NCBI GenBank assembly: GCA_913054455.1
Contig: CAJXIL010000009.1
Span: 1 to 48,396 of the forward strand
Direction: 5' to 3'
DNA length: 48,396 bases
From: an uncultured Roseobacter sp.
GTDB lineage: Bacteria; Pseudomonadota; Alphaproteobacteria; Rhodobacterales; Rhodobacteraceae
Position numbers and translations under genes: made by a program. This document shows, in pieces, positions 1 to 48,396 of the stretch (position 1 is the first letter of the stretch; every line of letters begins with the position of its first letter). The notes beneath the pieces were generated by a model that made no database searches, was not told the DNA's origin, and saw nothing but the letters and a program-made list of their open reading frames with translations.

Positions 1-2348
1 TCAAAGAAGAGGCGATCCCCTTTGCCTGGGAGCTGATCACCAAAGAATTTGGCATTGACAAAAACCGACTGCTGACCACGGTTTATCACACCGATGATGA
101 GGCCTTTGGGATGTGGAAAAAACTCGGGGTGCCCGAGGACCGCATTATCCGCATCGATACCGCCGATAATTTCTGGCAGATGGGCCCCACTGGCCCCTGT
201 GGTCCCTGCACCGAGATTTTCTATGATCACGGCGATCACATCTGGGGTGGCCCTCCCGGCTCTGCAGAGGAAGATGGCGACCGTTTCATCGAAATTTGGA
301 ACGTCGTTTTTATGCAGAACGAAAAGTTCGAAGACGGTTCCATGACCCCCTTGGATATGCAGTCCATTGACACTGGCATGGGGCTGGAACGCATCGGTGC
401 CCTGCTGCAGGGCAGTCACGACAACTATGATACCGACCTGTTCAAGTCCCTGATCGAGGCCTCGGCCGATGTCACCAGTTCCGATCCCTATGGCGATCAG
501 AACGTACATCACCGCGTCATTGCGGACCATCTGCGGTCCACCTCTTTCCTGATGGCGGATGGGGTTATGCCTTCCAACGATGGCCGTGGCTATGTGTTGC
601 GCCGCATTATGCGCCGCGCCATGCGTCACGCACATCTGTTGGGGGCAAAGGATCCGGTGATGCACCGTCTTGTGCCGGCTTTGGTGCAACAAATGGGCGC
701 CGCCTATCCTGAGCTGGGGCAAGCGCAGTCCATGATTGAAGAGACATTAAAACTGGAAGAAACCCGCTTCAAACAGACGCTTGAACGTGGCCTGAAGCTT
801 TTGGACGATGAGGTGTCTGGTCTGGACGAGGGGGCGCCGCTGCCGGGCGCCGCTGCCTTTAAACTATATGATACCTTTGGTTTCCCACTGGATCTGACGC
901 AGGATGCGCTGCGCGAAAAAGGCCGCGAAGTTGACACCGACGGCTTTGATAGCGCTATGGCAGAGCAAAAGGCCAAGGCCCGCGCGGCCTGGGCCGGGTC
1001 TGGTGAAAGCGCCGACAGCACCGTTTGGTTCGACATTGCCGACAAACATGGCGCCACTGATTTCCTTGGCTATGAAACCGAAATGGCCGAAGGCCAGGTT
1101 GCGGCCTTGGTCAAGGACGGTGGCGAAGTCAGCGAAGCCGGGCAGGGCGATAAGGTGCAACTAGTCCTGAATCAAACGCCGTTCTATGCCGAATCCGGTG
1201 GTCAGGTTGGCGATAGCGGTGAGATCCGTGTTGATGGCGGGCTTATTCGTGTCTCGGATACCAAAAAATCCGCTGGCGTCTTTATTCATATGGGCGAAGT
1301 GGTTGAGGGACTCGTCACCATCGGTGCTCCGGCACAACTTATGGTTGAACAGACCCGTCGCTCGGCTATTCGTGCCAATCACTCAGCCACCCACCTGCTG
1401 CACGAGGCCCTGCGCGCGGCGCTTGGGGATCATGTTGCGCAGCGTGGCTCGTTGAATGCTGATGATCGGTTGCGGTTTGACTTTAGCCATACCAAGGCCT
1501 TAACTGATGCGGAACTCAGCAAAGTGTCTGCGGATGTGAATGCTTTCATTCGTCAAAACACCCCTGTTGAGACCCGTATCATGACACCAGATGATGCACG
1601 CGCCTTGGGGGCACAGGCCCTATTCGGTGAGAAATACGGGGATGAGGTTCGGGTTGTGTCTATGGGCCAGGCCGAAACTGGGAAAGGGCAGTCGGGCGAC
1701 ACCTATTCCATCGAGCTCTGTGGCGGGACTCATGTGCGCCAGACCGGTGATATCGGAACCTTTGTGATCCTTGGCGATAGCGCATCCTCTGCGGGAGTAC
1801 GCCGGATCGAGGCCTTGACCGGGGCACCGGCCTTTGACCATTTGCAACGTACAGCGGGCCAGATGGCCGAAATCACTGGGACGCTCAAGGCGCAGCCCAG
1901 TGATGTGATGGATCGTCTGAAATCCATGATGGATGAGCGCAAATCACTACAGAATGAGATTTCCAACCTGAAACAACAGCTTGCCATGGGCGGCGGGGCC
2001 GGAGGCGGCGCGGAGGCGAAAGAGATTGCTGGCAAGAAATTCCTGGCCCAGGCTCTGGAAGGGGTTTCGGGCAAGGATCTGAGAGGGTTGATTGATGCCC
2101 ATAAGCAGAGCATCGGCTCTGGCGTGATCCTGTTGATTGCTGAAGAGGGCGGTAAAGTCGCCGTGGCGGCAGGTGTCACGGATGATTTGACGGGTGACGT
2201 CTCTGCCGTGGATGTGCTGCGTGCAGCCGTGCCTGCGGTTGGTGGTAAAGGCGGCGGAGGTCGCCCCGATATGGCACAGGGTGGAGGTAAGGACTTTGCT
2301 GGTGCCGAGGCCGCAATCGCCGCCGCCGAGGCATTTTTGGCGGGTTAG
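1..2348 (+). CDS. alaS: Alanine--tRNA ligase, 5'-truncated by the window edge
   Basis: Charges tRNA-Ala with alanine in the cytoplasm and hydrolyses mischarged Ser/Gly-tRNA-Ala. The frame is open from base 3, giving 781 residues; a full AlaRS has about 880, so roughly 100 N-terminal residues lie outside the window. The visible part holds the rest of the class II catalytic domain, the editing domain with its HxxxH zinc motif ([10 protein letters not shown], near residue 460) and the later ELCGGTHV Cys/His site (near residue 570). A Gly/Ala-rich linker and the C-terminal DHHA1/C-Ala domain ([15 protein letters not shown]) follow. The ATG at 111 is internal. A hairpin terminator follows 45 bases after the stop. 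No frameshift or missing motif was seen. Confidence 0.97.
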
Positions 2349-2392
2349 CCTATCTGTCATTGGCAGCAAAAGCTCTGCTTATAAAGTATTCG

Positions 2393-2429
2393 AAAACGCC
2401 CGCTGTCGTTTGACTCGCGGGCGTTTTTT
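2393..2429 (+). terminator. Rho-independent terminator of alaS
   Basis: A 9-bp perfect stem (AACGCCCGC 2395-2403 with GCGGGCGTT 2417-2425) with a 13-base loop runs into six T residues at 2424-2429. It lies directly after alaS and separates it from the next gene. Confidence 0.85.
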
Positions 2430-2524
2430 GTGAGTTGGACCATTTGGTCAAAAAAACTGATCGACCCTGCGTTTCAATTGCCTATGCTAACAAAAAGCCC
2501 AGGCAGATTACCGGAGGATCCCCC

Positions 2525-2812
2525 ATGCCCGCACTTTGGATTGCACATGTTACCGTGACTGATGAAGAAGCCTATGGCAAATATGCCAAATTGGCCGGTC
2601 CAGCCGTGGCTAAGGCCGGCGGCGAGTTTATCGCCCGTGGCGGCCGTTTTGTGCAGCTAGAAGGCAAGGAACGCCCCCGCAATGTGGTTGCGAAATTCCC
2701 TAGCGTTGAGGCTGCGGTTGAGTGCTACCACAGCGCCGAATACCAAGATGCGTTGAGCCATGCGCGCGGCGCGTCCGAACGGGAATTGATGGTCGTTGAG
2801 ACCAGCGAATAA
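2525..2812 (+). CDS. DUF1330 family protein
   Basis: A 95-residue cytoplasmic protein of the DUF1330 family, which has a ferredoxin-like dimeric alpha/beta-barrel fold. The start MPALWIAHVTV, the central GGEFIARGGRF stretch and the later YHSAEYQDAL stretch are typical of the family. The ATG at 2525 is chosen because the beginning MPALWIAHV matches family N-termini and a GGAGG lies 6-10 bases upstream; an in-frame upstream extension to 2435 would run back to the alaS terminator. It stands alone between two terminators. No biochemical role is established for the family, so none is assigned. Confidence 0.88.
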   Translation: MPALWIAHVTVTDEEAYGKYAKLAGPAVAKAGGEFIARGGRFVQLEGKERPRNVVAKFPSVEAAVECYHSAEYQDALSHARGASERELMVVETSE

Positions 2813-2838
2813 TTCAAATCACCTGCTGAACTAAAGTG

Positions 2839-2877
2839 AAAAGGGCTCCTGGTTGGAGCCCTTTTCCTTTTTGGTCA
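2839..2877 (+). terminator. Rho-independent terminator after the DUF1330 gene
   Basis: An 11-bp perfect stem (AAAAGGGCTCC 2839-2849 with GGAGCCCTTTT 2855-2865), a 5-base loop and a T-rich tail. Because the arms carry A and T runs on both sides it could also act on the minus strand. Confidence 0.85.
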
Positions 2878-2914
2878 CGTCCCTAGGGGAAAAAAGCCTG
2901 GTCTTGGAAATGAA

Positions 2915-2936
2915 AAGGACGCCCAGAGGCGTCCTT
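2915..2936 (-). terminator. Terminator of typA
   Basis: A 9-bp perfect stem (AAGGACGCC 2915-2923 with GGCGTCCTT 2928-2936) with a 4-base loop. Read on the minus strand it is followed by a T-rich tail, just downstream of the typA stop. Confidence 0.75.
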
Positions 2937-2959
2937 CCAATTGCATTTCAATCAATGGC

Positions 2960-4780
2960 TTAGCCGTTTTCACGAGCCATCCGCTTGCGCTCATGTGGGT
3001 CAAGGTAGCGTTTGCGCAGACGGATCGAGTTTGGCGTAACTTCCACCAGCTCGTCGTCATTGATGTAGGCGATGGCCTCTTCCAGCGACAGGGTGATTGG
3101 TGTGGTCAAGCGGACCGCTTCGTCGGTGCCGGAGGCCCGCACGTTGGTCAGCTTTTTGCCTTTCAGCGGGTTCACTTCCAGATCGTTTTCGCGGGAGTGT
3201 TCGCCGATGATCATGCCTGTGTAGATATCGACTTGCGAGCCGATGAACATCTTGCCGCGATCTTCCAAGTTCCACAGCGCATAGGCCACGGACTGACCGC
3301 TTTCCATTGACAAAAGAACACCAGCACGACGGCCAGGAATGGAGCCTTTGTGCGGTGCCCAGCCGTGGAACACGCGGTTCAAAACGCCAGTGCCACGGGT
3401 ATCTGTCAGGAACTCGCCGTGGTAACCGATGAGGCCACGCGAGGGCACATGGGCGATGATGCGGGTCTTGCCGGCACCGGCTGGTTTCATCTCGACCAGC
3501 TCACCTTTGCGCGCACCAGTGATTTTTTCAATCACGGCACCAGAGTATTCGTCGTCAACGTCGATGGTGGCTTCCTCAATGGGCTCCATACGAACGCCGT
3601 CGACTTCTTTCATCAGAACCTGAGGGCGCGAGATCGACAGCTCAAAGCCTTCACGGCGCATGTTCTCGATCAGAACGCCCATCTGAAGTTCGCCACGGCC
3701 GGCAACTTCAAAGGCATCGCCACCTGGGGTGTCGGTGATCTTGATCGCAACATTGCCCTCGGCTTCTTTCATCAGGCGGTCCCGGATGACCCGGGACTGA
3801 ACCTTTTTGCCGTCACGACCGGCCAGCGGGCTGTCGTTGATGCCGAAGGTCACGGTGATGGTGGGCGGATCAATCGGCTGGGCATCCAGTGCCTCGTCCA
3901 CGGCCAGGGCACAGATGGTGTCGGCCACGGTGGCTTTGGTCATACCGGCAAGCGAGACAATATCGCCAGCCTGGGCCTCGTCGATGTCCTGCTGCGCCAG
4001 ACCGCGGAAGGCCTGAATTTTGGTAACACGGAACTGTTCGATCTTTTGGCCAATGCGGGACAGGGCCTGCACGGTGGCGCCAACCTTCAGGGTGCCGCTT
4101 TCAACGCGACCAGTCAGCAGGCGGCCCACAAAGGGGTCAGAGCCCAGGGTGGTGGCCAACATGCGGAAATCTTCGCCTTGGCGTTTGATCTGCTTTGGCT
4201 CGGGCACGTGGTTGACGATTAGATTGTACAGCGCGTGCAGATCCTTGCGGGGACCGTCCAGCTCGGCATCGGCCCAGCCATTGCGGCCCGAGGCATACAT
4301 ATGTGGGAAATCAAGCTGATCTTCAGTTGCATCCAATGAAGCAAAGAGATCAAAACATTCGTCCAGCGCACGGTCAGGTTCAGCATCGGGTTTGTCGACT
4401 TTGTTCAGCACCACAATGGGGCGCAGACCCAAGGCCAGGGCTTTGGAGGTCACAAACTTGGTCTGCGGCATGGGGCCTTCGGCGGCATCCACCAGCAGAA
4501 CAACACCATCAACCATCGACAGGATTCGCTCAACTTCACCGCCGAAATCGGCGTGACCCGGGGTGTCAACGATGTTGATACGGGTCCCATTCCATTCCAC
4601 CGAGGTGGGTTTTGCGAAAATTGTAATGCCCCGCTCGCGTTCCAGGTCGTTGCTATCCATGGCACGTTCAGCCACAGCCTGGTTTTCGCGGAAGGCGCCG
4701 GATTGTTTCAGAAGCTCATCAACCAGGGTCGTTTTACCGTGGTCCACGTGAGCAATGATCGCAATGTTGCGCATGTCCAT
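2960..4780 (-). CDS. typA: Ribosome-associated GTPase TypA/BipA
   Basis: Translational GTPase of the EF-G/LepA family that binds the ribosome and helps 50S assembly and stress adaptation. The protein has 606 residues, the usual length. The GTPase motifs are in order: G1 [10 protein letters not shown] (about residues 9-18), G2 RGITIFAK, G3 [10 protein letters not shown] and G4 NKVDKPDA. They are followed by the EF-Tu domain 2-like barrel, the EF-G domain V-like part and the TypA-specific C-terminus ending near [14 protein letters not shown]. The start at 4780 ([15 protein letters not shown]) is preferred over the upstream in-frame ATG at 4855 because family members begin here and AAAGG stands 8 bases upstream. 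It is monocistronic. Confidence 0.97.
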
Positions 4781-4982
4781 GACGTCAGCCTTTGTAAGGA
4801 AGTTGCGCCGCGCATAGCCCGATCCCAAGCCAAAGGCCAGAAGAAATACGCCCAATCCTTGCTGTTAGGCAAAACCTGCAACAATACTGCGTAATTGAGC
4901 GGAAATTTTTCCGATTTCGTGCAGGATCTGCCGCGTGCAGTCTGCTCGCCCGGTCTGTTGGTGGGGCGCCGAAACCTTTGGG

Positions 4983-5318
4983 TTAGTGTCCGGAAGAGGA
5001 GGAGAAGAGGTGAATGACCAGAACGCCGGAGAGGATCAGGCCGATCCCCAGGATGGCAGGCAGGTCCAGTCGTTGGCCAAACATCACCAATCCGATAAGA
5101 GCGATGAGGACGATCCCCAGCCCAGCCCAGATGGCGTAGACGAGACCAACCGGCATGTATTTGAGCGTCAGTCCTAACATGTAAAATGAGAACCCATAGG
5201 CCACAAACACCAGGAGAGAGGGGCCTAGGCGGGTGAACTGCTGGCTGGCCTGCAATGCGGTGGTACCAATGGTTTCTGCCACGATGGCGACGATCAGATA
5301 GAGGTAATGAATGGGCAT
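4983..5318 (-). CDS. Small multidrug resistance (SMR) family transporter
   Basis: A 111-residue inner-membrane protein with four predicted helices, the size and layout of the EmrE/QacE/SugE superfamily. Family members exchange protons for cationic drugs or guanidinium as antiparallel or parallel dimers. The essential membrane-embedded glutamate is present (Glu15 in VAETIGTTAL), as is the YAIWAGLG motif around residues 60-67. The Ser-rich tail SSSSGH is not conserved. The start ATG is preceded by AAAGG. The EmrE-like YAIWAG signature favours a drug/cation exporter over a SugE-type guanidinium exporter, but substrate cannot be told from the sequence. Confidence 0.92.
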   Translation of the reverse strand: MPIHYLYLIVAIVAETIGTTALQASQQFTRLGPSLLVFVAYGFSFYMLGLTLKYMPVGLVYAIWAGLGIVLIALIGLVMFGQRLDLPAILGIGLILSGVLVIHLFSSSSGH

Positions 5319-5565
5319 GCCCGGATCCCTTTTCAGCTCTGGACCTTGGTGGTTTCACCCTTGGCCATATCCGAAGGTTTTGATCCGGGACAGTCAGGAA
5401 ACGGCAGTCAGCGACGTTTTTTCTGCTAATTTGGGCCGGGAGTGAGGGGAGAGTATTGCAGCATTGAACAGGTACCTGTGCGGTCGGGATGCTCGACGAC
5501 CTACAGGGCTCTCTGTATCTACAGGCCCAATCTCTCTCTCCTCGAACAAATAGGAAACCAGATCA

Positions 5566-6384
5566 ATGTGTCGCTGGGCCGCTTACCTTGGATCGCCAAT
5601 CTTTCTCGAAGACATCATTTCGCGCCCAGGGCATTCCTTGATTGCACAAAGCCAAGAGGCTGCCGAGTGTAAGACAAGCACCAATGGCGATGGATTTGGT
5701 CTTGCCTGGTACGACCAACGGCCAGAGCCTGGATTATACCGCGATGTATATCCGGCCTGGTCGGACACCAATCTGCGAGCGTTGGCGCGTCAGGTGCGCT
5801 CAAAGTTGTTCCTGTCTCATGTTCGGGCCTCAACCGGGTCGGCGATCAGCCGAAACAACTGCCACCCCTTTGCAGCTGGGCGTTGGTCCTTCATGCATAA
5901 CGGTCAGGTCGGCGGGTTTGAACAGTTTCGCCGCTATGCCGACATGTGTGTCCCGGATGAGCTGTACCATCACCGCAAAGGGGCTACCGATAGTGAAATC
6001 CTGTTTCTGCTGGCTTTGAAAGAGGGGTTGGACCATGATCCGTTGTCGGCATTGGAACGTGCCGTTGCAAAAATGGAGAGCCTGTCTCGCAGTCGTGGTA
6101 CCACGCCCCATATGCGGTTGTCGGTCGCTCTGTCAGATGGCCATAAACTCTATGCAGCACGTTATTCATCGGATCACATCGCGCCGTCACTTTATTATCG
6201 TTGGAGCAACAGCCGCCAGGGCTGGGCCGTGGTCTCCGAGCCTTTGGAACAACAACAGGACGGCTGGCAGCAGCTGCCTGCAGGTGGCTTCTTGACGCTC
6301 ACAGCAGATGGCGCTCATGAGGGGAGTACGGTTACGGCTTTTGATCCGAACCGGCATGAAGTTGACCTGAACTGCCCAGGATAA
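5566..6384 (+). CDS. Class II glutamine amidotransferase (EgtC/YafJ-like)
   Basis: An N-terminal-nucleophile amidohydrolase of 272 residues. The protein begins MCRWAAYLG, so Cys2 becomes the N-terminal nucleophile after Met removal, which fixes the start at 5566; AGGAAA lies about 8 bases upstream. RASTGSAISRNNCHPF and the FMHNGQVGGF loop (about residues 85-115) form the glutamine-binding and oxyanion pocket. There is no synthase or second catalytic domain, so it belongs to the stand-alone group that includes YafJ and EgtC, the latter removing glutamate in ergothioneine biosynthesis. No egtB or egtD lies in the window. It converges with the HD-domain gene, only 4 bases apart, with no obvious terminator between them. 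The substrate is unknown. Confidence 0.88.
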   Translation: MCRWAAYLGSPIFLEDIISRPGHSLIAQSQEAAECKTSTNGDGFGLAWYDQRPEPGLYRDVYPAWSDTNLRALARQVRSKLFLSHVRASTGSAISRNNCHPFAAGRWSFMHNGQVGGFEQFRRYADMCVPDELYHHRKGATDSEILFLLALKEGLDHDPLSALERAVAKMESLSRSRGTTPHMRLSVALSDGHKLYAARYSSDHIAPSLYYRWSNSRQGWAVVSEPLEQQQDGWQQLPAGGFLTLTADGAHEGSTVTAFDPNRHEVDLNCPG

Positions 6385-6388
6385 CAGC

Positions 6389-7558
6389 CTACAGGCGTTT
6401 GTTTTCCTCAAACCAAGGGCTGATCCTGTCTCGGACGTAGCTCCAGACCTCGGGCGCGCCGCGCGTGACTTTGACGCCAACGCGGCTTTCAACCTGGGCA
6501 AAGCTAACATCATACTCCAGCCAGCTGCCGCCCCCGTTTAGAAGGTTCAACAAAACGGGCTGCACCCGATCAATAGCCTTGGCAAAGGTGGCATCTGCGC
6601 TTGTGGCGGCTTCGAACTCATCCCAAAGGGCGCGAAACTGCTGCGCTTGTGAGACTGGCAAAAGGCCAAAGAGACGATCGGCTGCCTGCAGTTCCTGAGC
6701 CTCTTGTGCCGCCTGGGCCTCAGGAGATTGTGCACCGTGAATTGGGGTGTCGCCAGCATCGATTTCGACAATATCATGCAGGAGCAACATATTGATAACG
6801 CGCGATATGTCGATATCTGAGTAGGCGTATTCGCCCAAAATCCAACCATAGAGCATAATATGCCAGCTATGTTCGGCGGAATTCTCTGCCCTTGATCCGT
6901 CCCCAAGCCAGGTAGCGCGCAAAATGGTCTTGAGCCCGTCTGCTGCGTTGAGGAAGGGCAAACGGTCTGTCAGGGCGCTGACCTCCCTGCCGCTACCATC
7001 GCCCAACAGATCAAGCGCGTGAAAATAGGCCTCTGGGAAGCTGTGTTCCAGGGCTGCAGCGCGACCACCAAAAAGATTACCGCGGACCACCTCTAGGTGG
7101 TCGGGGAGCGGCGCAGCCCCATAGAGCGTTTGAAAAATCGGCTGGCAGTGATCCAGATGTTTGGCAAATCGTGCATCTGGCGATTCGGCCTGTTCAAATT
7201 CTTGCCAGAGCGCATGAAGCTCAGCCCCCTGATCGTTTGGCAGCAGGCCAAACAGCCGGGTGGCGGCAGCCTGTTCGGCCTCTGCCACAGCCTGCCAGTC
7301 GACTGCATCACTAATGGGGTGGTCGCCGGCGTCGATCTCTACCAAGTCATGCAACAGGAGCATTTGAATGACGCGGGTGATTGTAACCTCTGGTTCAGCA
7401 AAGGGAGCCAAAACCAAGGCGTATAGCGCCAAATGCCAGCTATGTTCTGCAGAGTTTTCGCGACGCGAACAATCCAGAATAAGGTTCTGACGCTCAATCC
7501 CGCGCAGCCTGTCTGCCTCTAGCAGGAAGGCAAATTGCGCCTGGATGCGTTGGGTCAT
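6389..7558 (-). CDS. Tandem HD-domain hydrolase (YfbR/HDDC2-like, duplicated)
   Basis: A 389-residue cytoplasmic protein made of two copies of a metal-dependent HD phosphohydrolase domain of the YfbR/HDDC2 (COG1896) type; single-domain relatives are 5'-deoxynucleotidases. Copy 1 (about residues 1-190) has RRENSAEHSWHLALYAL followed by LLHDLVEIDAGDHP. Copy 2 (about 195-389) has SRAENSAEHSWHIMLYG followed by LLHDIVEIDAGDTP. Both copies keep the His, the HD doublet and the downstream Asp, so both may be active. The ATG overlaps the stop of the upstream 80-residue gene (ATGA), which fixes the start. It is the last gene of a three-gene cluster. The substrate is inferred only from the family. Confidence 0.88.
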   Translation of the reverse strand: MTQRIQAQFAFLLEADRLRGIERQNLILDCSRRENSAEHSWHLALYALVLAPFAEPEVTITRVIQMLLLHDLVEIDAGDHPISDAVDWQAVAEAEQAAATRLFGLLPNDQGAELHALWQEFEQAESPDARFAKHLDHCQPIFQTLYGAAPLPDHLEVVRGNLFGGRAAALEHSFPEAYFHALDLLGDGSGREVSALTDRLPFLNAADGLKTILRATWLGDGSRAENSAEHSWHIMLYGWILGEYAYSDIDISRVINMLLLHDIVEIDAGDTPIHGAQSPEAQAAQEAQELQAADRLFGLLPVSQAQQFRALWDEFEAATSADATFAKAIDRVQPVLLNLLNGGGSWLEYDVSFAQVESRVGVKVTRGAPEVWSYVRDRISPWFEENKRL

Positions 7559-7797
7559 TTATTGGCTTTCTCTTCCAGGTCACTTTGAACTTGGGCCAGT
7601 TTTTCCGCAATGAAATCGCGCGCTTTGCGTTCAGCAATGCGGACACGCATTTCGGTCAGGAACGCTTCTTCCAAGGATTGAGAGGCTGCCCCAAGCACTT
7701 GGGCAACCTCCATATAAAACCGATCCTCGCCGATGGCGTCCTGGACTTTCAGCGTATCGATAGCCAGCTTTTCACCTAGCTTTTCGATGGTACCCAT
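7555..7797 (-). CDS. Small uncharacterised helical protein
   Basis: An 80-residue protein that I do not recognise by name. It is rich in Glu, Lys, Ala and Leu, mostly helical by eye, with a basic/acidic amphipathic C-terminal half (RIAERKARDFIAEKLAQ), no signal peptide and no membrane segment. Its ATG overlaps the TAA of the alpha/beta hydrolase upstream by one base, and its TGA overlaps the ATG of the HD gene downstream. Translational coupling of the three genes is therefore likely. It could be a partner or stability factor for one of the two enzymes, but that rests only on position. Confidence 0.78.
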   Translation of the reverse strand: MGTIEKLGEKLAIDTLKVQDAIGEDRFYMEVAQVLGAASQSLEEAFLTEMRVRIAERKARDFIAEKLAQVQSDLEEKANK

Positions 7798-8450
7798 TAG
7801 CGGGTATTCTCCGTCAGGCGGCGTTTCACATAGTCGGTGGTGTGCCCCATCAAGGTGTCCATGTGATCGCCCTGGAAGAAGTGGTCGGCGCCTTCAACTT
7901 CGGTATGGGTGACGGTGATGCCTTTTTGCTCGTGCAGCTTGTTCACCAGATTGACGGTATCCGCCGGCGGCGCCACCCGGTCAGATGTGCCGTTGATGAT
8001 CAATCCAGAGGACGGGCAGGGCGCCAGGAAGGAGAAATCATACATATTGGCTGGCGGGGCCACTGAGATGAAGCCAGTGATTTCAGGACGCCGCATCAGA
8101 AGCTGCATGCCAATCCAGGCCCCAAAAGAGAAGCCAGCAACCCAGCAATGTTTGGAGTTGTTGTTCATCGACTGCAGATAGTCCAGCGCCGATGCCGCAT
8201 CGGACAGTTCGCCAATACCCTGGTCATATTCGCCTTGCGAGCGGCCTACGCCACGGAAATTGAACCGCAAAACGGTAAAACCCATATTGTAGAATGCATA
8301 GTGCAGATTGTAGACGACCTTGTTGTTCATCGTGCCGCCAAATTGGGGATGGGGGTGCAGAACAATCGCGATGGGAGCGTCTTTTTCTTTTTGCGGGTGA
8401 TAGCGGCCTTCCAGGCGGCCTTCGGGTCCGGGAAAAATGACCTCAGGCAT
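7797..8450 (-). CDS. Alpha/beta hydrolase (COG2945 type)
   Basis: A 217-residue cytoplasmic serine hydrolase. The early LHPHPQFGGTMNNKVV motif and RFNFRGVGRSQGEYD are characteristic of this subfamily. The nucleophile elbow is GFSFGA (Ser108), the acid is probably the Asp in GTSDRVAPP (about residue 157), and the catalytic His lies in EGADHFFQG (about 187). No signal peptide is present. It is the first gene of a coupled cluster with the 80-residue protein and the tandem HD protein, and is divergent from iscR across a shared 193-base region. The substrate is unknown; relatives act on small esters or thioesters. Confidence 0.9.
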   Translation of the reverse strand: MPEVIFPGPEGRLEGRYHPQKEKDAPIAIVLHPHPQFGGTMNNKVVYNLHYAFYNMGFTVLRFNFRGVGRSQGEYDQGIGELSDAASALDYLQSMNNNSKHCWVAGFSFGAWIGMQLLMRRPEITGFISVAPPANMYDFSFLAPCPSSGLIINGTSDRVAPPADTVNLVNKLHEQKGITVTHTEVEGADHFFQGDHMDTLMGHTTDYVKRRLTENTR

Positions 8451-8500
8451 GGGTGGGTTAATCCTACTCTCAGTTTTCTGCAGATGCTGTGCGGGAATAC

Positions 8501-8529
8501 TTGACGAATTCCATCAGCCATCTTAGAAC
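8501..8529 (+). promoter_or_regulatory. Candidate sigma-70 promoter of iscR-suf
   Basis: TTGACG at 8501-8506 and TAGAAC at 8524-8529 are separated by 17 bases. The -10 lies inside the Irr-type inverted repeat. The promoter points at iscR about 115 bases downstream. This comes from matching the consensus by eye; no start site is known. Confidence 0.5.
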
Positions 8530-8537
8530 AATTCTAA
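8523..8537 (+). promoter_or_regulatory. Irr-type iron control element (ICE)
   Basis: TTAGAA-CAA-TTCTAA is a perfect 6-bp inverted repeat with a 3-base spacer. It matches the Irr-box/ICE pattern (TTTAGAA-N3-TTCTAAA core) known for Rhizobiales and Rhodobacterales. Because it covers the candidate -10, binding of Irr under low iron would be expected to repress, or at least alter, transcription of the suf operon. Confidence 0.65.
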
Positions 8538-8643
8538 TTGTTGGCGCAGGCCATTGCAGTGCACCGTCACGCTGAGATACGCACTCAGGCGGTTGAGGTC
8601 AATGTTTTCGCGCCAGCGCCCGGATGTTTGGAGAGATGGAAAG

Positions 8644-9105
8644 ATGAAGCTTTCTACCAAAGGACGCTATGCGATGGTCGCGCTGGCAGATATTGCGCTG
8701 CAGCCTGAGGGCGCATTGGTCGTGCTTGGCGATATCTCCAAACGTCAAAATATCTCACTCCCCTATCTTGAGCAGCTCTTTGTGAAGCTTCGTCGGGCTG
8801 AACTGGTTGCATCGGTGCGCGGTCCTGGTGGCGGCTACCGTCTGGCGCGGCGCCCTTCCGAAATTCGGGTCGTCGACATCCTGAGCGCTGTCGATGAAAC
8901 GGTTGATGCCATGCATAAGGGGGCCGGGGCCTCTGGGGCGACTAGTGGCAGTCGGGCTCAATCACTGACTAACCGTCTGTGGGAAAGCCTAAGCGCCCAT
9001 GTCTATGTGTTTCTGCATCAGACCCGTTTGTCTGATGTCATTCAGAATGACTTGGCACCTTGCCCCGCAGTTCCCGGCCTATTTTCGGTTGTTGACGCAG
9101 AATAA
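8644..9105 (+). CDS. iscR: Rrf2-family regulator IscR (single-cysteine type)
   Basis: Winged-helix transcription factor that senses iron-sulfur status and controls the downstream suf genes. It has 153 residues. The N-terminus MKLSTKGRYAMVALADIA, the LPYLEQLFVKLRRAELV recognition segment and the wing GPGGGYRLAR are classical Rrf2. The three clustered cysteines that hold the 2Fe-2S cluster in enterobacterial IscR are absent: the matching stretch reads MHKGAGASGATSGSRAQ. The only cysteine in the protein is near the C-terminus (LAPCPAVPG), as described for Rhodobacter sphaeroides IscR. The start at 8644 is preferred over the longer frame from 8554 because Rrf2 proteins begin MKLS/MRLT and a purine-rich GGAGAG lies upstream. 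Confidence 0.93.
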   Translation: MKLSTKGRYAMVALADIALQPEGALVVLGDISKRQNISLPYLEQLFVKLRRAELVASVRGPGGGYRLARRPSEIRVVDILSAVDETVDAMHKGAGASGATSGSRAQSLTNRLWESLSAHVYVFLHQTRLSDVIQNDLAPCPAVPGLFSVVDAE

Positions 9106-9168
9106 TTTGGACATGATACCGCATAGGCTGCGGGTGTTTGGTCCCTCTCGAACGGAAAAGATGACTCC

Positions 9169-10212
9169 ATGACACGGGTTTACCTCGATCACAACGCGAC
9201 CACGCCATTGGCCCCTGCGGCTCGTGCGGCGATGATCGCGGCTATGGATCAATGCGGTAATCCTTCCTCTGTGCATGCTGAGGGGCGGGCTGCAAAGGCT
9301 GTGATCGAACGGGCAAGAGCGCAAATCGCAGCAGCTTTTGGCGCAGATGGGGCGGATATCGTCTTTACCTCGGGGTCCACTGAGGGAGCATCACTGGCGC
9401 TGGCAGGGCGCGACCTGCACGGGGCAGCGATAGAGCATGACGCCGTAAGGGCTTGGATCAAAGAGGATCTTACGGTTTCGAGTGATGGGTTAGTAGAGGT
9501 TGAGATCCCGGCGGAAACAACCCTGCAATTGGCCAATTCCGAAACCGGCGTGGTGCAGACCCTGCCCCAGGGCCTGGCCGTGAGCGACGTGACACAGGGC
9601 TTTGGAAAACTGCCGATAGCCTTCAACTGGCTTGGTGTCCGCATGGCGCTGATTTCTGCCCACAAACTGGGTGGACCCAAAGGCATTGGAGCCCTGGTAA
9701 TGCCACGGGGCACTGATCTGGCGGCGCAGATCAAGGGCGGTGGTCAAGAAATGGGACGCCGTTCGGGCACCGAAAACGTGATTGGCATCGCCGGTTTTGG
9801 CGCCGCCGCCGAGGCCGCAGCCGCGCAATTGGCCAATGGTACCTGGGAAAGGGTGCAACAGCTTCGCGATCTGATGGAAGAGGCCCTTGTTGCTGGCGCG
9901 CCAGGGCTTATCTGTGCAGGCAAAGGCGTCACGCGCCTGCCCAATACCTCCTGCTTTGCAGTGCCAGGTTGGAAGGGCGAAACACAGGTGATGCAGATGG
10001 ATCTGTCTGGCTTTGCCATCAGTGCTGGCTCGGCTTGCTCCAGCGGTAAAGTGCGCGCCAGCGCTGTGCTGACCGCGATGGGATTTGACGAAGAAACCGC
10101 CCAGGGCGCCGTGCGCGTCTCGCTAGGGGCAACGACAACAGAAGAGGACGTGCTGCGTTTTGCGCAGACATGGATTCAGAAACATAAGAAACATCGCGCC
10201 CGCGTGGCGTGA
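9169..10212 (+). CDS. Cysteine desulfurase, NifS/IscS-like
   Basis: PLP-dependent aminotransferase-fold enzyme that takes sulfur from cysteine as a persulfide. It begins MTRVYLDHNATTPLAP and has 347 residues, some 30-50 shorter than typical NifS/IscS. The PLP lysine lies in SAHKLGGPKG and the persulfide-forming cysteine in the flexible loop SAGSACSSGK. The usual TEHxAV motif appears as IEHDAV, and the middle segment looks compressed. It stands between iscR and sufB, where Roseobacter suf operons carry a second desulfurase besides sufS. Division of labour between the two is not evident from the sequence. Confidence 0.92.
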   Translation: MTRVYLDHNATTPLAPAARAAMIAAMDQCGNPSSVHAEGRAAKAVIERARAQIAAAFGADGADIVFTSGSTEGASLALAGRDLHGAAIEHDAVRAWIKEDLTVSSDGLVEVEIPAETTLQLANSETGVVQTLPQGLAVSDVTQGFGKLPIAFNWLGVRMALISAHKLGGPKGIGALVMPRGTDLAAQIKGGGQEMGRRSGTENVIGIAGFGAAAEAAAAQLANGTWERVQQLRDLMEEALVAGAPGLICAGKGVTRLPNTSCFAVPGWKGETQVMQMDLSGFAISAGSACSSGKVRASAVLTAMGFDEETAQGAVRVSLGATTTEEDVLRFAQTWIQKHKKHRARVA

Positions 10213-10227
10213 GTGCAGGAGAAGAAC

Positions 10228-11748
10228 ATGGCCGCTTTGGACCAGACCCAAGTCAAGGAAGGTGTTGACCAGGAAACCGTGGATGCGGTGGCCGAAGTCA
10301 GCACGTATAAATACGGCTGGGAAACCGATATCGAGATGGAATATGCCCCCAAGGGCTTGACCACTGATATCGTTCGCCTGATCTCGGAAAAAAACGAAGA
10401 GCCGGAGTGGATGCTGAACTGGCGCCTCGAGGCCTATGATCGCTGGCTGCAAAAGGAAGAGCCAAGCTGGGCCATGGTCGACTACCCTGAGATCGATTTT
10501 CAGGACCAGTATTACTATGCCCGCCCGAAGTCTATGGAAGTGAAGCCAAAATCTCTGGATGAGGTCGACCCCAAGCTTCTGGAAACCTACAAAAAGCTTG
10601 GTATCCCGCTGAAAGAGCAGATGATCCTGGCCGGTGTTGAAGGCGCTGAAGATGCCCCCGCCGAGGGCCGTAAGGTCGCTGTCGACGCAGTGTTTGACTC
10701 CGTTTCTGTTGGCACCACCTTCCAGGCGGAGCTGAAAAAGGCCGGCGTTATCTTCTGTTCGATCTCTGAAGCGATCCGCGAACACCCCGAACTGGTGAAG
10801 AAATACCTCGGCTCGGTGGTTCCGGTCTCAGATAACTTCTATGCGACGCTGAACTCCGCCGTGTTCTCGGATGGCTCTTTTGTTTATATCCCGCCGGGCG
10901 TGCGCTGCCCGATGGAGCTGAGCACCTATTTCCGCATCAACGCGGAAAACACCGGCCAGTTTGAACGCACCCTGATCATCGCCGACAAAGGCTCCTATGT
11001 GAGCTACCTGGAAGGCTGTACCGCGCCGGCCCGTGATATCGCCCAGCTGCACGCCGCTGTGGTTGAAATCATCATCGAAGAAGACGCCGAAGTGAAATAC
11101 TCCACCGTGCAAAACTGGTATCCCGGTGATGAAAACGGCAAGGGCGGTATTTACAACTTTGTGACCAAACGCGCCGATTGCCGGGGGGACCGGGCTAAGA
11201 TCATGTGGACCCAGGTGGAAACCGGATCGGCTGTGACCTGGAAATACCCCTCCTGCATCCTGCGCGGGGCCGAGAGCCAGGGCGAGTTCTACTCCATCGC
11301 CATTGCCAACAACATGCAGCAGGCCGACACCGGCACCAAGATGGTGCATCTGGGGCGCGACACCAAATCGCGGATCGTCTCCAAGGGTATCTCTGCTGGT
11401 AAGGCGCAGAACACCTACCGTGGTCTGGTCTCGATGCATCCAAAGGCAAAGAACAGCCGCAACTTCACCCAATGTGACAGCTTGTTGATCGGCGACAAAT
11501 GTGGCGCCCACACGGTGCCTTACATTGAGGTGAAGAATAACTCATCCCGGGTCGAGCACGAGGCGACAACATCAAAAGTGGACGACGATCAGCTGTTCTA
11601 TTGCCGCCAGCGCGGCATTGGCGAAGAAGACGCGGTGGCCCTGGTGGTCAACGGCTTCTGCAAGGACGTGCTGCAGGCGCTGCCAATGGAGTTCGCCATG
11701 GAAGCCCAGCAACTGGTGGCGATCTCCTTGGAAGGGTCTGTGGGGTAA
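10228..11748 (+). CDS. sufB: Fe-S cluster assembly scaffold subunit SufB
   Basis: Component of the SufBCD complex, where iron-sulfur clusters are built before transfer to target proteins. It has 506 residues with the family-typical [12 protein letters not shown] segment near residue 50 and the C-terminal beta-helix containing [21 protein letters not shown] and the conserved [19 protein letters not shown] region. The ATG at 10228 is preferred over a GTG at 10213 because AGGAG stands 8 bases upstream. The stop overlaps the start of the following low-GC ORF (TAATG), so that gene is placed tightly into the operon. Confidence 0.97.
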
Positions 11749-12047
11749 TGAGCTCTGAAATCGATTTGAAGGAAGCTCATAGGTACTCCATCTATAATAA
11801 ACCGATTGTTTTGAGATCCAAAACTTGCGGCTGTTTTCGGTGTTGCGCTGTCATAGCTCCCTCTCAAATCGATGAGTGGATTACTGAGTTTGATGAGAAC
11901 GAGAAGGAACTGGGAGATGATAAATCAACCGCAGTTTGTCCGCATTGCGGAATCGATTCAATCTTACCTTCCGAAAGCGGACTGCCAGTAGGTAATGTCG
12001 AGTTTCTGATGAAAATGAAAAACCGTTGGTTTGAGGATGAAATATGA
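11748..12047 (+). CDS. Low-GC Zn-ribbon-like cytoplasmic protein inserted after sufB
   Basis: A 99-residue protein with a cysteine pattern [10 protein letters not shown] (about residues 26-35) and a second pair CPHCG (about 64-68), which together look like a zinc ribbon. [19 protein letters not shown] closes the protein. It resembles small cytoplasmic proteins of scattered distribution whose hallmark is CPxCGIDS, but no function is known to me. The sequence is about 44 percent GC against roughly 60 percent in sufB, with codon use to match. The ATG overlaps the sufB stop by one base, and the stop overlaps the next ATG by four bases. This suggests recent insertion that still fits the operon. 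Starts upstream of 11748 would lie inside sufB. Confidence 0.82.
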
Positions 12048-12358
12048 TCGTCACTACCACTCCCTCTGTCGAGGGCTACCAGATCGCTGAATACAAAGGC
12101 ATCATTGTGGGCGAGGCCATCATGGGCGCCAATGTGGTGCGGGATGTCTTTGCCTCCATCACCGATATCGTCGGTGGCCGCTCTGGCGCCTATGAAAGCA
12201 AACTGCAGGACGCGCGCGAAACTGCGCTGGCAGAGCTGGAAGACCGTGCCCGCGATAAAGGCGCCAATGCGGTTGTCGGCGTTGATCTCGATTACGAGGT
12301 CGTTGGCAATTCGATGCTGATGGTTTCGGCCAGCGGCACCGCGGTGGTGATCGGCTGA
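12044..12358 (+). CDS. YbjQ/UPF0145 family protein
   Basis: A 104-residue protein of the UPF0145 (YbjQ) family, also annotated as heavy-metal-binding domain; members form pentamers. Recognisable parts are the opening [26 protein letters not shown], and [15 protein letters not shown] followed by a hydrophobic C-terminal strand. It overlaps the preceding gene by ATGA and ends 2 bases before the next ATG. Location in the suf operon would agree with a metal-related role, but no activity is proven for the family. Confidence 0.9.
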
Positions 12359-12360
12359 AC

Positions 12361-13188
12361 ATGACTTTAGCGGCTCCTCATAACGTGCCTTTGCGCCTGT
12401 TCTGGTGGAAAGCGGTGCCAAACTTTGGCGACGCGCTTTCGGCCTGCGTGGTGGCGCATTTGAGTGGTCGTGAGGTAGTGCATGCTGGCCCCGGTAAGGC
12501 GGATCTTTTTGCCATTGGGTCGATCCTGCAAATTGCCCGACGCAAGTATTCCGAGGCCAAGGCCTATGCGCAGAAACCCATCATCTGGGGCTCTGGCTTG
12601 CTGCATGCGGTGTCGTCGCTGGAGTTTTTATCCAATGTAAACATCGCCCTGTTGCGTGGTCCTATCACGGCCAACCTGCTGGGGATAAAAACAGATCAGT
12701 TTGGCGATCCGGGATTGCTGGTTGCAGATATCTTTGCACCAGCGCCTTCCAAGACGCACGGGATCGGGTTGGTCCCCCATCACAGCCAGATGGAAGACCC
12801 TAGAATTCAGGGGCTTACGCGCGGCAGTGAAGAATTCTTGCTGATTGATCCGCGTCAGGACCCGGCCACGGTCTGCCGTCAAATCAGCGCCTGCGATCAC
12901 ATCTATGCTGCCTCGCTGCATGGGTTGATCACGGCGGATGCTTATGGCGTTCCTTCGACCTGGGTCTCGCCTGGGGACCAGGGCCATCTGAAATACTATG
13001 ACTATGCCGCCTCCATCGGGCGGGCCCTTATTTCTCCGCTGGATTGGGATCAGATCCCCGCCCATGCGCGAAACAACAATCAACCGGCAGAGCTGCCCTA
13101 TGGCCCGGGCATCGCTCGCGCCAAGACCGATCTGCGTAATAGTTTCCCTGCGCCTTTGCGCGCTGAACAGAACACAGGAACCGCCTGA
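12361..13188 (+). CDS. Polysaccharide pyruvyl transferase family protein (ExoV-like)
   Basis: A 275-residue cytoplasmic protein of the polysaccharide pyruvyl transferase family, whose members add pyruvate ketals to sugars of exopolysaccharides or cell-wall polymers using phosphoenolpyruvate. The family signs are WWKAVPNFGDALSA near the N-terminus, GSILQIA and IWGSGLL, LLRGPITANLLG, FGDPGLLVADIF, and the C-terminal ASLHGLITADAYGVPSTW. Placement inside an iron-sulfur operon, with no glycosyltransferase or polymer export gene near, is odd. It starts 2 bases after the ybjQ-like stop and is followed by sufC after 33 bases. Substrate unknown. Confidence 0.85.
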   Translation: MTLAAPHNVPLRLFWWKAVPNFGDALSACVVAHLSGREVVHAGPGKADLFAIGSILQIARRKYSEAKAYAQKPIIWGSGLLHAVSSLEFLSNVNIALLRGPITANLLGIKTDQFGDPGLLVADIFAPAPSKTHGIGLVPHHSQMEDPRIQGLTRGSEEFLLIDPRQDPATVCRQISACDHIYAASLHGLITADAYGVPSTWVSPGDQGHLKYYDYAASIGRALISPLDWDQIPAHARNNNQPAELPYGPGIARAKTDLRNSFPAPLRAEQNTGTA

Positions 13189-13221
13189 GGGCGCGACCAA
13201 AAGAAAAGAGACGAGGAAAAA

Positions 13222-13977
13222 ATGCTCGAAATCAAAAACCTGCACGTCAAACTTGAAGACGAAGACAAGCAGATCCTGAACGGTCTGGATCTGACTGTTG
13301 AGGCCGGCAAGGTGCATGCAATCATGGGCCCCAATGGTTCTGGCAAGTCGACGCTTTCTTATGTTCTGTCCGGCCGCGATGGCTATGAGGTGACCGATGG
13401 CAGCGCCACTCTGGCCGGAGAAGATCTGCTGGATCTGGATCCCGAAGAGCGCGCCGCTCTGGGCGTGTTCCTGGCCTTCCAATACCCGGTGGAAATCCCC
13501 GGCGTTGGCAACATGACCTTCCTGCGTACCGCGGTGAATTCGCAGCGCAAAGCACGTGGCGAAGAAGAGCTGTCGGCAGCTGAATTCCTTAAAACCATCC
13601 GTGCCAAGGCAAAAGAGCTGAAGATCGACGCCGATATGCTGAAGCGTCCGGTCAATGTGGGCTTCTCTGGCGGTGAGAAAAAGCGTAACGAAATCCTGCA
13701 GATGGCTATGCTTGAGCCCAAGATGTGTATCCTGGATGAAACTGACTCTGGTCTGGATGTCGACGCCATGAAACTGGTTGCCGAAGGCGTCAATGCCCTG
13801 CGTGATGAGGGCCGTGGCTTCCTGGTCATTACCCATTACCAGCGTCTGCTGGACCATATCAAACCAGATGTCGTGCACATTCTCGCAGGCGGCAAAATCG
13901 TAAAAACCGGTGGGCCAGAGCTGGCGATGGAAGTCGAGAACAACGGCTACGCGGGTATCTTGGCGGAGGTTTCCTGA
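13222..13977 (+). CDS. sufC: Fe-S cluster assembly ATPase SufC
   Basis: ABC-type ATPase that drives the SufB-SufD complex during cluster assembly; cytoplasmic and not a transporter. It has 251 residues. Walker A is GPNGSGKST (about residues 35-43), the signature is FSGGEKKRNE, and Walker B with its catalytic Glu is CILDETDSGLDVD, followed by the H-loop VITHYQRLL. The D-to-E change and the LDETDSGLD form are standard for SufC. GAGGAAAAA directly precedes the ATG. sufD begins one base after the stop. Confidence 0.97.
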   Translation: MLEIKNLHVKLEDEDKQILNGLDLTVEAGKVHAIMGPNGSGKSTLSYVLSGRDGYEVTDGSATLAGEDLLDLDPEERAALGVFLAFQYPVEIPGVGNMTFLRTAVNSQRKARGEEELSAAEFLKTIRAKAKELKIDADMLKRPVNVGFSGGEKKRNEILQMAMLEPKMCILDETDSGLDVDAMKLVAEGVNALRDEGRGFLVITHYQRLLDHIKPDVVHILAGGKIVKTGGPELAMEVENNGYAGILAEVS

Positions 13978-13978
13978 G

Positions 13979-15259
13979 ATGGAATTGGCTGATGTGAAAC
14001 AAACTGCCACCGAGGCACGTTTGGCGGCGCTGAGCCTGCCAGAGGGCGGCTGCCTTGCCGCTGCTCGGCAGGCGGCCGTGTCGCGGGTGCAGACCATGGG
14101 TTTGCCGGGGCGTCGCGATGAGTATTGGAAATACACCCGCCCAGAATCGCTGACGGCGGCTGAGGTCACAAAGGCGGCTGTGTTCACCGCCGATGAGGCG
14201 CCGATGTTTGATGAATTCGATCGGTTGAAGATCGTTTTTGTGGACGGCGTCTATAATGCTGAGGCCTCGGATGATTTGAGCCTGGAAGGTGTGCAGATCG
14301 ACCGGATCGCAGATATCTGCAGTCAGGATATCCACTGGGCCAAAGACTTGTACGGCGTTCTTGAAGCGCGCGGTCAGTCACCAGTCGCACGCCCGTTGGC
14401 AGCCTTGAACACCGCCTTTGCACAGGATGGCATCGCCATTCACGTGACCGGCAAGCCCAGCAAACCGATCAATCTGGTCTATGTGCATTCGGATGAGGCA
14501 TCCGACGCGATTCTTCATCACGTGATCCGCGTCGAAGCAGGGGCAGAGGCGACCATTCTGGAAAACGGTCCGGCTGCCTCGCGGTTCAACAAATGCATGG
14601 AGATCGACATTGCCGACACCGGCAAGCTGCATCTTGTGCGCGCCCAGGGGCGTGATCATGAGCGCCGCGCTGCGACCCATCTGTTTGCCCGTCTTGGCAC
14701 TGAATCTGTGTTCAAGAGCTTTACCCTCACGGTGAATGGCATTCTGACCCGTAATGAGGCCGTGGTTGAGCTCTTGGGGGACGACGCCATTGCCCATATC
14801 GCTGGTGCCTGTGTCGGGGACGGCGAGTTCCACCATGACGACACGGTTTTCATTACCCATGACGCCGTGAACTGCGAAAGCCGTCAGGTTTTCAAAAAGG
14901 TGCTGCGCAATGGCGCAACTGGCGTGTTTCAGGGCAAGATCCTGGTGAAAGAGGGCGCTCAGAAAACTGATGGCTATCAGATCAGCCAATCGCTGCTTCT
15001 GGATGACGACAGCCAGTTTCTGGCCAAGCCTGAGTTGGAAATCTACGCCGATGACGTGATTTGTTCTCACGGCTCCACCACCGGTGCCATAGACGAGGAG
15101 GCGCTGTTTTACCTGCGCTCGCGTGGGGTTCCCGTTGCCGAGGCAACGGATCTGTTGACCCTGGCGTTCCTCGCGGAAGCGGTGGAAGAGATCGAAGACG
15201 GTGAGATTACTGCCGCTATTGTAGCCCGCCTGGAAGGCTGGCTTTCGCGGCGCCGCTAA
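13979..15259 (+). CDS. sufD: Fe-S cluster assembly protein SufD
   Basis: Partner of SufB in the SufBCD scaffold, needed for iron entry. It has 426 residues. A conserved LPGRRDEYWKYTRPE near residue 45 precedes the beta-helix core, and the C-terminal ICSHGSTTGAIDEEALFYLRS motif is typical of SufD/SufB family members. The ATG at 13979, one base after sufC, is preferred over an in-frame ATG inside sufC because GGAGG lies about 10 bases upstream and the protein then has the usual N-terminus. It is immediately followed by a membrane protein gene with zero spacing. Confidence 0.96.
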   Translation: MELADVKQTATEARLAALSLPEGGCLAAARQAAVSRVQTMGLPGRRDEYWKYTRPESLTAAEVTKAAVFTADEAPMFDEFDRLKIVFVDGVYNAEASDDLSLEGVQIDRIADICSQDIHWAKDLYGVLEARGQSPVARPLAALNTAFAQDGIAIHVTGKPSKPINLVYVHSDEASDAILHHVIRVEAGAEATILENGPAASRFNKCMEIDIADTGKLHLVRAQGRDHERRAATHLFARLGTESVFKSFTLTVNGILTRNEAVVELLGDDAIAHIAGACVGDGEFHHDDTVFITHDAVNCESRQVFKKVLRNGATGVFQGKILVKEGAQKTDGYQISQSLLLDDDSQFLAKPELEIYADDVICSHGSTTGAIDEEALFYLRSRGVPVAEATDLLTLAFLAEAVEEIEDGEITAAIVARLEGWLSRRR

Positions 15260-15757
15260 ATGGCGGTCACCGGCGATATCCTGGCAACCTACCGGGGGCC
15301 GCGCAGGGTTTTTGCGCGGCTCTTGACCATGGGGCCACGCGAAGACCGCATGTTGGCGATCCTGATGGCGGGCTGCGCTTTGATGTTCATATCCCGCATG
15401 CCCAGCCTTGCGCGGGAAGCTCATCTGACGGGGCAAGAACAGACAATGTTGCTGAGCAACGCTTTGTTCGGCATCATTTTTGTCGCTCCCCTGGCGCTCT
15501 ATACCCTGGCGCTGTTCGCCCATTTCCTGGCTCGTGCTCTGCGCGGCACTGGTGAAAGCCATGCAGCGCGGCTGGCGCTGTTTTGGAGCTTTCTTGCGGC
15601 GAGCCCCCTAATGCTGCTCAATGGGCTGGTGGCCGGCATGATTGGGCCAGGAACAGAGCTGAACCTGATCGGCGGGCTGTGGTTCTCGGCCTTTTTGTGG
15701 TTCTGGGCCTCTGGCATGTATCAGGGATACTGGGCCAAGCCGCAGGTGCAAGCATGA
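15260..15757 (+). CDS. Yip1-like integral membrane protein (first of a pair)
   Basis: A 165-residue membrane protein with about four hydrophobic segments (near residues 33-48, 65-87, 105-125 and 133-152). A motif LLTMGPREDRMLAILM precedes the first. It starts directly on the base after the sufD stop, and its TGA overlaps the ATG of the next gene. In Roseobacter genomes such proteins are annotated as YIP1 family; the assignment here is weak and mostly from layout. The two membrane proteins probably form a heteromer. What a membrane pair does in a cytosolic cluster-assembly operon is unknown. Confidence 0.78.
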   Translation: MAVTGDILATYRGPRRVFARLLTMGPREDRMLAILMAGCALMFISRMPSLAREAHLTGQEQTMLLSNALFGIIFVAPLALYTLALFAHFLARALRGTGESHAARLALFWSFLAASPLMLLNGLVAGMIGPGTELNLIGGLWFSAFLWFWASGMYQGYWAKPQVQA

Positions 15758-16347
15758 GGTTTCTGTGGTCCTTTATGATCCTGTCGCTGCGCCAGCCTGG
15801 CGTTGCGGCGCGCAGCATCTTGCTGCGTCAATGGCCCAATGAGGCCATATGGACCGGCCTGTTCCTAGCAGTTATCCTGAATGCACTGTTTTTTGGGGTC
15901 CTGGGCGTGATCCTTCCCAATTCCAGTGAATTGGCCATGTTTGATATGTCACCGGAATCGCCGGGTCTTTCGATGATGGTTTCCGCGCTTCGAAGCGTTC
16001 TCTTCGCCGCAATGCTCACGCTTGGCGGTCGCTGGCTCGGGGGCACCGGGCGCTTCATGCCTATTCTGTCGCTTTTGGTCTGGGATCAACTGCTGCAGCT
16101 GGCCCTTATGTCCATCGGTATTGTGATCTTACTGATATCGCCTCAACTGGGCAGCATGGTGTTCTTGCTGATTGGCCTTGTGTTGCTCTTTGTACTGCTG
16201 AACTTTGTCAATGAAGCGCATGGGTTTGCCTCTCTTTGGCGTTCCTTTGCGGTTGTTCTTATGGCCAGTATCGTGATGTTCTTTTCCATGATCTTTATCG
16301 TCGGGCTGCTTGGGCCTGCCAACCTCGGACTGCTCGAAAATGTATGA
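15754..16347 (+). CDS. Yip1-domain membrane protein (second of the pair)
   Basis: A 197-residue protein with five likely transmembrane helices. The order is a short cytosolic N-terminus with LRQPGVAARSIL, a helix at about 31-52, helices through the middle (GRWLGGTGRF turn near 95) and a strongly hydrophobic C-terminal half. The early QPGVAAR segment and overall pattern suit the Yip1 family. The ATG at 15754 overlaps the previous stop (ATGA), which fixes the start against longer frames. Its end overlaps sufS by 8 bases, so all three are probably coupled. Function unknown. Confidence 0.8.
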   Translation: MRFLWSFMILSLRQPGVAARSILLRQWPNEAIWTGLFLAVILNALFFGVLGVILPNSSELAMFDMSPESPGLSMMVSALRSVLFAAMLTLGGRWLGGTGRFMPILSLLVWDQLLQLALMSIGIVILLISPQLGSMVFLLIGLVLLFVLLNFVNEAHGFASLWRSFAVVLMASIVMFFSMIFIVGLLGPANLGLLENV

Positions 16348-17560
16348 CGTAGAAAAAATCCGCAGCGATTTTCCAATTCTGTCCCGTCAGGTCAATGGCA
16401 AGCCGCTGACCTATCTCGACAACGGGGCCTCGGCGCAAAAGCCGCAGGTGGTGATTGACGCGATCAATCAGGCTTACTCGCAGGAGTATTCCAACGTTCA
16501 CAGAGGCTTGCATTACCTTTCCAATCTCGCGACCGAGAAGTACGAAGGCGTGCGCGGCACCATCGCAAAGTTCCTGAATGCCGCAAGTGAAGACAGTATT
16601 ATCCTCAATTCCGGCACCACCGAGGGCATCAATATGGTGGCCTATAGCTGGGCCATGCCACGGCTTCAGGCTGGGGATGAGATCCTATTGTCGGTGATGG
16701 AGCATCACGCCAATATCGTTCCCTGGCATTTTCTGCGGGAACGTCAGGGGGTGGTGATCAAATGGGTGGATACTGCTGCGGATGGCAGCCTGGATCCGCA
16801 GGCGGTTCTGGACGCCATCACACCCAAAACCAAGCTGATTGCTATAACACATTGTTCTAATGTCTTGGGTACTGTTGTTGACGTCAAAACCATCACTGAG
16901 GGTGCCCATGCCAAGGGCGTTCCGGTGCTGGTGGATGGCTCACAAAGCGCCGTTCACATGCCCGTGGATGTACAGGATCTGGGGTGCGATTTCTTTGCCA
17001 TCACCGGGCATAAGCTCTACGGGCCGTCGGGGTCTGGTGCGATCTATGTGCATCCTGAACGGATGGCAGAGATGCGGCCTTTCCTTGGAGGCGGTGATAT
17101 GATCCGCGAGGTCTCCAAAGAGGCGGTGATCTACAATGACCCGCCCATGATGTTTGAAGCCGGCACGCCAGGCATTGTTCAGACCATCGGATTCGGTGTA
17201 GCGCTGGATTATATGATGGATCTGGGGATGGAGAATATCGCAGCCCATGAGGCAGGGTTGCGCGACTATGCCATGACCCAGCTGACCGGGCTGAACTGGA
17301 TCAATGTACAGGGTCAGGCGATCGGAAAGGCTGCGATTTTCAGCTTTACGATGGAGGGAGCAGCCCATGCCCATGATATCTCCACAATCCTCGACAAAAA
17401 GGGGGTCGCAGTGCGGGCTGGCCATCACTGTGCCGGGCCCCTGATGGATCATTTGGGCGTTTCCGCAACCTGTCGCGCCTCCTTTGGAGCCTATAACACC
17501 AAGGCAGAGGTCGACACGCTGATCGATGCGCTAGAGTTGGCGCATGAGCTGTTTGCCTGA
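16340..17560 (+). CDS. sufS: Cysteine desulfurase SufS
   Basis: Group II PLP-dependent desulfurase that gives sulfur to the SufBCD scaffold. It has 406 residues, the normal length. TYLDNGASAQKP near residue 25, the SEEYSNVHRG-like stretch QEYSNVHRGLHYLS, the PLP lysine in ITGHKLYGPSGSG (about residue 224) and the catalytic cysteine in SATCRASFGAYN (about residue 381) are all present. The start at 16340 (MYDVEKIRSDFPIL) matches the family; it overlaps the upstream membrane gene by 8 bases. It is the last gene of the operon, which ends in a strong hairpin. No sufE or sufU partner lies nearby. Confidence 0.97.
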   Translation: MYDVEKIRSDFPILSRQVNGKPLTYLDNGASAQKPQVVIDAINQAYSQEYSNVHRGLHYLSNLATEKYEGVRGTIAKFLNAASEDSIILNSGTTEGINMVAYSWAMPRLQAGDEILLSVMEHHANIVPWHFLRERQGVVIKWVDTAADGSLDPQAVLDAITPKTKLIAITHCSNVLGTVVDVKTITEGAHAKGVPVLVDGSQSAVHMPVDVQDLGCDFFAITGHKLYGPSGSGAIYVHPERMAEMRPFLGGGDMIREVSKEAVIYNDPPMMFEAGTPGIVQTIGFGVALDYMMDLGMENIAAHEAGLRDYAMTQLTGLNWINVQGQAIGKAAIFSFTMEGAAHAHDISTILDKKGVAVRAGHHCAGPLMDHLGVSATCRASFGAYNTKAEVDTLIDALELAHELFA

Positions 17561-17590
17561 ACCAAGGCATAAAACAGCTGTACGACATTA

Positions 17591-17620
17591 GGGAAAGCGA
17601 CGGTTTCCCGTCGCTTTCCC
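17591..17620. terminator. Bidirectional hairpin between sufS and the mttB-like gene
   Basis: A perfect 13-bp stem (GGGAAAGCGACGG 17591-17603 with its complement 17608-17620) and a TTTC loop. It lies 30 bases after sufS and 6 bases beyond the stop of the convergent gene. The T-runs are weak on both sides, so strength is inferred from the stem. Confidence 0.75.
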
Positions 17621-17626
17621 ATTTGC

Positions 17627-19183
17627 TTATGAGCCGAGGTGAATATTGAACCGGCTGCGAATTTCTGCATCCAAGACAGGGTCAAAACGGGCAGATGATC
17701 GCTCTGACAGGATCTGCTCCTTACGTGCTGTCGCCTTTTCCAGCAGGTCTGGCTTGCCCAACTCGGCCCATTCCTTTGGTGAGGTGCGATCTCCCAGTGC
17801 TGGGTATACATAATCCGTCTGCATCCGAGACAGCGTCTGGCTGGTGCCCAAATAGTGGCCAGGTCCCCCGATGCAAACCTCAGCAATCTGGTCCAAGGCC
17901 AGGGTTTCATCATTGACCTCAATTCCACGCACACAACGCTGTGCCTGCCCAATAAGATCGTCGCCCAAGATCAGGGATTCATGGCAAAACCCTAGAAGTG
18001 AAGCATGCATGCCCGCGGCTTCATAGACCATGTTGAGGCCAGAGAGTCCTGCCATGACATTTGAACACATCTGCTCCCAGCCGGCTTGCATATCGGGCAT
18101 TTTGGAATCGCTGGCTCCGGCGGCAGCCCCGCCTGGTATGCCATAGAACTTGTGCATCTGGGCGCAGCCCGCCGTCAGGAGCGCCTGCTCGCCAGAACCC
18201 ATGGTCATCGCGCCTGTGCGCAGATCAAGACCAAAGGGCCAAGTCCCAACGATGGCTGGTGCTCCAGGTTTCACTGCGTTCACATAGACCAACCCAGCGA
18301 GGCACTCCGCAACGGCTTGGGTAATTGCCCCTGCAATGGTGGATGGTGCTGTAGCCCCGGCCATACCAGCCGAGAGCAACAGAACTGGCATGCCATGCAG
18401 GATGCATTGCTCCATGACCTCACAGCTTTCGGTGGCGAATTTCATCGGCGGCACAACAAAACAGTTGGAGTTGGAGACAAAGGGGCGTTCGCGCCATTTG
18501 TCTTCGCCCCCTGCAATCATATGCAGCATTTCAATGGCCGGCGCGACAAAACCCGGTTCGGAGAACGATACGCCGATATGCTTGGTCGTTCCGGAGGTGG
18601 TGGCATAGATCGAATTGAGATCCATCTCCATATTGTCGGCGATGTCCCGGCATACCATTGGGCGCTGCACAAAGTGGATATTATCAAGCCTATCGCAGAT
18701 GCGGGCGGCATCATGTAGATCCTGTACGGTCGACTCACGGTAATGACGCCCCTGCACATCAACCACATGGACTGCCGCGCCTGCCGTGCCGTAGTGGACG
18801 CGGTTGCCAGAGAGCTCCAGATCCTGTCGCCCATCACGGCTATGCAGCGTCACAGACCGGTTTACCTTGGTAAGCATGTCCTCGACCAGGGCGCGGGGGA
18901 AGCGGATGCGACCATCATCGCCTTGGATACAGCCCGCCTTTGTCAGATAGTCCACACCACTGGGGGGGGCATCCGCGAGGCCAATGGTTTCAAGCGCATC
19001 CAAGGCGGCGCGATGAATGCGTTCAACAGAGGCTTGGCTCAGCGGTTTTAGAACACCACCCTCCATGCCAGGGCGGATGGGACGCATGTGGTCGGGCAGG
19101 GCGCTGGCTCGGGCGGTTCGACGTGCGGCGCGGCCCCCGCTGCGTGTAGATGCGCGGGCGGGGCTGCCAGATTGATCTGTCAT
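17627..19183 (-). CDS. MttB-family trimethylamine methyltransferase, non-pyrrolysine
   Basis: A 518-residue cytoplasmic TIM-barrel methyltransferase of the MttB superfamily. The archaeal MttB uses pyrrolysine at an in-frame amber codon; this gene is continuous, so it belongs to the non-Pyl branch, which includes glycine betaine and other quaternary-amine methyltransferases feeding a corrinoid protein. Recognisable parts are VHYGTAGAAVHVVD, SNSNCFVVPPMKF, GSGEQALLTAGCAQM and ASDSKMPDMQAGWEQ, with CIGGPGHYLGTSQTL near the end. A low-complexity Arg/Ser/Ala N-terminus (about 40 residues) is not part of the fold. No corrinoid protein, reductive activator or methyl carrier gene lies in the window. 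It is a single gene. Confidence 0.9.
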   Translation of the reverse strand: MTDQSGSPARASTRSGGRAARRTARASALPDHMRPIRPGMEGGVLKPLSQASVERIHRAALDALETIGLADAPPSGVDYLTKAGCIQGDDGRIRFPRALVEDMLTKVNRSVTLHSRDGRQDLELSGNRVHYGTAGAAVHVVDVQGRHYRESTVQDLHDAARICDRLDNIHFVQRPMVCRDIADNMEMDLNSIYATTSGTTKHIGVSFSEPGFVAPAIEMLHMIAGGEDKWRERPFVSNSNCFVVPPMKFATESCEVMEQCILHGMPVLLLSAGMAGATAPSTIAGAITQAVAECLAGLVYVNAVKPGAPAIVGTWPFGLDLRTGAMTMGSGEQALLTAGCAQMHKFYGIPGGAAAGASDSKMPDMQAGWEQMCSNVMAGLSGLNMVYEAAGMHASLLGFCHESLILGDDLIGQAQRCVRGIEVNDETLALDQIAEVCIGGPGHYLGTSQTLSRMQTDYVYPALGDRTSPKEWAELGKPDLLEKATARKEQILSERSSARFDPVLDAEIRSRFNIHLGS

Positions 19184-19628
19184 TGGAAGGATCCTTAATG
19201 CAGGAAATAGTCAGTTGTTTCAGAGGGGTGAAGACAACGTTCCGCCGGGGCGCCCACGGGCGGCACGGCCTCTGGTTGCGCCTATCGTGCGCCAAACCAG
19301 ATTAACTACACAGCGTTCCGCCAGCATATTGGATCCTTCTTCCTATCTGTCCAGCCTTGGCGGTTTTTGAAGCTGATTCTAGCAAGTTTGCGACCTAAGT
19401 CGAAAATGCGACTTCTTTTTCACCGAACTCCGATCTTCAAATGCGGGGGATTTCTCCACCAATCCAGAAAAATTCAAACCTGTTGTGATTTCCCTGAAGG
19501 CCTGGTGCCGTTTTCTTTCACTTCCTGCGGATTGAGGAAAAAAGGGAACCGCTCGTTAAGGAGTTTCTCCGAAAATAACAGGGTAGAAAATGCCGCGCCC
19601 TGAAAGGCGCCTGAATGGGCAAGAAATC
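19184..19628. other. 445-base intergenic region
   Basis: It holds the upstream region of the mttB-like gene (minus) and of the small outer-membrane protein (plus). GC is lower than around it and no coding sequence with a ribosome site was accepted. A short ORF at 19367-19603 lacks any family features. One clear element is the inverted repeat AAGTCG-N6-CGACTT at 19397-19414. No -35/-10 pair is convincing. Confidence 0.5.
19397..19414. promoter_or_regulatory. Inverted repeat AAGTCG-N6-CGACTT
   Basis: A perfect 6-bp inverted repeat with a 6-base spacer, preceded by a further GCGAC half-like element and followed by a T-rich stretch. It could be an operator for the divergent genes or a weak hairpin terminator. 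Six base pairs alone are weak evidence. Confidence 0.25.
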
Positions 19629-20156
19629 ATGCCAGCTGCTCACATGAAACAAACAACAACTGCCCTGGTGCTCTCACTTGGGGCCTTGGCGGCGACCGCC
19701 TCGTCTGCTCTGTCTGGCGATTGGAAATCCACCTATTTTTTCTCGGCTCATAGCGGTGCGCTGCGCGCCACGAGCGGGGGGGCGACGACACCCGCCACTA
19801 GGTTGGCGTTTTCCGCAGATAGAGACTATGGGCTGCTTGTTCTGGGGGGCAGTTATCTGCGTGGAAACATGCATCCTTATCCGGGATTTATCGGCGCCAC
19901 TGGAACAGAACAGATGAGCCTGCGGGCGGGGTATGACTTTGGCGATAGCCTGGGATATATCTCCCTTGGCCGCCAGCAAGGGCTGGGAGCAAATAGCCAC
20001 GATGTGGCCGAGACCCTGGGCATAGGGTTTCGGGTTTCGCTTAATCGTGCCTTGCAGCTCACCGGTGAATACCTGCATCACACGCCATCTGGTGGTGGGG
20101 CAGGTCCGGACCTCTCTCCAAACACAATATCCATTGGCGCAGCCTTCCGATTTTAG
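19629..20156 (+). CDS. Small outer-membrane beta-barrel-like protein
   Basis: A protein of about 175 residues with a signal peptide (MKQTTTALVLSLGALAATASSALS, split here as a lysine start, hydrophobic core and AxS end) and alternating hydrophobic/aromatic strands typical of small barrels, for example LRAGYDFGDSLGYISLG. The last residue is Phe in SIGAAFRF, the outer-membrane beta-signal. The start is uncertain: ATG at 19590, 19629 or 19644 all read in frame, and 19644 would put the signal peptide right at the N-terminus. No ribosome site settles it. I do not recognise a specific family. It is likely monocistronic. Confidence 0.7.
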   Translation: MPAAHMKQTTTALVLSLGALAATASSALSGDWKSTYFFSAHSGALRATSGGATTPATRLAFSADRDYGLLVLGGSYLRGNMHPYPGFIGATGTEQMSLRAGYDFGDSLGYISLGRQQGLGANSHDVAETLGIGFRVSLNRALQLTGEYLHHTPSGGGAGPDLSPNTISIGAAFRF

Positions 20157-20346
20157 ACAACCCTCTTGGCGGGCCAAGTAAGAGGTGCTAGGACTTTGGC
20201 ATGAACCAAATCTGCGCCCTCATTATTTGCTGCATTCCCTGCTGAAATCCTCAGCGGGCTGGTTTCTGTCGTTTTCTTCACCTTGACAAGTTGCTAAGCC
20301 CGCGCTGCGCGCTTGCACATCCGTGTCCGTCCAAGGAGCTGTCAAG

Positions 20347-21897
20347 ATGACCTCGAACACCGTGATTAAACTGCACAATACCAAGACCCGCAAAAAGTCG
20401 GAGTTTACTCCGATTGATGCCACCAATGTGCGGATGTATCTCTGCGGCCCCACGGTCTATGATCGGGCGCATCTGGGCAATGCGCGCCCCGTGGTTGTTT
20501 TTGACGTGCTCTACAGGATGCTACGTGCGGTCTACGGCGCGGATCACGTGACCTATGTGCGCAACTTCACCGATGTGGATGACAAAATTAACGCCACCGC
20601 TCTGGCACGCAAAGAAGCAGGCGCACCTGGTACGCTGGAAGACCTGGTCGCCGAGCGCACCGAAGAGACCATTGGCTGGTATCTGAACGACATGGGCAAG
20701 CTAGGGGCGCTGGAGCCGGGCCATATGCCACGCGCGACGCAGTATATCGACCAGATGGTGGCGATGATCGAAGACCTGATTGCAAAAGGCCATGCCTATG
20801 CTGATGGATCGGGGCATGTATTGTTTTCGGTCAAGAGTTATGAAAACTACGGCCAGCTGTCTGGGCGGTCTGTAGATGATATGATCGCTGGTGCCCGTGT
20901 GGAGGTGGCAGACAACAAACGCGATCCGATGGATTTTGTGCTGTGGAAACCGTCGACAGATGAACTGCCGGGGTGGGACAGCCCCTGGGGCCGGGGACGC
21001 CCGGGCTGGCATATTGAATGCTCTGCCATGTCGCAGGAGCTGTTGGGCGCAACCTTTGACATCCATGCCGGTGGCAACGACCTGATGTTCCCCCATCATG
21101 AGAATGAAATCGCGCAAAGCTGCTGCGCCAATGGCGATGACAGTTTTGCGCGCTTCTGGTTGCACAATGAGATGCTGCAAGTCGAGGGCAAGAAGATGTC
21201 CAAGTCCCTGGGCAACTTCTTTACCGTGCATGACCTGCTGGACCAGGGCATTCCCGGTGAGGTGATCCGCTTTGTGTTTTTGCAGACGCACTACCGCAAA
21301 CCGATGGACTGGACCGAGAAAAAGGCAAAGGAGGCAGAGGCTACGCTACGCAAGTGGCGTGCGCTGACAGCGGGCATCGAGCCCGCCGCCAACGCTGCTG
21401 CCGCGGTTCTGGACGCACTGGCTGATGATCTCAACACCGCCGGGGCTATCGCGGAGATGCACAAACTGGCTGCTGCGGGGGATGGTCCTGGGCTATTGGC
21501 GTCGGCACAGCTGATGGGGCTATTGACCCCCGAGATGGGAGAATGGGCGAAGAGTAAGGGAATTTCCGATGACATTCTCGCCTTGGTAGAGCGAATTCTT
21601 GCAAGGCGGACCAGTGCGCGAAATAGTAAAGATTGGCCAACAGCGGACACAATTCGTGATGGGCTAAAAAACGCAGAAATCGAGATCAAAGACAGTAAAG
21701 ACGGTGCAAGTGTAGAAATTCAAATTCACGATTTCCAATCTGCTTATCGTGAGTTTAATCGGGCTAGATACTTAGATGATGAACCCGCGATGGAGTACTG
21801 GGATACAGTACTGAAGAACTTTAAGGATGATCCAAAGTTTTGGGAAAACAGGACTCGTCGGTTATTGGAAACTCTTATCGAAAAGGTTGGGGCATGA
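20347..21897 (+). CDS. cysS: Cysteine--tRNA ligase with C-terminal extension
   Basis: Charges tRNA-Cys in the cytoplasm. It has 516 residues; most bacterial CysRS have about 460. The zinc cysteine in CGPTVYD, the HIGH-type HLGNARP, the DVDDKIN segment, the zinc Cys/His residues around WHIECSAM and HHENEIAQS, and KKMSKSLGN are all present. The normal end falls near residue 458 ([11 protein letters not shown]); the last 58 residues or so are extra. Bases from about 21550 on fall to roughly 37-50 percent GC. AAGGAG stands 8 bases before the ATG at 20347, which is preferred over 20323. The stop overlaps cimA by ATGA. Confidence 0.95.
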
Positions 21898-23516
21898 GCA
21901 AGGAACGGCTGTACCTTTATGACACCACCCTGCGCGACGGGCAGCAGACCCAGGGGGTGCAATTCTCCACTGCCGAAAAAAAGCAAATCACCCAGGCGCT
22001 CGATGACCTAGGTATTGACTATATCGAAGGCGGATGGCCCGGAGCCAACCCCACCGACAGCGCGTTTTTCGACGAGGCGCCCAAGACCCGCGCCACCATG
22101 ACCGCCTTTGGGATGACCAAACGGGCAGGGCGCTCGGCGGAGAATGACGATGTGCTGGCCGCAGTGATGAATGCTGGCACCTCCGCGGTTTGTCTCGTGG
22201 GCAAGGCCCATGATTACCACGTGACAGCCGCACTTGGTATCAGCCTCGAGGAGAACCTGGAAAACATCCGGGCTTCGATCACCCATCTGGTGAGCCAGGG
22301 ACGTGAGGCACTTTATGATGCAGAGCACTTTTTTGATGGCTACAAGGCAAACCCCGACTATGCGCTGGCCGCCTGCCGTACAGCCCTGGAGGCCGGGGCG
22401 CGTTGGGTCGTTCTGTGTGATACCAATGGCGGTGCCATGCCAAGCGACGTGCACCGTATTGTGGCTGAGGTCATTGCAGCGGGCATTCCCGGTGAAAACC
22501 TCGGCATCCACACCCATAATGATACCGAAAATGCAGTTGCCTGTTCTCTGGCCGCGATTGAGGCCGGGGCCCGGCAGGTTCAGGGCACCTTGAATGGGTT
22601 AGGGGAGCGCTGCGGCAATGCCAATCTGACCACCCTGATCCCGACGCTGCTGCTGAAACAGCCCTATGCGGATCAGTTTGACATCGGCGTCAGCCAAGAG
22701 GCCTTGGCGGGCCTGACCAAACTCAGTCGGATGCTGGATGATATTCTCAACCGGGTGCCCAGCAAGCAGGCCCCCTATGTTGGGGCCTCAGCTTTTGCCC
22801 ATAAAGCGGGGCTGCATGCCAGTGCGATCCTTAAGGATCCATCGACCTATGAGCATATCGCCCCTGAACTAGTAGGCAATGCGCGGATCATCCCCATGTC
22901 AAACCAGGCTGGTCAATCCAATCTGCGCAAACGCCTGATGGATGCTGGGCTAGAGGTTGCAAAGGGGGATCCGGCCCTGGCGCGCATCCTAGAGCGGATA
23001 AAAGAGCGCGAAGCTGAGGGCTATTCCTATGACACTGCACAGGCATCTTTTGAATTGCTGGCGCGCGAAGAGCTAGGGCAGAGCACCGCGTTCTTTGAGG
23101 TAAAGCGCTACAAGGTCACGGTCGAGCGCCGCAAGAACAAATACAACCGCATGATCAGCCTCTCTGAGGCAGTTGTGGTGGTCAAAGTCGATGGGGAAAA
23201 ACGGCTGTCTGTCAGCGAGTCCATGGATGAAACCGGCAGCGACCGCGGGCCGGTGAATGCTTTGGCCAAGGCCTTGGCCAAGGATCTTGGACGTTATTCG
23301 TCGATCATCAACGATATGCATCTGGTGGATTTCAAGGTGCGCATCACCCAGGGCGGCACAGAGGCTGTGACACGGGTCATTATCGACAGCGAAGACGGGC
23401 AGGGTAGGCGTTGGTCCACTGTTGGCGTGAGCGCAAATATAATCGACGCCTCCTTTGAGGCGCTGTTGGATGCCATGCGGTGGAAACTGATGCGCGATAG
23501 CGGAGAGCTCAAGTGA
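21894..23516 (+). CDS. cimA: (R)-citramalate synthase CimA
   Basis: Condenses acetyl-CoA and pyruvate to citramalate, the threonine-independent start of isoleucine synthesis. It has 540 residues. The catalytic and metal-binding motifs are [15 protein letters not shown] near residue 9, [14 protein letters not shown], the HxH metal ligands in [13 protein letters not shown], and [18 protein letters not shown]-like barrel is followed by the linker and the C-terminal LeuA-type dimer/allosteric domain from about residue 410. The ECGGWPG-like EGGWPGANP motif marks citramalate rather than isopropylmalate synthase. It starts inside the cysS stop (ATGA) and its stop overlaps a GTG start. Confidence 0.94.
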
Positions 23517-24493
23517 TCAACAAGGCGCTAAAGTTCATTGCTATGTCCGGGGCGATCACTGCGCTTATTCCGTTAGGGCTGATCCTGTCTCAGCCGGTCA
23601 AACCGCTCGAGGCTGCGGGGCCGACCCTGAATTTCGACAGAATTTTGCAGAGCGATGATGTATCTGCGGTGACATCTCCGTCGGCTGAAAATGTCGTAAT
23701 GAGAGATGGTTACGGGCTACAATTGCGATCCTATATCAATGGCGACGGGCCTCTGATTGTTTTGGTGCACGGCTCGGGATGGAATGGCCTACAATTCTCC
23801 AAGCTGGCACCACAGCTGCGCGGTACCGTCTTGGTGCCTGATCTACGCGGACATGGCGCGCAGCCCGGTCGGCGTGGCGATGTAGACTATATTGGCCAAT
23901 TCGAAGATGATCTTGCGGATTTGATCACGGCAAAGGCCGTGCCAGGACAAAAGGTTGTGTTGATCGGTCATTCCTCGGGCGGCGGGCTGGTAGTGCGTTT
24001 TTCCGGAGGGCAGCACCGCGACCTGATGGATCGCGCCGTGCTCTTGGCCCCGTTCCTGCACCATCGGGCCCCGACAATGCGCCCCAATTCCGGCGGTTGG
24101 GCTCAGCCGTTGCTGCGCCGCATTATCGCCTTGTCCATGCTCAATGGCGTTGGGATCACCGCCTGGAACCACCTAACAGCCATTCAGTTCAAGATGCCGT
24201 CCGAGGTGCTTGAGGGGCCTTTGGGACATTTGGCGACCACATCCTACAGCTACCGGCTCAACCAGTCTTACGCCCCACGCTCCAACTATCTAAATGATAT
24301 TAGGGCACTGCCAGGCTTTCTTCTCCTAGCGGGGGACCAGGACGAAGCCTTTGTTGCTGAGGCATACCGCCCCCTGATGGAGGCGGAAACTGACAAGGGG
24401 CGATATCAAATCCTGGCGGATATCGGACATCTGGATCTGGTGGATGCGCCGCAAACTCTGGGGGCTATTCAGGAATTCTTGGATGATATTTGA
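23513..24493 (+). CDS. Exported or membrane-anchored alpha/beta hydrolase
   Basis: A 326-residue serine hydrolase. A hydrophobic segment at about residues 8-27 (KFIAMSGAITALIPLGLIL) makes a signal anchor or signal peptide. The catalytic parts are the oxyanion LVHGSGWNG, the nucleophile GHSSGGGLV, the acid in LAGDQDEAF and the His in DIGHLDLVD. It starts with GTG overlapping the cimA stop (GTGA), so the start is fixed by coupling. It overlaps the next gene by 11 bases. The substrate is unknown; the position after cimA may only reflect shared transcription. Confidence 0.85.
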   Translation: MINKALKFIAMSGAITALIPLGLILSQPVKPLEAAGPTLNFDRILQSDDVSAVTSPSAENVVMRDGYGLQLRSYINGDGPLIVLVHGSGWNGLQFSKLAPQLRGTVLVPDLRGHGAQPGRRGDVDYIGQFEDDLADLITAKAVPGQKVVLIGHSSGGGLVVRFSGGQHRDLMDRAVLLAPFLHHRAPTMRPNSGGWAQPLLRRIIALSMLNGVGITAWNHLTAIQFKMPSEVLEGPLGHLATTSYSYRLNQSYAPRSNYLNDIRALPGFLLLAGDQDEAFVAEAYRPLMEAETDKGRYQILADIGHLDLVDAPQTLGAIQEFLDDI

Positions 24494-25259
24494 CGATGAC
24501 CTCACCAGCTGCGCTGAATTGGTCCAACAGGGGGATCCTGACCGCTTTATGGCAGTGATGGCCGCACCTGCAGAGGCCCGGCCGCTGCTCTTTGCGCTGT
24601 ATGCCTTCAATATTGAACTGGCGCGGGCACCCTGGGCCAGTCAGGAAAGCATGATTGCCGAGATGCGGGTGCAGTGGTGGCGGGATATCGGGGAAGAGAT
24701 CGCCCAGGGCGGACCTGTGCGTCGTCATCACGTCGCGACCCCCTTGGGGCGATTGCTTTCCGCCGAATTGGCTGGCCATATAGATGCCCTGGCTGAGGCC
24801 CGCCGCTGGGATATCTATACAGAGCCCTTCGAGGATGAGGCAGCGTTTGATCGCTACATTGACGCCACCTCTGGCGGGCTCATGTGGATGGCAGCCGCAT
24901 CCCTTGGCCAGGCTGATGAGGCGGTCGTGCGTAAATTTGCCTATGGAGTAGGGGTTGCCAATTTGCTCCGCGCTATCCCGGACCTTGTGGCGCACAAGCG
25001 TATCCCGCTGCTGGACGGCACGCCTGAGGGGCTGCGTCAACTCGCCCGTAAGGCTCTGGCCCGTATCCAGGAAGCAGAGCAGAAGCGCGCTATGGTCTCC
25101 ACAGAGGCGGGCATGCCGCTGCTGTCCGGGTGGCAGGCCAAGGCCATCCTGAAACAAGCCCTGCGGCAGCCAGAACGTGTTGCTGAAGGCAGCCTGGGGC
25201 AAAGCGAATTTCACCGCCGGACGGGCCTTATTTGGCGGGCCGCACGTAGGCGTTGGTAG
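24483..25259 (+). CDS. Squalene/phytoene synthase-fold protein (NDUFAF6-like)
   Basis: A 258-residue all-helical protein of the squalene/phytoene synthase fold. The segments LLFALYAFNIELARA and MRVQWWRDIGEEI are characteristic. Genuine phytoene synthases carry two DxxxD aspartate motifs for the Mg-diphosphate; here the first place reads without that motif. The sequence instead resembles the NDUFAF6-like branch, whose mitochondrial members help assemble respiratory complex I. No carotenoid genes occur in the window. The start at 24483 overlaps the hydrolase by 11 bases. Function is therefore left open, with prenyl synthase activity unlikely. Confidence 0.8.
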   Translation: MIFDDDLTSCAELVQQGDPDRFMAVMAAPAEARPLLFALYAFNIELARAPWASQESMIAEMRVQWWRDIGEEIAQGGPVRRHHVATPLGRLLSAELAGHIDALAEARRWDIYTEPFEDEAAFDRYIDATSGGLMWMAAASLGQADEAVVRKFAYGVGVANLLRAIPDLVAHKRIPLLDGTPEGLRQLARKALARIQEAEQKRAMVSTEAGMPLLSGWQAKAILKQALRQPERVAEGSLGQSEFHRRTGLIWRAARRRW

Positions 25260-25295
25260 GCCAAGTAATACTTATATCGTGTTGATTAAATGAAC

Positions 25296-25325
25296 AAAGG
25301 CGCTCCAAATGAAGCGCCTTTATCG
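25296..25325. terminator. Shared terminator of the cysS operon and the MFS gene
   Basis: A 9-bp stem (AAAGGCGCT 25296-25304 with AGCGCCTTT 25313-25321) and an 8-base loop lie between convergent genes. A and T runs flank it on both sides, so it can serve both directions. Confidence 0.7.
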
Positions 25326-25349
25326 TTGGTTACGTCTGGCTTTGTCGGT

Positions 25350-26567
25350 TCACGCCTCTTTGGGGCGCATAGCCAGCCAAAGCAGGGCACCGCCGGCCAG
25401 AACCAGGAATGGGGCCATTGCCATATTGACAGCGCTCCAGCCCTCAACCGGGTTCCCGCCAGAGCAGTTCATCAAACCGCCAGAAGCCAGTGAGGCCATG
25501 GTAACACCGCCAAAGACCAAGAGGTCATTGAGCCCCTGCATCCGGCCGCGTTCCTCTGGGGTATGCGAGGCTGTCAGCATTGTGGTTGCCCCGATGAAGC
25601 CAAAGTTCCAGCCTACGCCGAGGAGGATCAAGGCGATAAAGAAGTTTTCAAGTTCAACACCGTGCAGCGCGACCGCGCCGGCAGCTGCCAGAATGATCAG
25701 ACCGGCCGCGACGATCTTATGCACGCCAAAGCGCGCGATCAGATGCCCGGTAAAGAAGGAGGGCACATACATCGCCAGAACATGCAGTGACACAACATCC
25801 GCCGCATTGCCTTCGGTAAAGCCGCAGCCCACTACGGCCAGCGGCGTTGAGGTCATCACCAGGTTCATCAGTGCGTAAGAGACCATGGAACAGATTACCG
25901 CAACGGCGATCGCTGGGGTCTTAAGCAGCTCCATACGGCTGCGCCCTGCAGGCAGATCTGCGTTGGGGGCTTCTGGCTTGGGAATGTTTAGAAACAAAAA
26001 CAAACCAGAGCCAAAGACATTGATCGCAATTACAGTAAGATAGGTGCCAAGAAATGGAATAACAAAGACTTGGCTGGTGGCCTTTACCAATTGCGGTCCC
26101 AGCAAGGCGGAAAGCAAACCGCCTGCCATGACATAGGAGATCGCCTTTGGCCGGAAGCTTTCAGAGGCGGTATCCGTAGCGGCAAAGCGATAAAAGCCAT
26201 GGGCGCTCATGTAGACGCCAGTCAGCAAACTGCCGAGCAAGAAGACCGGGAAAGACCCGAGGTAGAGCCCATAGGCGCCAATGACCCCACCCAAGGCCCC
26301 AAACATCGCGCCGGTGAAAAAACCCGCGCGGCGTCCCCATTTTTGCATGATCGAGGAGATTGGCGTCGCCGCCACCATCGACCCTGCAACGATCAAAGAG
26401 ATCGGCAGGGTGGCAAAACAGGGGTTAGAGGCCAGCGACTGGCCAGCCAGCCCACCAATGATAAAGATCATCGGCATTTGAGAGCCGAGGATGGCCTGGG
26501 CCAATACCAGGATGGCGACGTTTTTCTTTGCGACGCGGTCGCTTGGGGTGGTCATGTGAACTGTCAT
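25350..26567 (-). CDS. MFS transporter
   Basis: A 405-residue inner-membrane protein with about twelve hydrophobic segments, of the major facilitator superfamily. The A-motif-like loop is degenerate (MQKWGRRAGFF between helices 2 and 3), and a second one, IARFGVHKIVAAG, sits between helices 8 and 9, the usual 6+6 repeat. A TPEERGRMQGLND loop near residue 340 is typical of these exporters. The start at 26567 (MTVHMTTPSD) is chosen because the longer frame to 26795 has no hydrophobic or conserved sequence and would overlap the divergent glycosylase; ATG at 26555 is an equal alternative. Substrate is unknown. Confidence 0.88.
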   Translation of the reverse strand: MTVHMTTPSDRVAKKNVAILVLAQAILGSQMPMIFIIGGLAGQSLASNPCFATLPISLIVAGSMVAATPISSIMQKWGRRAGFFTGAMFGALGGVIGAYGLYLGSFPVFLLGSLLTGVYMSAHGFYRFAATDTASESFRPKAISYVMAGGLLSALLGPQLVKATSQVFVIPFLGTYLTVIAINVFGSGLFLFLNIPKPEAPNADLPAGRSRMELLKTPAIAVAVICSMVSYALMNLVMTSTPLAVVGCGFTEGNAADVVSLHVLAMYVPSFFTGHLIARFGVHKIVAAGLIILAAAGAVALHGVELENFFIALILLGVGWNFGFIGATTMLTASHTPEERGRMQGLNDLLVFGGVTMASLASGGLMNCSGGNPVEGWSAVNMAMAPFLVLAGGALLWLAMRPKEA

Positions 26568-26669
26568 ATGAGATGCGTAGCGATCAATATTCAAGGGAAC
26601 AAGCGGCAAGCAGCGTTTTGGTACAATGTCGCCTGAAAAGGGAACGCTTTGCGCGTCGAGGAGGTTGCC

Positions 26670-27329
26670 ATGAGCTCTTTTGTGACCTGTTGCGGTCCTG
26701 CAGCGGGCCGTATCATTTGCACCTCTGCCTGTGTCGATGAAGGCGCCGCCTGGTTGGCCAATCATGACCCAGCCTTTGCGCGGGCCCTGGCGCAATGTGG
26801 CCCGCTGCCCCTACGCCGCAAACCGGACGGTTTTGGGCAATTGCTCAGTGCGATTGTGAGCCAACAGGTTAGCGTGGCTTCAGCCAATGCGATCTGGCAG
26901 CGGCTCACCGAGGCGCAGCTCACCACGCCATCCCAGATCATGGCCGCAACCGAGGATGATCTGCGGTCAGCGGGGCTTAGTCGACAAAAGATAAGGTATT
27001 CCATAGCGCTAGCGCAGGAAGCTATTGATTTTGAGGCGCTGCGGGATCTGCCGACACAGGAAGTAATCACGGTCCTGACAAAGGTTACCGGTGTTGGGGT
27101 TTGGACTGCAGAGATCTATGCGATGTTTTCCCTGGGGCGGGCCGATGTCTTTGCCCCCGGCGATCTGGCGCTGCAAGAAGCTGCGAAAGCTCTGTTTGAT
27201 CTGCCTGAGCGGCCAAAGGAACGCGAACTGCGGCAACTGGCCGAGGCTTGGTCGCCATGGCGGTCGGTTGCAGCCCGCATCCTCTGGGCCTATTACCATG
27301 TAGCAAAGGACAGGGAAGGGATCCGATGA
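26670..27329 (+). CDS. DNA-3-methyladenine glycosylase, AlkA type
   Basis: Base-excision repair enzyme that removes alkylated purines. It has 219 residues, with the helix-hairpin-helix motif at LTKVTGVGVWTAEIYAM (about residues 132-148) and the catalytic Asp of the family in FAPGDLALQEA about 20 residues later. LLSAIVSQQVSVASAN (about 55-70) is the usual conserved helix pair. The N-terminal AlkA barrel domain is missing, as in the short AlkA-like group. GGAGG stands about 6 bases before the ATG at 26670, which is preferred over a TTG at 26649. It shares ATGA with the esterase downstream. Confidence 0.92.
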   Translation: MSSFVTCCGPAAGRIICTSACVDEGAAWLANHDPAFARALAQCGPLPLRRKPDGFGQLLSAIVSQQVSVASANAIWQRLTEAQLTTPSQIMAATEDDLRSAGLSRQKIRYSIALAQEAIDFEALRDLPTQEVITVLTKVTGVGVWTAEIYAMFSLGRADVFAPGDLALQEAAKALFDLPERPKERELRQLAEAWSPWRSVAARILWAYYHVAKDREGIR

Positions 27330-27991
27330 CTCGTGTACTAAAAGCTGAGCGCAGAGAGCCGCTCTCCGGGGTGACCCGGTCTATCGTGGTGTTTCTGCAT
27401 GGCTATGGCGCCAACGGGGCGGACCTTTTGGGGCTTGCGGATCCATTGGCAGAACATCTGCCTGATACCCTATTCGTGGCACCAGATGCGCCAGAGAATT
27501 GCCCCGGAGCGCCAATGGGGTACCAGTGGTTTCCCATTCCCTGGATTGATGGATCTTCGGAAGAGGAAAGCATGCGGGGTATGAATGCCTCAATCGAGGA
27601 TTTGAATGCCTTCCTTGATGCGCTCATGGTGGATGAAGATGTCTTGCCTGAGCAGGTCGTTTTGTTTGGCTTCTCTCAGGGCACCATGATGAGCCTACAT
27701 GTGGCACCACGCCGCGAGGATGCAATTGCCGGCATTGTGGCCTTCTCAGGCCGCCTTTTGTCGCCCGATACGCTCAAAGACGAAGTGGTCAGCCGGATGC
27801 CGGTCATGCTGGTGCACGGGGATGCCGACGACGTGGTTCCGCCGCAATCCCTTCCAGAGGCAGCAGAAGCTCTGGATCAAGCAGGGTTCAAGGATGTCTT
27901 TGCCCATATCATGAAGGGCACAGGCCACGGGATCGCCCCCGACGGATTGAGCGTCTCCCTCGCCTTTATGCGCGACAAGCTGGGGCTTTAG
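27326..27991 (+). CDS. Carboxylesterase / phospholipase (PF02230)
   Basis: A 221-residue alpha/beta hydrolase of the phospholipase/carboxylesterase family. The oxyanion part is FLHGYGANGAD, the nucleophile is GFSQGTMM (about residue 117), the Asp is in HGDADDVVPP (about 168) and the His in GTGHGIAPDG. No signal peptide. The ATG overlaps the glycosylase stop (ATGA), which makes a two-gene unit, followed by a terminator. Natural substrate unknown; relatives hydrolyse short esters and lysophospholipids. Confidence 0.92.
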   Translation: MTRVLKAERREPLSGVTRSIVVFLHGYGANGADLLGLADPLAEHLPDTLFVAPDAPENCPGAPMGYQWFPIPWIDGSSEEESMRGMNASIEDLNAFLDALMVDEDVLPEQVVLFGFSQGTMMSLHVAPRREDAIAGIVAFSGRLLSPDTLKDEVVSRMPVMLVHGDADDVVPPQSLPEAAEALDQAGFKDVFAHIMKGTGHGIAPDGLSVSLAFMRDKLGL

Positions 27992-28005
27992 GCTATCGAA
28001 TATGA

Positions 28006-28037
28006 AAAAGATGCGGGCGGCTAGGCCTGCATCTTTT
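28006..28037. terminator. Terminator after the esterase, also facing rluE
   Basis: A 13-bp stem with one G-U pair (AAAAGATGCGGGC 28006-28018 with GCCTGCATCTTTT 28025-28037), a 6-base loop and T residues at the end. It lies between convergent genes and could work in both directions. Confidence 0.75.
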
Positions 28038-28058
28038 GGCAGTGCGAGCGGACCTGAT

Positions 28059-28769
28059 CTATCTGGATTTGTGCCGAGGTTTGCTGCGCCGCTTTTGCGT
28101 GCCAGATGCGCTGCGCTCGGGGTCCTTGCCATCTCGGCCATTGGTTCTATTGGCTTTGTTCTGTTGCATCCTGCGGTTTGGCAGCTGCGAAGGTTTGGCA
28201 GGGCCTGGAATAGATGGAACCTCCAGATCCTCCCAATTTCCCTGGGGCAGCCCGTCCAGGCTCCAGGCACCGACACTATAGCGAATGAGACGCAGGGTTG
28301 GGAAACCCACGGCAGCAGTCATCCGTCGCACCTGGCGGTTTTTTCCCTCTTTTAGCGTGAGAGAGATCCAGCTGGCGGGGATGGATTTGCGCGCCCGAAT
28401 TGGTGGCTCCCGTGTCCAAAGCTGCGCAGGCTCTTCCATCAGAAAAGCCTTTGCAGGCCGGGTTACACCATCTTTGAGAGTCACGCCTTGTTCCAAAGCT
28501 GCCAGAGCGACGGCATCTGGCTCTCCCTCCACCTGCACCCAATAGGTCTTGGCCATCTTGTGCTGCGGGTCGCTGATCCATGCCTGCAACCGGCCGTTAT
28601 CGGTCAAAAGCATCAGGCCTTCACTGTCGCGATCCAATCGGCCAGCAGCATAGACGCCGGGGCAGTTGATATAGGCGCTCAGCGTTGGGCGTGCAGAACC
28701 CTGGCTGCCGGAATCGGTAAACTGCGGCAGCACATCAAAGGGTTTGTTAAAACGGATGAGACGGGTCAT
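28059..28769 (-). CDS. Pseudouridine synthase, RluE/RsuA family
   Basis: Isomerises a uridine in rRNA to pseudouridine. It has 236 residues and no S4 domain, like RluE (U2457 of 23S). The catalytic Asp is in [17 protein letters not shown] (about residues 43-59), followed by [11 protein letters not shown], and the C-terminal part contains [22 protein letters not shown], quoted only in part here as the [11 protein letters not shown] motif. The last 45 residues form an Arg/Lys/Ser-rich tail not found in the core, perhaps for rRNA binding. It is a single gene convergent with the esterase. The precise site modified is inferred. Confidence 0.9.
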
Positions 28770-28984
28770 GGCGGATGCTTAGGTCTATCCGCAATGGCAT
28801 GCAAGCGATCTAGAAGCTCCCTGTCACAGGGCTGTCATGGGGCGGTGATAGCGATCATGCGAAATCTTGTGGCTGACAAGGGCTTGCCAGAGAAAAACCA
28901 CGAGATATAGTCAAAGTTATGCTGGGGCGGGTTCCCCGCTCTGGTGCCGGGAACGGGCAGACAGGGCGAGGAAGACGTAGCATC

Positions 28985-29569
28985 ATGGATGGCGATTTCA
29001 GAACTGATTTTGTAAGAGACCCCAGCGCATTGCGGCAACATCCTGCCCTTGTGCTCAACGCGGACTATCGACCGCTATCCTATTATCCGCTCTCACTCTG
29101 GAGCTGGCAGGACGCTGTCAAGGCAGCCTGGTTGGACCGGGTGGATATCCTGGCGGAATATGACGAAGTGGTTCATAGCCCCAGTACTCAGATCCGAATA
29201 CCCTCTGTTGTGGTGCTCAAAGACTATGTCAAACCTCAAAAGCGCGTGGCCTTCACGCGCTTTAATTTATTTCTGAGGGATGAGTTTTGCTGCCAGTACT
29301 GCGGAGCCCGTGGAGATCTGACTTTTGATCATGTGGTTCCGCGCGCAGCCGGCGGGATCACCAGCTGGGAAAACGTGGTGGCAGCTTGTTCTCCCTGCAA
29401 CTTAAAGAAGGGGTCCAAGCCTTTGCATATGTTGCCTATGTCTCTTCGGAAGGCGCCCCGGCGTCCTGGCGCAGAAGAGTTGCGCAACACCGGGCGTAAG
29501 TTCCCCCCCAACCATCTACACGACAGTTGGATGGATTTTCTCTATTGGGATACTGAACTCGATGCGTGA
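28985..29569 (+). CDS. HNH endonuclease family protein
   Basis: A 194-residue protein with one HNH domain. The pattern CQYCG, then TFDHVVPRAAGG, then CSPCNLKKG gives the two zinc-binding Cys pairs and the catalytic His. The N-terminal part (VLNADYRPLSYYPLSLWSW) is common in a broadly conserved bacterial HNH group. Its role is unknown; no partner methylase or restriction gene is present, so it is not a restriction system by context. The ATG at 28985 has GAGGAAG upstream; the longer frame from 28919 adds a Gly/Arg-rich leader without conservation signs. Confidence 0.85.
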   Translation: MDGDFRTDFVRDPSALRQHPALVLNADYRPLSYYPLSLWSWQDAVKAAWLDRVDILAEYDEVVHSPSTQIRIPSVVVLKDYVKPQKRVAFTRFNLFLRDEFCCQYCGARGDLTFDHVVPRAAGGITSWENVVAACSPCNLKKGSKPLHMLPMSLRKAPRRPGAEELRNTGRKFPPNHLHDSWMDFLYWDTELDA

Positions 29570-29595
29570 AGGCCCAACTTGGGTGCTGGGCCTTC
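29568..29595. terminator. Hairpin after the HNH gene
   Basis: A 9-bp perfect stem (GAAGGCCCA 29568-29576 with TGGGCCTTC 29587-29595) and a 10-base loop that begins inside the stop codon. No T-run follows, so it is a weak terminator candidate for both convergent genes. Confidence 0.45.
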
Positions 29596-29631
29596 CAGAG
29601 GTCAACGCTGGGTCACCTAAAGACGCTCCCG

Positions 29632-30678
29632 TTAATGCTCTGCGCGTTGCAGCATGCCAAATAGATCCCGTGGATCATCTGGATCAGCCAACATGTCCAA
29701 ATCAATAAAGAATTCGGTGTCTTTGATGCGATCACGAATGTAGCGAAGGGCGCTGAAATCTTCGATGGCAAAGCCGACGCTGTCAAACAGGGTGATCTGT
29801 TTATTATCGCGCCGTCCGGGTTTTTGCTCCAGAATGACCTGCCAAAGCTCGGTCACTTCAAAATCGTCCGGCATTTGTTGAATTTCTCCCTCAACGCGGG
29901 TTTGTGGAGGGAACTCAACAAAGACATCTGCGCGGGTCAGGATGCCTGCCGCCAGTTCGGTCTTACCTGGGCAATCGCCGCCGATGGCATTGATATGCAC
30001 GCCAGCCCCCACCATGTTGTCTGTCAGGATCGTGGCGTTTTGCTTGTCCGCAGTACAGGTGGTCAGAATTTGCGCGCCTTCAATGGCTTCCTCGGGCGTG
30101 GAGCAACAAACTACCTCAAGGCCTACGGCGGCCAGATTGCGGGCGCATTTCTCTGTTGCTGCGGGATCCTTATCATATAGGCGCACGGTCTTCAGCCCGC
30201 AGATTGCCTTCATTGCCAGGGTCTGGAATTCAGACTGCGCCCCATTTCCGATCATCGCCATGGTGTCAGACCCCTTTGGGGCCAAATGTTTAGCCACCAT
30301 TGCTGAGGTGGCGGCGGTGCGGAGAGCCGTGAGCATAGTCATTTCTGTCAGCAACACCGGATAGCCGGTATAGACATCGGCCAGCAGCCCAAAGGCGGTG
30401 ACCGTCTGCAGGCCTTCGCTGGTGTTTTTGGGGTGGCCATTGACGTATTTGAACCCATAGGCCTCCCCATCGGAGGTGGGCATCAATTCAATCACGCCAA
30501 CCTCAGAGTGGCTGGCAACGCGCGGAGTTTTATCGAACAATTCCCATCGCTTAAAGTCAGCCTCTATATATTCCGCCAGATCGCGCAGCATGGCCTCTAT
30601 GCCAATGTCATGGACCAGACGCATCATATTGTCGACGCTGACAAAGGGAACGAGGGCTTTATGCGAGGGCAAAGTCAT
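29632..30678 (-). CDS. Ornithine cyclodeaminase
   Basis: Converts L-ornithine to L-proline with release of ammonia, using bound NAD. It has 348 residues of the OCD/mu-crystallin family. MPTSDGEAYGFKYVNGHP near residue 67, the Rossmann motif MAMIGNGAQSEFQ (about residue 140), the LYDKDP dinucleotide segment and the GGDCPGKTEL stretch support the call; the last holds the catalytic Asp. It is the third gene of an arginase/CtlX/OCD unit, overlapping CtlX by ATGA. Together they take arginine to proline. Confidence 0.92.
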   Translation of the reverse strand: MTLPSHKALVPFVSVDNMMRLVHDIGIEAMLRDLAEYIEADFKRWELFDKTPRVASHSEVGVIELMPTSDGEAYGFKYVNGHPKNTSEGLQTVTAFGLLADVYTGYPVLLTEMTMLTALRTAATSAMVAKHLAPKGSDTMAMIGNGAQSEFQTLAMKAICGLKTVRLYDKDPAATEKCARNLAAVGLEVVCCSTPEEAIEGAQILTTCTADKQNATILTDNMVGAGVHINAIGGDCPGKTELAAGILTRADVFVEFPPQTRVEGEIQQMPDDFEVTELWQVILEQKPGRRDNKQITLFDSVGFAIEDFSALRYIRDRIKDTEFFIDLDMLADPDDPRDLFGMLQRAEH

Positions 30679-31601
30679 GAAGGGGTCCTTTCACGGGGGC
30701 TAAGATGAATACCTGCCAACATGCAGCGTACCGATCCCCCGGCTGTTTCGATTGTAGGAATAGACAGAGGCAGCAGCGTCGTGCTGCGCTCGATTATGCT
30801 GACCTGATCCGGGCGCAGGGCCTGCAGGGCGCGGCCAGAGAGCGCCAAGAGGGGGGCAGCTCCTGTGAGGGCAAACGCATTACCTGCGAAATTCTGGATC
30901 TGCTCTTCAGTGAGATCGATGACCTCATGGCCGGTTTCCTCTAGGCGTGTGGCGATTTCGGCGCGCCGAGTCGAGTCACTGATCATCGACAGGCAAATCA
31001 TGGCAAAATCCGTGCCAATCCCCATCAAGACATTGCTATGATAGACTTCGCACCCCTGTGAATCCCGGGCCTCAAAGGCCATGGGTTCATAGTTAAAATG
31101 AGTGCAAAATCGCTCCAGCAGAACCGGATCGGCGCGGTTAGATTTTACCGTATAGGCAATGCGGCCAATGTGATCGAGCACCATGGCGCCGGTACCCTCC
31201 AGCGCCAAGCCATCCTCCTCAAGGCCAGAGAAGTCGATGACATCCTGGACGCGATAGCTGCGTTTTAGTTCTTCAATGATGTCCCAGCGCCGTTCCAGTC
31301 GGCGATTGGGAGCATGCATCGGATAAATGGCAATATGGCCACCGGAGTGGGTTGAAAACCAGTTGTTGGGAAAAACGCTATCTGGCGTGGCGGTTCCGGT
31401 GTCGTCAAAGACATGCACCTGAACGCCAGAGGTGCGAAGAGTTTCTACTGCTGTATCAAACTCTTGGAGCGCATTCTTGCGCACTGACGCTGGTTCGCCC
31501 CCGGTGATTTGAAAGGCGTTGTCACCTTTGGTATCTGGGTTTGAGCAAAAATTATGCGGGCGCACCATCACCACGGCGCGAGGGGCTTGCAACGTATTCA
31601 A
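30675..31601 (-). CDS. ctlX: Citrulline/arginine deiminase-like hydrolase CtlX
   Basis: Guanidino-modifying hydrolase of the arginine deiminase/DDAH superfamily; the CtlX group is linked to citrulline use. It has 308 residues. The substrate Asp/Asn region is DSVFPNNWFSTH (about residue 74), LEGTGAMVLD contains the conserved Glu, EVYHSNVLMGIG holds the catalytic His, and the nucleophile Cys is in GGSVRCMLAG near the C-terminus. The start is a TTG at 31601 that overlaps the arginase stop as TTGA; a second TTG lies 9 bases on and an ATG at codon 12. Placement between arginase and ornithine cyclodeaminase suggests joint arginine/citrulline catabolism. Confidence 0.88.
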   Translation of the reverse strand: MNTLQAPRAVVMVRPHNFCSNPDTKGDNAFQITGGEPASVRKNALQEFDTAVETLRTSGVQVHVFDDTGTATPDSVFPNNWFSTHSGGHIAIYPMHAPNRRLERRWDIIEELKRSYRVQDVIDFSGLEEDGLALEGTGAMVLDHIGRIAYTVKSNRADPVLLERFCTHFNYEPMAFEARDSQGCEVYHSNVLMGIGTDFAMICLSMISDSTRRAEIATRLEETGHEVIDLTEEQIQNFAGNAFALTGAAPLLALSGRALQALRPDQVSIIERSTTLLPLSIPTIETAGGSVRCMLAGIHLSPRERTPS

Positions 31602-32524
31602 TTATAGCTCCGAGTTGGACGGTCAAAGACCCTGCGTCCAAGGGCGGATGCGCAAAGATCGACCATCAAATCTGCAGTGCGGCCTCGTTCGTCCAAGAAG
31701 GGATTAAGCTCGACCAAATCCAACGAAGTCATCAATCCGGAATCATGGAGCATCTCACAGACCAAATGCGCCTCTCGCACGGTCGCCCCTCCGGGAACCG
31801 TGGTGCCAACGGCGGGAGCCACCGAGGGGTCGAGGAAATCCACATCCAAAGAGACATGTAGCAGGCCATTGGCGGCGGCAACCTGACCCAGGAACTTGGC
31901 CAGCGGACCAGCGATCCCGTTTTCGTCTATGTCGCGCATATCTTGGCGATGGATCTTGCTGGCCTCCAGTGCTTGGCGCTCGGCTTTGTCTACAGACCGC
32001 AGCCCGATCATGAAGACATTTTCTTCTGGAACCGGATTCGAGACAGAAGGAAAACCCGCAAAACCCTCGCGGCCAGTGAAGTACCCAACAGGGGTTCCAT
32101 GCAGGTTGCCGCTATCCGTGGTCTGGGGGGTGTGAAAATCCGTATGGGCATCCAGCCACAAGACAAATAGCGGACGCCCAACTGAGGCGGCATAATCGGC
32201 TACGCCCGTAACAGACCCTAGGGACAGGGAGTGATCCCCGCCCAAAAAGATAGGCAGGCCTTCGGCCATGCTGTGGCGCGCGATTTCGGCCAATGTAGCT
32301 GTCCAGCCAATGGTCTGTTTTGGGGCAAAAACAGGGCCATCTTCGGAATCCGGATCATGTGCAGCTGGCGTCAGATTACCGAGATCCGTGATTTCATGGC
32401 CAAGCCCCGCCAGCGCTGAGACAAGACCCGCCGTGCGGTAGGCATCCGGCCCCATCAGGCAACCAGGGCGGCGTTTACCACTGTCCACGGGGGCGCCAAT
32501 CAGGAAACAGGTCTTCTTGGTCAC
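31598..32524 (-). CDS. rocF: Arginase
   Basis: Hydrolyses L-arginine to ornithine and urea with a binuclear manganese site. It has 308 residues. The metal motifs are GGDHSLSLGSV (about residue 100), WLDAHTDFHTP (about 126) and SLDVDFLDPSVAPAVG (about 228), and TTVPGGATVREA follows. A GTG at 32524 (reading MTKKTCFLIGAP) is chosen because a GGAG stands about 9 bases upstream; a GTG at 32539 would add five residues but has no site. It is the first gene of the arginine operon, divergent from the Lrp-type regulator. Confidence 0.92.
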   Translation of the reverse strand: MTKKTCFLIGAPVDSGKRRPGCLMGPDAYRTAGLVSALAGLGHEITDLGNLTPAAHDPDSEDGPVFAPKQTIGWTATLAEIARHSMAEGLPIFLGGDHSLSLGSVTGVADYAASVGRPLFVLWLDAHTDFHTPQTTDSGNLHGTPVGYFTGREGFAGFPSVSNPVPEENVFMIGLRSVDKAERQALEASKIHRQDMRDIDENGIAGPLAKFLGQVAAANGLLHVSLDVDFLDPSVAPAVGTTVPGGATVREAHLVCEMLHDSGLMTSLDLVELNPFLDERGRTADLMVDLCASALGRRVFDRPTRSYN

Positions 32525-32580
32525 GGTGAAAATCTCCACTATTGAATCTATGAAGTCTATAAATCTCCGAAATGAGGTGG

Positions 32581-32594
32581 TTGAAATCGATCAA
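32581..32594. promoter_or_regulatory. FNR-like half-conserved palindrome between rocF and the lrp-type gene
   Basis: TTGAAATCGATCAA differs from the FNR/FnrL consensus TTGAT-N4-ATCAA at a single base. It lies 43 bases before the regulator start and 57 before arginase. It could equally be part of an AsnC-family operator. Evidence is only by eye. Confidence 0.3.
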
Positions 32595-32636
32595 ATTGGC
32601 CGATATGGAGGGCTATGTCACAATATGGAGGCTCAG

Positions 32637-33062
32637 ATGGATAAAACGGACGAGCGATTGATTGCAGCGTTGCGGCGCAACGCACGTGCTAGCCTTTCAG
32701 ATCTCGCATTGGAGCTTGATCTGTCCCGCACAACCGTAAGGGCGCGGATCGAACGTTTACAACTGCGCGGTGACGTTCTGGGCTTTACAGTCGTTCTGAA
32801 AGAAGACGTTCTGCGGGATCCCGTGCGTGGTTTGATGATGATCGGGATCGAAGGGCGCGGTGCCAGCCGGATCGTGCGCCAGCTACAGGGCATCCCAGAG
32901 GTACGCGCCATTCATACAACAAATGGCCGTTGGGATCTCATCGTCGAATTGGGTACGGAAACCCTGGAAACGCTTGATGCAGCGCTTGCCAAGATCAGAA
33001 CCTTTGATGGGGTGGTGAGCAGCGAAACCAATCTGTTGTTGGCGACCAAAAAGGATTCGTGA
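32637..33062 (+). CDS. Lrp/AsnC family transcriptional regulator
   Basis: A 141-residue DNA-binding regulator. The N-terminal winged HTH begins MDKTDERLIAALRRNARAS and its recognition helix is near LSRTTVRARIERLQ. A C-terminal RAM effector domain follows (about residues 60-141), with VRAIHTTNGRWDLIVEL. The ATG at 32637 has GGAGG 5 bases upstream and gives the usual short N-terminus; ATG 32625 is possible. It is divergent from the arginase operon and likely controls it, probably responding to arginine or ornithine. Its stop abuts the dsbB stop (33062/33063) with no terminator between. Confidence 0.9.
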   Translation: MDKTDERLIAALRRNARASLSDLALELDLSRTTVRARIERLQLRGDVLGFTVVLKEDVLRDPVRGLMMIGIEGRGASRIVRQLQGIPEVRAIHTTNGRWDLIVELGTETLETLDAALAKIRTFDGVVSSETNLLLATKKDS

Positions 33063-33530
33063 TCAGGTTTTACTGCGCGCAGCAGCAATCCAAAGGCCGA
33101 CCAGCGCAAAGGAGATAATTGCGTTCCAGCTGGCCATCGACAGCGTGAACAGCTCCCAGGGCACCTCATCGCAGCGCACCAGCGGGGCACCCATGATCTG
33201 CTCCATCAACTGCTCGGGGGTCAACCCGCCAACTGGACCGGAGGTGCAGGTCGTCGGCCCCTCCCAATAGCCACGCTCGACCCCAGTGTGGTAGACGCCA
33301 ATCCCGGCAGTAACCAAGGCCGCGAAGGCCCCAAGGTACAAGAGCGCGGTCATCCCCACACCAGGCAGCAGAAATGCAAGGATCCCGATGCCCACGGCCG
33401 CCACATGAGGGTAGCGCTGCCAATAGCACATTTTGCAGGGCGGTAGCTCTCCAATATACTGAAAACCAAGCGCTCCCAGCATCATAGCCGCAGAGCCTAA
33501 GGTTGCTGCCAGGATAAGAATTCGTCGCAT
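33063..33530 (-). CDS. dsbB: Disulfide bond formation protein DsbB
   Basis: Inner-membrane protein that reoxidises DsbA and passes electrons to quinone. It has 155 residues and four predicted helices. The first periplasmic pair is the CKMC in LPPCKMCYWQRYPH (about residues 32-35). The second-loop cysteines are in TTCTSGPVGG and VRCDEVPW. The position directly after a DedA-type gene (1 base from its stop) suggests co-transcription. It converges on the Lrp-type gene with no gap. Confidence 0.93.
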   Translation of the reverse strand: MRRILILAATLGSAAMMLGALGFQYIGELPPCKMCYWQRYPHVAAVGIGILAFLLPGVGMTALLYLGAFAALVTAGIGVYHTGVERGYWEGPTTCTSGPVGGLTPEQLMEQIMGAPLVRCDEVPWELFTLSMASWNAIISFALVGLWIAAARSKT

Positions 33531-33531
33531 A

Positions 33532-34110
33532 TCACAGATACCTCAATACCAGAAAGCCGCCAAACAAGAGCGCCACAAAGACCGTGAAGACAAGGCCCAA
33601 GCGCTGTTCGATGAAATCACGAATAGGGGCCCCAAAGGCCCGCAGCAGCCCGGCCACAATGAAGAAGCGCAAGGCCCGGGCCAAGATGGAGGTCGCCAGG
33701 AATGTCATCACCGGCATGCCGGTCCAGCCGGACATGATTGTAATGACCTTATAGGGGAAGGGGGTAATACCAGCCCCCAAAACAGCCCAGAAGCCGAAGT
33801 CATTGAATTTGGTGTTAAACTCTTCGATCGCCGCACCCTTGCCCATGGCCTCTAGGATGGGTTGGCCAAGGCTTTCATAGAACATGGCGCCGATGGCATA
33901 GCCCAACATACCGCCGGCCACCGAGGCAATCAGCGCGACTGAGGCAATCAGCCAGGCCCGCGAGGGACGCGCCAGGATCATTGGAATCATCAAGACATCG
34001 GGGGGAATGGGAAAGAAGGAGCTTTCTATAAAGGAGACCGCAGCGAGCCACCATAGAGCGTGACGGTGATCCGCCAGGGACATGGTTCGATCATAGAGCC
34101 TGCGCAGCAT
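33532..34110 (-). CDS. DedA/YqaA-family membrane protein
   Basis: A 192-residue membrane protein with a VTT (DedA) domain, YqaA type. Members are inner-membrane proteins linked to membrane homeostasis and lipid carrier handling. Segments PIPPDVLMIPMILARP, ASVAGGMLGYAIGAMFYE and AGITPFPYKVITIMSG are conserved. The start at 34110 (MLRRLYDRTMSLADH) has GGGG about 6 bases upstream. The frame stays open to 34515 on the same strand, but that extension runs through the tRNA-Leu gene on the opposite strand and is not coding. dsbB follows 1 base later. Confidence 0.93.
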   Translation of the reverse strand: MLRRLYDRTMSLADHRHALWWLAAVSFIESSFFPIPPDVLMIPMILARPSRAWLIASVALIASVAGGMLGYAIGAMFYESLGQPILEAMGKGAAIEEFNTKFNDFGFWAVLGAGITPFPYKVITIMSGWTGMPVMTFLATSILARALRFFIVAGLLRAFGAPIRDFIEQRLGLVFTVFVALLFGGFLVLRYL

Positions 34111-34271
34111 CTGAAACCCCTTTAGTTTTCCCTGCATTAGCGGCGTCGCACAGGGGCGGGATGAGGTCAATATCAGTGTAAGACCCGCAGTGGAAAATCG
34201 CCAATTTTCTCTATTCTCCGTGACGTTTTCCTCTGGACCTCCGGTTCGGGCTTGGGTAGGAACAGGGCGTT

Positions 34272-34357
34272 GCCCAAGTGGCGGAATGGTAGACGCAGGG
34301 GATTCAAAATCCCCCGCTGGTGACAGCGTGCCGGTTCGAGTCCGGCCTTGGGTACCA
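34272..34357 (+). tRNA. tRNA-Leu (anticodon CAA)
   Basis: An 86-base gene with the CCA end encoded (34355-34357). The acceptor pairs GCCCAAG with CTTGGGT, apart from a terminal G-U. The anticodon stem GGGGA/TCCCC holds TTCAAAA, giving CAA, which reads UUG. A long variable arm (GCTGGTGACAGC) is typical of class II tRNA-Leu, and the T-loop GTTCGAGTC is present. No integrase or duplicated 3' end lies near. Confidence 0.96.
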
Positions 34358-34364
34358 TTAAAAT

Positions 34365-34409
34365 CAAGGCCTTGTGCGATTAAGTTCGTGCGAGGCCTTG
34401 TTTGTTTTG
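34365..34409 (+). terminator. Terminator of tRNA-Leu
   Basis: Stem CAAGGCCT 34365-34372 with AGGCCTTG 34393-34400, a 20-base loop and a T-rich tail TTTGTTTT. It begins 8 bases after the tRNA end. Confidence 0.65.
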
Positions 34410-34608
34410 AATGATTTAAACCAGACTCTTTGCGGCCTGCATTCGGCATCGCGGGGCATTCAGTTCGCCTGCATTGCTGTTTAAACGCTCCAAAATAGCG
34501 CCCATTGCTGTGCAAAAACCCACTCCTATTGACTGCTTGTTTTTTACGCGGCTCGCCGCCCTTGACTTTGCGTCATGCCCTTAGGTGACAGGTGGTCAGG
34601 CACATTTA

Positions 34609-34631
34609 GTTCATATACGAATTAAATGAAC
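34609..34631. promoter_or_regulatory. Candidate MarR-type operator
   Basis: GTTCAT (34609-34614) and ATGAAC (34626-34631) form a perfect inverted repeat with an 11-base spacer in an AT-rich stretch 20 bases before the regulator start. Location and form suit autoregulation by the MarR protein. Confidence 0.45.
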
Positions 34632-34651
34632 AACCGGACTGGAGCCATGTT

Positions 34652-35134
34652 TTGACAGTAAAGTTGCGTGTCTTTCATCAATTGCAGGTGGCCCATAGTG
34701 CCTTGTTTCGCGCAGCGGACCGGCGGACACGGCAGGCAGTGGGGCTGACCACAAGCCAGTTTGCTGTCCTCTTTGTGCTGTCACAATCAGACGCTCAGCC
34801 AATTTCAGAAATCGCCAAACGCCTTTCTATGGGGAAATCCAGCCTGACCGGCCTAGTGGACCGCATGGTTGAGCGGGGTTTGGTTGCGCGTCGGGCCTCA
34901 CCCAGCGACGGACGCGTGACCAATATTCACCTTGAGCCCAGCGGCGTGGCGCTTCTTGCCCGGGGCAAAGAGGAAACCAAACACTTTAATAGGGCGCTTC
35001 TATCGCCGTTTAACGAAGACGAACAGAGAGTTATACAGCGTTTCTTAACTCACCTGACTGAACACGCTGATGAGATTATCGATCCTGAAACCACCCGGAG
35101 TGGAGGCGAAAATGATCCAGTCAACGCGGCGTGA
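34652..35134 (+). CDS. MarR family transcriptional regulator
   Basis: A 160-residue dimeric winged-helix regulator. LTTSQFAVLFVLSQSDAQ and ISEIAKRLSMGKSSLTGLVDR (helices and recognition helix, about residues 33-72) and the wing RRASPSDGRVTNIHL are canonical. It seems to start with TTG at 34652, because GGAG stands 7 bases upstream while the nearby ATG at 34647 opens only a two-codon frame (ATG TTT TGA). It overlaps the next gene by 23 bases, so both are likely one unit, possibly under a self-operator at 34609-34631. Signal molecule unknown. Confidence 0.9.
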   Translation: MTVKLRVFHQLQVAHSALFRAADRRTRQAVGLTTSQFAVLFVLSQSDAQPISEIAKRLSMGKSSLTGLVDRMVERGLVARRASPSDGRVTNIHLEPSGVALLARGKEETKHFNRALLSPFNEDEQRVIQRFLTHLTEHADEIIDPETTRSGGENDPVNAA

Positions 35135-35987
35135 GCCGATTACCTTTTCGGCCAGCGACGGGGTCACCTTGAAGGGAGACCTGACGCGCTGTGACAAGCC
35201 TAATCTAGCGGTCGTGATCTCTGCTGGGACAGGGTTCCCGCGCCAGTTTTATCATGCCATTGCCCAGTACATGGCCGAACGCGGTGCCATAGTGCTGACC
35301 TATGATTATCGTGGCATTGCAGGTTCTTGTCATGAAGATCTCGCCCAATCAGAAATCGAATATGCCGATTGGGGCCGCTATGATATGGTCGCAGCGGTCG
35401 AGCAGCTTTCCCAAGCAGCACCTGGTTTGCGTATCACCCATCTTGCCCACAGCGTTGGTGGCCATTTTATCGGTGTGATGTCCAACCACCAGACCATTGA
35501 TCGTCACGCCTTTATTTCGGTGGGGACAGGATATTTTGGCGGGCATCAGCTCAAGAATTGGCCGCTTGAGCTCTATTTCTGGTGGGGTTTGGGCACCTAT
35601 TCGCTGCTACGTTGGGGCTATATCAAACCTGTTGGTGGCTGGCAGGGGGAGGCGCTGCCGCCTCGGGTCTTCAAGACCTGGCGCAAATGGAGCCGAGGTC
35701 GGCGCTATTTCCAGGTCGATTATGACGGGTTACTCAAGCCGCAACATTACGCAGATGTGACCGCACCTATCCGGTCATGGGTCTTTAGCGACGATCCGAT
35801 CGCCACCCCACGCGCAGCCCAGGATCTGCTGGATTGCTATCCTAACGCTGCGAAATCGTTGCAAGTCAGAACGCCCGCTGACATTGGAGTAAGGCGTATT
35901 GGTCACGAAGGCGCCTTTCGTGCTGGCCGCGAGGCGCTTTGGGCGGAATGTTGGAATTGGCTTTCACAAGACCAGGTAACCCCATGA
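35112..35987 (+). CDS. Alpha/beta hydrolase (COG4757 type)
   Basis: A 291-residue hydrolase. FSASDGVTLKGDL and LTYDYRGIAGS are typical, and AHSVGGHFIG is the nucleophile elbow (about residue 117). The acid is probably in FSDDPIATP (about residue 232) and the His in RRIGHEGAFR. The ATG at 35112 has GGAGG 5 bases upstream and is preferred to an ATG at 35070 deep in marR. No signal peptide. It is probably controlled by the MarR gene just before it, which suggests an inducible detoxifying or catabolic esterase; this is inference. Confidence 0.86.
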   Translation: MIQSTRREPITFSASDGVTLKGDLTRCDKPNLAVVISAGTGFPRQFYHAIAQYMAERGAIVLTYDYRGIAGSCHEDLAQSEIEYADWGRYDMVAAVEQLSQAAPGLRITHLAHSVGGHFIGVMSNHQTIDRHAFISVGTGYFGGHQLKNWPLELYFWWGLGTYSLLRWGYIKPVGGWQGEALPPRVFKTWRKWSRGRRYFQVDYDGLLKPQHYADVTAPIRSWVFSDDPIATPRAAQDLLDCYPNAAKSLQVRTPADIGVRRIGHEGAFRAGREALWAECWNWLSQDQVTP

Positions 35988-36033
35988 ACTGGCAGGAATG
36001 CCTTTTGGAACAAGACACGTAAGGACTGCCGAT

Positions 36034-36792
36034 ATGAGCGACAATATCACTCTTCAAACCCTGGATCAGGTGACCACTTTGACCATCAACCGATCCCAAA
36101 AGCGCAATGCCATAACCCAGGAGATGTATGGCGCTATGGCGGATGCGCTCAATGCCTATGAGGCCTCTGACACCCAGCGTGCCTTTGTTATCACCGGGGC
36201 TGAGGACTACTTTACCGCAGGAAATGACCTGCAGGATTTTTCGATGGCGGATCACACAGGCGATCTCCCGCCCGTGGCGCGCTTTCTGGAAGCTATTTCA
36301 ACCTGTAAAAAGCCGGTGCTTGCCGCAGTCAACGGCCCGGCGATTGGCGTCGGGCTGACCATGCTGTTGCATTGCGATCTGGTCTATGCCGCTGAGAGCG
36401 CGACCTTCACAGCCCCTTTCGTCAAATTGGGCCTGGTGCCAGAGGCTGGCTCTTCCCTGCTGTTATCGGCCTCGGTGGGAATGGCTGTTGCCAATGATAT
36501 CCTTTTGGCCGGGCGCACGTTGACCGCCGTAGAAGCGCATGACTACGGCTTGATTTCACGGATTTTTCTTGATGCCGACCTGCAGGCGGAAGTCGCTGCA
36601 ATAGCCAAACATATTGCGTCATCCGCTCCGGAGGCGATGAAGCTGTCGAAGTCTTTGATTCGTCACCAGCGCGATGAGGTGGCCGCACAGATGCAAGCGG
36701 AGGCCGAACTGTTTGTCGCGCAGTTGAAGTCCTCAGAGTTTTCTGAAGTTGTCACTGCGATGATGCAAAAGCGGCAACCCTACTTTTCCTGA
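36034..36792 (+). CDS. Enoyl-CoA hydratase/isomerase family protein
   Basis: A 252-residue crotonase-fold enzyme acting on acyl-CoA thioesters in the cytoplasm. The oxyanion hole parts are AEDYFTAGNDLQDF and NGPAIGVGLTMLLHCDLVY. The glutamate that acts in hydratases (at the PExxLG position) is replaced: APFVKLGLVPEAGSSLL reads Phe there. The Glu at the VPEAGSS position is what enoyl-CoA delta isomerases of the ECI2 type use. So the protein more likely shifts double bonds than hydrates them. AAGGA lies 8 bases before the ATG. It is close behind the hydrolase, with 46 bases between. Confidence 0.88.
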   Translation: MSDNITLQTLDQVTTLTINRSQKRNAITQEMYGAMADALNAYEASDTQRAFVITGAEDYFTAGNDLQDFSMADHTGDLPPVARFLEAISTCKKPVLAAVNGPAIGVGLTMLLHCDLVYAAESATFTAPFVKLGLVPEAGSSLLLSASVGMAVANDILLAGRTLTAVEAHDYGLISRIFLDADLQAEVAAIAKHIASSAPEAMKLSKSLIRHQRDEVAAQMQAEAELFVAQLKSSEFSEVVTAMMQKRQPYFS

Positions 36793-36825
36793 CCGGGACA
36801 GTATCAGCGTTTGAGATCTTCCACG

Positions 36826-36869
36826 GGTGGCGCTTTGAATTTTTGCGAGGCGCCACCGCTTTGAATTTT
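36826..36869 (+). terminator. Nested hairpin and direct repeat after the enoyl-CoA hydratase gene
   Basis: GGTGGCGC (36826-36833) pairs perfectly with GCGCCACC (36850-36857). CGCTTTGAATTTT also occurs twice, at 36831-36843 and 36857-36869. The hairpin with a T-rich end may stop transcription of the hydratase gene; the direct repeat is unexplained. Confidence 0.5.
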
Positions 36870-37011
36870 ATGACCTCAGCTGAAAACTGATGGGAAGCAA
36901 GGCCCCCATGAATCCAGCGCAGGCAGCGAGGTCAGGACCACAACAAACCAGGCTATTTCCCAACACTTTTACGCCACCTAAGACGCAATCAATACTTTGG
37001 GCAGGGAGAGT

Positions 37012-37088
<77 letters not shown>

Positions 37089-37134
37089 TGATGTTATGGG
37101 CGGTATAGCGGCCAAGAGACTGAGCCGCAATGGC

Positions 37135-37164
37135 AAAACTGAGGAGGTTTAAAAAATCCCTCAG
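37135..37164 (-). terminator. Weak terminator after the DUF882 gene
   Basis: On the minus strand CTGAGG/CCTCAG (37159-37164 with 37139-37144) forms a stem with a T-rich 14-base loop, followed by TTTT. It is 50 bases past the DUF882 stop. Confidence 0.35.
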
Positions 37165-37214
37165 AAGGCAAACGATGGCCACTTACGGGCATCAGGCCTT
37201 CCTAAATACAGCAT

Positions 37215-37784
37215 CTAGCCGTTCCAGCTGCGCACGACACCACAGTCCATATGGACAAAATTTGAGCCACGGTATTTGCCGACACCACCTGCGCGGCATG
37301 CTTTGGCGGCATTGGCCATCTGGCTGACCGAGCGGGAGGAGAGACGCAGATCAGCGGCCTGACCACGCATATGCAGCGAGTTCTTTGCGACACCGCGGGA
37401 GCGGCTGCGCAGCATCGCGTTGGTCTGCGGGCTGCGATATCCCGACAACATCATATAGGGCTCGGTCACATCCAGCAGGTTATGCGAGGCTGCCATGATG
37501 TCGATGGTGCGCAGATCCATGGATTTGACCTGATCGGTCCGCCAGTCGCGCATAAAATAGTTGATCTCTTTCACGGCGTCTTTGATGTAGTCGCCATCAA
37601 TCCAGTAGATCATGTCGATACGTTCACCAGTGCGCCCGGAAAACATACGAATGCGGCGAATGTCCCCGCCACCGCGCAAGAAACCTGCCGCCTGAGAGAA
37701 AGTGGGCGCCGCTGCAACAGTGGTCGCTGCAAATGCCCCGAGAAGTGCCCGCCGGGTCATGCCCGTCTTAGTGAGTTCTGCCAT
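37215..37784 (-). CDS. DUF882 / peptidase M15-like (YcbK family), Tat-exported
   Basis: A 189-residue exported protein related to YcbK and MepK-type endopeptidases, which cleave cross-links in peptidoglycan with zinc. The Tat signal is TRRALLGAFAATTVAAA (residues 10-26). The M15-type metal residues are the His and Asp in NSLHMRGQAADLRL and the late His in SNFVHMDCG. LSGYRSPQTNAMLRSRS is a family hallmark. It lies back-to-back with an L,D-transpeptidase, so the pair probably makes and breaks 3-3 cross-links. Starts at codon 1 or at MTRRALL are both possible. Confidence 0.9.
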   Translation of the reverse strand: MAELTKTGMTRRALLGAFAATTVAAAPTFSQAAGFLRGGGDIRRIRMFSGRTGERIDMIYWIDGDYIKDAVKEINYFMRDWRTDQVKSMDLRTIDIMAASHNLLDVTEPYMMLSGYRSPQTNAMLRSRSRGVAKNSLHMRGQAADLRLSSRSVSQMANAAKACRAGGVGKYRGSNFVHMDCGVVRSWNG

Positions 37785-38143
37785 GTCTTAACTACGCCAT
37801 CCCGAACGTGTTTAATCCTGCCTATGCCCGATGTTACGAGCCTACTGCGTTTTTTTACCTGTGGACGGTATGCCACAAGGAGAATCAATTACCAAGGTCC
37901 GTTTTGCCAGCGATCAATTTGCCGAGGATTTTCGGCAAAATTCTGCGCATAAGGGGACGAGTGGTTAATTTTTCCCCTAAGAGTGGCGTCGATTACCCTG
38001 TTTATGCGACCGCATCGCACCAATGTGACACTGTCATAGCTTGGTTTCGTAAACGTGAATGGACATTCGGGATTGTCTTTCACCAATAATTCATAGAGCT
38101 GCCACCATTGTATCCGTTCATCGCTGTTGAGGACCAAAGAATT
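37785..38143. other. 359-base region between the DUF882 and L,D-transpeptidase genes
   Basis: It should hold the two divergent promoters. The clear element is the palindrome TGACA-C-TGTCA at 38026-38036. A short plus-strand ORF (37808-38089) is rejected for lack of any family sign. No convincing -35/-10 pair was found. Confidence 0.4.
38026..38036. promoter_or_regulatory. Palindrome TGACACTGTCA before the L,D-transpeptidase gene
   Basis: A perfect 5-bp inverted repeat around one central base, extended by flanking A and T. It is placed about 110 bases ahead of the transpeptidase start. An operator is possible; the binding protein is unknown. Confidence 0.3.
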
Positions 38144-39769
38144 ATGACCAAAACCAAACTCACAAGCCGCGCTACCCCGCTGAAATCCGGGCTTTTTGCA
38201 TTGGCCTTGAGCGGCATCAGCTGCTTTGGTTTTGGCTCCATGGCCACCGCCCAATCCACGGCATTTCGCCAAGCCGTGGCTGAAATCGCTTCGGTTAACG
38301 ATGGTGTTGCGAAATTTTATCGAGAAAATACCTATTCGCCGCTGTGGACCGGAGCAGACGAAGCATCGAGCCAACGGCGTGCGGCGCTTTTGCACGCTTT
38401 GGAGGAGGCCACTGCCCATGGGCTACCTGATCAGTCCGGTACCGCTGCGAGCCTTGTAGAGCAGATGCGAAGTGCCCGTACTGCACGGGATTTCGGCCAG
38501 GTAGAGGCCGCGCTTAGCACTGCCTTTGTTAACTATGCGGCCATGGTGCAGACCGGATTGCTTAAACCTTCCAGCATTGACAGCGGGATGGTTCGTAAAC
38601 GCCGCGACCACGATGGCGCCTCTGTGCTTGCGGGAATGCGAGACAATCAACCTTTTGCCTATTTGCGCACCCTGGTTCCAGCCTCGCCGCAGTACCGCGC
38701 CCTGATGCGCGAAAAGCTGCGTCTCGAGCAGTTGCAGGCCGCAGGTGGTTGGGGGCCAACGGTTCCGGGTAAAAAGCTGGAGCCCGGTGACACTGGTAGA
38801 AATGTCGTCGCCCTGCGCAATCGTTTGATTGCCCTCGGCTATATGGAGCGCAGCGCGACGGCCAGCTATGACCGCGATATGGAGCGCGCAGTAGAAAGCT
38901 TTCAGGCCGATCACGGGTTAGAAGTGGATGGTGTCGCCGGCGGCGGTACTCTGAAAGAGATCAATCGGCCGGTTCGGGACCGTCTGAAATCTGTGATCAT
39001 CGCAATGGAGCGCGAACGCTGGTTGACGCCCGACCGCGGTGAGCGCCATGTCCTGGTCAACCAAACTGATTTCACCGCCAAGATCATTGATAATGGCGAT
39101 GTGACCTTTGAGACGCGCTCGGTTATTGGCAAAAACCAGTCAGATCGCCGCTCGCCCGAGTTTTCGGATGTGATGGAACACTTGGTGATCAATCCGAGTT
39201 GGCACGTGCCCCGCTCGATCATCACCAAGGAATACCTGCCACAGCTGCGCAACAATCCCAATGCGGTGAGCCATATTCAGATCACCGATAGCAGGGGGCG
39301 GGTGGTCAATCGCGGCTCTGTTGATTTCTCTCAGTACACCGCCCGCAGTTTTCCTTTTGCCATGCGTCAGCCGCCCAGCACTCGTAACGCTTTGGGACTG
39401 GTTAAGTTCATCTTCCCCAATAAGCACAACATCTACCTGCATGACACACCGCAAAAGAGCCTGTTTAAACGCGAAGTGCGTGCTTTCTCGCACGGCTGTA
39501 TCCGTCTGGCACAGCCTTTTGAATTTGCCTATGCGCTCTTGGCCAAGCAGACCGAAGACCCAATTGATTTTTTCCACCGGATCCTGAAATCCGGCAAGGA
39601 GACCAAGGTTGATCTTGAGCAGCAAGTGCCTGTTCACATTATCTACCGAACCGCATATGTGTCCAACAAAGGTCGGGCCGAGTTCCGCCGGGATGTCTAT
39701 GGGCGTGACGCCAAAGTCTGGGCTGCACTGGAGCAGGCGGGCGTGTCACTGACAGACGTTCAGGGGTAA
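38144..39769 (+). CDS. L,D-transpeptidase, YcbB/LdtD type
   Basis: Periplasmic enzyme forming 3-3 meso-DAP cross-links in peptidoglycan. It has 541 residues. A signal peptide ends near SMATAQS (about residue 37). It is followed by the scaffold domain, a peptidoglycan-binding domain around residues 215-280 (DTGRNVVALRNRLIALGY, VESFQADHGLEVDG) and the YkuD catalytic domain with the active-site SHGCIRL (about residue 450). The ATG at 38144 is preferred to 38108 because it is followed directly by the Lys-rich signal start. A hydrolase partner, DUF882, is divergent. lpxD follows 45 bases downstream. Confidence 0.94.
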   Translation: MTKTKLTSRATPLKSGLFALALSGISCFGFGSMATAQSTAFRQAVAEIASVNDGVAKFYRENTYSPLWTGADEASSQRRAALLHALEEATAHGLPDQSGTAASLVEQMRSARTARDFGQVEAALSTAFVNYAAMVQTGLLKPSSIDSGMVRKRRDHDGASVLAGMRDNQPFAYLRTLVPASPQYRALMREKLRLEQLQAAGGWGPTVPGKKLEPGDTGRNVVALRNRLIALGYMERSATASYDRDMERAVESFQADHGLEVDGVAGGGTLKEINRPVRDRLKSVIIAMERERWLTPDRGERHVLVNQTDFTAKIIDNGDVTFETRSVIGKNQSDRRSPEFSDVMEHLVINPSWHVPRSIITKEYLPQLRNNPNAVSHIQITDSRGRVVNRGSVDFSQYTARSFPFAMRQPPSTRNALGLVKFIFPNKHNIYLHDTPQKSLFKREVRAFSHGCIRLAQPFEFAYALLAKQTEDPIDFFHRILKSGKETKVDLEQQVPVHIIYRTAYVSNKGRAEFRRDVYGRDAKVWAALEQAGVSLTDVQG

Positions 39770-39814
39770 ATCTGGGGCCCGTTCAGGAGCTTAAGCCGGA
39801 AAGGGCCCCTTGAT

Positions 39815-40888
39815 ATGTACACAGTTCGCGAGATCGCAGAGGCCATCGGTGTTGACGCGCAGGGTGACCTGGAGTTGGTGATTGCCCGCGCAGCAGAACC
39901 ACAGGAGGCCGGCCCGCAAGATCTGGCCATGGCTACGTCAGCCAAATATGCTGAGGGCCTTTCCAAAGGGGCGGCTCAGGTGGCCTTGCTGTGGGAGGGC
40001 GCCGACTGGCAGGCGCTTGGCCTCAAGGCCGCGCTTTTTGCCAGCCGTCCGCGCATGGCCTTGGGTGGCGTTTCAGTCCTAATGGACAAGGGGCAGGGGT
40101 TTGGCACTGGTATTCACCCCTCTGCTGTGATCGACCCCAGTGCGATACTTGGCGAGGGTGTCTCTATTGGGCCTTTGAGCATTGTTGCAGCAGGAGCCAA
40201 AATTGGTGCGGGTTCGGTTATTGGGCCGCATTGTTATATCGGTGCTGAGGTTGAAATCGGTGTGGAAGCACAGCTGCGCGAGATGGTTTCGATTGGCGCA
40301 CGGGCACGGATTGGTGATCGCTTTCGGGCTCAACCAGGAGCCCGCATCGGCAGCGACGGGTTCTCCTATGTGACGCCGGAAGTGTCCGGCGTGGAAAACG
40401 TGCGTAAAACCGTTGGCGATCAGGGCGATGCCAACTCGCAAAGTTGGCTGCGCATCCATTCGCTTGGCGCGGTCTCCATCGGTGACGATGTAGAGGTTGG
40501 CGCCAATTGCACAATCGACAATGGCACCATCCGCGATACCCAGATTGGCTCCGGCAGCAAGTTGGATAACCAGGTTCATGTGGGCCATAACACCCGTATT
40601 GGACGCGACTGCCTGATCTGTGGCCAATGTGGTCTGTCAGGCTCGGTTGAAGTGGGCAATAACGTCGTGATGGGTGGCCAATGCGGCGCGGCAGACAATA
40701 TCTTTATTGGAGACGGTGTCATTGCCGGGGGCGCCACCAAGATCATCTCAAATGTGCCAGCCGGGCGCGTGGTCATGGGCTACCCTGCGGTCAAAATGGA
40801 AACCCATACCGAAATCTACAAAGCGCAGCGCCGTTTGCCACGTTTGATGCAGGATATAGAAAAGCTGAAAAAGGCTGTTTTCAAATAG
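39815..40888 (+). CDS. lpxD: UDP-3-O-acylglucosamine N-acyltransferase (LpxD family)
   Basis: Adds the second hydroxyacyl chain, from acyl-ACP, in lipid A synthesis at the inner-membrane face. It has 357 residues. An N-terminal uridine-binding domain (about 1-95) is followed by the left-handed beta-helix of hexapeptide repeats and a C-terminal helix (QDIEKLKKAVFK). The catalytic His is in NQVHVGHNTRIG (about residue 252). It stands away from any lpxA/lpxB/fabZ cluster and is followed by a dedicated acyl carrier protein and a ketosynthase, so it may be a second LpxD for a special chain. A GGAAAGG lies about 15 bases before the ATG. Confidence 0.93.
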   Translation: MYTVREIAEAIGVDAQGDLELVIARAAEPQEAGPQDLAMATSAKYAEGLSKGAAQVALLWEGADWQALGLKAALFASRPRMALGGVSVLMDKGQGFGTGIHPSAVIDPSAILGEGVSIGPLSIVAAGAKIGAGSVIGPHCYIGAEVEIGVEAQLREMVSIGARARIGDRFRAQPGARIGSDGFSYVTPEVSGVENVRKTVGDQGDANSQSWLRIHSLGAVSIGDDVEVGANCTIDNGTIRDTQIGSGSKLDNQVHVGHNTRIGRDCLICGQCGLSGSVEVGNNVVMGGQCGAADNIFIGDGVIAGGATKIISNVPAGRVVMGYPAVKMETHTEIYKAQRRLPRLMQDIEKLKKAVFK

Positions 40889-40936
40889 GGTTTGAGCCGC
40901 TACATCTGCCGGGACATCACAGATCAGGGGGCCAAA

Positions 40937-41194
40937 ATGAGCACTCAGGACAAGGTCATTGCAATCATCGCCGAACAGGCGCTGCTTGAGCCATCGGATG
41001 TAACCCTTACCAGCACCTTAGAAGATCTCGGGATCGACAGTATGGGGTTGGTGGAGTGCATTTTTGCTATCGAAGAGGAATTTGACATCTCAATCCCCTT
41101 CAACTCCAACACCCCAGAGGACAGCGAGTTTGATATCTCAAATGTGGCGGCCATCGTCGCCGGAATTGACAAATTAGTGTCACAGAACTCGTGA
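40937..41194 (+). CDS. Acyl carrier protein
   Basis: An 85-residue carrier protein. LEDLGIDSMGLVE around residue 36 carries the phosphopantetheine serine (DS motif). The rest is acidic and helical, with EEEFDISIPF near residue 56. It is not the main AcpP, which normally lies next to fabG/fabF. The position between lpxD and a ketosynthase suggests a specialised ACP for an acyl chain used by these enzymes, by analogy to AcpXL of rhizobia, but it is shorter. The ATG at 40937 is preferred to 40892 because the protein then begins MSTQDKVIAII. Confidence 0.9.
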   Translation: MSTQDKVIAIIAEQALLEPSDVTLTSTLEDLGIDSMGLVECIFAIEEEFDISIPFNSNTPEDSEFDISNVAAIVAGIDKLVSQNS

Positions 41195-41225
41195 TATCAG
41201 CGCCAAAACCCTTGGGGACAAAGAG

Positions 41226-42434
41226 ATGAAGCGCGTTGTCATTACCGGAGCGGGCACGATAAATGCCTTGGGGCATTCGGTTGCCGCCACCTTTGAAGCC
41301 ATGCGTGAAGGACGCTGCGGTATTGGAAAGCTGGAGTTTCGCGACGTAGACCGGCTGTCCATTCGTATTGGTGGGCAGGTGCGTGGATTCGAGGCCGAGG
41401 GCCGTTTCAACCGGCAACAGATGAGCCTTTATGATCGTTTCACCCAGTTCACATTAACTGCGGCGAAGGAAGCGATCGAGCAATCAGGTTTGGAATTTCA
41501 CGGCGAGTTGTCTGCCAAGTCCGGCGTGGTTCTGGGCACCGCCGGGGGCGGTGTGTCTACCTGGGACGACAATTACCGCTCAGTCTATGAGGATGGCAAA
41601 AACCGGGTACATCCCTTTGTGGTGCCGAAGCTGATGAACAATGCGGCCGCAAGCCATGTCTCGATGCAATTCAACCTCAAAGGCCCAAGTTTTACTGTCT
41701 CAACCGCCTGCGCCTCTTCTAACCATGCCATGGCACAGGCCTTCCAAATGGTGCGCTCAGGCATGAGCCCAGTGATGATAACCGGTGGATCTGAATCCAT
41801 GCTGTGCTTTGGCGGCGTGAAAGCCTGGGAAGGGCTGCGCGTCATGTCGAAAAAGGCCTGCCGGCCTTTTAGTGCCAACCGCAATGGTATGGTTCAGGGG
41901 GAAGGCGCCGGGATCTTTGTCTTTGAAGACTATGAGCACGCGCAAGCGCGCGGGGCGGATATCCTGTGTGAAGTTCTGGGCTTTGCGATGTCCTCGGATG
42001 CCTCTGACATTGTCATGCCCAGCAAACAGGGGGCTGCGCGGGCCATTTCAGGCGCTTTGCAGGATGCGGGCGTCGACCGCGACCGCGTTGGCTATATCAA
42101 TGCCCATGGCACCGGCACTGTGGCCAATGACAAAACAGAATGCGCTGCGGTGGCCGATGTCTTTGGGCCCCATGCGGATCGTTTGATGATGTCCTCTACA
42201 AAATCCATGCATGGCCACCTGATTGGTGGGACCGGCGCGGTTGAGCTCTTGGCTTGTATCATGGCGCTCAAGGACGGGGTGATTGCACCAACGATTGGCT
42301 ATGAGGAGCCAGACCCGGAATGCGCTCTAGATGTGGTTCCAAATCAGGCCCGCGAAGCGCGCGTAGACGTGGCGCTGTCCAATGCCTTTGCCTTTGGGGG
42401 TTTGAATGCGGTGCTGGCTCTGGGCCGGATCTAA
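41226..42434 (+). CDS. Beta-ketoacyl-ACP synthase, FabF-like
   Basis: Condensing enzyme that extends acyl chains with malonyl-ACP. It has 402 residues. The nucleophile Cys is in STACASSNHAMAQ (about residue 160), and the two catalytic His are in NAHGTGTVANDKTE (about 294) and KSMHGHLIGGTGA (about 328). The N-terminus MKRVVITGAGTINALG is canonical. It directly follows the ACP and is the last gene of the group, ended by a hairpin. It is likely to serve a specialised long or hydroxylated acyl chain rather than bulk fatty acid synthesis, by context. Confidence 0.93.
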   Translation: MKRVVITGAGTINALGHSVAATFEAMREGRCGIGKLEFRDVDRLSIRIGGQVRGFEAEGRFNRQQMSLYDRFTQFTLTAAKEAIEQSGLEFHGELSAKSGVVLGTAGGGVSTWDDNYRSVYEDGKNRVHPFVVPKLMNNAAASHVSMQFNLKGPSFTVSTACASSNHAMAQAFQMVRSGMSPVMITGGSESMLCFGGVKAWEGLRVMSKKACRPFSANRNGMVQGEGAGIFVFEDYEHAQARGADILCEVLGFAMSSDASDIVMPSKQGAARAISGALQDAGVDRDRVGYINAHGTGTVANDKTECAAVADVFGPHADRLMMSSTKSMHGHLIGGTGAVELLACIMALKDGVIAPTIGYEEPDPECALDVVPNQAREARVDVALSNAFAFGGLNAVLALGRI

Positions 42435-42488
42435 CCCCGTTCGATCAAACGAACCCAGTGGGCTCAAAGACGCACTTTGATCCAAATA

Positions 42489-42528
42489 AGACACCGCAAG
42501 CAAAGCGCCTACGGTGTCTGGATTTTTT
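42489..42528 (+). terminator. Terminator after the ketosynthase gene
   Basis: Stem AGACACCG (42489-42496) with CGGTGTCT (42512-42519), a 15-base loop and a six-T run at 42523-42528. It lies 55 bases past the stop. Confidence 0.75.
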
Positions 42529-42572
42529 GGCTCTGAGCAAATCCTGCCTAGAGCACCGGGGAGGCCCCGCGG

Positions 42573-43208
42573 TTATTGTTGTACGACATCCACAACGTTG
42601 TAGCCGGCGGTAAAGCCCTTCAGCGACATCTTCATTTCAACCAGCTGATCAGGCGCAGGAGCAGGGCGCAGTGACAGTGTGGCTTCGCCCCCTGCTTTGA
42701 AAGTGTCGATATCAGCCTGGGTCAGGCCAATCTGGGCGATGCAGCCAAGGGGGTTGCAGAAGGAATAGTTGTACCGTTTACCCGGCGCGCCATCGACAGA
42801 AATGGTCAGGGCGGCAGGCAGCAGGGTTTCCAAAGGCACAATAATGGTCGCACCGGCAACAGCCTGACCACCGGGCTGATCGATACGGAACAGAGAGACT
42901 TCAGCCATTGGATTGCCGTTTGGATCTGTCAGGATCTGTAGCAAAGAGCAGGGGTCGGTCTCGGCTTCGGTCATCACGCAGGCCAGATCCCAATCACCAT
43001 GGGTCTCTTTTGCATAGCGGTCGCCAAGCTTGGGCGTTCCATCGTCGACGGGTTGACCTAGATCCAAGATTTGATCCGCAGTTGGTTCGCTGGCTTGCGC
43101 GGTCTGTTCGGTCGTATCGGTCGCGGCTGTTCCGCTTTCCTGGGCTGACAAAGAGCTCGTCACCGCGATTAGGGCGGCTAGGGTCATTGGCGTAAGGGAC
43201 TTGATCAT
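42573..43208 (-). CDS. Invasion-associated locus B (IalB) family protein
   Basis: A 211-residue periplasmic protein named after IalB of Bartonella, although most alphaproteobacteria carry such proteins without being invasive. A signal peptide ends near SSLSAQES, followed by a Thr/Glu/Ala-rich linker of about 40 residues. The IalB domain begins about GDWDLACVM (near residue 71) and includes the family's paired cysteines (ACVMTE..DPCSLL, and NPLGCIAQIG). FKAGGEATLSL and SLKGFTAGYN end the domain. The promoter lies in the 628-base region upstream. Role unknown, probably envelope-related. Confidence 0.9.
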   Translation of the reverse strand: MIKSLTPMTLAALIAVTSSLSAQESGTAATDTTEQTAQASEPTADQILDLGQPVDDGTPKLGDRYAKETHGDWDLACVMTEAETDPCSLLQILTDPNGNPMAEVSLFRIDQPGGQAVAGATIIVPLETLLPAALTISVDGAPGKRYNYSFCNPLGCIAQIGLTQADIDTFKAGGEATLSLRPAPAPDQLVEMKMSLKGFTAGYNVVDVVQQ

Positions 43209-43616
43209 GAATGCCTCATTATTCTCAGGTCGTTTGCAAAGCCTTTACCATGTTGCAGCTGAGGTGTCAGGTCTCAATCCCTCACTCAATCAAGAATAGG
43301 CAAGGAATTGTAGGCAAATTTAATAACAAGTGAAGCGCTTGGAACAAAAGCAAAAAAGGAAGCTCTCCGGCCCCCTTTTTTGTGTAGTTCTCCCCGTCGG
43401 ACTGGCCGACTTAGTTATTGAGTAGGACGTTACGAAAGGCCTGTGCCTGGGTCAACATCCAATAGCAAAAAAATGTGACACTCGGCGACTTTACTTGATA
43501 TTTCTTCGTGGGCGGGCCGTGAAAGTGGCTTGTTTCCGGCGTGATCGACCGCTCAAGCGACCTGGCGACAGAAAATTAGCTGCGGTTTGAAGTGGCAAGA
43601 GCAAAAGTGCTCTGTG

Positions 43617-43711
43617 ACAAAAAAGGGCCGTGCCAAGGGCACGGCCAGTCTGACAGGGAGGAAATGCCCGCCGCGATCTCGATTAGAGAGGACGAGCATG
43701 ACATAGATCGC
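43617..43711 (-). ncRNA. Candidate small RNA with anti-Shine-Dalgarno motif
   Basis: On the minus strand a transcript of about 90 bases would run from near 43704 to the terminator at 43619-43646. It contains a 7-bp inverted repeat (GCGATCT/AGATCGC, 43673-43679 and 43705-43711), then an unpaired stretch with UUUCCUCCC (43664-43656), then the terminator hairpin. CU-rich single-stranded motifs of this sort are known in alphaproteobacterial small RNAs of the alpha-r14 and CcsR kinds. The first base of the repeat overlaps the proposed -10, so the exact 5' end is uncertain. It was not possible to test expression. Confidence 0.45.
43619..43646 (-). terminator. Strong orphan terminator on the minus strand
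   Basis: Stem GGCCGTGCC/GGCACGGCC (43638-43646 with 43626-43634) has a 3-base loop and is followed, after one C, by six T residues (43624-43619). On the minus strand no protein gene lies upstream of it before 43837, which is on the plus strand. It must therefore end an unannotated transcript. Confidence 0.8.
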
Positions 43712-43738
43712 ATATAAAAGTTAATAATGTGTTTTCAA
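43711..43738 (-). promoter_or_regulatory. Candidate promoter of the small RNA
   Basis: TTGAAA (43738-43733 on the minus strand) and TATATG (43716-43711) are separated by 16 bases. The spacer is AT-rich. It points toward the orphan terminator 70 bases away. Confidence 0.4.
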
Positions 43739-43742
43739 GGGA

Positions 43743-43777
43743 CCCTCCTAGGAGGGAGCAATCACCAATCGGTGATT
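43743..43777. promoter_or_regulatory. Two adjacent palindromes before the HerA-like gene
   Basis: CCCTCCTAGGAGGG at 43743-43756 is a perfect 14-bp palindrome. AATCACC-AATC-GGTGATT at 43760-43777 is a perfect 7-bp inverted repeat. They stand 60-94 bases before the start of the ATPase gene and directly upstream of the small-RNA promoter. They look like operator sites for one or both, with no candidate protein. Confidence 0.4.
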
Positions 43778-43836
43778 CCACACCTATCGTGGGCAGATAA
43801 TCTTTTGAGACAACGACTGGCGGGCAAAGGACGACC

Positions 43837-45381
43837 ATGACAAATAGGATTTTTATTGGCGGCGGCGGTGAAGGCTACAGTGAGCCTCAGGAAATGAGTT
43901 TCAAATACGCCAATCGCCACGGATTGATCGCCGGCGCGACAGGGACCGGTAAGACTGTTACCCTTCAAATTCTTGCTGAAAGTTTTTCCCAAGCCGGTGT
44001 TCCGGTGATCCTGGCAGATGTCAAAGGCGATCTTTCCGGGCTGGCAAAACCAGGCACGGCATCGCACAAGTTACATGATGCCTTTATGGGGCGGGCAGAA
44101 AAGATCGGGTTTGACACCTATCACTATCATAGCTGCCCGGTGACCTTTTGGGATCTGTTTGGCGAGCAAGGCCACCCGGTGCGCACCACGGTGGCGGAGA
44201 TGGGGCCTTTGCTATTGGCTCAATTGCTCGAGTTGAGTGAAGCCCAAGAGGGGATTTTGAACATCGCCTTCAGGCTTGCGGATGAGCAGGCCTTGCCCTT
44301 GTTGGACCTCAAAGATCTGCAGGCGCTGCTGGTCTGGATTGGCGAAAACCGTGGGGAACTGTCGCTGCGCTATGGCAATGTTTCTCCGGCCTCAGTGGGG
44401 GCGATCCAGAGGCGCCTATTGGTGCTGGAAAATCAGGGGGGGGCCGATCTGTTTGGCGAACCGGCGCTGGCGCTGAGCGATCTGATGCGACAGGACAGCG
44501 CCGGGCGCGGCATGGTCAATATCCTTGCCTCGGATAAATTGATGGCTGCGCCTAAGCTATATGCCACCTTCCTGCTCTGGCTATTGAGCGAGTTGTTTGA
44601 AGAGCTGCCTGAGGTTGGTGACCCGGACAAACCCCGTTTGGTGTTCTTTTTTGATGAGGCGCATCTTTTGTTTGACGATGCCCCCAAGGCCCTGGTTGAT
44701 AAAGTCGAGCAAGTGGCGCGATTGATCCGTTCCAAGGGCGTTGGCATCTATTTTATCACGCAAAACCCCGGTGATGTTCCTGAGGATATTTTGGGCCAGC
44801 TGGGCAATCGCATCCAACACGCGCTGCGCGCTTTCACAGCAAGAGATCGCAAGAACCTAAAACTGGCGGCTGAAACCTACCGCGAAAATCCGCGCTTTTC
44901 CACCGAGGACGCCATTCGTGAGGTGGGGGTAGGCGAGGCGGTGACCTCTATGCTGCAAAAGAAAGGCGTGCCCGGCATTGTGGAGCGCACCCTGATCCGT
45001 CCGCCCAGCAGCCAGTTGGGCCCGCTCAGCAAGGCCGAGCGCGCGCAGATGTTGCAGGCCTCTGATATGGCCGGGAAATACGACAAGCCCTTGGATCGCC
45101 ATTCAGCCTATGAGATCTTGCAAACCCGCGCCGCCAAGGCCGCAGAAGAGGCAGAAGCGGCAGAGACCAAGGCAGAAGAGGCATCGGAACCCATGGCGCG
45201 GGAGTTCAATGCAGCGCGACGGTTCTCTGGTTCGCGAATTCCGCGCTCGTCCGCGCGCAGGCATAGACCAAAAGATACCTTTGCCTCTGCCATGTCAGAA
45301 GCGGTGATCAAAGAATTGAAAGGCACCACAGGCCGACGTCTGGTGCGCGGAATTCTGGGTGGTTTGTTCAAAGGACGATAA
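43837..45381 (+). CDS. HerA-like ATPase, DUF853 (YjgR) family
   Basis: A 514-residue P-loop ATPase of the HerA/FtsK clan. The opening [10 protein letters not shown] and [13 protein letters not shown] (Walker A, about residues 30-42) are followed by [16 protein letters not shown] and Walker [15 protein letters not shown] (about 270). Later [18 protein letters not shown] and [15 protein letters not shown] complete the ATPase core. A Glu/Ala-rich linker (about 440-465) and a basic end follow. Its nuclease partner NurA, found with archaeal HerA, is absent. Members are of unknown function, usually thought to act on DNA. AAAGGACG precedes the ATG. Confidence 0.92.
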
Positions 45382-45389
45382 ATGAATAA

Positions 45390-45413
45390 GGGGGCCGGCA
45401 ACTGCCAGCCCCC
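45390..45413 (+). terminator. First hairpin after the HerA-like gene
   Basis: GGGGGCCGGC (45390-45399) pairs with GCCAGCCCCC (45404-45413) with one mismatch and a 4-base loop. No T-run follows directly, so it is likely a processing or pausing hairpin. Confidence 0.45.
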
Positions 45414-45470
45414 TAGGGGTCCGCCTTTGGCGGGAGTATTTAGGGCCACATGAAATATGGGCCAATAGCA

Positions 45471-45507
45471 AGGGCCGCCCCTGGTGTTTGGGCGGCCCTT
45501 TGTTTTT
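45471..45507. terminator. Terminator between the HerA-like gene and livM
   Basis: A 10-bp perfect stem (AGGGCCGCCC 45471-45480 with GGGCGGCCCT 45490-45499), a 9-base loop and the tail TTGTTTTTG. It suits the plus-strand gene and probably also livM, whose stop lies 4 bases away on the minus strand. Confidence 0.75.
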
Positions 45508-45510
45508 GTG

Positions 45511-46833
45511 CTACTTCTCCGGGATCAAGCCGCGTGGGCTGAAGCGGAGCACCAAAAGCAGGATCAATCCCATGGTGAACAGCCGCATATGGGCGGCGTT
45601 TTCCAGCAGGTGTTCCCGCAGCATGTTGGTTTCGTCCAAACCAGAGGTCAGCAGGGTGATCAGCTCCAGGCTCATCGGTTCCACCTTGATCCAGAGGAAC
45701 CAGATCAGGAAGCCGCCCAGCACCGAGCCAAAGTTATTGCCAGAGCCGCCGACGATAACCATCACCCATATCAGGAAAGTAAAGCGCAACGGGTTATAGG
45801 TGCCCGGTGTCAACTGCCCATCCAGGGTGGTCATCATGGCACCAGCAATACCGCAGATGGCCGATCCAAGTACAAAGATCTGCAAATGGCGCTTAGTGAC
45901 GTTTTTCCCCATGGCTCGCGCCGCGACTTCATTGTCGCGAATGGCGCGCATCATCCGCCCCCAGGGGCTTTTGAGTGCCATCTGTGCCATCCACAGCAAG
46001 GCAATCAAAACCACGGAAAACAGCGCCGCGTATCCGAGTTTGACATAGAGCGTGGAGCCCAGGACGGGATCCAGCCCAAGGCTGGCAAACCAGTCGACAT
46101 AGGCCGGATCGTTTTGGAGATCGACCTCGTAAGGCACTGGACGGGGCAGGCCGACAACGTTTTTCACCCCCCGCGAAAGCCAGTCTTCGTTTTTGAGGAT
46201 GGCAATGATGATTTCGGCAATCCCCAAGGTGGCAATTGCCAGATAGTCCGACCGCAGCCCAAGGGCCGTTTTGCCGATCAGCCAGGCAGCTCCGGCTGCC
46301 AGCAGCCCCCCCATGGGCCAGGACAGGAGCACTGGCCAGCCAAGCCCACCGATATTGCCCGCAAGGGCCGGATTGATGTCTTCGATCGCCTCAATCGATG
46401 GGTCAAACAGGGCACGATAGATGACAAAACCAACAATCAGGATGGCCACAATCAGCGCCGCGCGCAGGCCGCCTTTTGGTAGTAACCGCGTTGCGGCCAC
46501 TGCTGAGATCACCGTCAGCGCCCCCATCACCAATGCCATGACGACACCCGGACCACCGGCGCTCCAGGCGCCCGGGACTGGCGGCGTAGAGGTCAGCACC
46601 ACAGCAAGACCGCCCAAAGCAGTGAACCCCATGATGCCCACATTGAACAAGCCAGCAAAACCCCACTGCAGGTTGACCCCCAGCGCCATGATGGCCGAAA
46701 TCAGCCCCATGTTGAGGATCACCAGAGATGAGTTCCAGGAACCCGAGAAAAAGCTCCAGTCGGTGAGGCCTTCGAGCAGGATCAGCAGCGCAACAGCCGC
46801 AAACATTAAGCTGTGTTTCAGTGTATCAGTCAT
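45511..46833 (-). CDS. livM: Branched-chain amino acid ABC transporter permease LivM
   Basis: One of two inner-membrane permeases of a HAAT-type ABC transporter. It has 440 residues, about ten hydrophobic segments, and the family motifs NMGLISAIMALGVNLQWGFAG, LFNVGIMGFTALGG and the cytoplasmic coupling loop around KSPWGRMMRAIRDNEVAARAMGKN (cited only in part here), followed by GAMMTTLDGQLTP and FLIWVMVIVGGSGNNFGSVLG. It is longer than E. coli LivM because of a periplasmic insertion around residues 200-240. The ATG overlaps the livH stop. It is the last gene of the operon; substrate may be another hydrophobic amino acid or amide. Confidence 0.92.
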   Translation of the reverse strand: MTDTLKHSLMFAAVALLILLEGLTDWSFFSGSWNSSLVILNMGLISAIMALGVNLQWGFAGLFNVGIMGFTALGGLAVVLTSTPPVPGAWSAGGPGVVMALVMGALTVISAVAATRLLPKGGLRAALIVAILIVGFVIYRALFDPSIEAIEDINPALAGNIGGLGWPVLLSWPMGGLLAAGAAWLIGKTALGLRSDYLAIATLGIAEIIIAILKNEDWLSRGVKNVVGLPRPVPYEVDLQNDPAYVDWFASLGLDPVLGSTLYVKLGYAALFSVVLIALLWMAQMALKSPWGRMMRAIRDNEVAARAMGKNVTKRHLQIFVLGSAICGIAGAMMTTLDGQLTPGTYNPLRFTFLIWVMVIVGGSGNNFGSVLGGFLIWFLWIKVEPMSLELITLLTSGLDETNMLREHLLENAAHMRLFTMGLILLLVLRFSPRGLIPEK

Positions 46834-47840
46834 ACCGATTTCCCCTTGAAGAGCCCTGTTGGCTTGAACAGGAGGACGATGATCAGGATCGCAAAAGAAA
46901 CCGCAAACTTATAGTCCGTACTCAGCAGTTGCACCAAACCATCTGGGTCCAGATTATCCGGCATCAGATAGCGCAGCACTTTTTTCCAGGCATAGGTGAT
47001 GGTCACCTCGGAAAAGGCGATGATGAAACCACCTGCGATGGCACCCTGTGGGCTACCTAGACCGCCAACAATGGCTGAGGCAAAGATCGGCAGCAGCAGC
47101 TGGAAATAGGTGAAGGGTTTGAAGCTCTTGTCGAGCCCATAGAGCACTCCGGCAACGGTCGCCAAGGCGGCCACGATTAGCCAAGTGTACATCACCACGC
47201 GTTCCGGGTTGATCCCCGACAGCAGTGCCAGGTCCTCATTGTCGGAATAGGCGCGCATAGATTTACCGGTGCGGGTGCGGTTGAGGAACCAGAACAGCAG
47301 CGCCACGACCACAATGGCCGTCACCACGGTAATGCCTTGGGTGGTCTTGATCGCCAGACCCTCGCGCAGACCCGTCATTTCCTTAAAGGCGCGCGCCTTG
47401 ATGATAAAGCGCTCGCCATCGGTGAAACGCTGATCGCCCGGCCCGATGATAAAGCGGACAAGGCCGTTCATCATGAACATCACACCCAGCGACACCATGA
47501 CAAAAACCACGGGCTTGGCCTTTTGCGCGCGGTAGAACCGATAGACGGTACGATCTGTCACAAGTACCAGCGCCATGGTCGCCAGAATGCCAAAGGGCAG
47601 GGCGAGCAGGGCGGTTGGCAGCGGGCCAAAGCTGATGCCCCAAGACTGCAGCAACCAGGTGAACAGAATAGTCATCATGGTGCCAAAAGCCATGGTGTCG
47701 CCATGGGCAAAATTGGAAAACCGCAGGATGCTGTAGATCAGCGTGACGCCCAAAGCGCCTAGCGCCAACTGGCTACCATAGGCCACAGCGGGGATCATCA
47801 CAAAATTAGTAAGCGCCACAAGGGCGTTGAGGAAATCCAT
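46830..47840 (-). CDS. livH: Branched-chain amino acid ABC transporter permease LivH
   Basis: The second permease, 336 residues with about eight hydrophobic segments. LGALGVTLIYSILRFSNFAHGD is a hallmark of the family near the N-terminus, RTGKSMRAYSDNEDLALLSGI is the coupling helix, and SAIVGGLGSPQGAIAGGFIIA is the conserved late motif. Its ATG overlaps the stop of the secreted protein upstream by one base (TAATG on the minus strand). Both permeases, plus two ATPases, of which only the end of livF is visible, form the transporter. Confidence 0.93.
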   Translation of the reverse strand: MDFLNALVALTNFVMIPAVAYGSQLALGALGVTLIYSILRFSNFAHGDTMAFGTMMTILFTWLLQSWGISFGPLPTALLALPFGILATMALVLVTDRTVYRFYRAQKAKPVVFVMVSLGVMFMMNGLVRFIIGPGDQRFTDGERFIIKARAFKEMTGLREGLAIKTTQGITVVTAIVVVALLFWFLNRTRTGKSMRAYSDNEDLALLSGINPERVVMYTWLIVAALATVAGVLYGLDKSFKPFTYFQLLLPIFASAIVGGLGSPQGAIAGGFIIAFSEVTITYAWKKVLRYLMPDNLDPDGLVQLLSTDYKFAVSFAILIIVLLFKPTGLFKGKSV

Positions 47841-48277
47841 TACGTGCCCTCCGGCGTGCAGGTGCCAAAGTCTGAGTTTGCTGAAGTACCAATGATTTTC
47901 TGATGATGTGTCCAGGTTGCGGATCCATCCGGGAACACCGATAGCAGTGATGTGTTGGCCGGGGCCCCCACCATGATGGCAATTACTTCTCCTTTGTCTT
48001 CGGTGCCGTAGGCCAAGGCCACCCCCTGTGAGTTTTTTCCATAGTGCTCAAGACTTGCGACGTTGCCATCTGGAGAGACATGAACCGAGATATTGCGCGG
48101 ATTAGGTCCACAGCGTGTAGCATCGGGGCGGCCTGCAACGCTAAAACAGCCCCACTCAAAGGAGCACGTAAGCTTCAGGCCTGGCACCAGAGTGGGAATA
48201 ACGGATTCTTTGGCAATCGCCGAATGCGCCAAGCAGGAAAGCAAACATGCGGCTGAGAGGCGGAATACAAACTTCAT
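47840..48277 (-). CDS. Secreted cysteine-containing protein inside the liv operon
   Basis: A 145-residue protein with a signal peptide (RLSAACLLSCLAHSAIAKES, cleaved near AIA). The mature part has four cysteines (LTCSFEWGCF, TRCGPN and FGTCTPEG), enough for two disulfides, and short beta-strand-like segments (NVASLEHYGKNSQGVALAYG). No lipobox at the cleavage site. It starts 3 bases after the livF stop and overlaps livH, so it is surely cotranscribed. It is not a substrate-binding protein by size. I do not recognise the family. Confidence 0.82.
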   Translation of the reverse strand: MKFVFRLSAACLLSCLAHSAIAKESVIPTLVPGLKLTCSFEWGCFSVAGRPDATRCGPNPRNISVHVSPDGNVASLEHYGKNSQGVALAYGTEDKGEVIAIMVGAPANTSLLSVFPDGSATWTHHQKIIGTSANSDFGTCTPEGT

Positions 48278-48280
48278 CTC

Positions 48281-48396
48281 TCAGCCCCCCAAAAACGATT
48301 TGCGCACTTCGGGATCCGCCAGTAGCTCTTGTCCGGTGCCGGTATAGGCATTGCGCCCCTGCACCAAAACATAGCCTTTGTCAGCGATCTCAAGCG
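48281..48396 (-). CDS. livF: LivF-type ABC ATPase, C-terminus only
   Basis: The 38 residues in the window end ADKGYVLVQGRNAYTGTGQ, then ELLADPEVRKSFLGG. The FLGG ending and the YVLVQGRN segment are characteristic of LivF, the second ATP-binding subunit of the branched-chain amino acid transporter. The start lies beyond the right edge. The next gene begins 3 bases after the stop. Confidence 0.85.
   Translation of the reverse strand, partial: LEIADKGYVLVQGRNAYTGTGQELLADPEVRKSFLGG

Follow-up and report, generated by a model that had tools for sequence, protein, structure and literature searches.

The small RNAs SorX and SorY have been studied as stress regulators in Rhodobacter. SorX is described as being cut from the 3' UTR of an OmpR-type gene and SorY as transcribed from a promoter of its own (PMC6238624), and mRNA targets are listed for both (PMC8307010). 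The alphaR8 sRNAs act with Hfq on the 5' regions of mRNAs through a 10-mer, UUUCCUCCCU, according to the account given in PMC12559287. That account also has SisA, of the alphaR8 family, acting on mRNAs via the same 10-mer, and its Caulobacter CrfA/SisA-D system is an example that a circuit of such sRNAs and a sponge exists. Here we analyze a locus between the genes herA and ialB in an uncultured Roseobacter sp. We consider it likely that this locus holds two sRNA genes with separate promoters and terminators, of which one (RNA1) acts in trans and the other (RNA2) is an anti-sRNA sponge.

The window, i.e., the whole stretch of DNA analyzed, comprises 48,396 nucleotides of contig CAJXIL010000009.1 (GCA_913054455.1), and its features are collected in Table 1. 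The preliminary description had pointed out a canonical terminator on the minus strand with no gene upstream. The terminator is present as described, with a 9-bp stem, a loop of three, a C and six T, and the next gene on its upstream side is indeed the divergent herA. It was also stated that the neighbors give no other reason for a terminator, which holds upstream but not downstream, where ialB lies on the same strand with the RNA2 gene in between. At the level of sequence comparison, it is confirmed that the stray terminator closes a genuine small RNA gene of wide conservation. A chance terminator is ruled out by synteny and covariation, and a coding region is considered unlikely, as the short ORFs over RNA1 do not fit a many-indel alignment with compensating stems. 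On the herA side, between RNA1 and herA, the palindromes CCCTCCTAGGAGGG and ATCACCAATCGGTGAT are found at 43740-43779, a stretch poorly conserved within the genus (0.23-0.48).

Table 1. Features of the herA/ialB locus, in positions of the window.
Feature	Position	Strand	Evidence
herA-like ATPase gene, divergent, synteny anchor	43837-45381	+	Pfam PF05872 HerA_C, 741.8 bits
RNA1 promoter-like block	43704-43733	-	AACACA-like box, TTAACT 43719-43724, TGC-GATCTA 43704-43712; conservation in 74 loci
RNA1, alphaR8/SorX-like small RNA	43619-43703	-	R1 model, 109.9 bits, the window's own sequence being part of R1; 5' end predicted
RNA1 hairpin 1	43664-43699	-	predicted fold; covariation
Unpaired 10-mer UUUCCUCCCU, anti-Shine-Dalgarno, alphaR8 core	43655-43664	-	sequence
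RNA1 core CUCCCUGUCAGACUGGCCG	43642-43660	-	18/19 complementary to RNA2
RNA1 intrinsic terminator	43619-43646	-	stem 43626-43646, U run 43619-43624; 97.7% of cells paired in 84 sequences
RNA2 promoter	43427-43455	-	TTGACC 43450-43455, 17 bases, TAACGT 43427-43432
RNA2, candidate sponge RNA	43345-43420	-	R3 model, 68.1 bits at 43336-43430, the window's own sequence being part of R3; ends predicted
RNA2 hairpin GUCGG-CCAGU-CCGAC	43396-43410	-	99.1% of cells paired, 44 sequences
RNA2 antisense stretch CGGCCAGUCCGACGGGGAG	43390-43408	-	duplex with RNA1 core -38.0 kcal/mol, z -6.5
RNA2 intrinsic terminator	43351-43382	-	two-sided changes in 6/8 pairs, 44 sequences
ialB (invasion-associated locus B family)	42573-43208	-	Pfam PF06776, 122.5 bits

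Matches to RNA1 at DNA level were found in 25 of 60 relatives: all 12 from the genus, counting the own genome, 13 of 24 from other genera of the family and 0 of 24 from other families. The neighbors of these 25 loci include ialB in 24 and herA in 23. With one genome taken per genus, a covariance model built from 11 genus sequences (R1) had matches in 76 of 100 genomes of the family. herA was located in 84 of the 100, and in 53 of these 84 herA-bearing genera R1 matches in divergent orientation, 54-136 bases upstream of the aligned herA start. For the 31 herA genomes missed by R1, 30 were re-read (one stands at a contig end) and 16 of the 30 gave an R1 match in the right place with E <0.005; a further match (L163, E 0.0012), about 290 bases from herA and without ialB, was left out of the counts. 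Altogether 98 loci were examined with R1 and 84 matched, 11 of these being the model's own sequences. ialB was identified in 82 of these 84 loci.

The predicted fold of RNA1 (-34.3 kcal/mol, z -3.1) agrees with the earlier claim of an unpaired UUUCCUCCC between two inverted repeats, the order on the minus strand being hairpin 1, the free stretch UUUCCUCCCUGUCAGACU and the terminator. A covariance-model search of related genomes for conserved hairpins with compensatory changes had been suggested as a check, and it found them. Two-sided changes occur in 20 of 22 pairs among the 84 sequences, and all 13 pairs of hairpin 1 show them somewhere; this amounts to 252 cells compared to 67.5 in shuffled and 29-39 in slid controls, with the caveat that sequences were aligned by fit to the structure, a procedure that favours covariation. 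A MAFFT alignment of the genus only gave two-sided changes in 4 of 22 pairs. Without any fitting, the hairpin region had a mean z of -2.1, with 44 of 84 sequences below -2.

The promoter proposed for RNA1, TTGAAA/TATATG, is probably not the actual one. Both boxes are present on the minus strand (43733-43738 and 43711-43716) at a spacing of 16 bases, but they are unlisted by a consensus scanner and the conserved block differs. Over 74 loci the family consensus is ACAATACAAN[GC]TTAACCTTTNNNTGCCAGTNT, about 60-75 bases before the core, in rows anchored on TTAACC and ATACA, so that those columns are inflated. TGCCAGT, which was not an anchor, has 0.5-1.6 bits over the same 74 loci, and a count without anchoring finds TTAACC in 53 and TGCCAG in 33 of 84 upstream stretches. 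The promoter of RNA1 is probably this conserved ATACA-N4-TTAACC-...-TGC-NANNNT block, which is offset slightly from the overlapping TTGAAA/TATATG. We infer that TGC-NANNNT is an extended -10 box from the good conservation of its A and last T. TTAACC is among the best-kept elements upstream of RNA1 in the 74 family loci, and it may bind a regulator.

RNA1 can be compared to three described sRNAs. SorX (RF02784, Rhodobacter sphaeroides) has the core CCUCCCUGU..GAC with a hairpin before and a terminator after it, as in RNA1, but has an OmpR-type neighbor and a 3' UTR origin, while RNA1 stands at the herA/ialB locus. MmgR/alphaR8 (RF00519, suhB) has the exact 10-mer, likewise between hairpin and terminator, but dinB/FGase neighbors. 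SorY (RF02651) shares the core and the terminator design; SorY-like loci (L177, L171), unlike the RNA1 locus, adjoin a LysR-type gene. RNA1 scores below the gathering cut-off of all three models, with 34.6 bits for SorX (cut-off 46.6), 31.7 for suhB/MmgR (41) and only 20.8 for SorY (111). Of the alphaR8 features, both the single-stranded UUUCCUCCCU after a hairpin and the rho-independent 3' terminator are present in RNA1, and the FGase neighbor is absent; for alphaR8/MmgR this neighbor is usual, not obligatory. Weak Rfam matches to anti-hemB, sX14 and Atu_C3 were taken as chance or shared design.

The described RNAs also occur in the same genomes at other loci. SorX is over its cut-off in 157 of 198 family genomes, the own genome has a SorX elsewhere, next to an OmpR-type gene (G000:C73, 91.9 bits), and an OmpR-type gene adjoins all of the 30 best-scoring SorX loci. 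Canonical alphaR8 is over its cut-off in 10 of 100 family genomes, and dinB and/or FGase adjoins in four of five such loci examined (L296-L299; not L300). Three genomes (G015, G026, G118) carry both an over-cut-off alphaR8 and the herA-linked RNA, and G072 carries SorX, a SorY-like RNA and RNA1. The possibility that RNA1 is SorX, SorY or canonical alphaR8 is thus ruled out by the sub-threshold scores together with this co-occurrence. Outside the family, the family model R2 matches 40 of 115 class genomes (two of the 40 are from the family). In the 19 outside-family loci examined (L301-L319), neither herA nor ialB is seen within about 1.5 kb; a LysR-type gene like that of the SorY-like loci is found in 11, FGase in 2 and none of the tested genes in 6. 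Among the loci examined, no herA-linked RNA1 line was found outside the family. Given the 11 LysR-linked matches of the 19, the SorY locus may be older and more widespread than its Rfam model (cut-off 111 bits) implies. RNA1 is thus a herA-linked line of one sRNA superfamily. The preliminary description of a small RNA with the alphaproteobacterial ribosome-blocking layout was right in type and motif, but the RNA has relatives in alphaR8, SorX and SorY, and a second RNA adjoins it.

Further candidates were seen in this context. In the own genome, a terminator at G000:C27:25436-25503 (L065 1501-1568, minus strand) is preceded by UUUCCUCCCC and scores 29.7 bits for suhB; this element is possibly another anti-SD sRNA. 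P. denitrificans intergenic 134 or 60 (PMC5107571) could be relatives. Elsewhere in the window, the Rfam entry PYLIS_3 (pyrrolysine insertion sequence) matches 18016-18113 on the minus strand with 40.9 bits (cut-off 38), within an uninterrupted ORF of 518 codons (17627-19183) that is MttB-like by eye. The match is probably a non-pyrrolysine relative scored via coding similarity.

The conservation profile of 11 genus loci falls to 0.2 directly after the RNA1 terminator and has a second island of 0.8-1.0 at 43494-43345, well before ialB, with RNA2 itself at 0.9-1.0. The island contains, in order, TTGACC-17-TAACGT, a hairpin, GGGGAG and a terminator. We read it as a conserved, apparently undescribed small RNA gene on the same strand, between RNA1 and ialB. 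Rfam gives no match at RNA2 up to E 5. It is highly improbable that RNA1 is a mere attenuator in a long ialB leader, with no free sRNA, although ialB is on the strand of RNA1 in 82 of 82 loci. Against this stand the fall in conservation after the RNA1 terminator, the position of RNA2 with its own promoter-like site in between, and the relatives of RNA1 at unrelated loci with OmpR, LysR or dinB/FGase neighbors.

The predicted fold of RNA2 has -23.2 kcal/mol (z -2.0), and its hairpin shows little covariation because it is nearly invariant. TTGAC precedes RNA2 in all 72 family loci, compared to 4 of 72 after shuffling. A -10 box with at least 4 of the 6 letters of TAGCGT, taken as the best of spacers 16-19, is found in 70 of 72, with spacer 17 in 67, and a simple rule detects the terminator in 63 of 72. 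The SD-like AGGGAG of RNA2 might instead serve translation of a small peptide, as ATG, GTG or TTG follows the motif by 9-18 nt in 16 of 72 loci, compared to a mean of 8.3 after shuffling. This is hardly credible, however, as the start codon is absent in 56 of 72 and the sequence after the motif is the terminator stem.

RNA2 is present in 83 of 84 RNA1 loci, in 82 by pattern and in one (L147) by model, while L193 has RNA1 without RNA2. The model R3, built from 44 sequences, finds RNA2 in all 76 loci with the exact RNA1 pattern in named genomes, which overlap in part with the family set, on the same strand and 72-315 bases downstream. On the stretch examined, these loci have ialB in 75 and herA in 69 cases; a stricter RNA2 pattern recovers only 55 of the 76. 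R3 also matches 23 of 30 herA loci missed by strict R1, 11 of the 23 being within the R3 model. In 60 SorX, SorY, alphaR8 and class-level loci, R3 gave nothing above 14.7 bits. Among viral contigs, a 21-base RNA2 pattern matched once, and the contig concerned looks bacterial and carries ialB. In the window, R3 also matches 2793-2923 weakly on either strand (16.5-17.3 bits), which is probably a terminator hairpin.

The sequence CGGCCAGUCCGACGGGGAG of RNA2 is complementary to CUCCCUGUCAGACUGGCCG of RNA1 at 18 of 19 positions, one G-U counted. When the best duplex of the RNA1 core with the downstream strand was compared to shuffles, z was below -3 in 72 and below -2 in 77 of 81 loci, four of which (L021, L184, L195, L202) had cores anchored on a wrong CCUC. 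The RNA1 seed is predicted to be open, with an opening cost of 0.6 kcal/mol. Opening the full 19-nt site would cost 15.3 kcal/mol in RNA1 and 7.8 in RNA2, and full pairing must therefore invade the terminator stem of RNA1. Folded together as two strands, RNA1 and RNA2 are predicted to be about 18 kcal/mol more stable than when folded apart.

The pairing partners appear to have changed together. Own partners reach -36.59 kcal/mol vs. -36.12 (sd 0.11) for swapped ones, with 3 of 10000 permutations for 80 pairs (L193, L147, L158 and L140 left out); the effect of 0.5 kcal/mol is small, relatedness was ignored and 43 of the 80 cores are identical. UUGCC in RNA1 and GGCAA in RNA2 occur together in L020, L024 and L216 (Fisher p 0.0009). 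The partner is missing in L148, L157 and L208, which have UUGCC only, and in L144, which has GGCAA only. The pairing also extends to the relatives of RNA1. A duplex of SorX with the RNA2 of its own genome is predicted in all 12 cases compared (-28.6 to -43.5 kcal/mol, z -3.2 to -6.3), these being the 12 of 30 SorX loci for which an RNA2 sequence was available. The own-genome SorX reaches -39.7 kcal/mol, and the SorY-like RNA of G072, a single genome, -38.6 kcal/mol. Canonical alphaR8 is weaker, with -25.2 and -26.1 kcal/mol in two genomes.

RNA2 is intact in five loci from five genera in which RNA1 is missing or, on visual inspection, decayed (L149, L152, L153, L156, L159). The genomes with a lost or decayed RNA1 (G018, G093, G129, G081, G092) still carry SorX-family matches, which points to RNA2 serving the whole group. 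The best reading, by analogy with Caulobacter CrfA acting on SisA-D, is that RNA2 is a sponge for the RNA1/SorX/SorY-like group. The pairing data are symmetric, and the retention of RNA2 where RNA1 is lost would also fit reversed roles, in which RNA2 is the regulator of mRNA targets of its own and is itself sponged by RNA1, SorX and SorY. We regard this as very unlikely, given that mRNA targets are among what PMC8307010 reports for SorX and SorY, and that SisA is described as acting on mRNAs through the same 10-mer (PMC12559287).

The main rival, and the chief doubt about RNA2 as a sponge, is a role in the leader of ialB, because ialB is the next gene downstream without a clear promoter of its own. 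RNA2 would then be the ialB 5' leader with a conditional terminator, and RNA1, SorX and SorY-like RNAs would bind its hairpin in trans and control ialB read-through or mRNA stability. Wherever ialB was found (82 of the 84 loci), it follows on the strand of the RNA genes, and it is also there in the five loci that have lost RNA1 or carry a decayed copy. After the RNA2 terminator there is no clear sigma-70 promoter in 81 loci (best score 6.47 vs. 6.04 shuffled). However, the antisense stretch stops short of the terminator stem, which pairing would thus leave unbroken, the gap from RNA2 to the aligned start of ialB is long (median 189 nt), and a promoter-like site, TTCACT-16-TACAAT, is present at 43334-43307 in the window. 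Overall, we judge the leader role unlikely and continue with RNA2 as a sponge.

Under the sponge reading, the unpaired UUUCCUCCCU of RNA1 would cover ribosome-binding sites of mRNAs, plausibly those of nutrient transporters. A target pattern of ACAGGGAGGA-N4-10-ATG had 20 matches in 12 genus genomes, compared to 1 for the reversed pattern, and 0 in the own genome. Sixteen of the 20 matches lead open frames of more than 100 codons (L331 is probably spurious), and 10 of the 16 encode transport proteins, or 7 of 13 after merging four copies of dctQ, with six proteins typed by Pfam and the others by eye. In a control SD pattern, 2 of 8 were transport proteins by eye, and the transporter excess is thus not convincing. 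dctQ was found in 8 of 12 genus genomes, the own copy being cut by the contig end. All 7 copies with the start seen retain the site AGGGAGGAA, as might be the case for any good SD.

RNA2 is predicted to pair by its CCAGU loop and the following AGGGAG/GGGGAG with the core CUCCCUGUNNGACU.GGCC common to RNA1, SorX and SorY-like RNAs. In the cell, such pairing would cover the sRNA seed and free the sRNA targets, and the paired RNAs might be degraded together. A complete duplex would also reach into the foot of the RNA1 terminator stem. An RNA2 that fits all three sRNAs would explain why their core CUCCCUGUNNGACU.GGCC extends beyond the anti-SD part. In the broadest form of this proposal, RNA2 would be a family-wide, unnamed master anti-sRNA of the Rhodobacteraceae that coevolves with RNA1, sequesters at least three anti-SD sRNAs (RNA1, SorX, SorY) and sets one common threshold over transport and stress genes, having arisen separately from CrfA. 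We consider the case for this broadest form evenly balanced. A common anti-sRNA would link the SorX, SorY and RNA1 regulons.

In the parts of the literature covered, which include sections of PMC12559287, PMC8307010, PMC3413700, PMC3927594 and PMC8844928, we found no sRNA at a herA/ialB locus and no SorX/SorY sponge or common antagonist; earlier detection of either RNA by RNA-seq is possible. HerA, IalB, DUF853 and "invasion associated" are absent from the main texts of PMC5107571, PMC4809877, PMC6238624 and PMC3688512. The R1 and R3 models can be used to annotate the pair in further genomes.

The closest known system is CrfA/SisA-D of Caulobacter crescentus, where, as far as PMC12559287 sets it out, an anti-SD group of alphaR8 type with UUUCCUCCCU is counteracted by a separate sRNA whose G/A-rich stretch pairs with the core. 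A similar arrangement is proposed here, and the likeness between RNA2 and CrfA lies in the predicted pairing and the proposed circuit. Complementarity to the sRNA seed, which characterizes CrfA, is found in RNA2, and a separate RNA2 transcript is predicted. Unlike CrfA, the candidate sponge RNA2 adjoins one of its sRNAs. Furthermore, its pairing spans about 19 nt and includes GACUGGCCG beyond the 10-mer, while it is weaker with canonical alphaR8. If RNA2 acts as proposed, it would show that sponging of alphaR8-type sRNAs reaches beyond Caulobacter.
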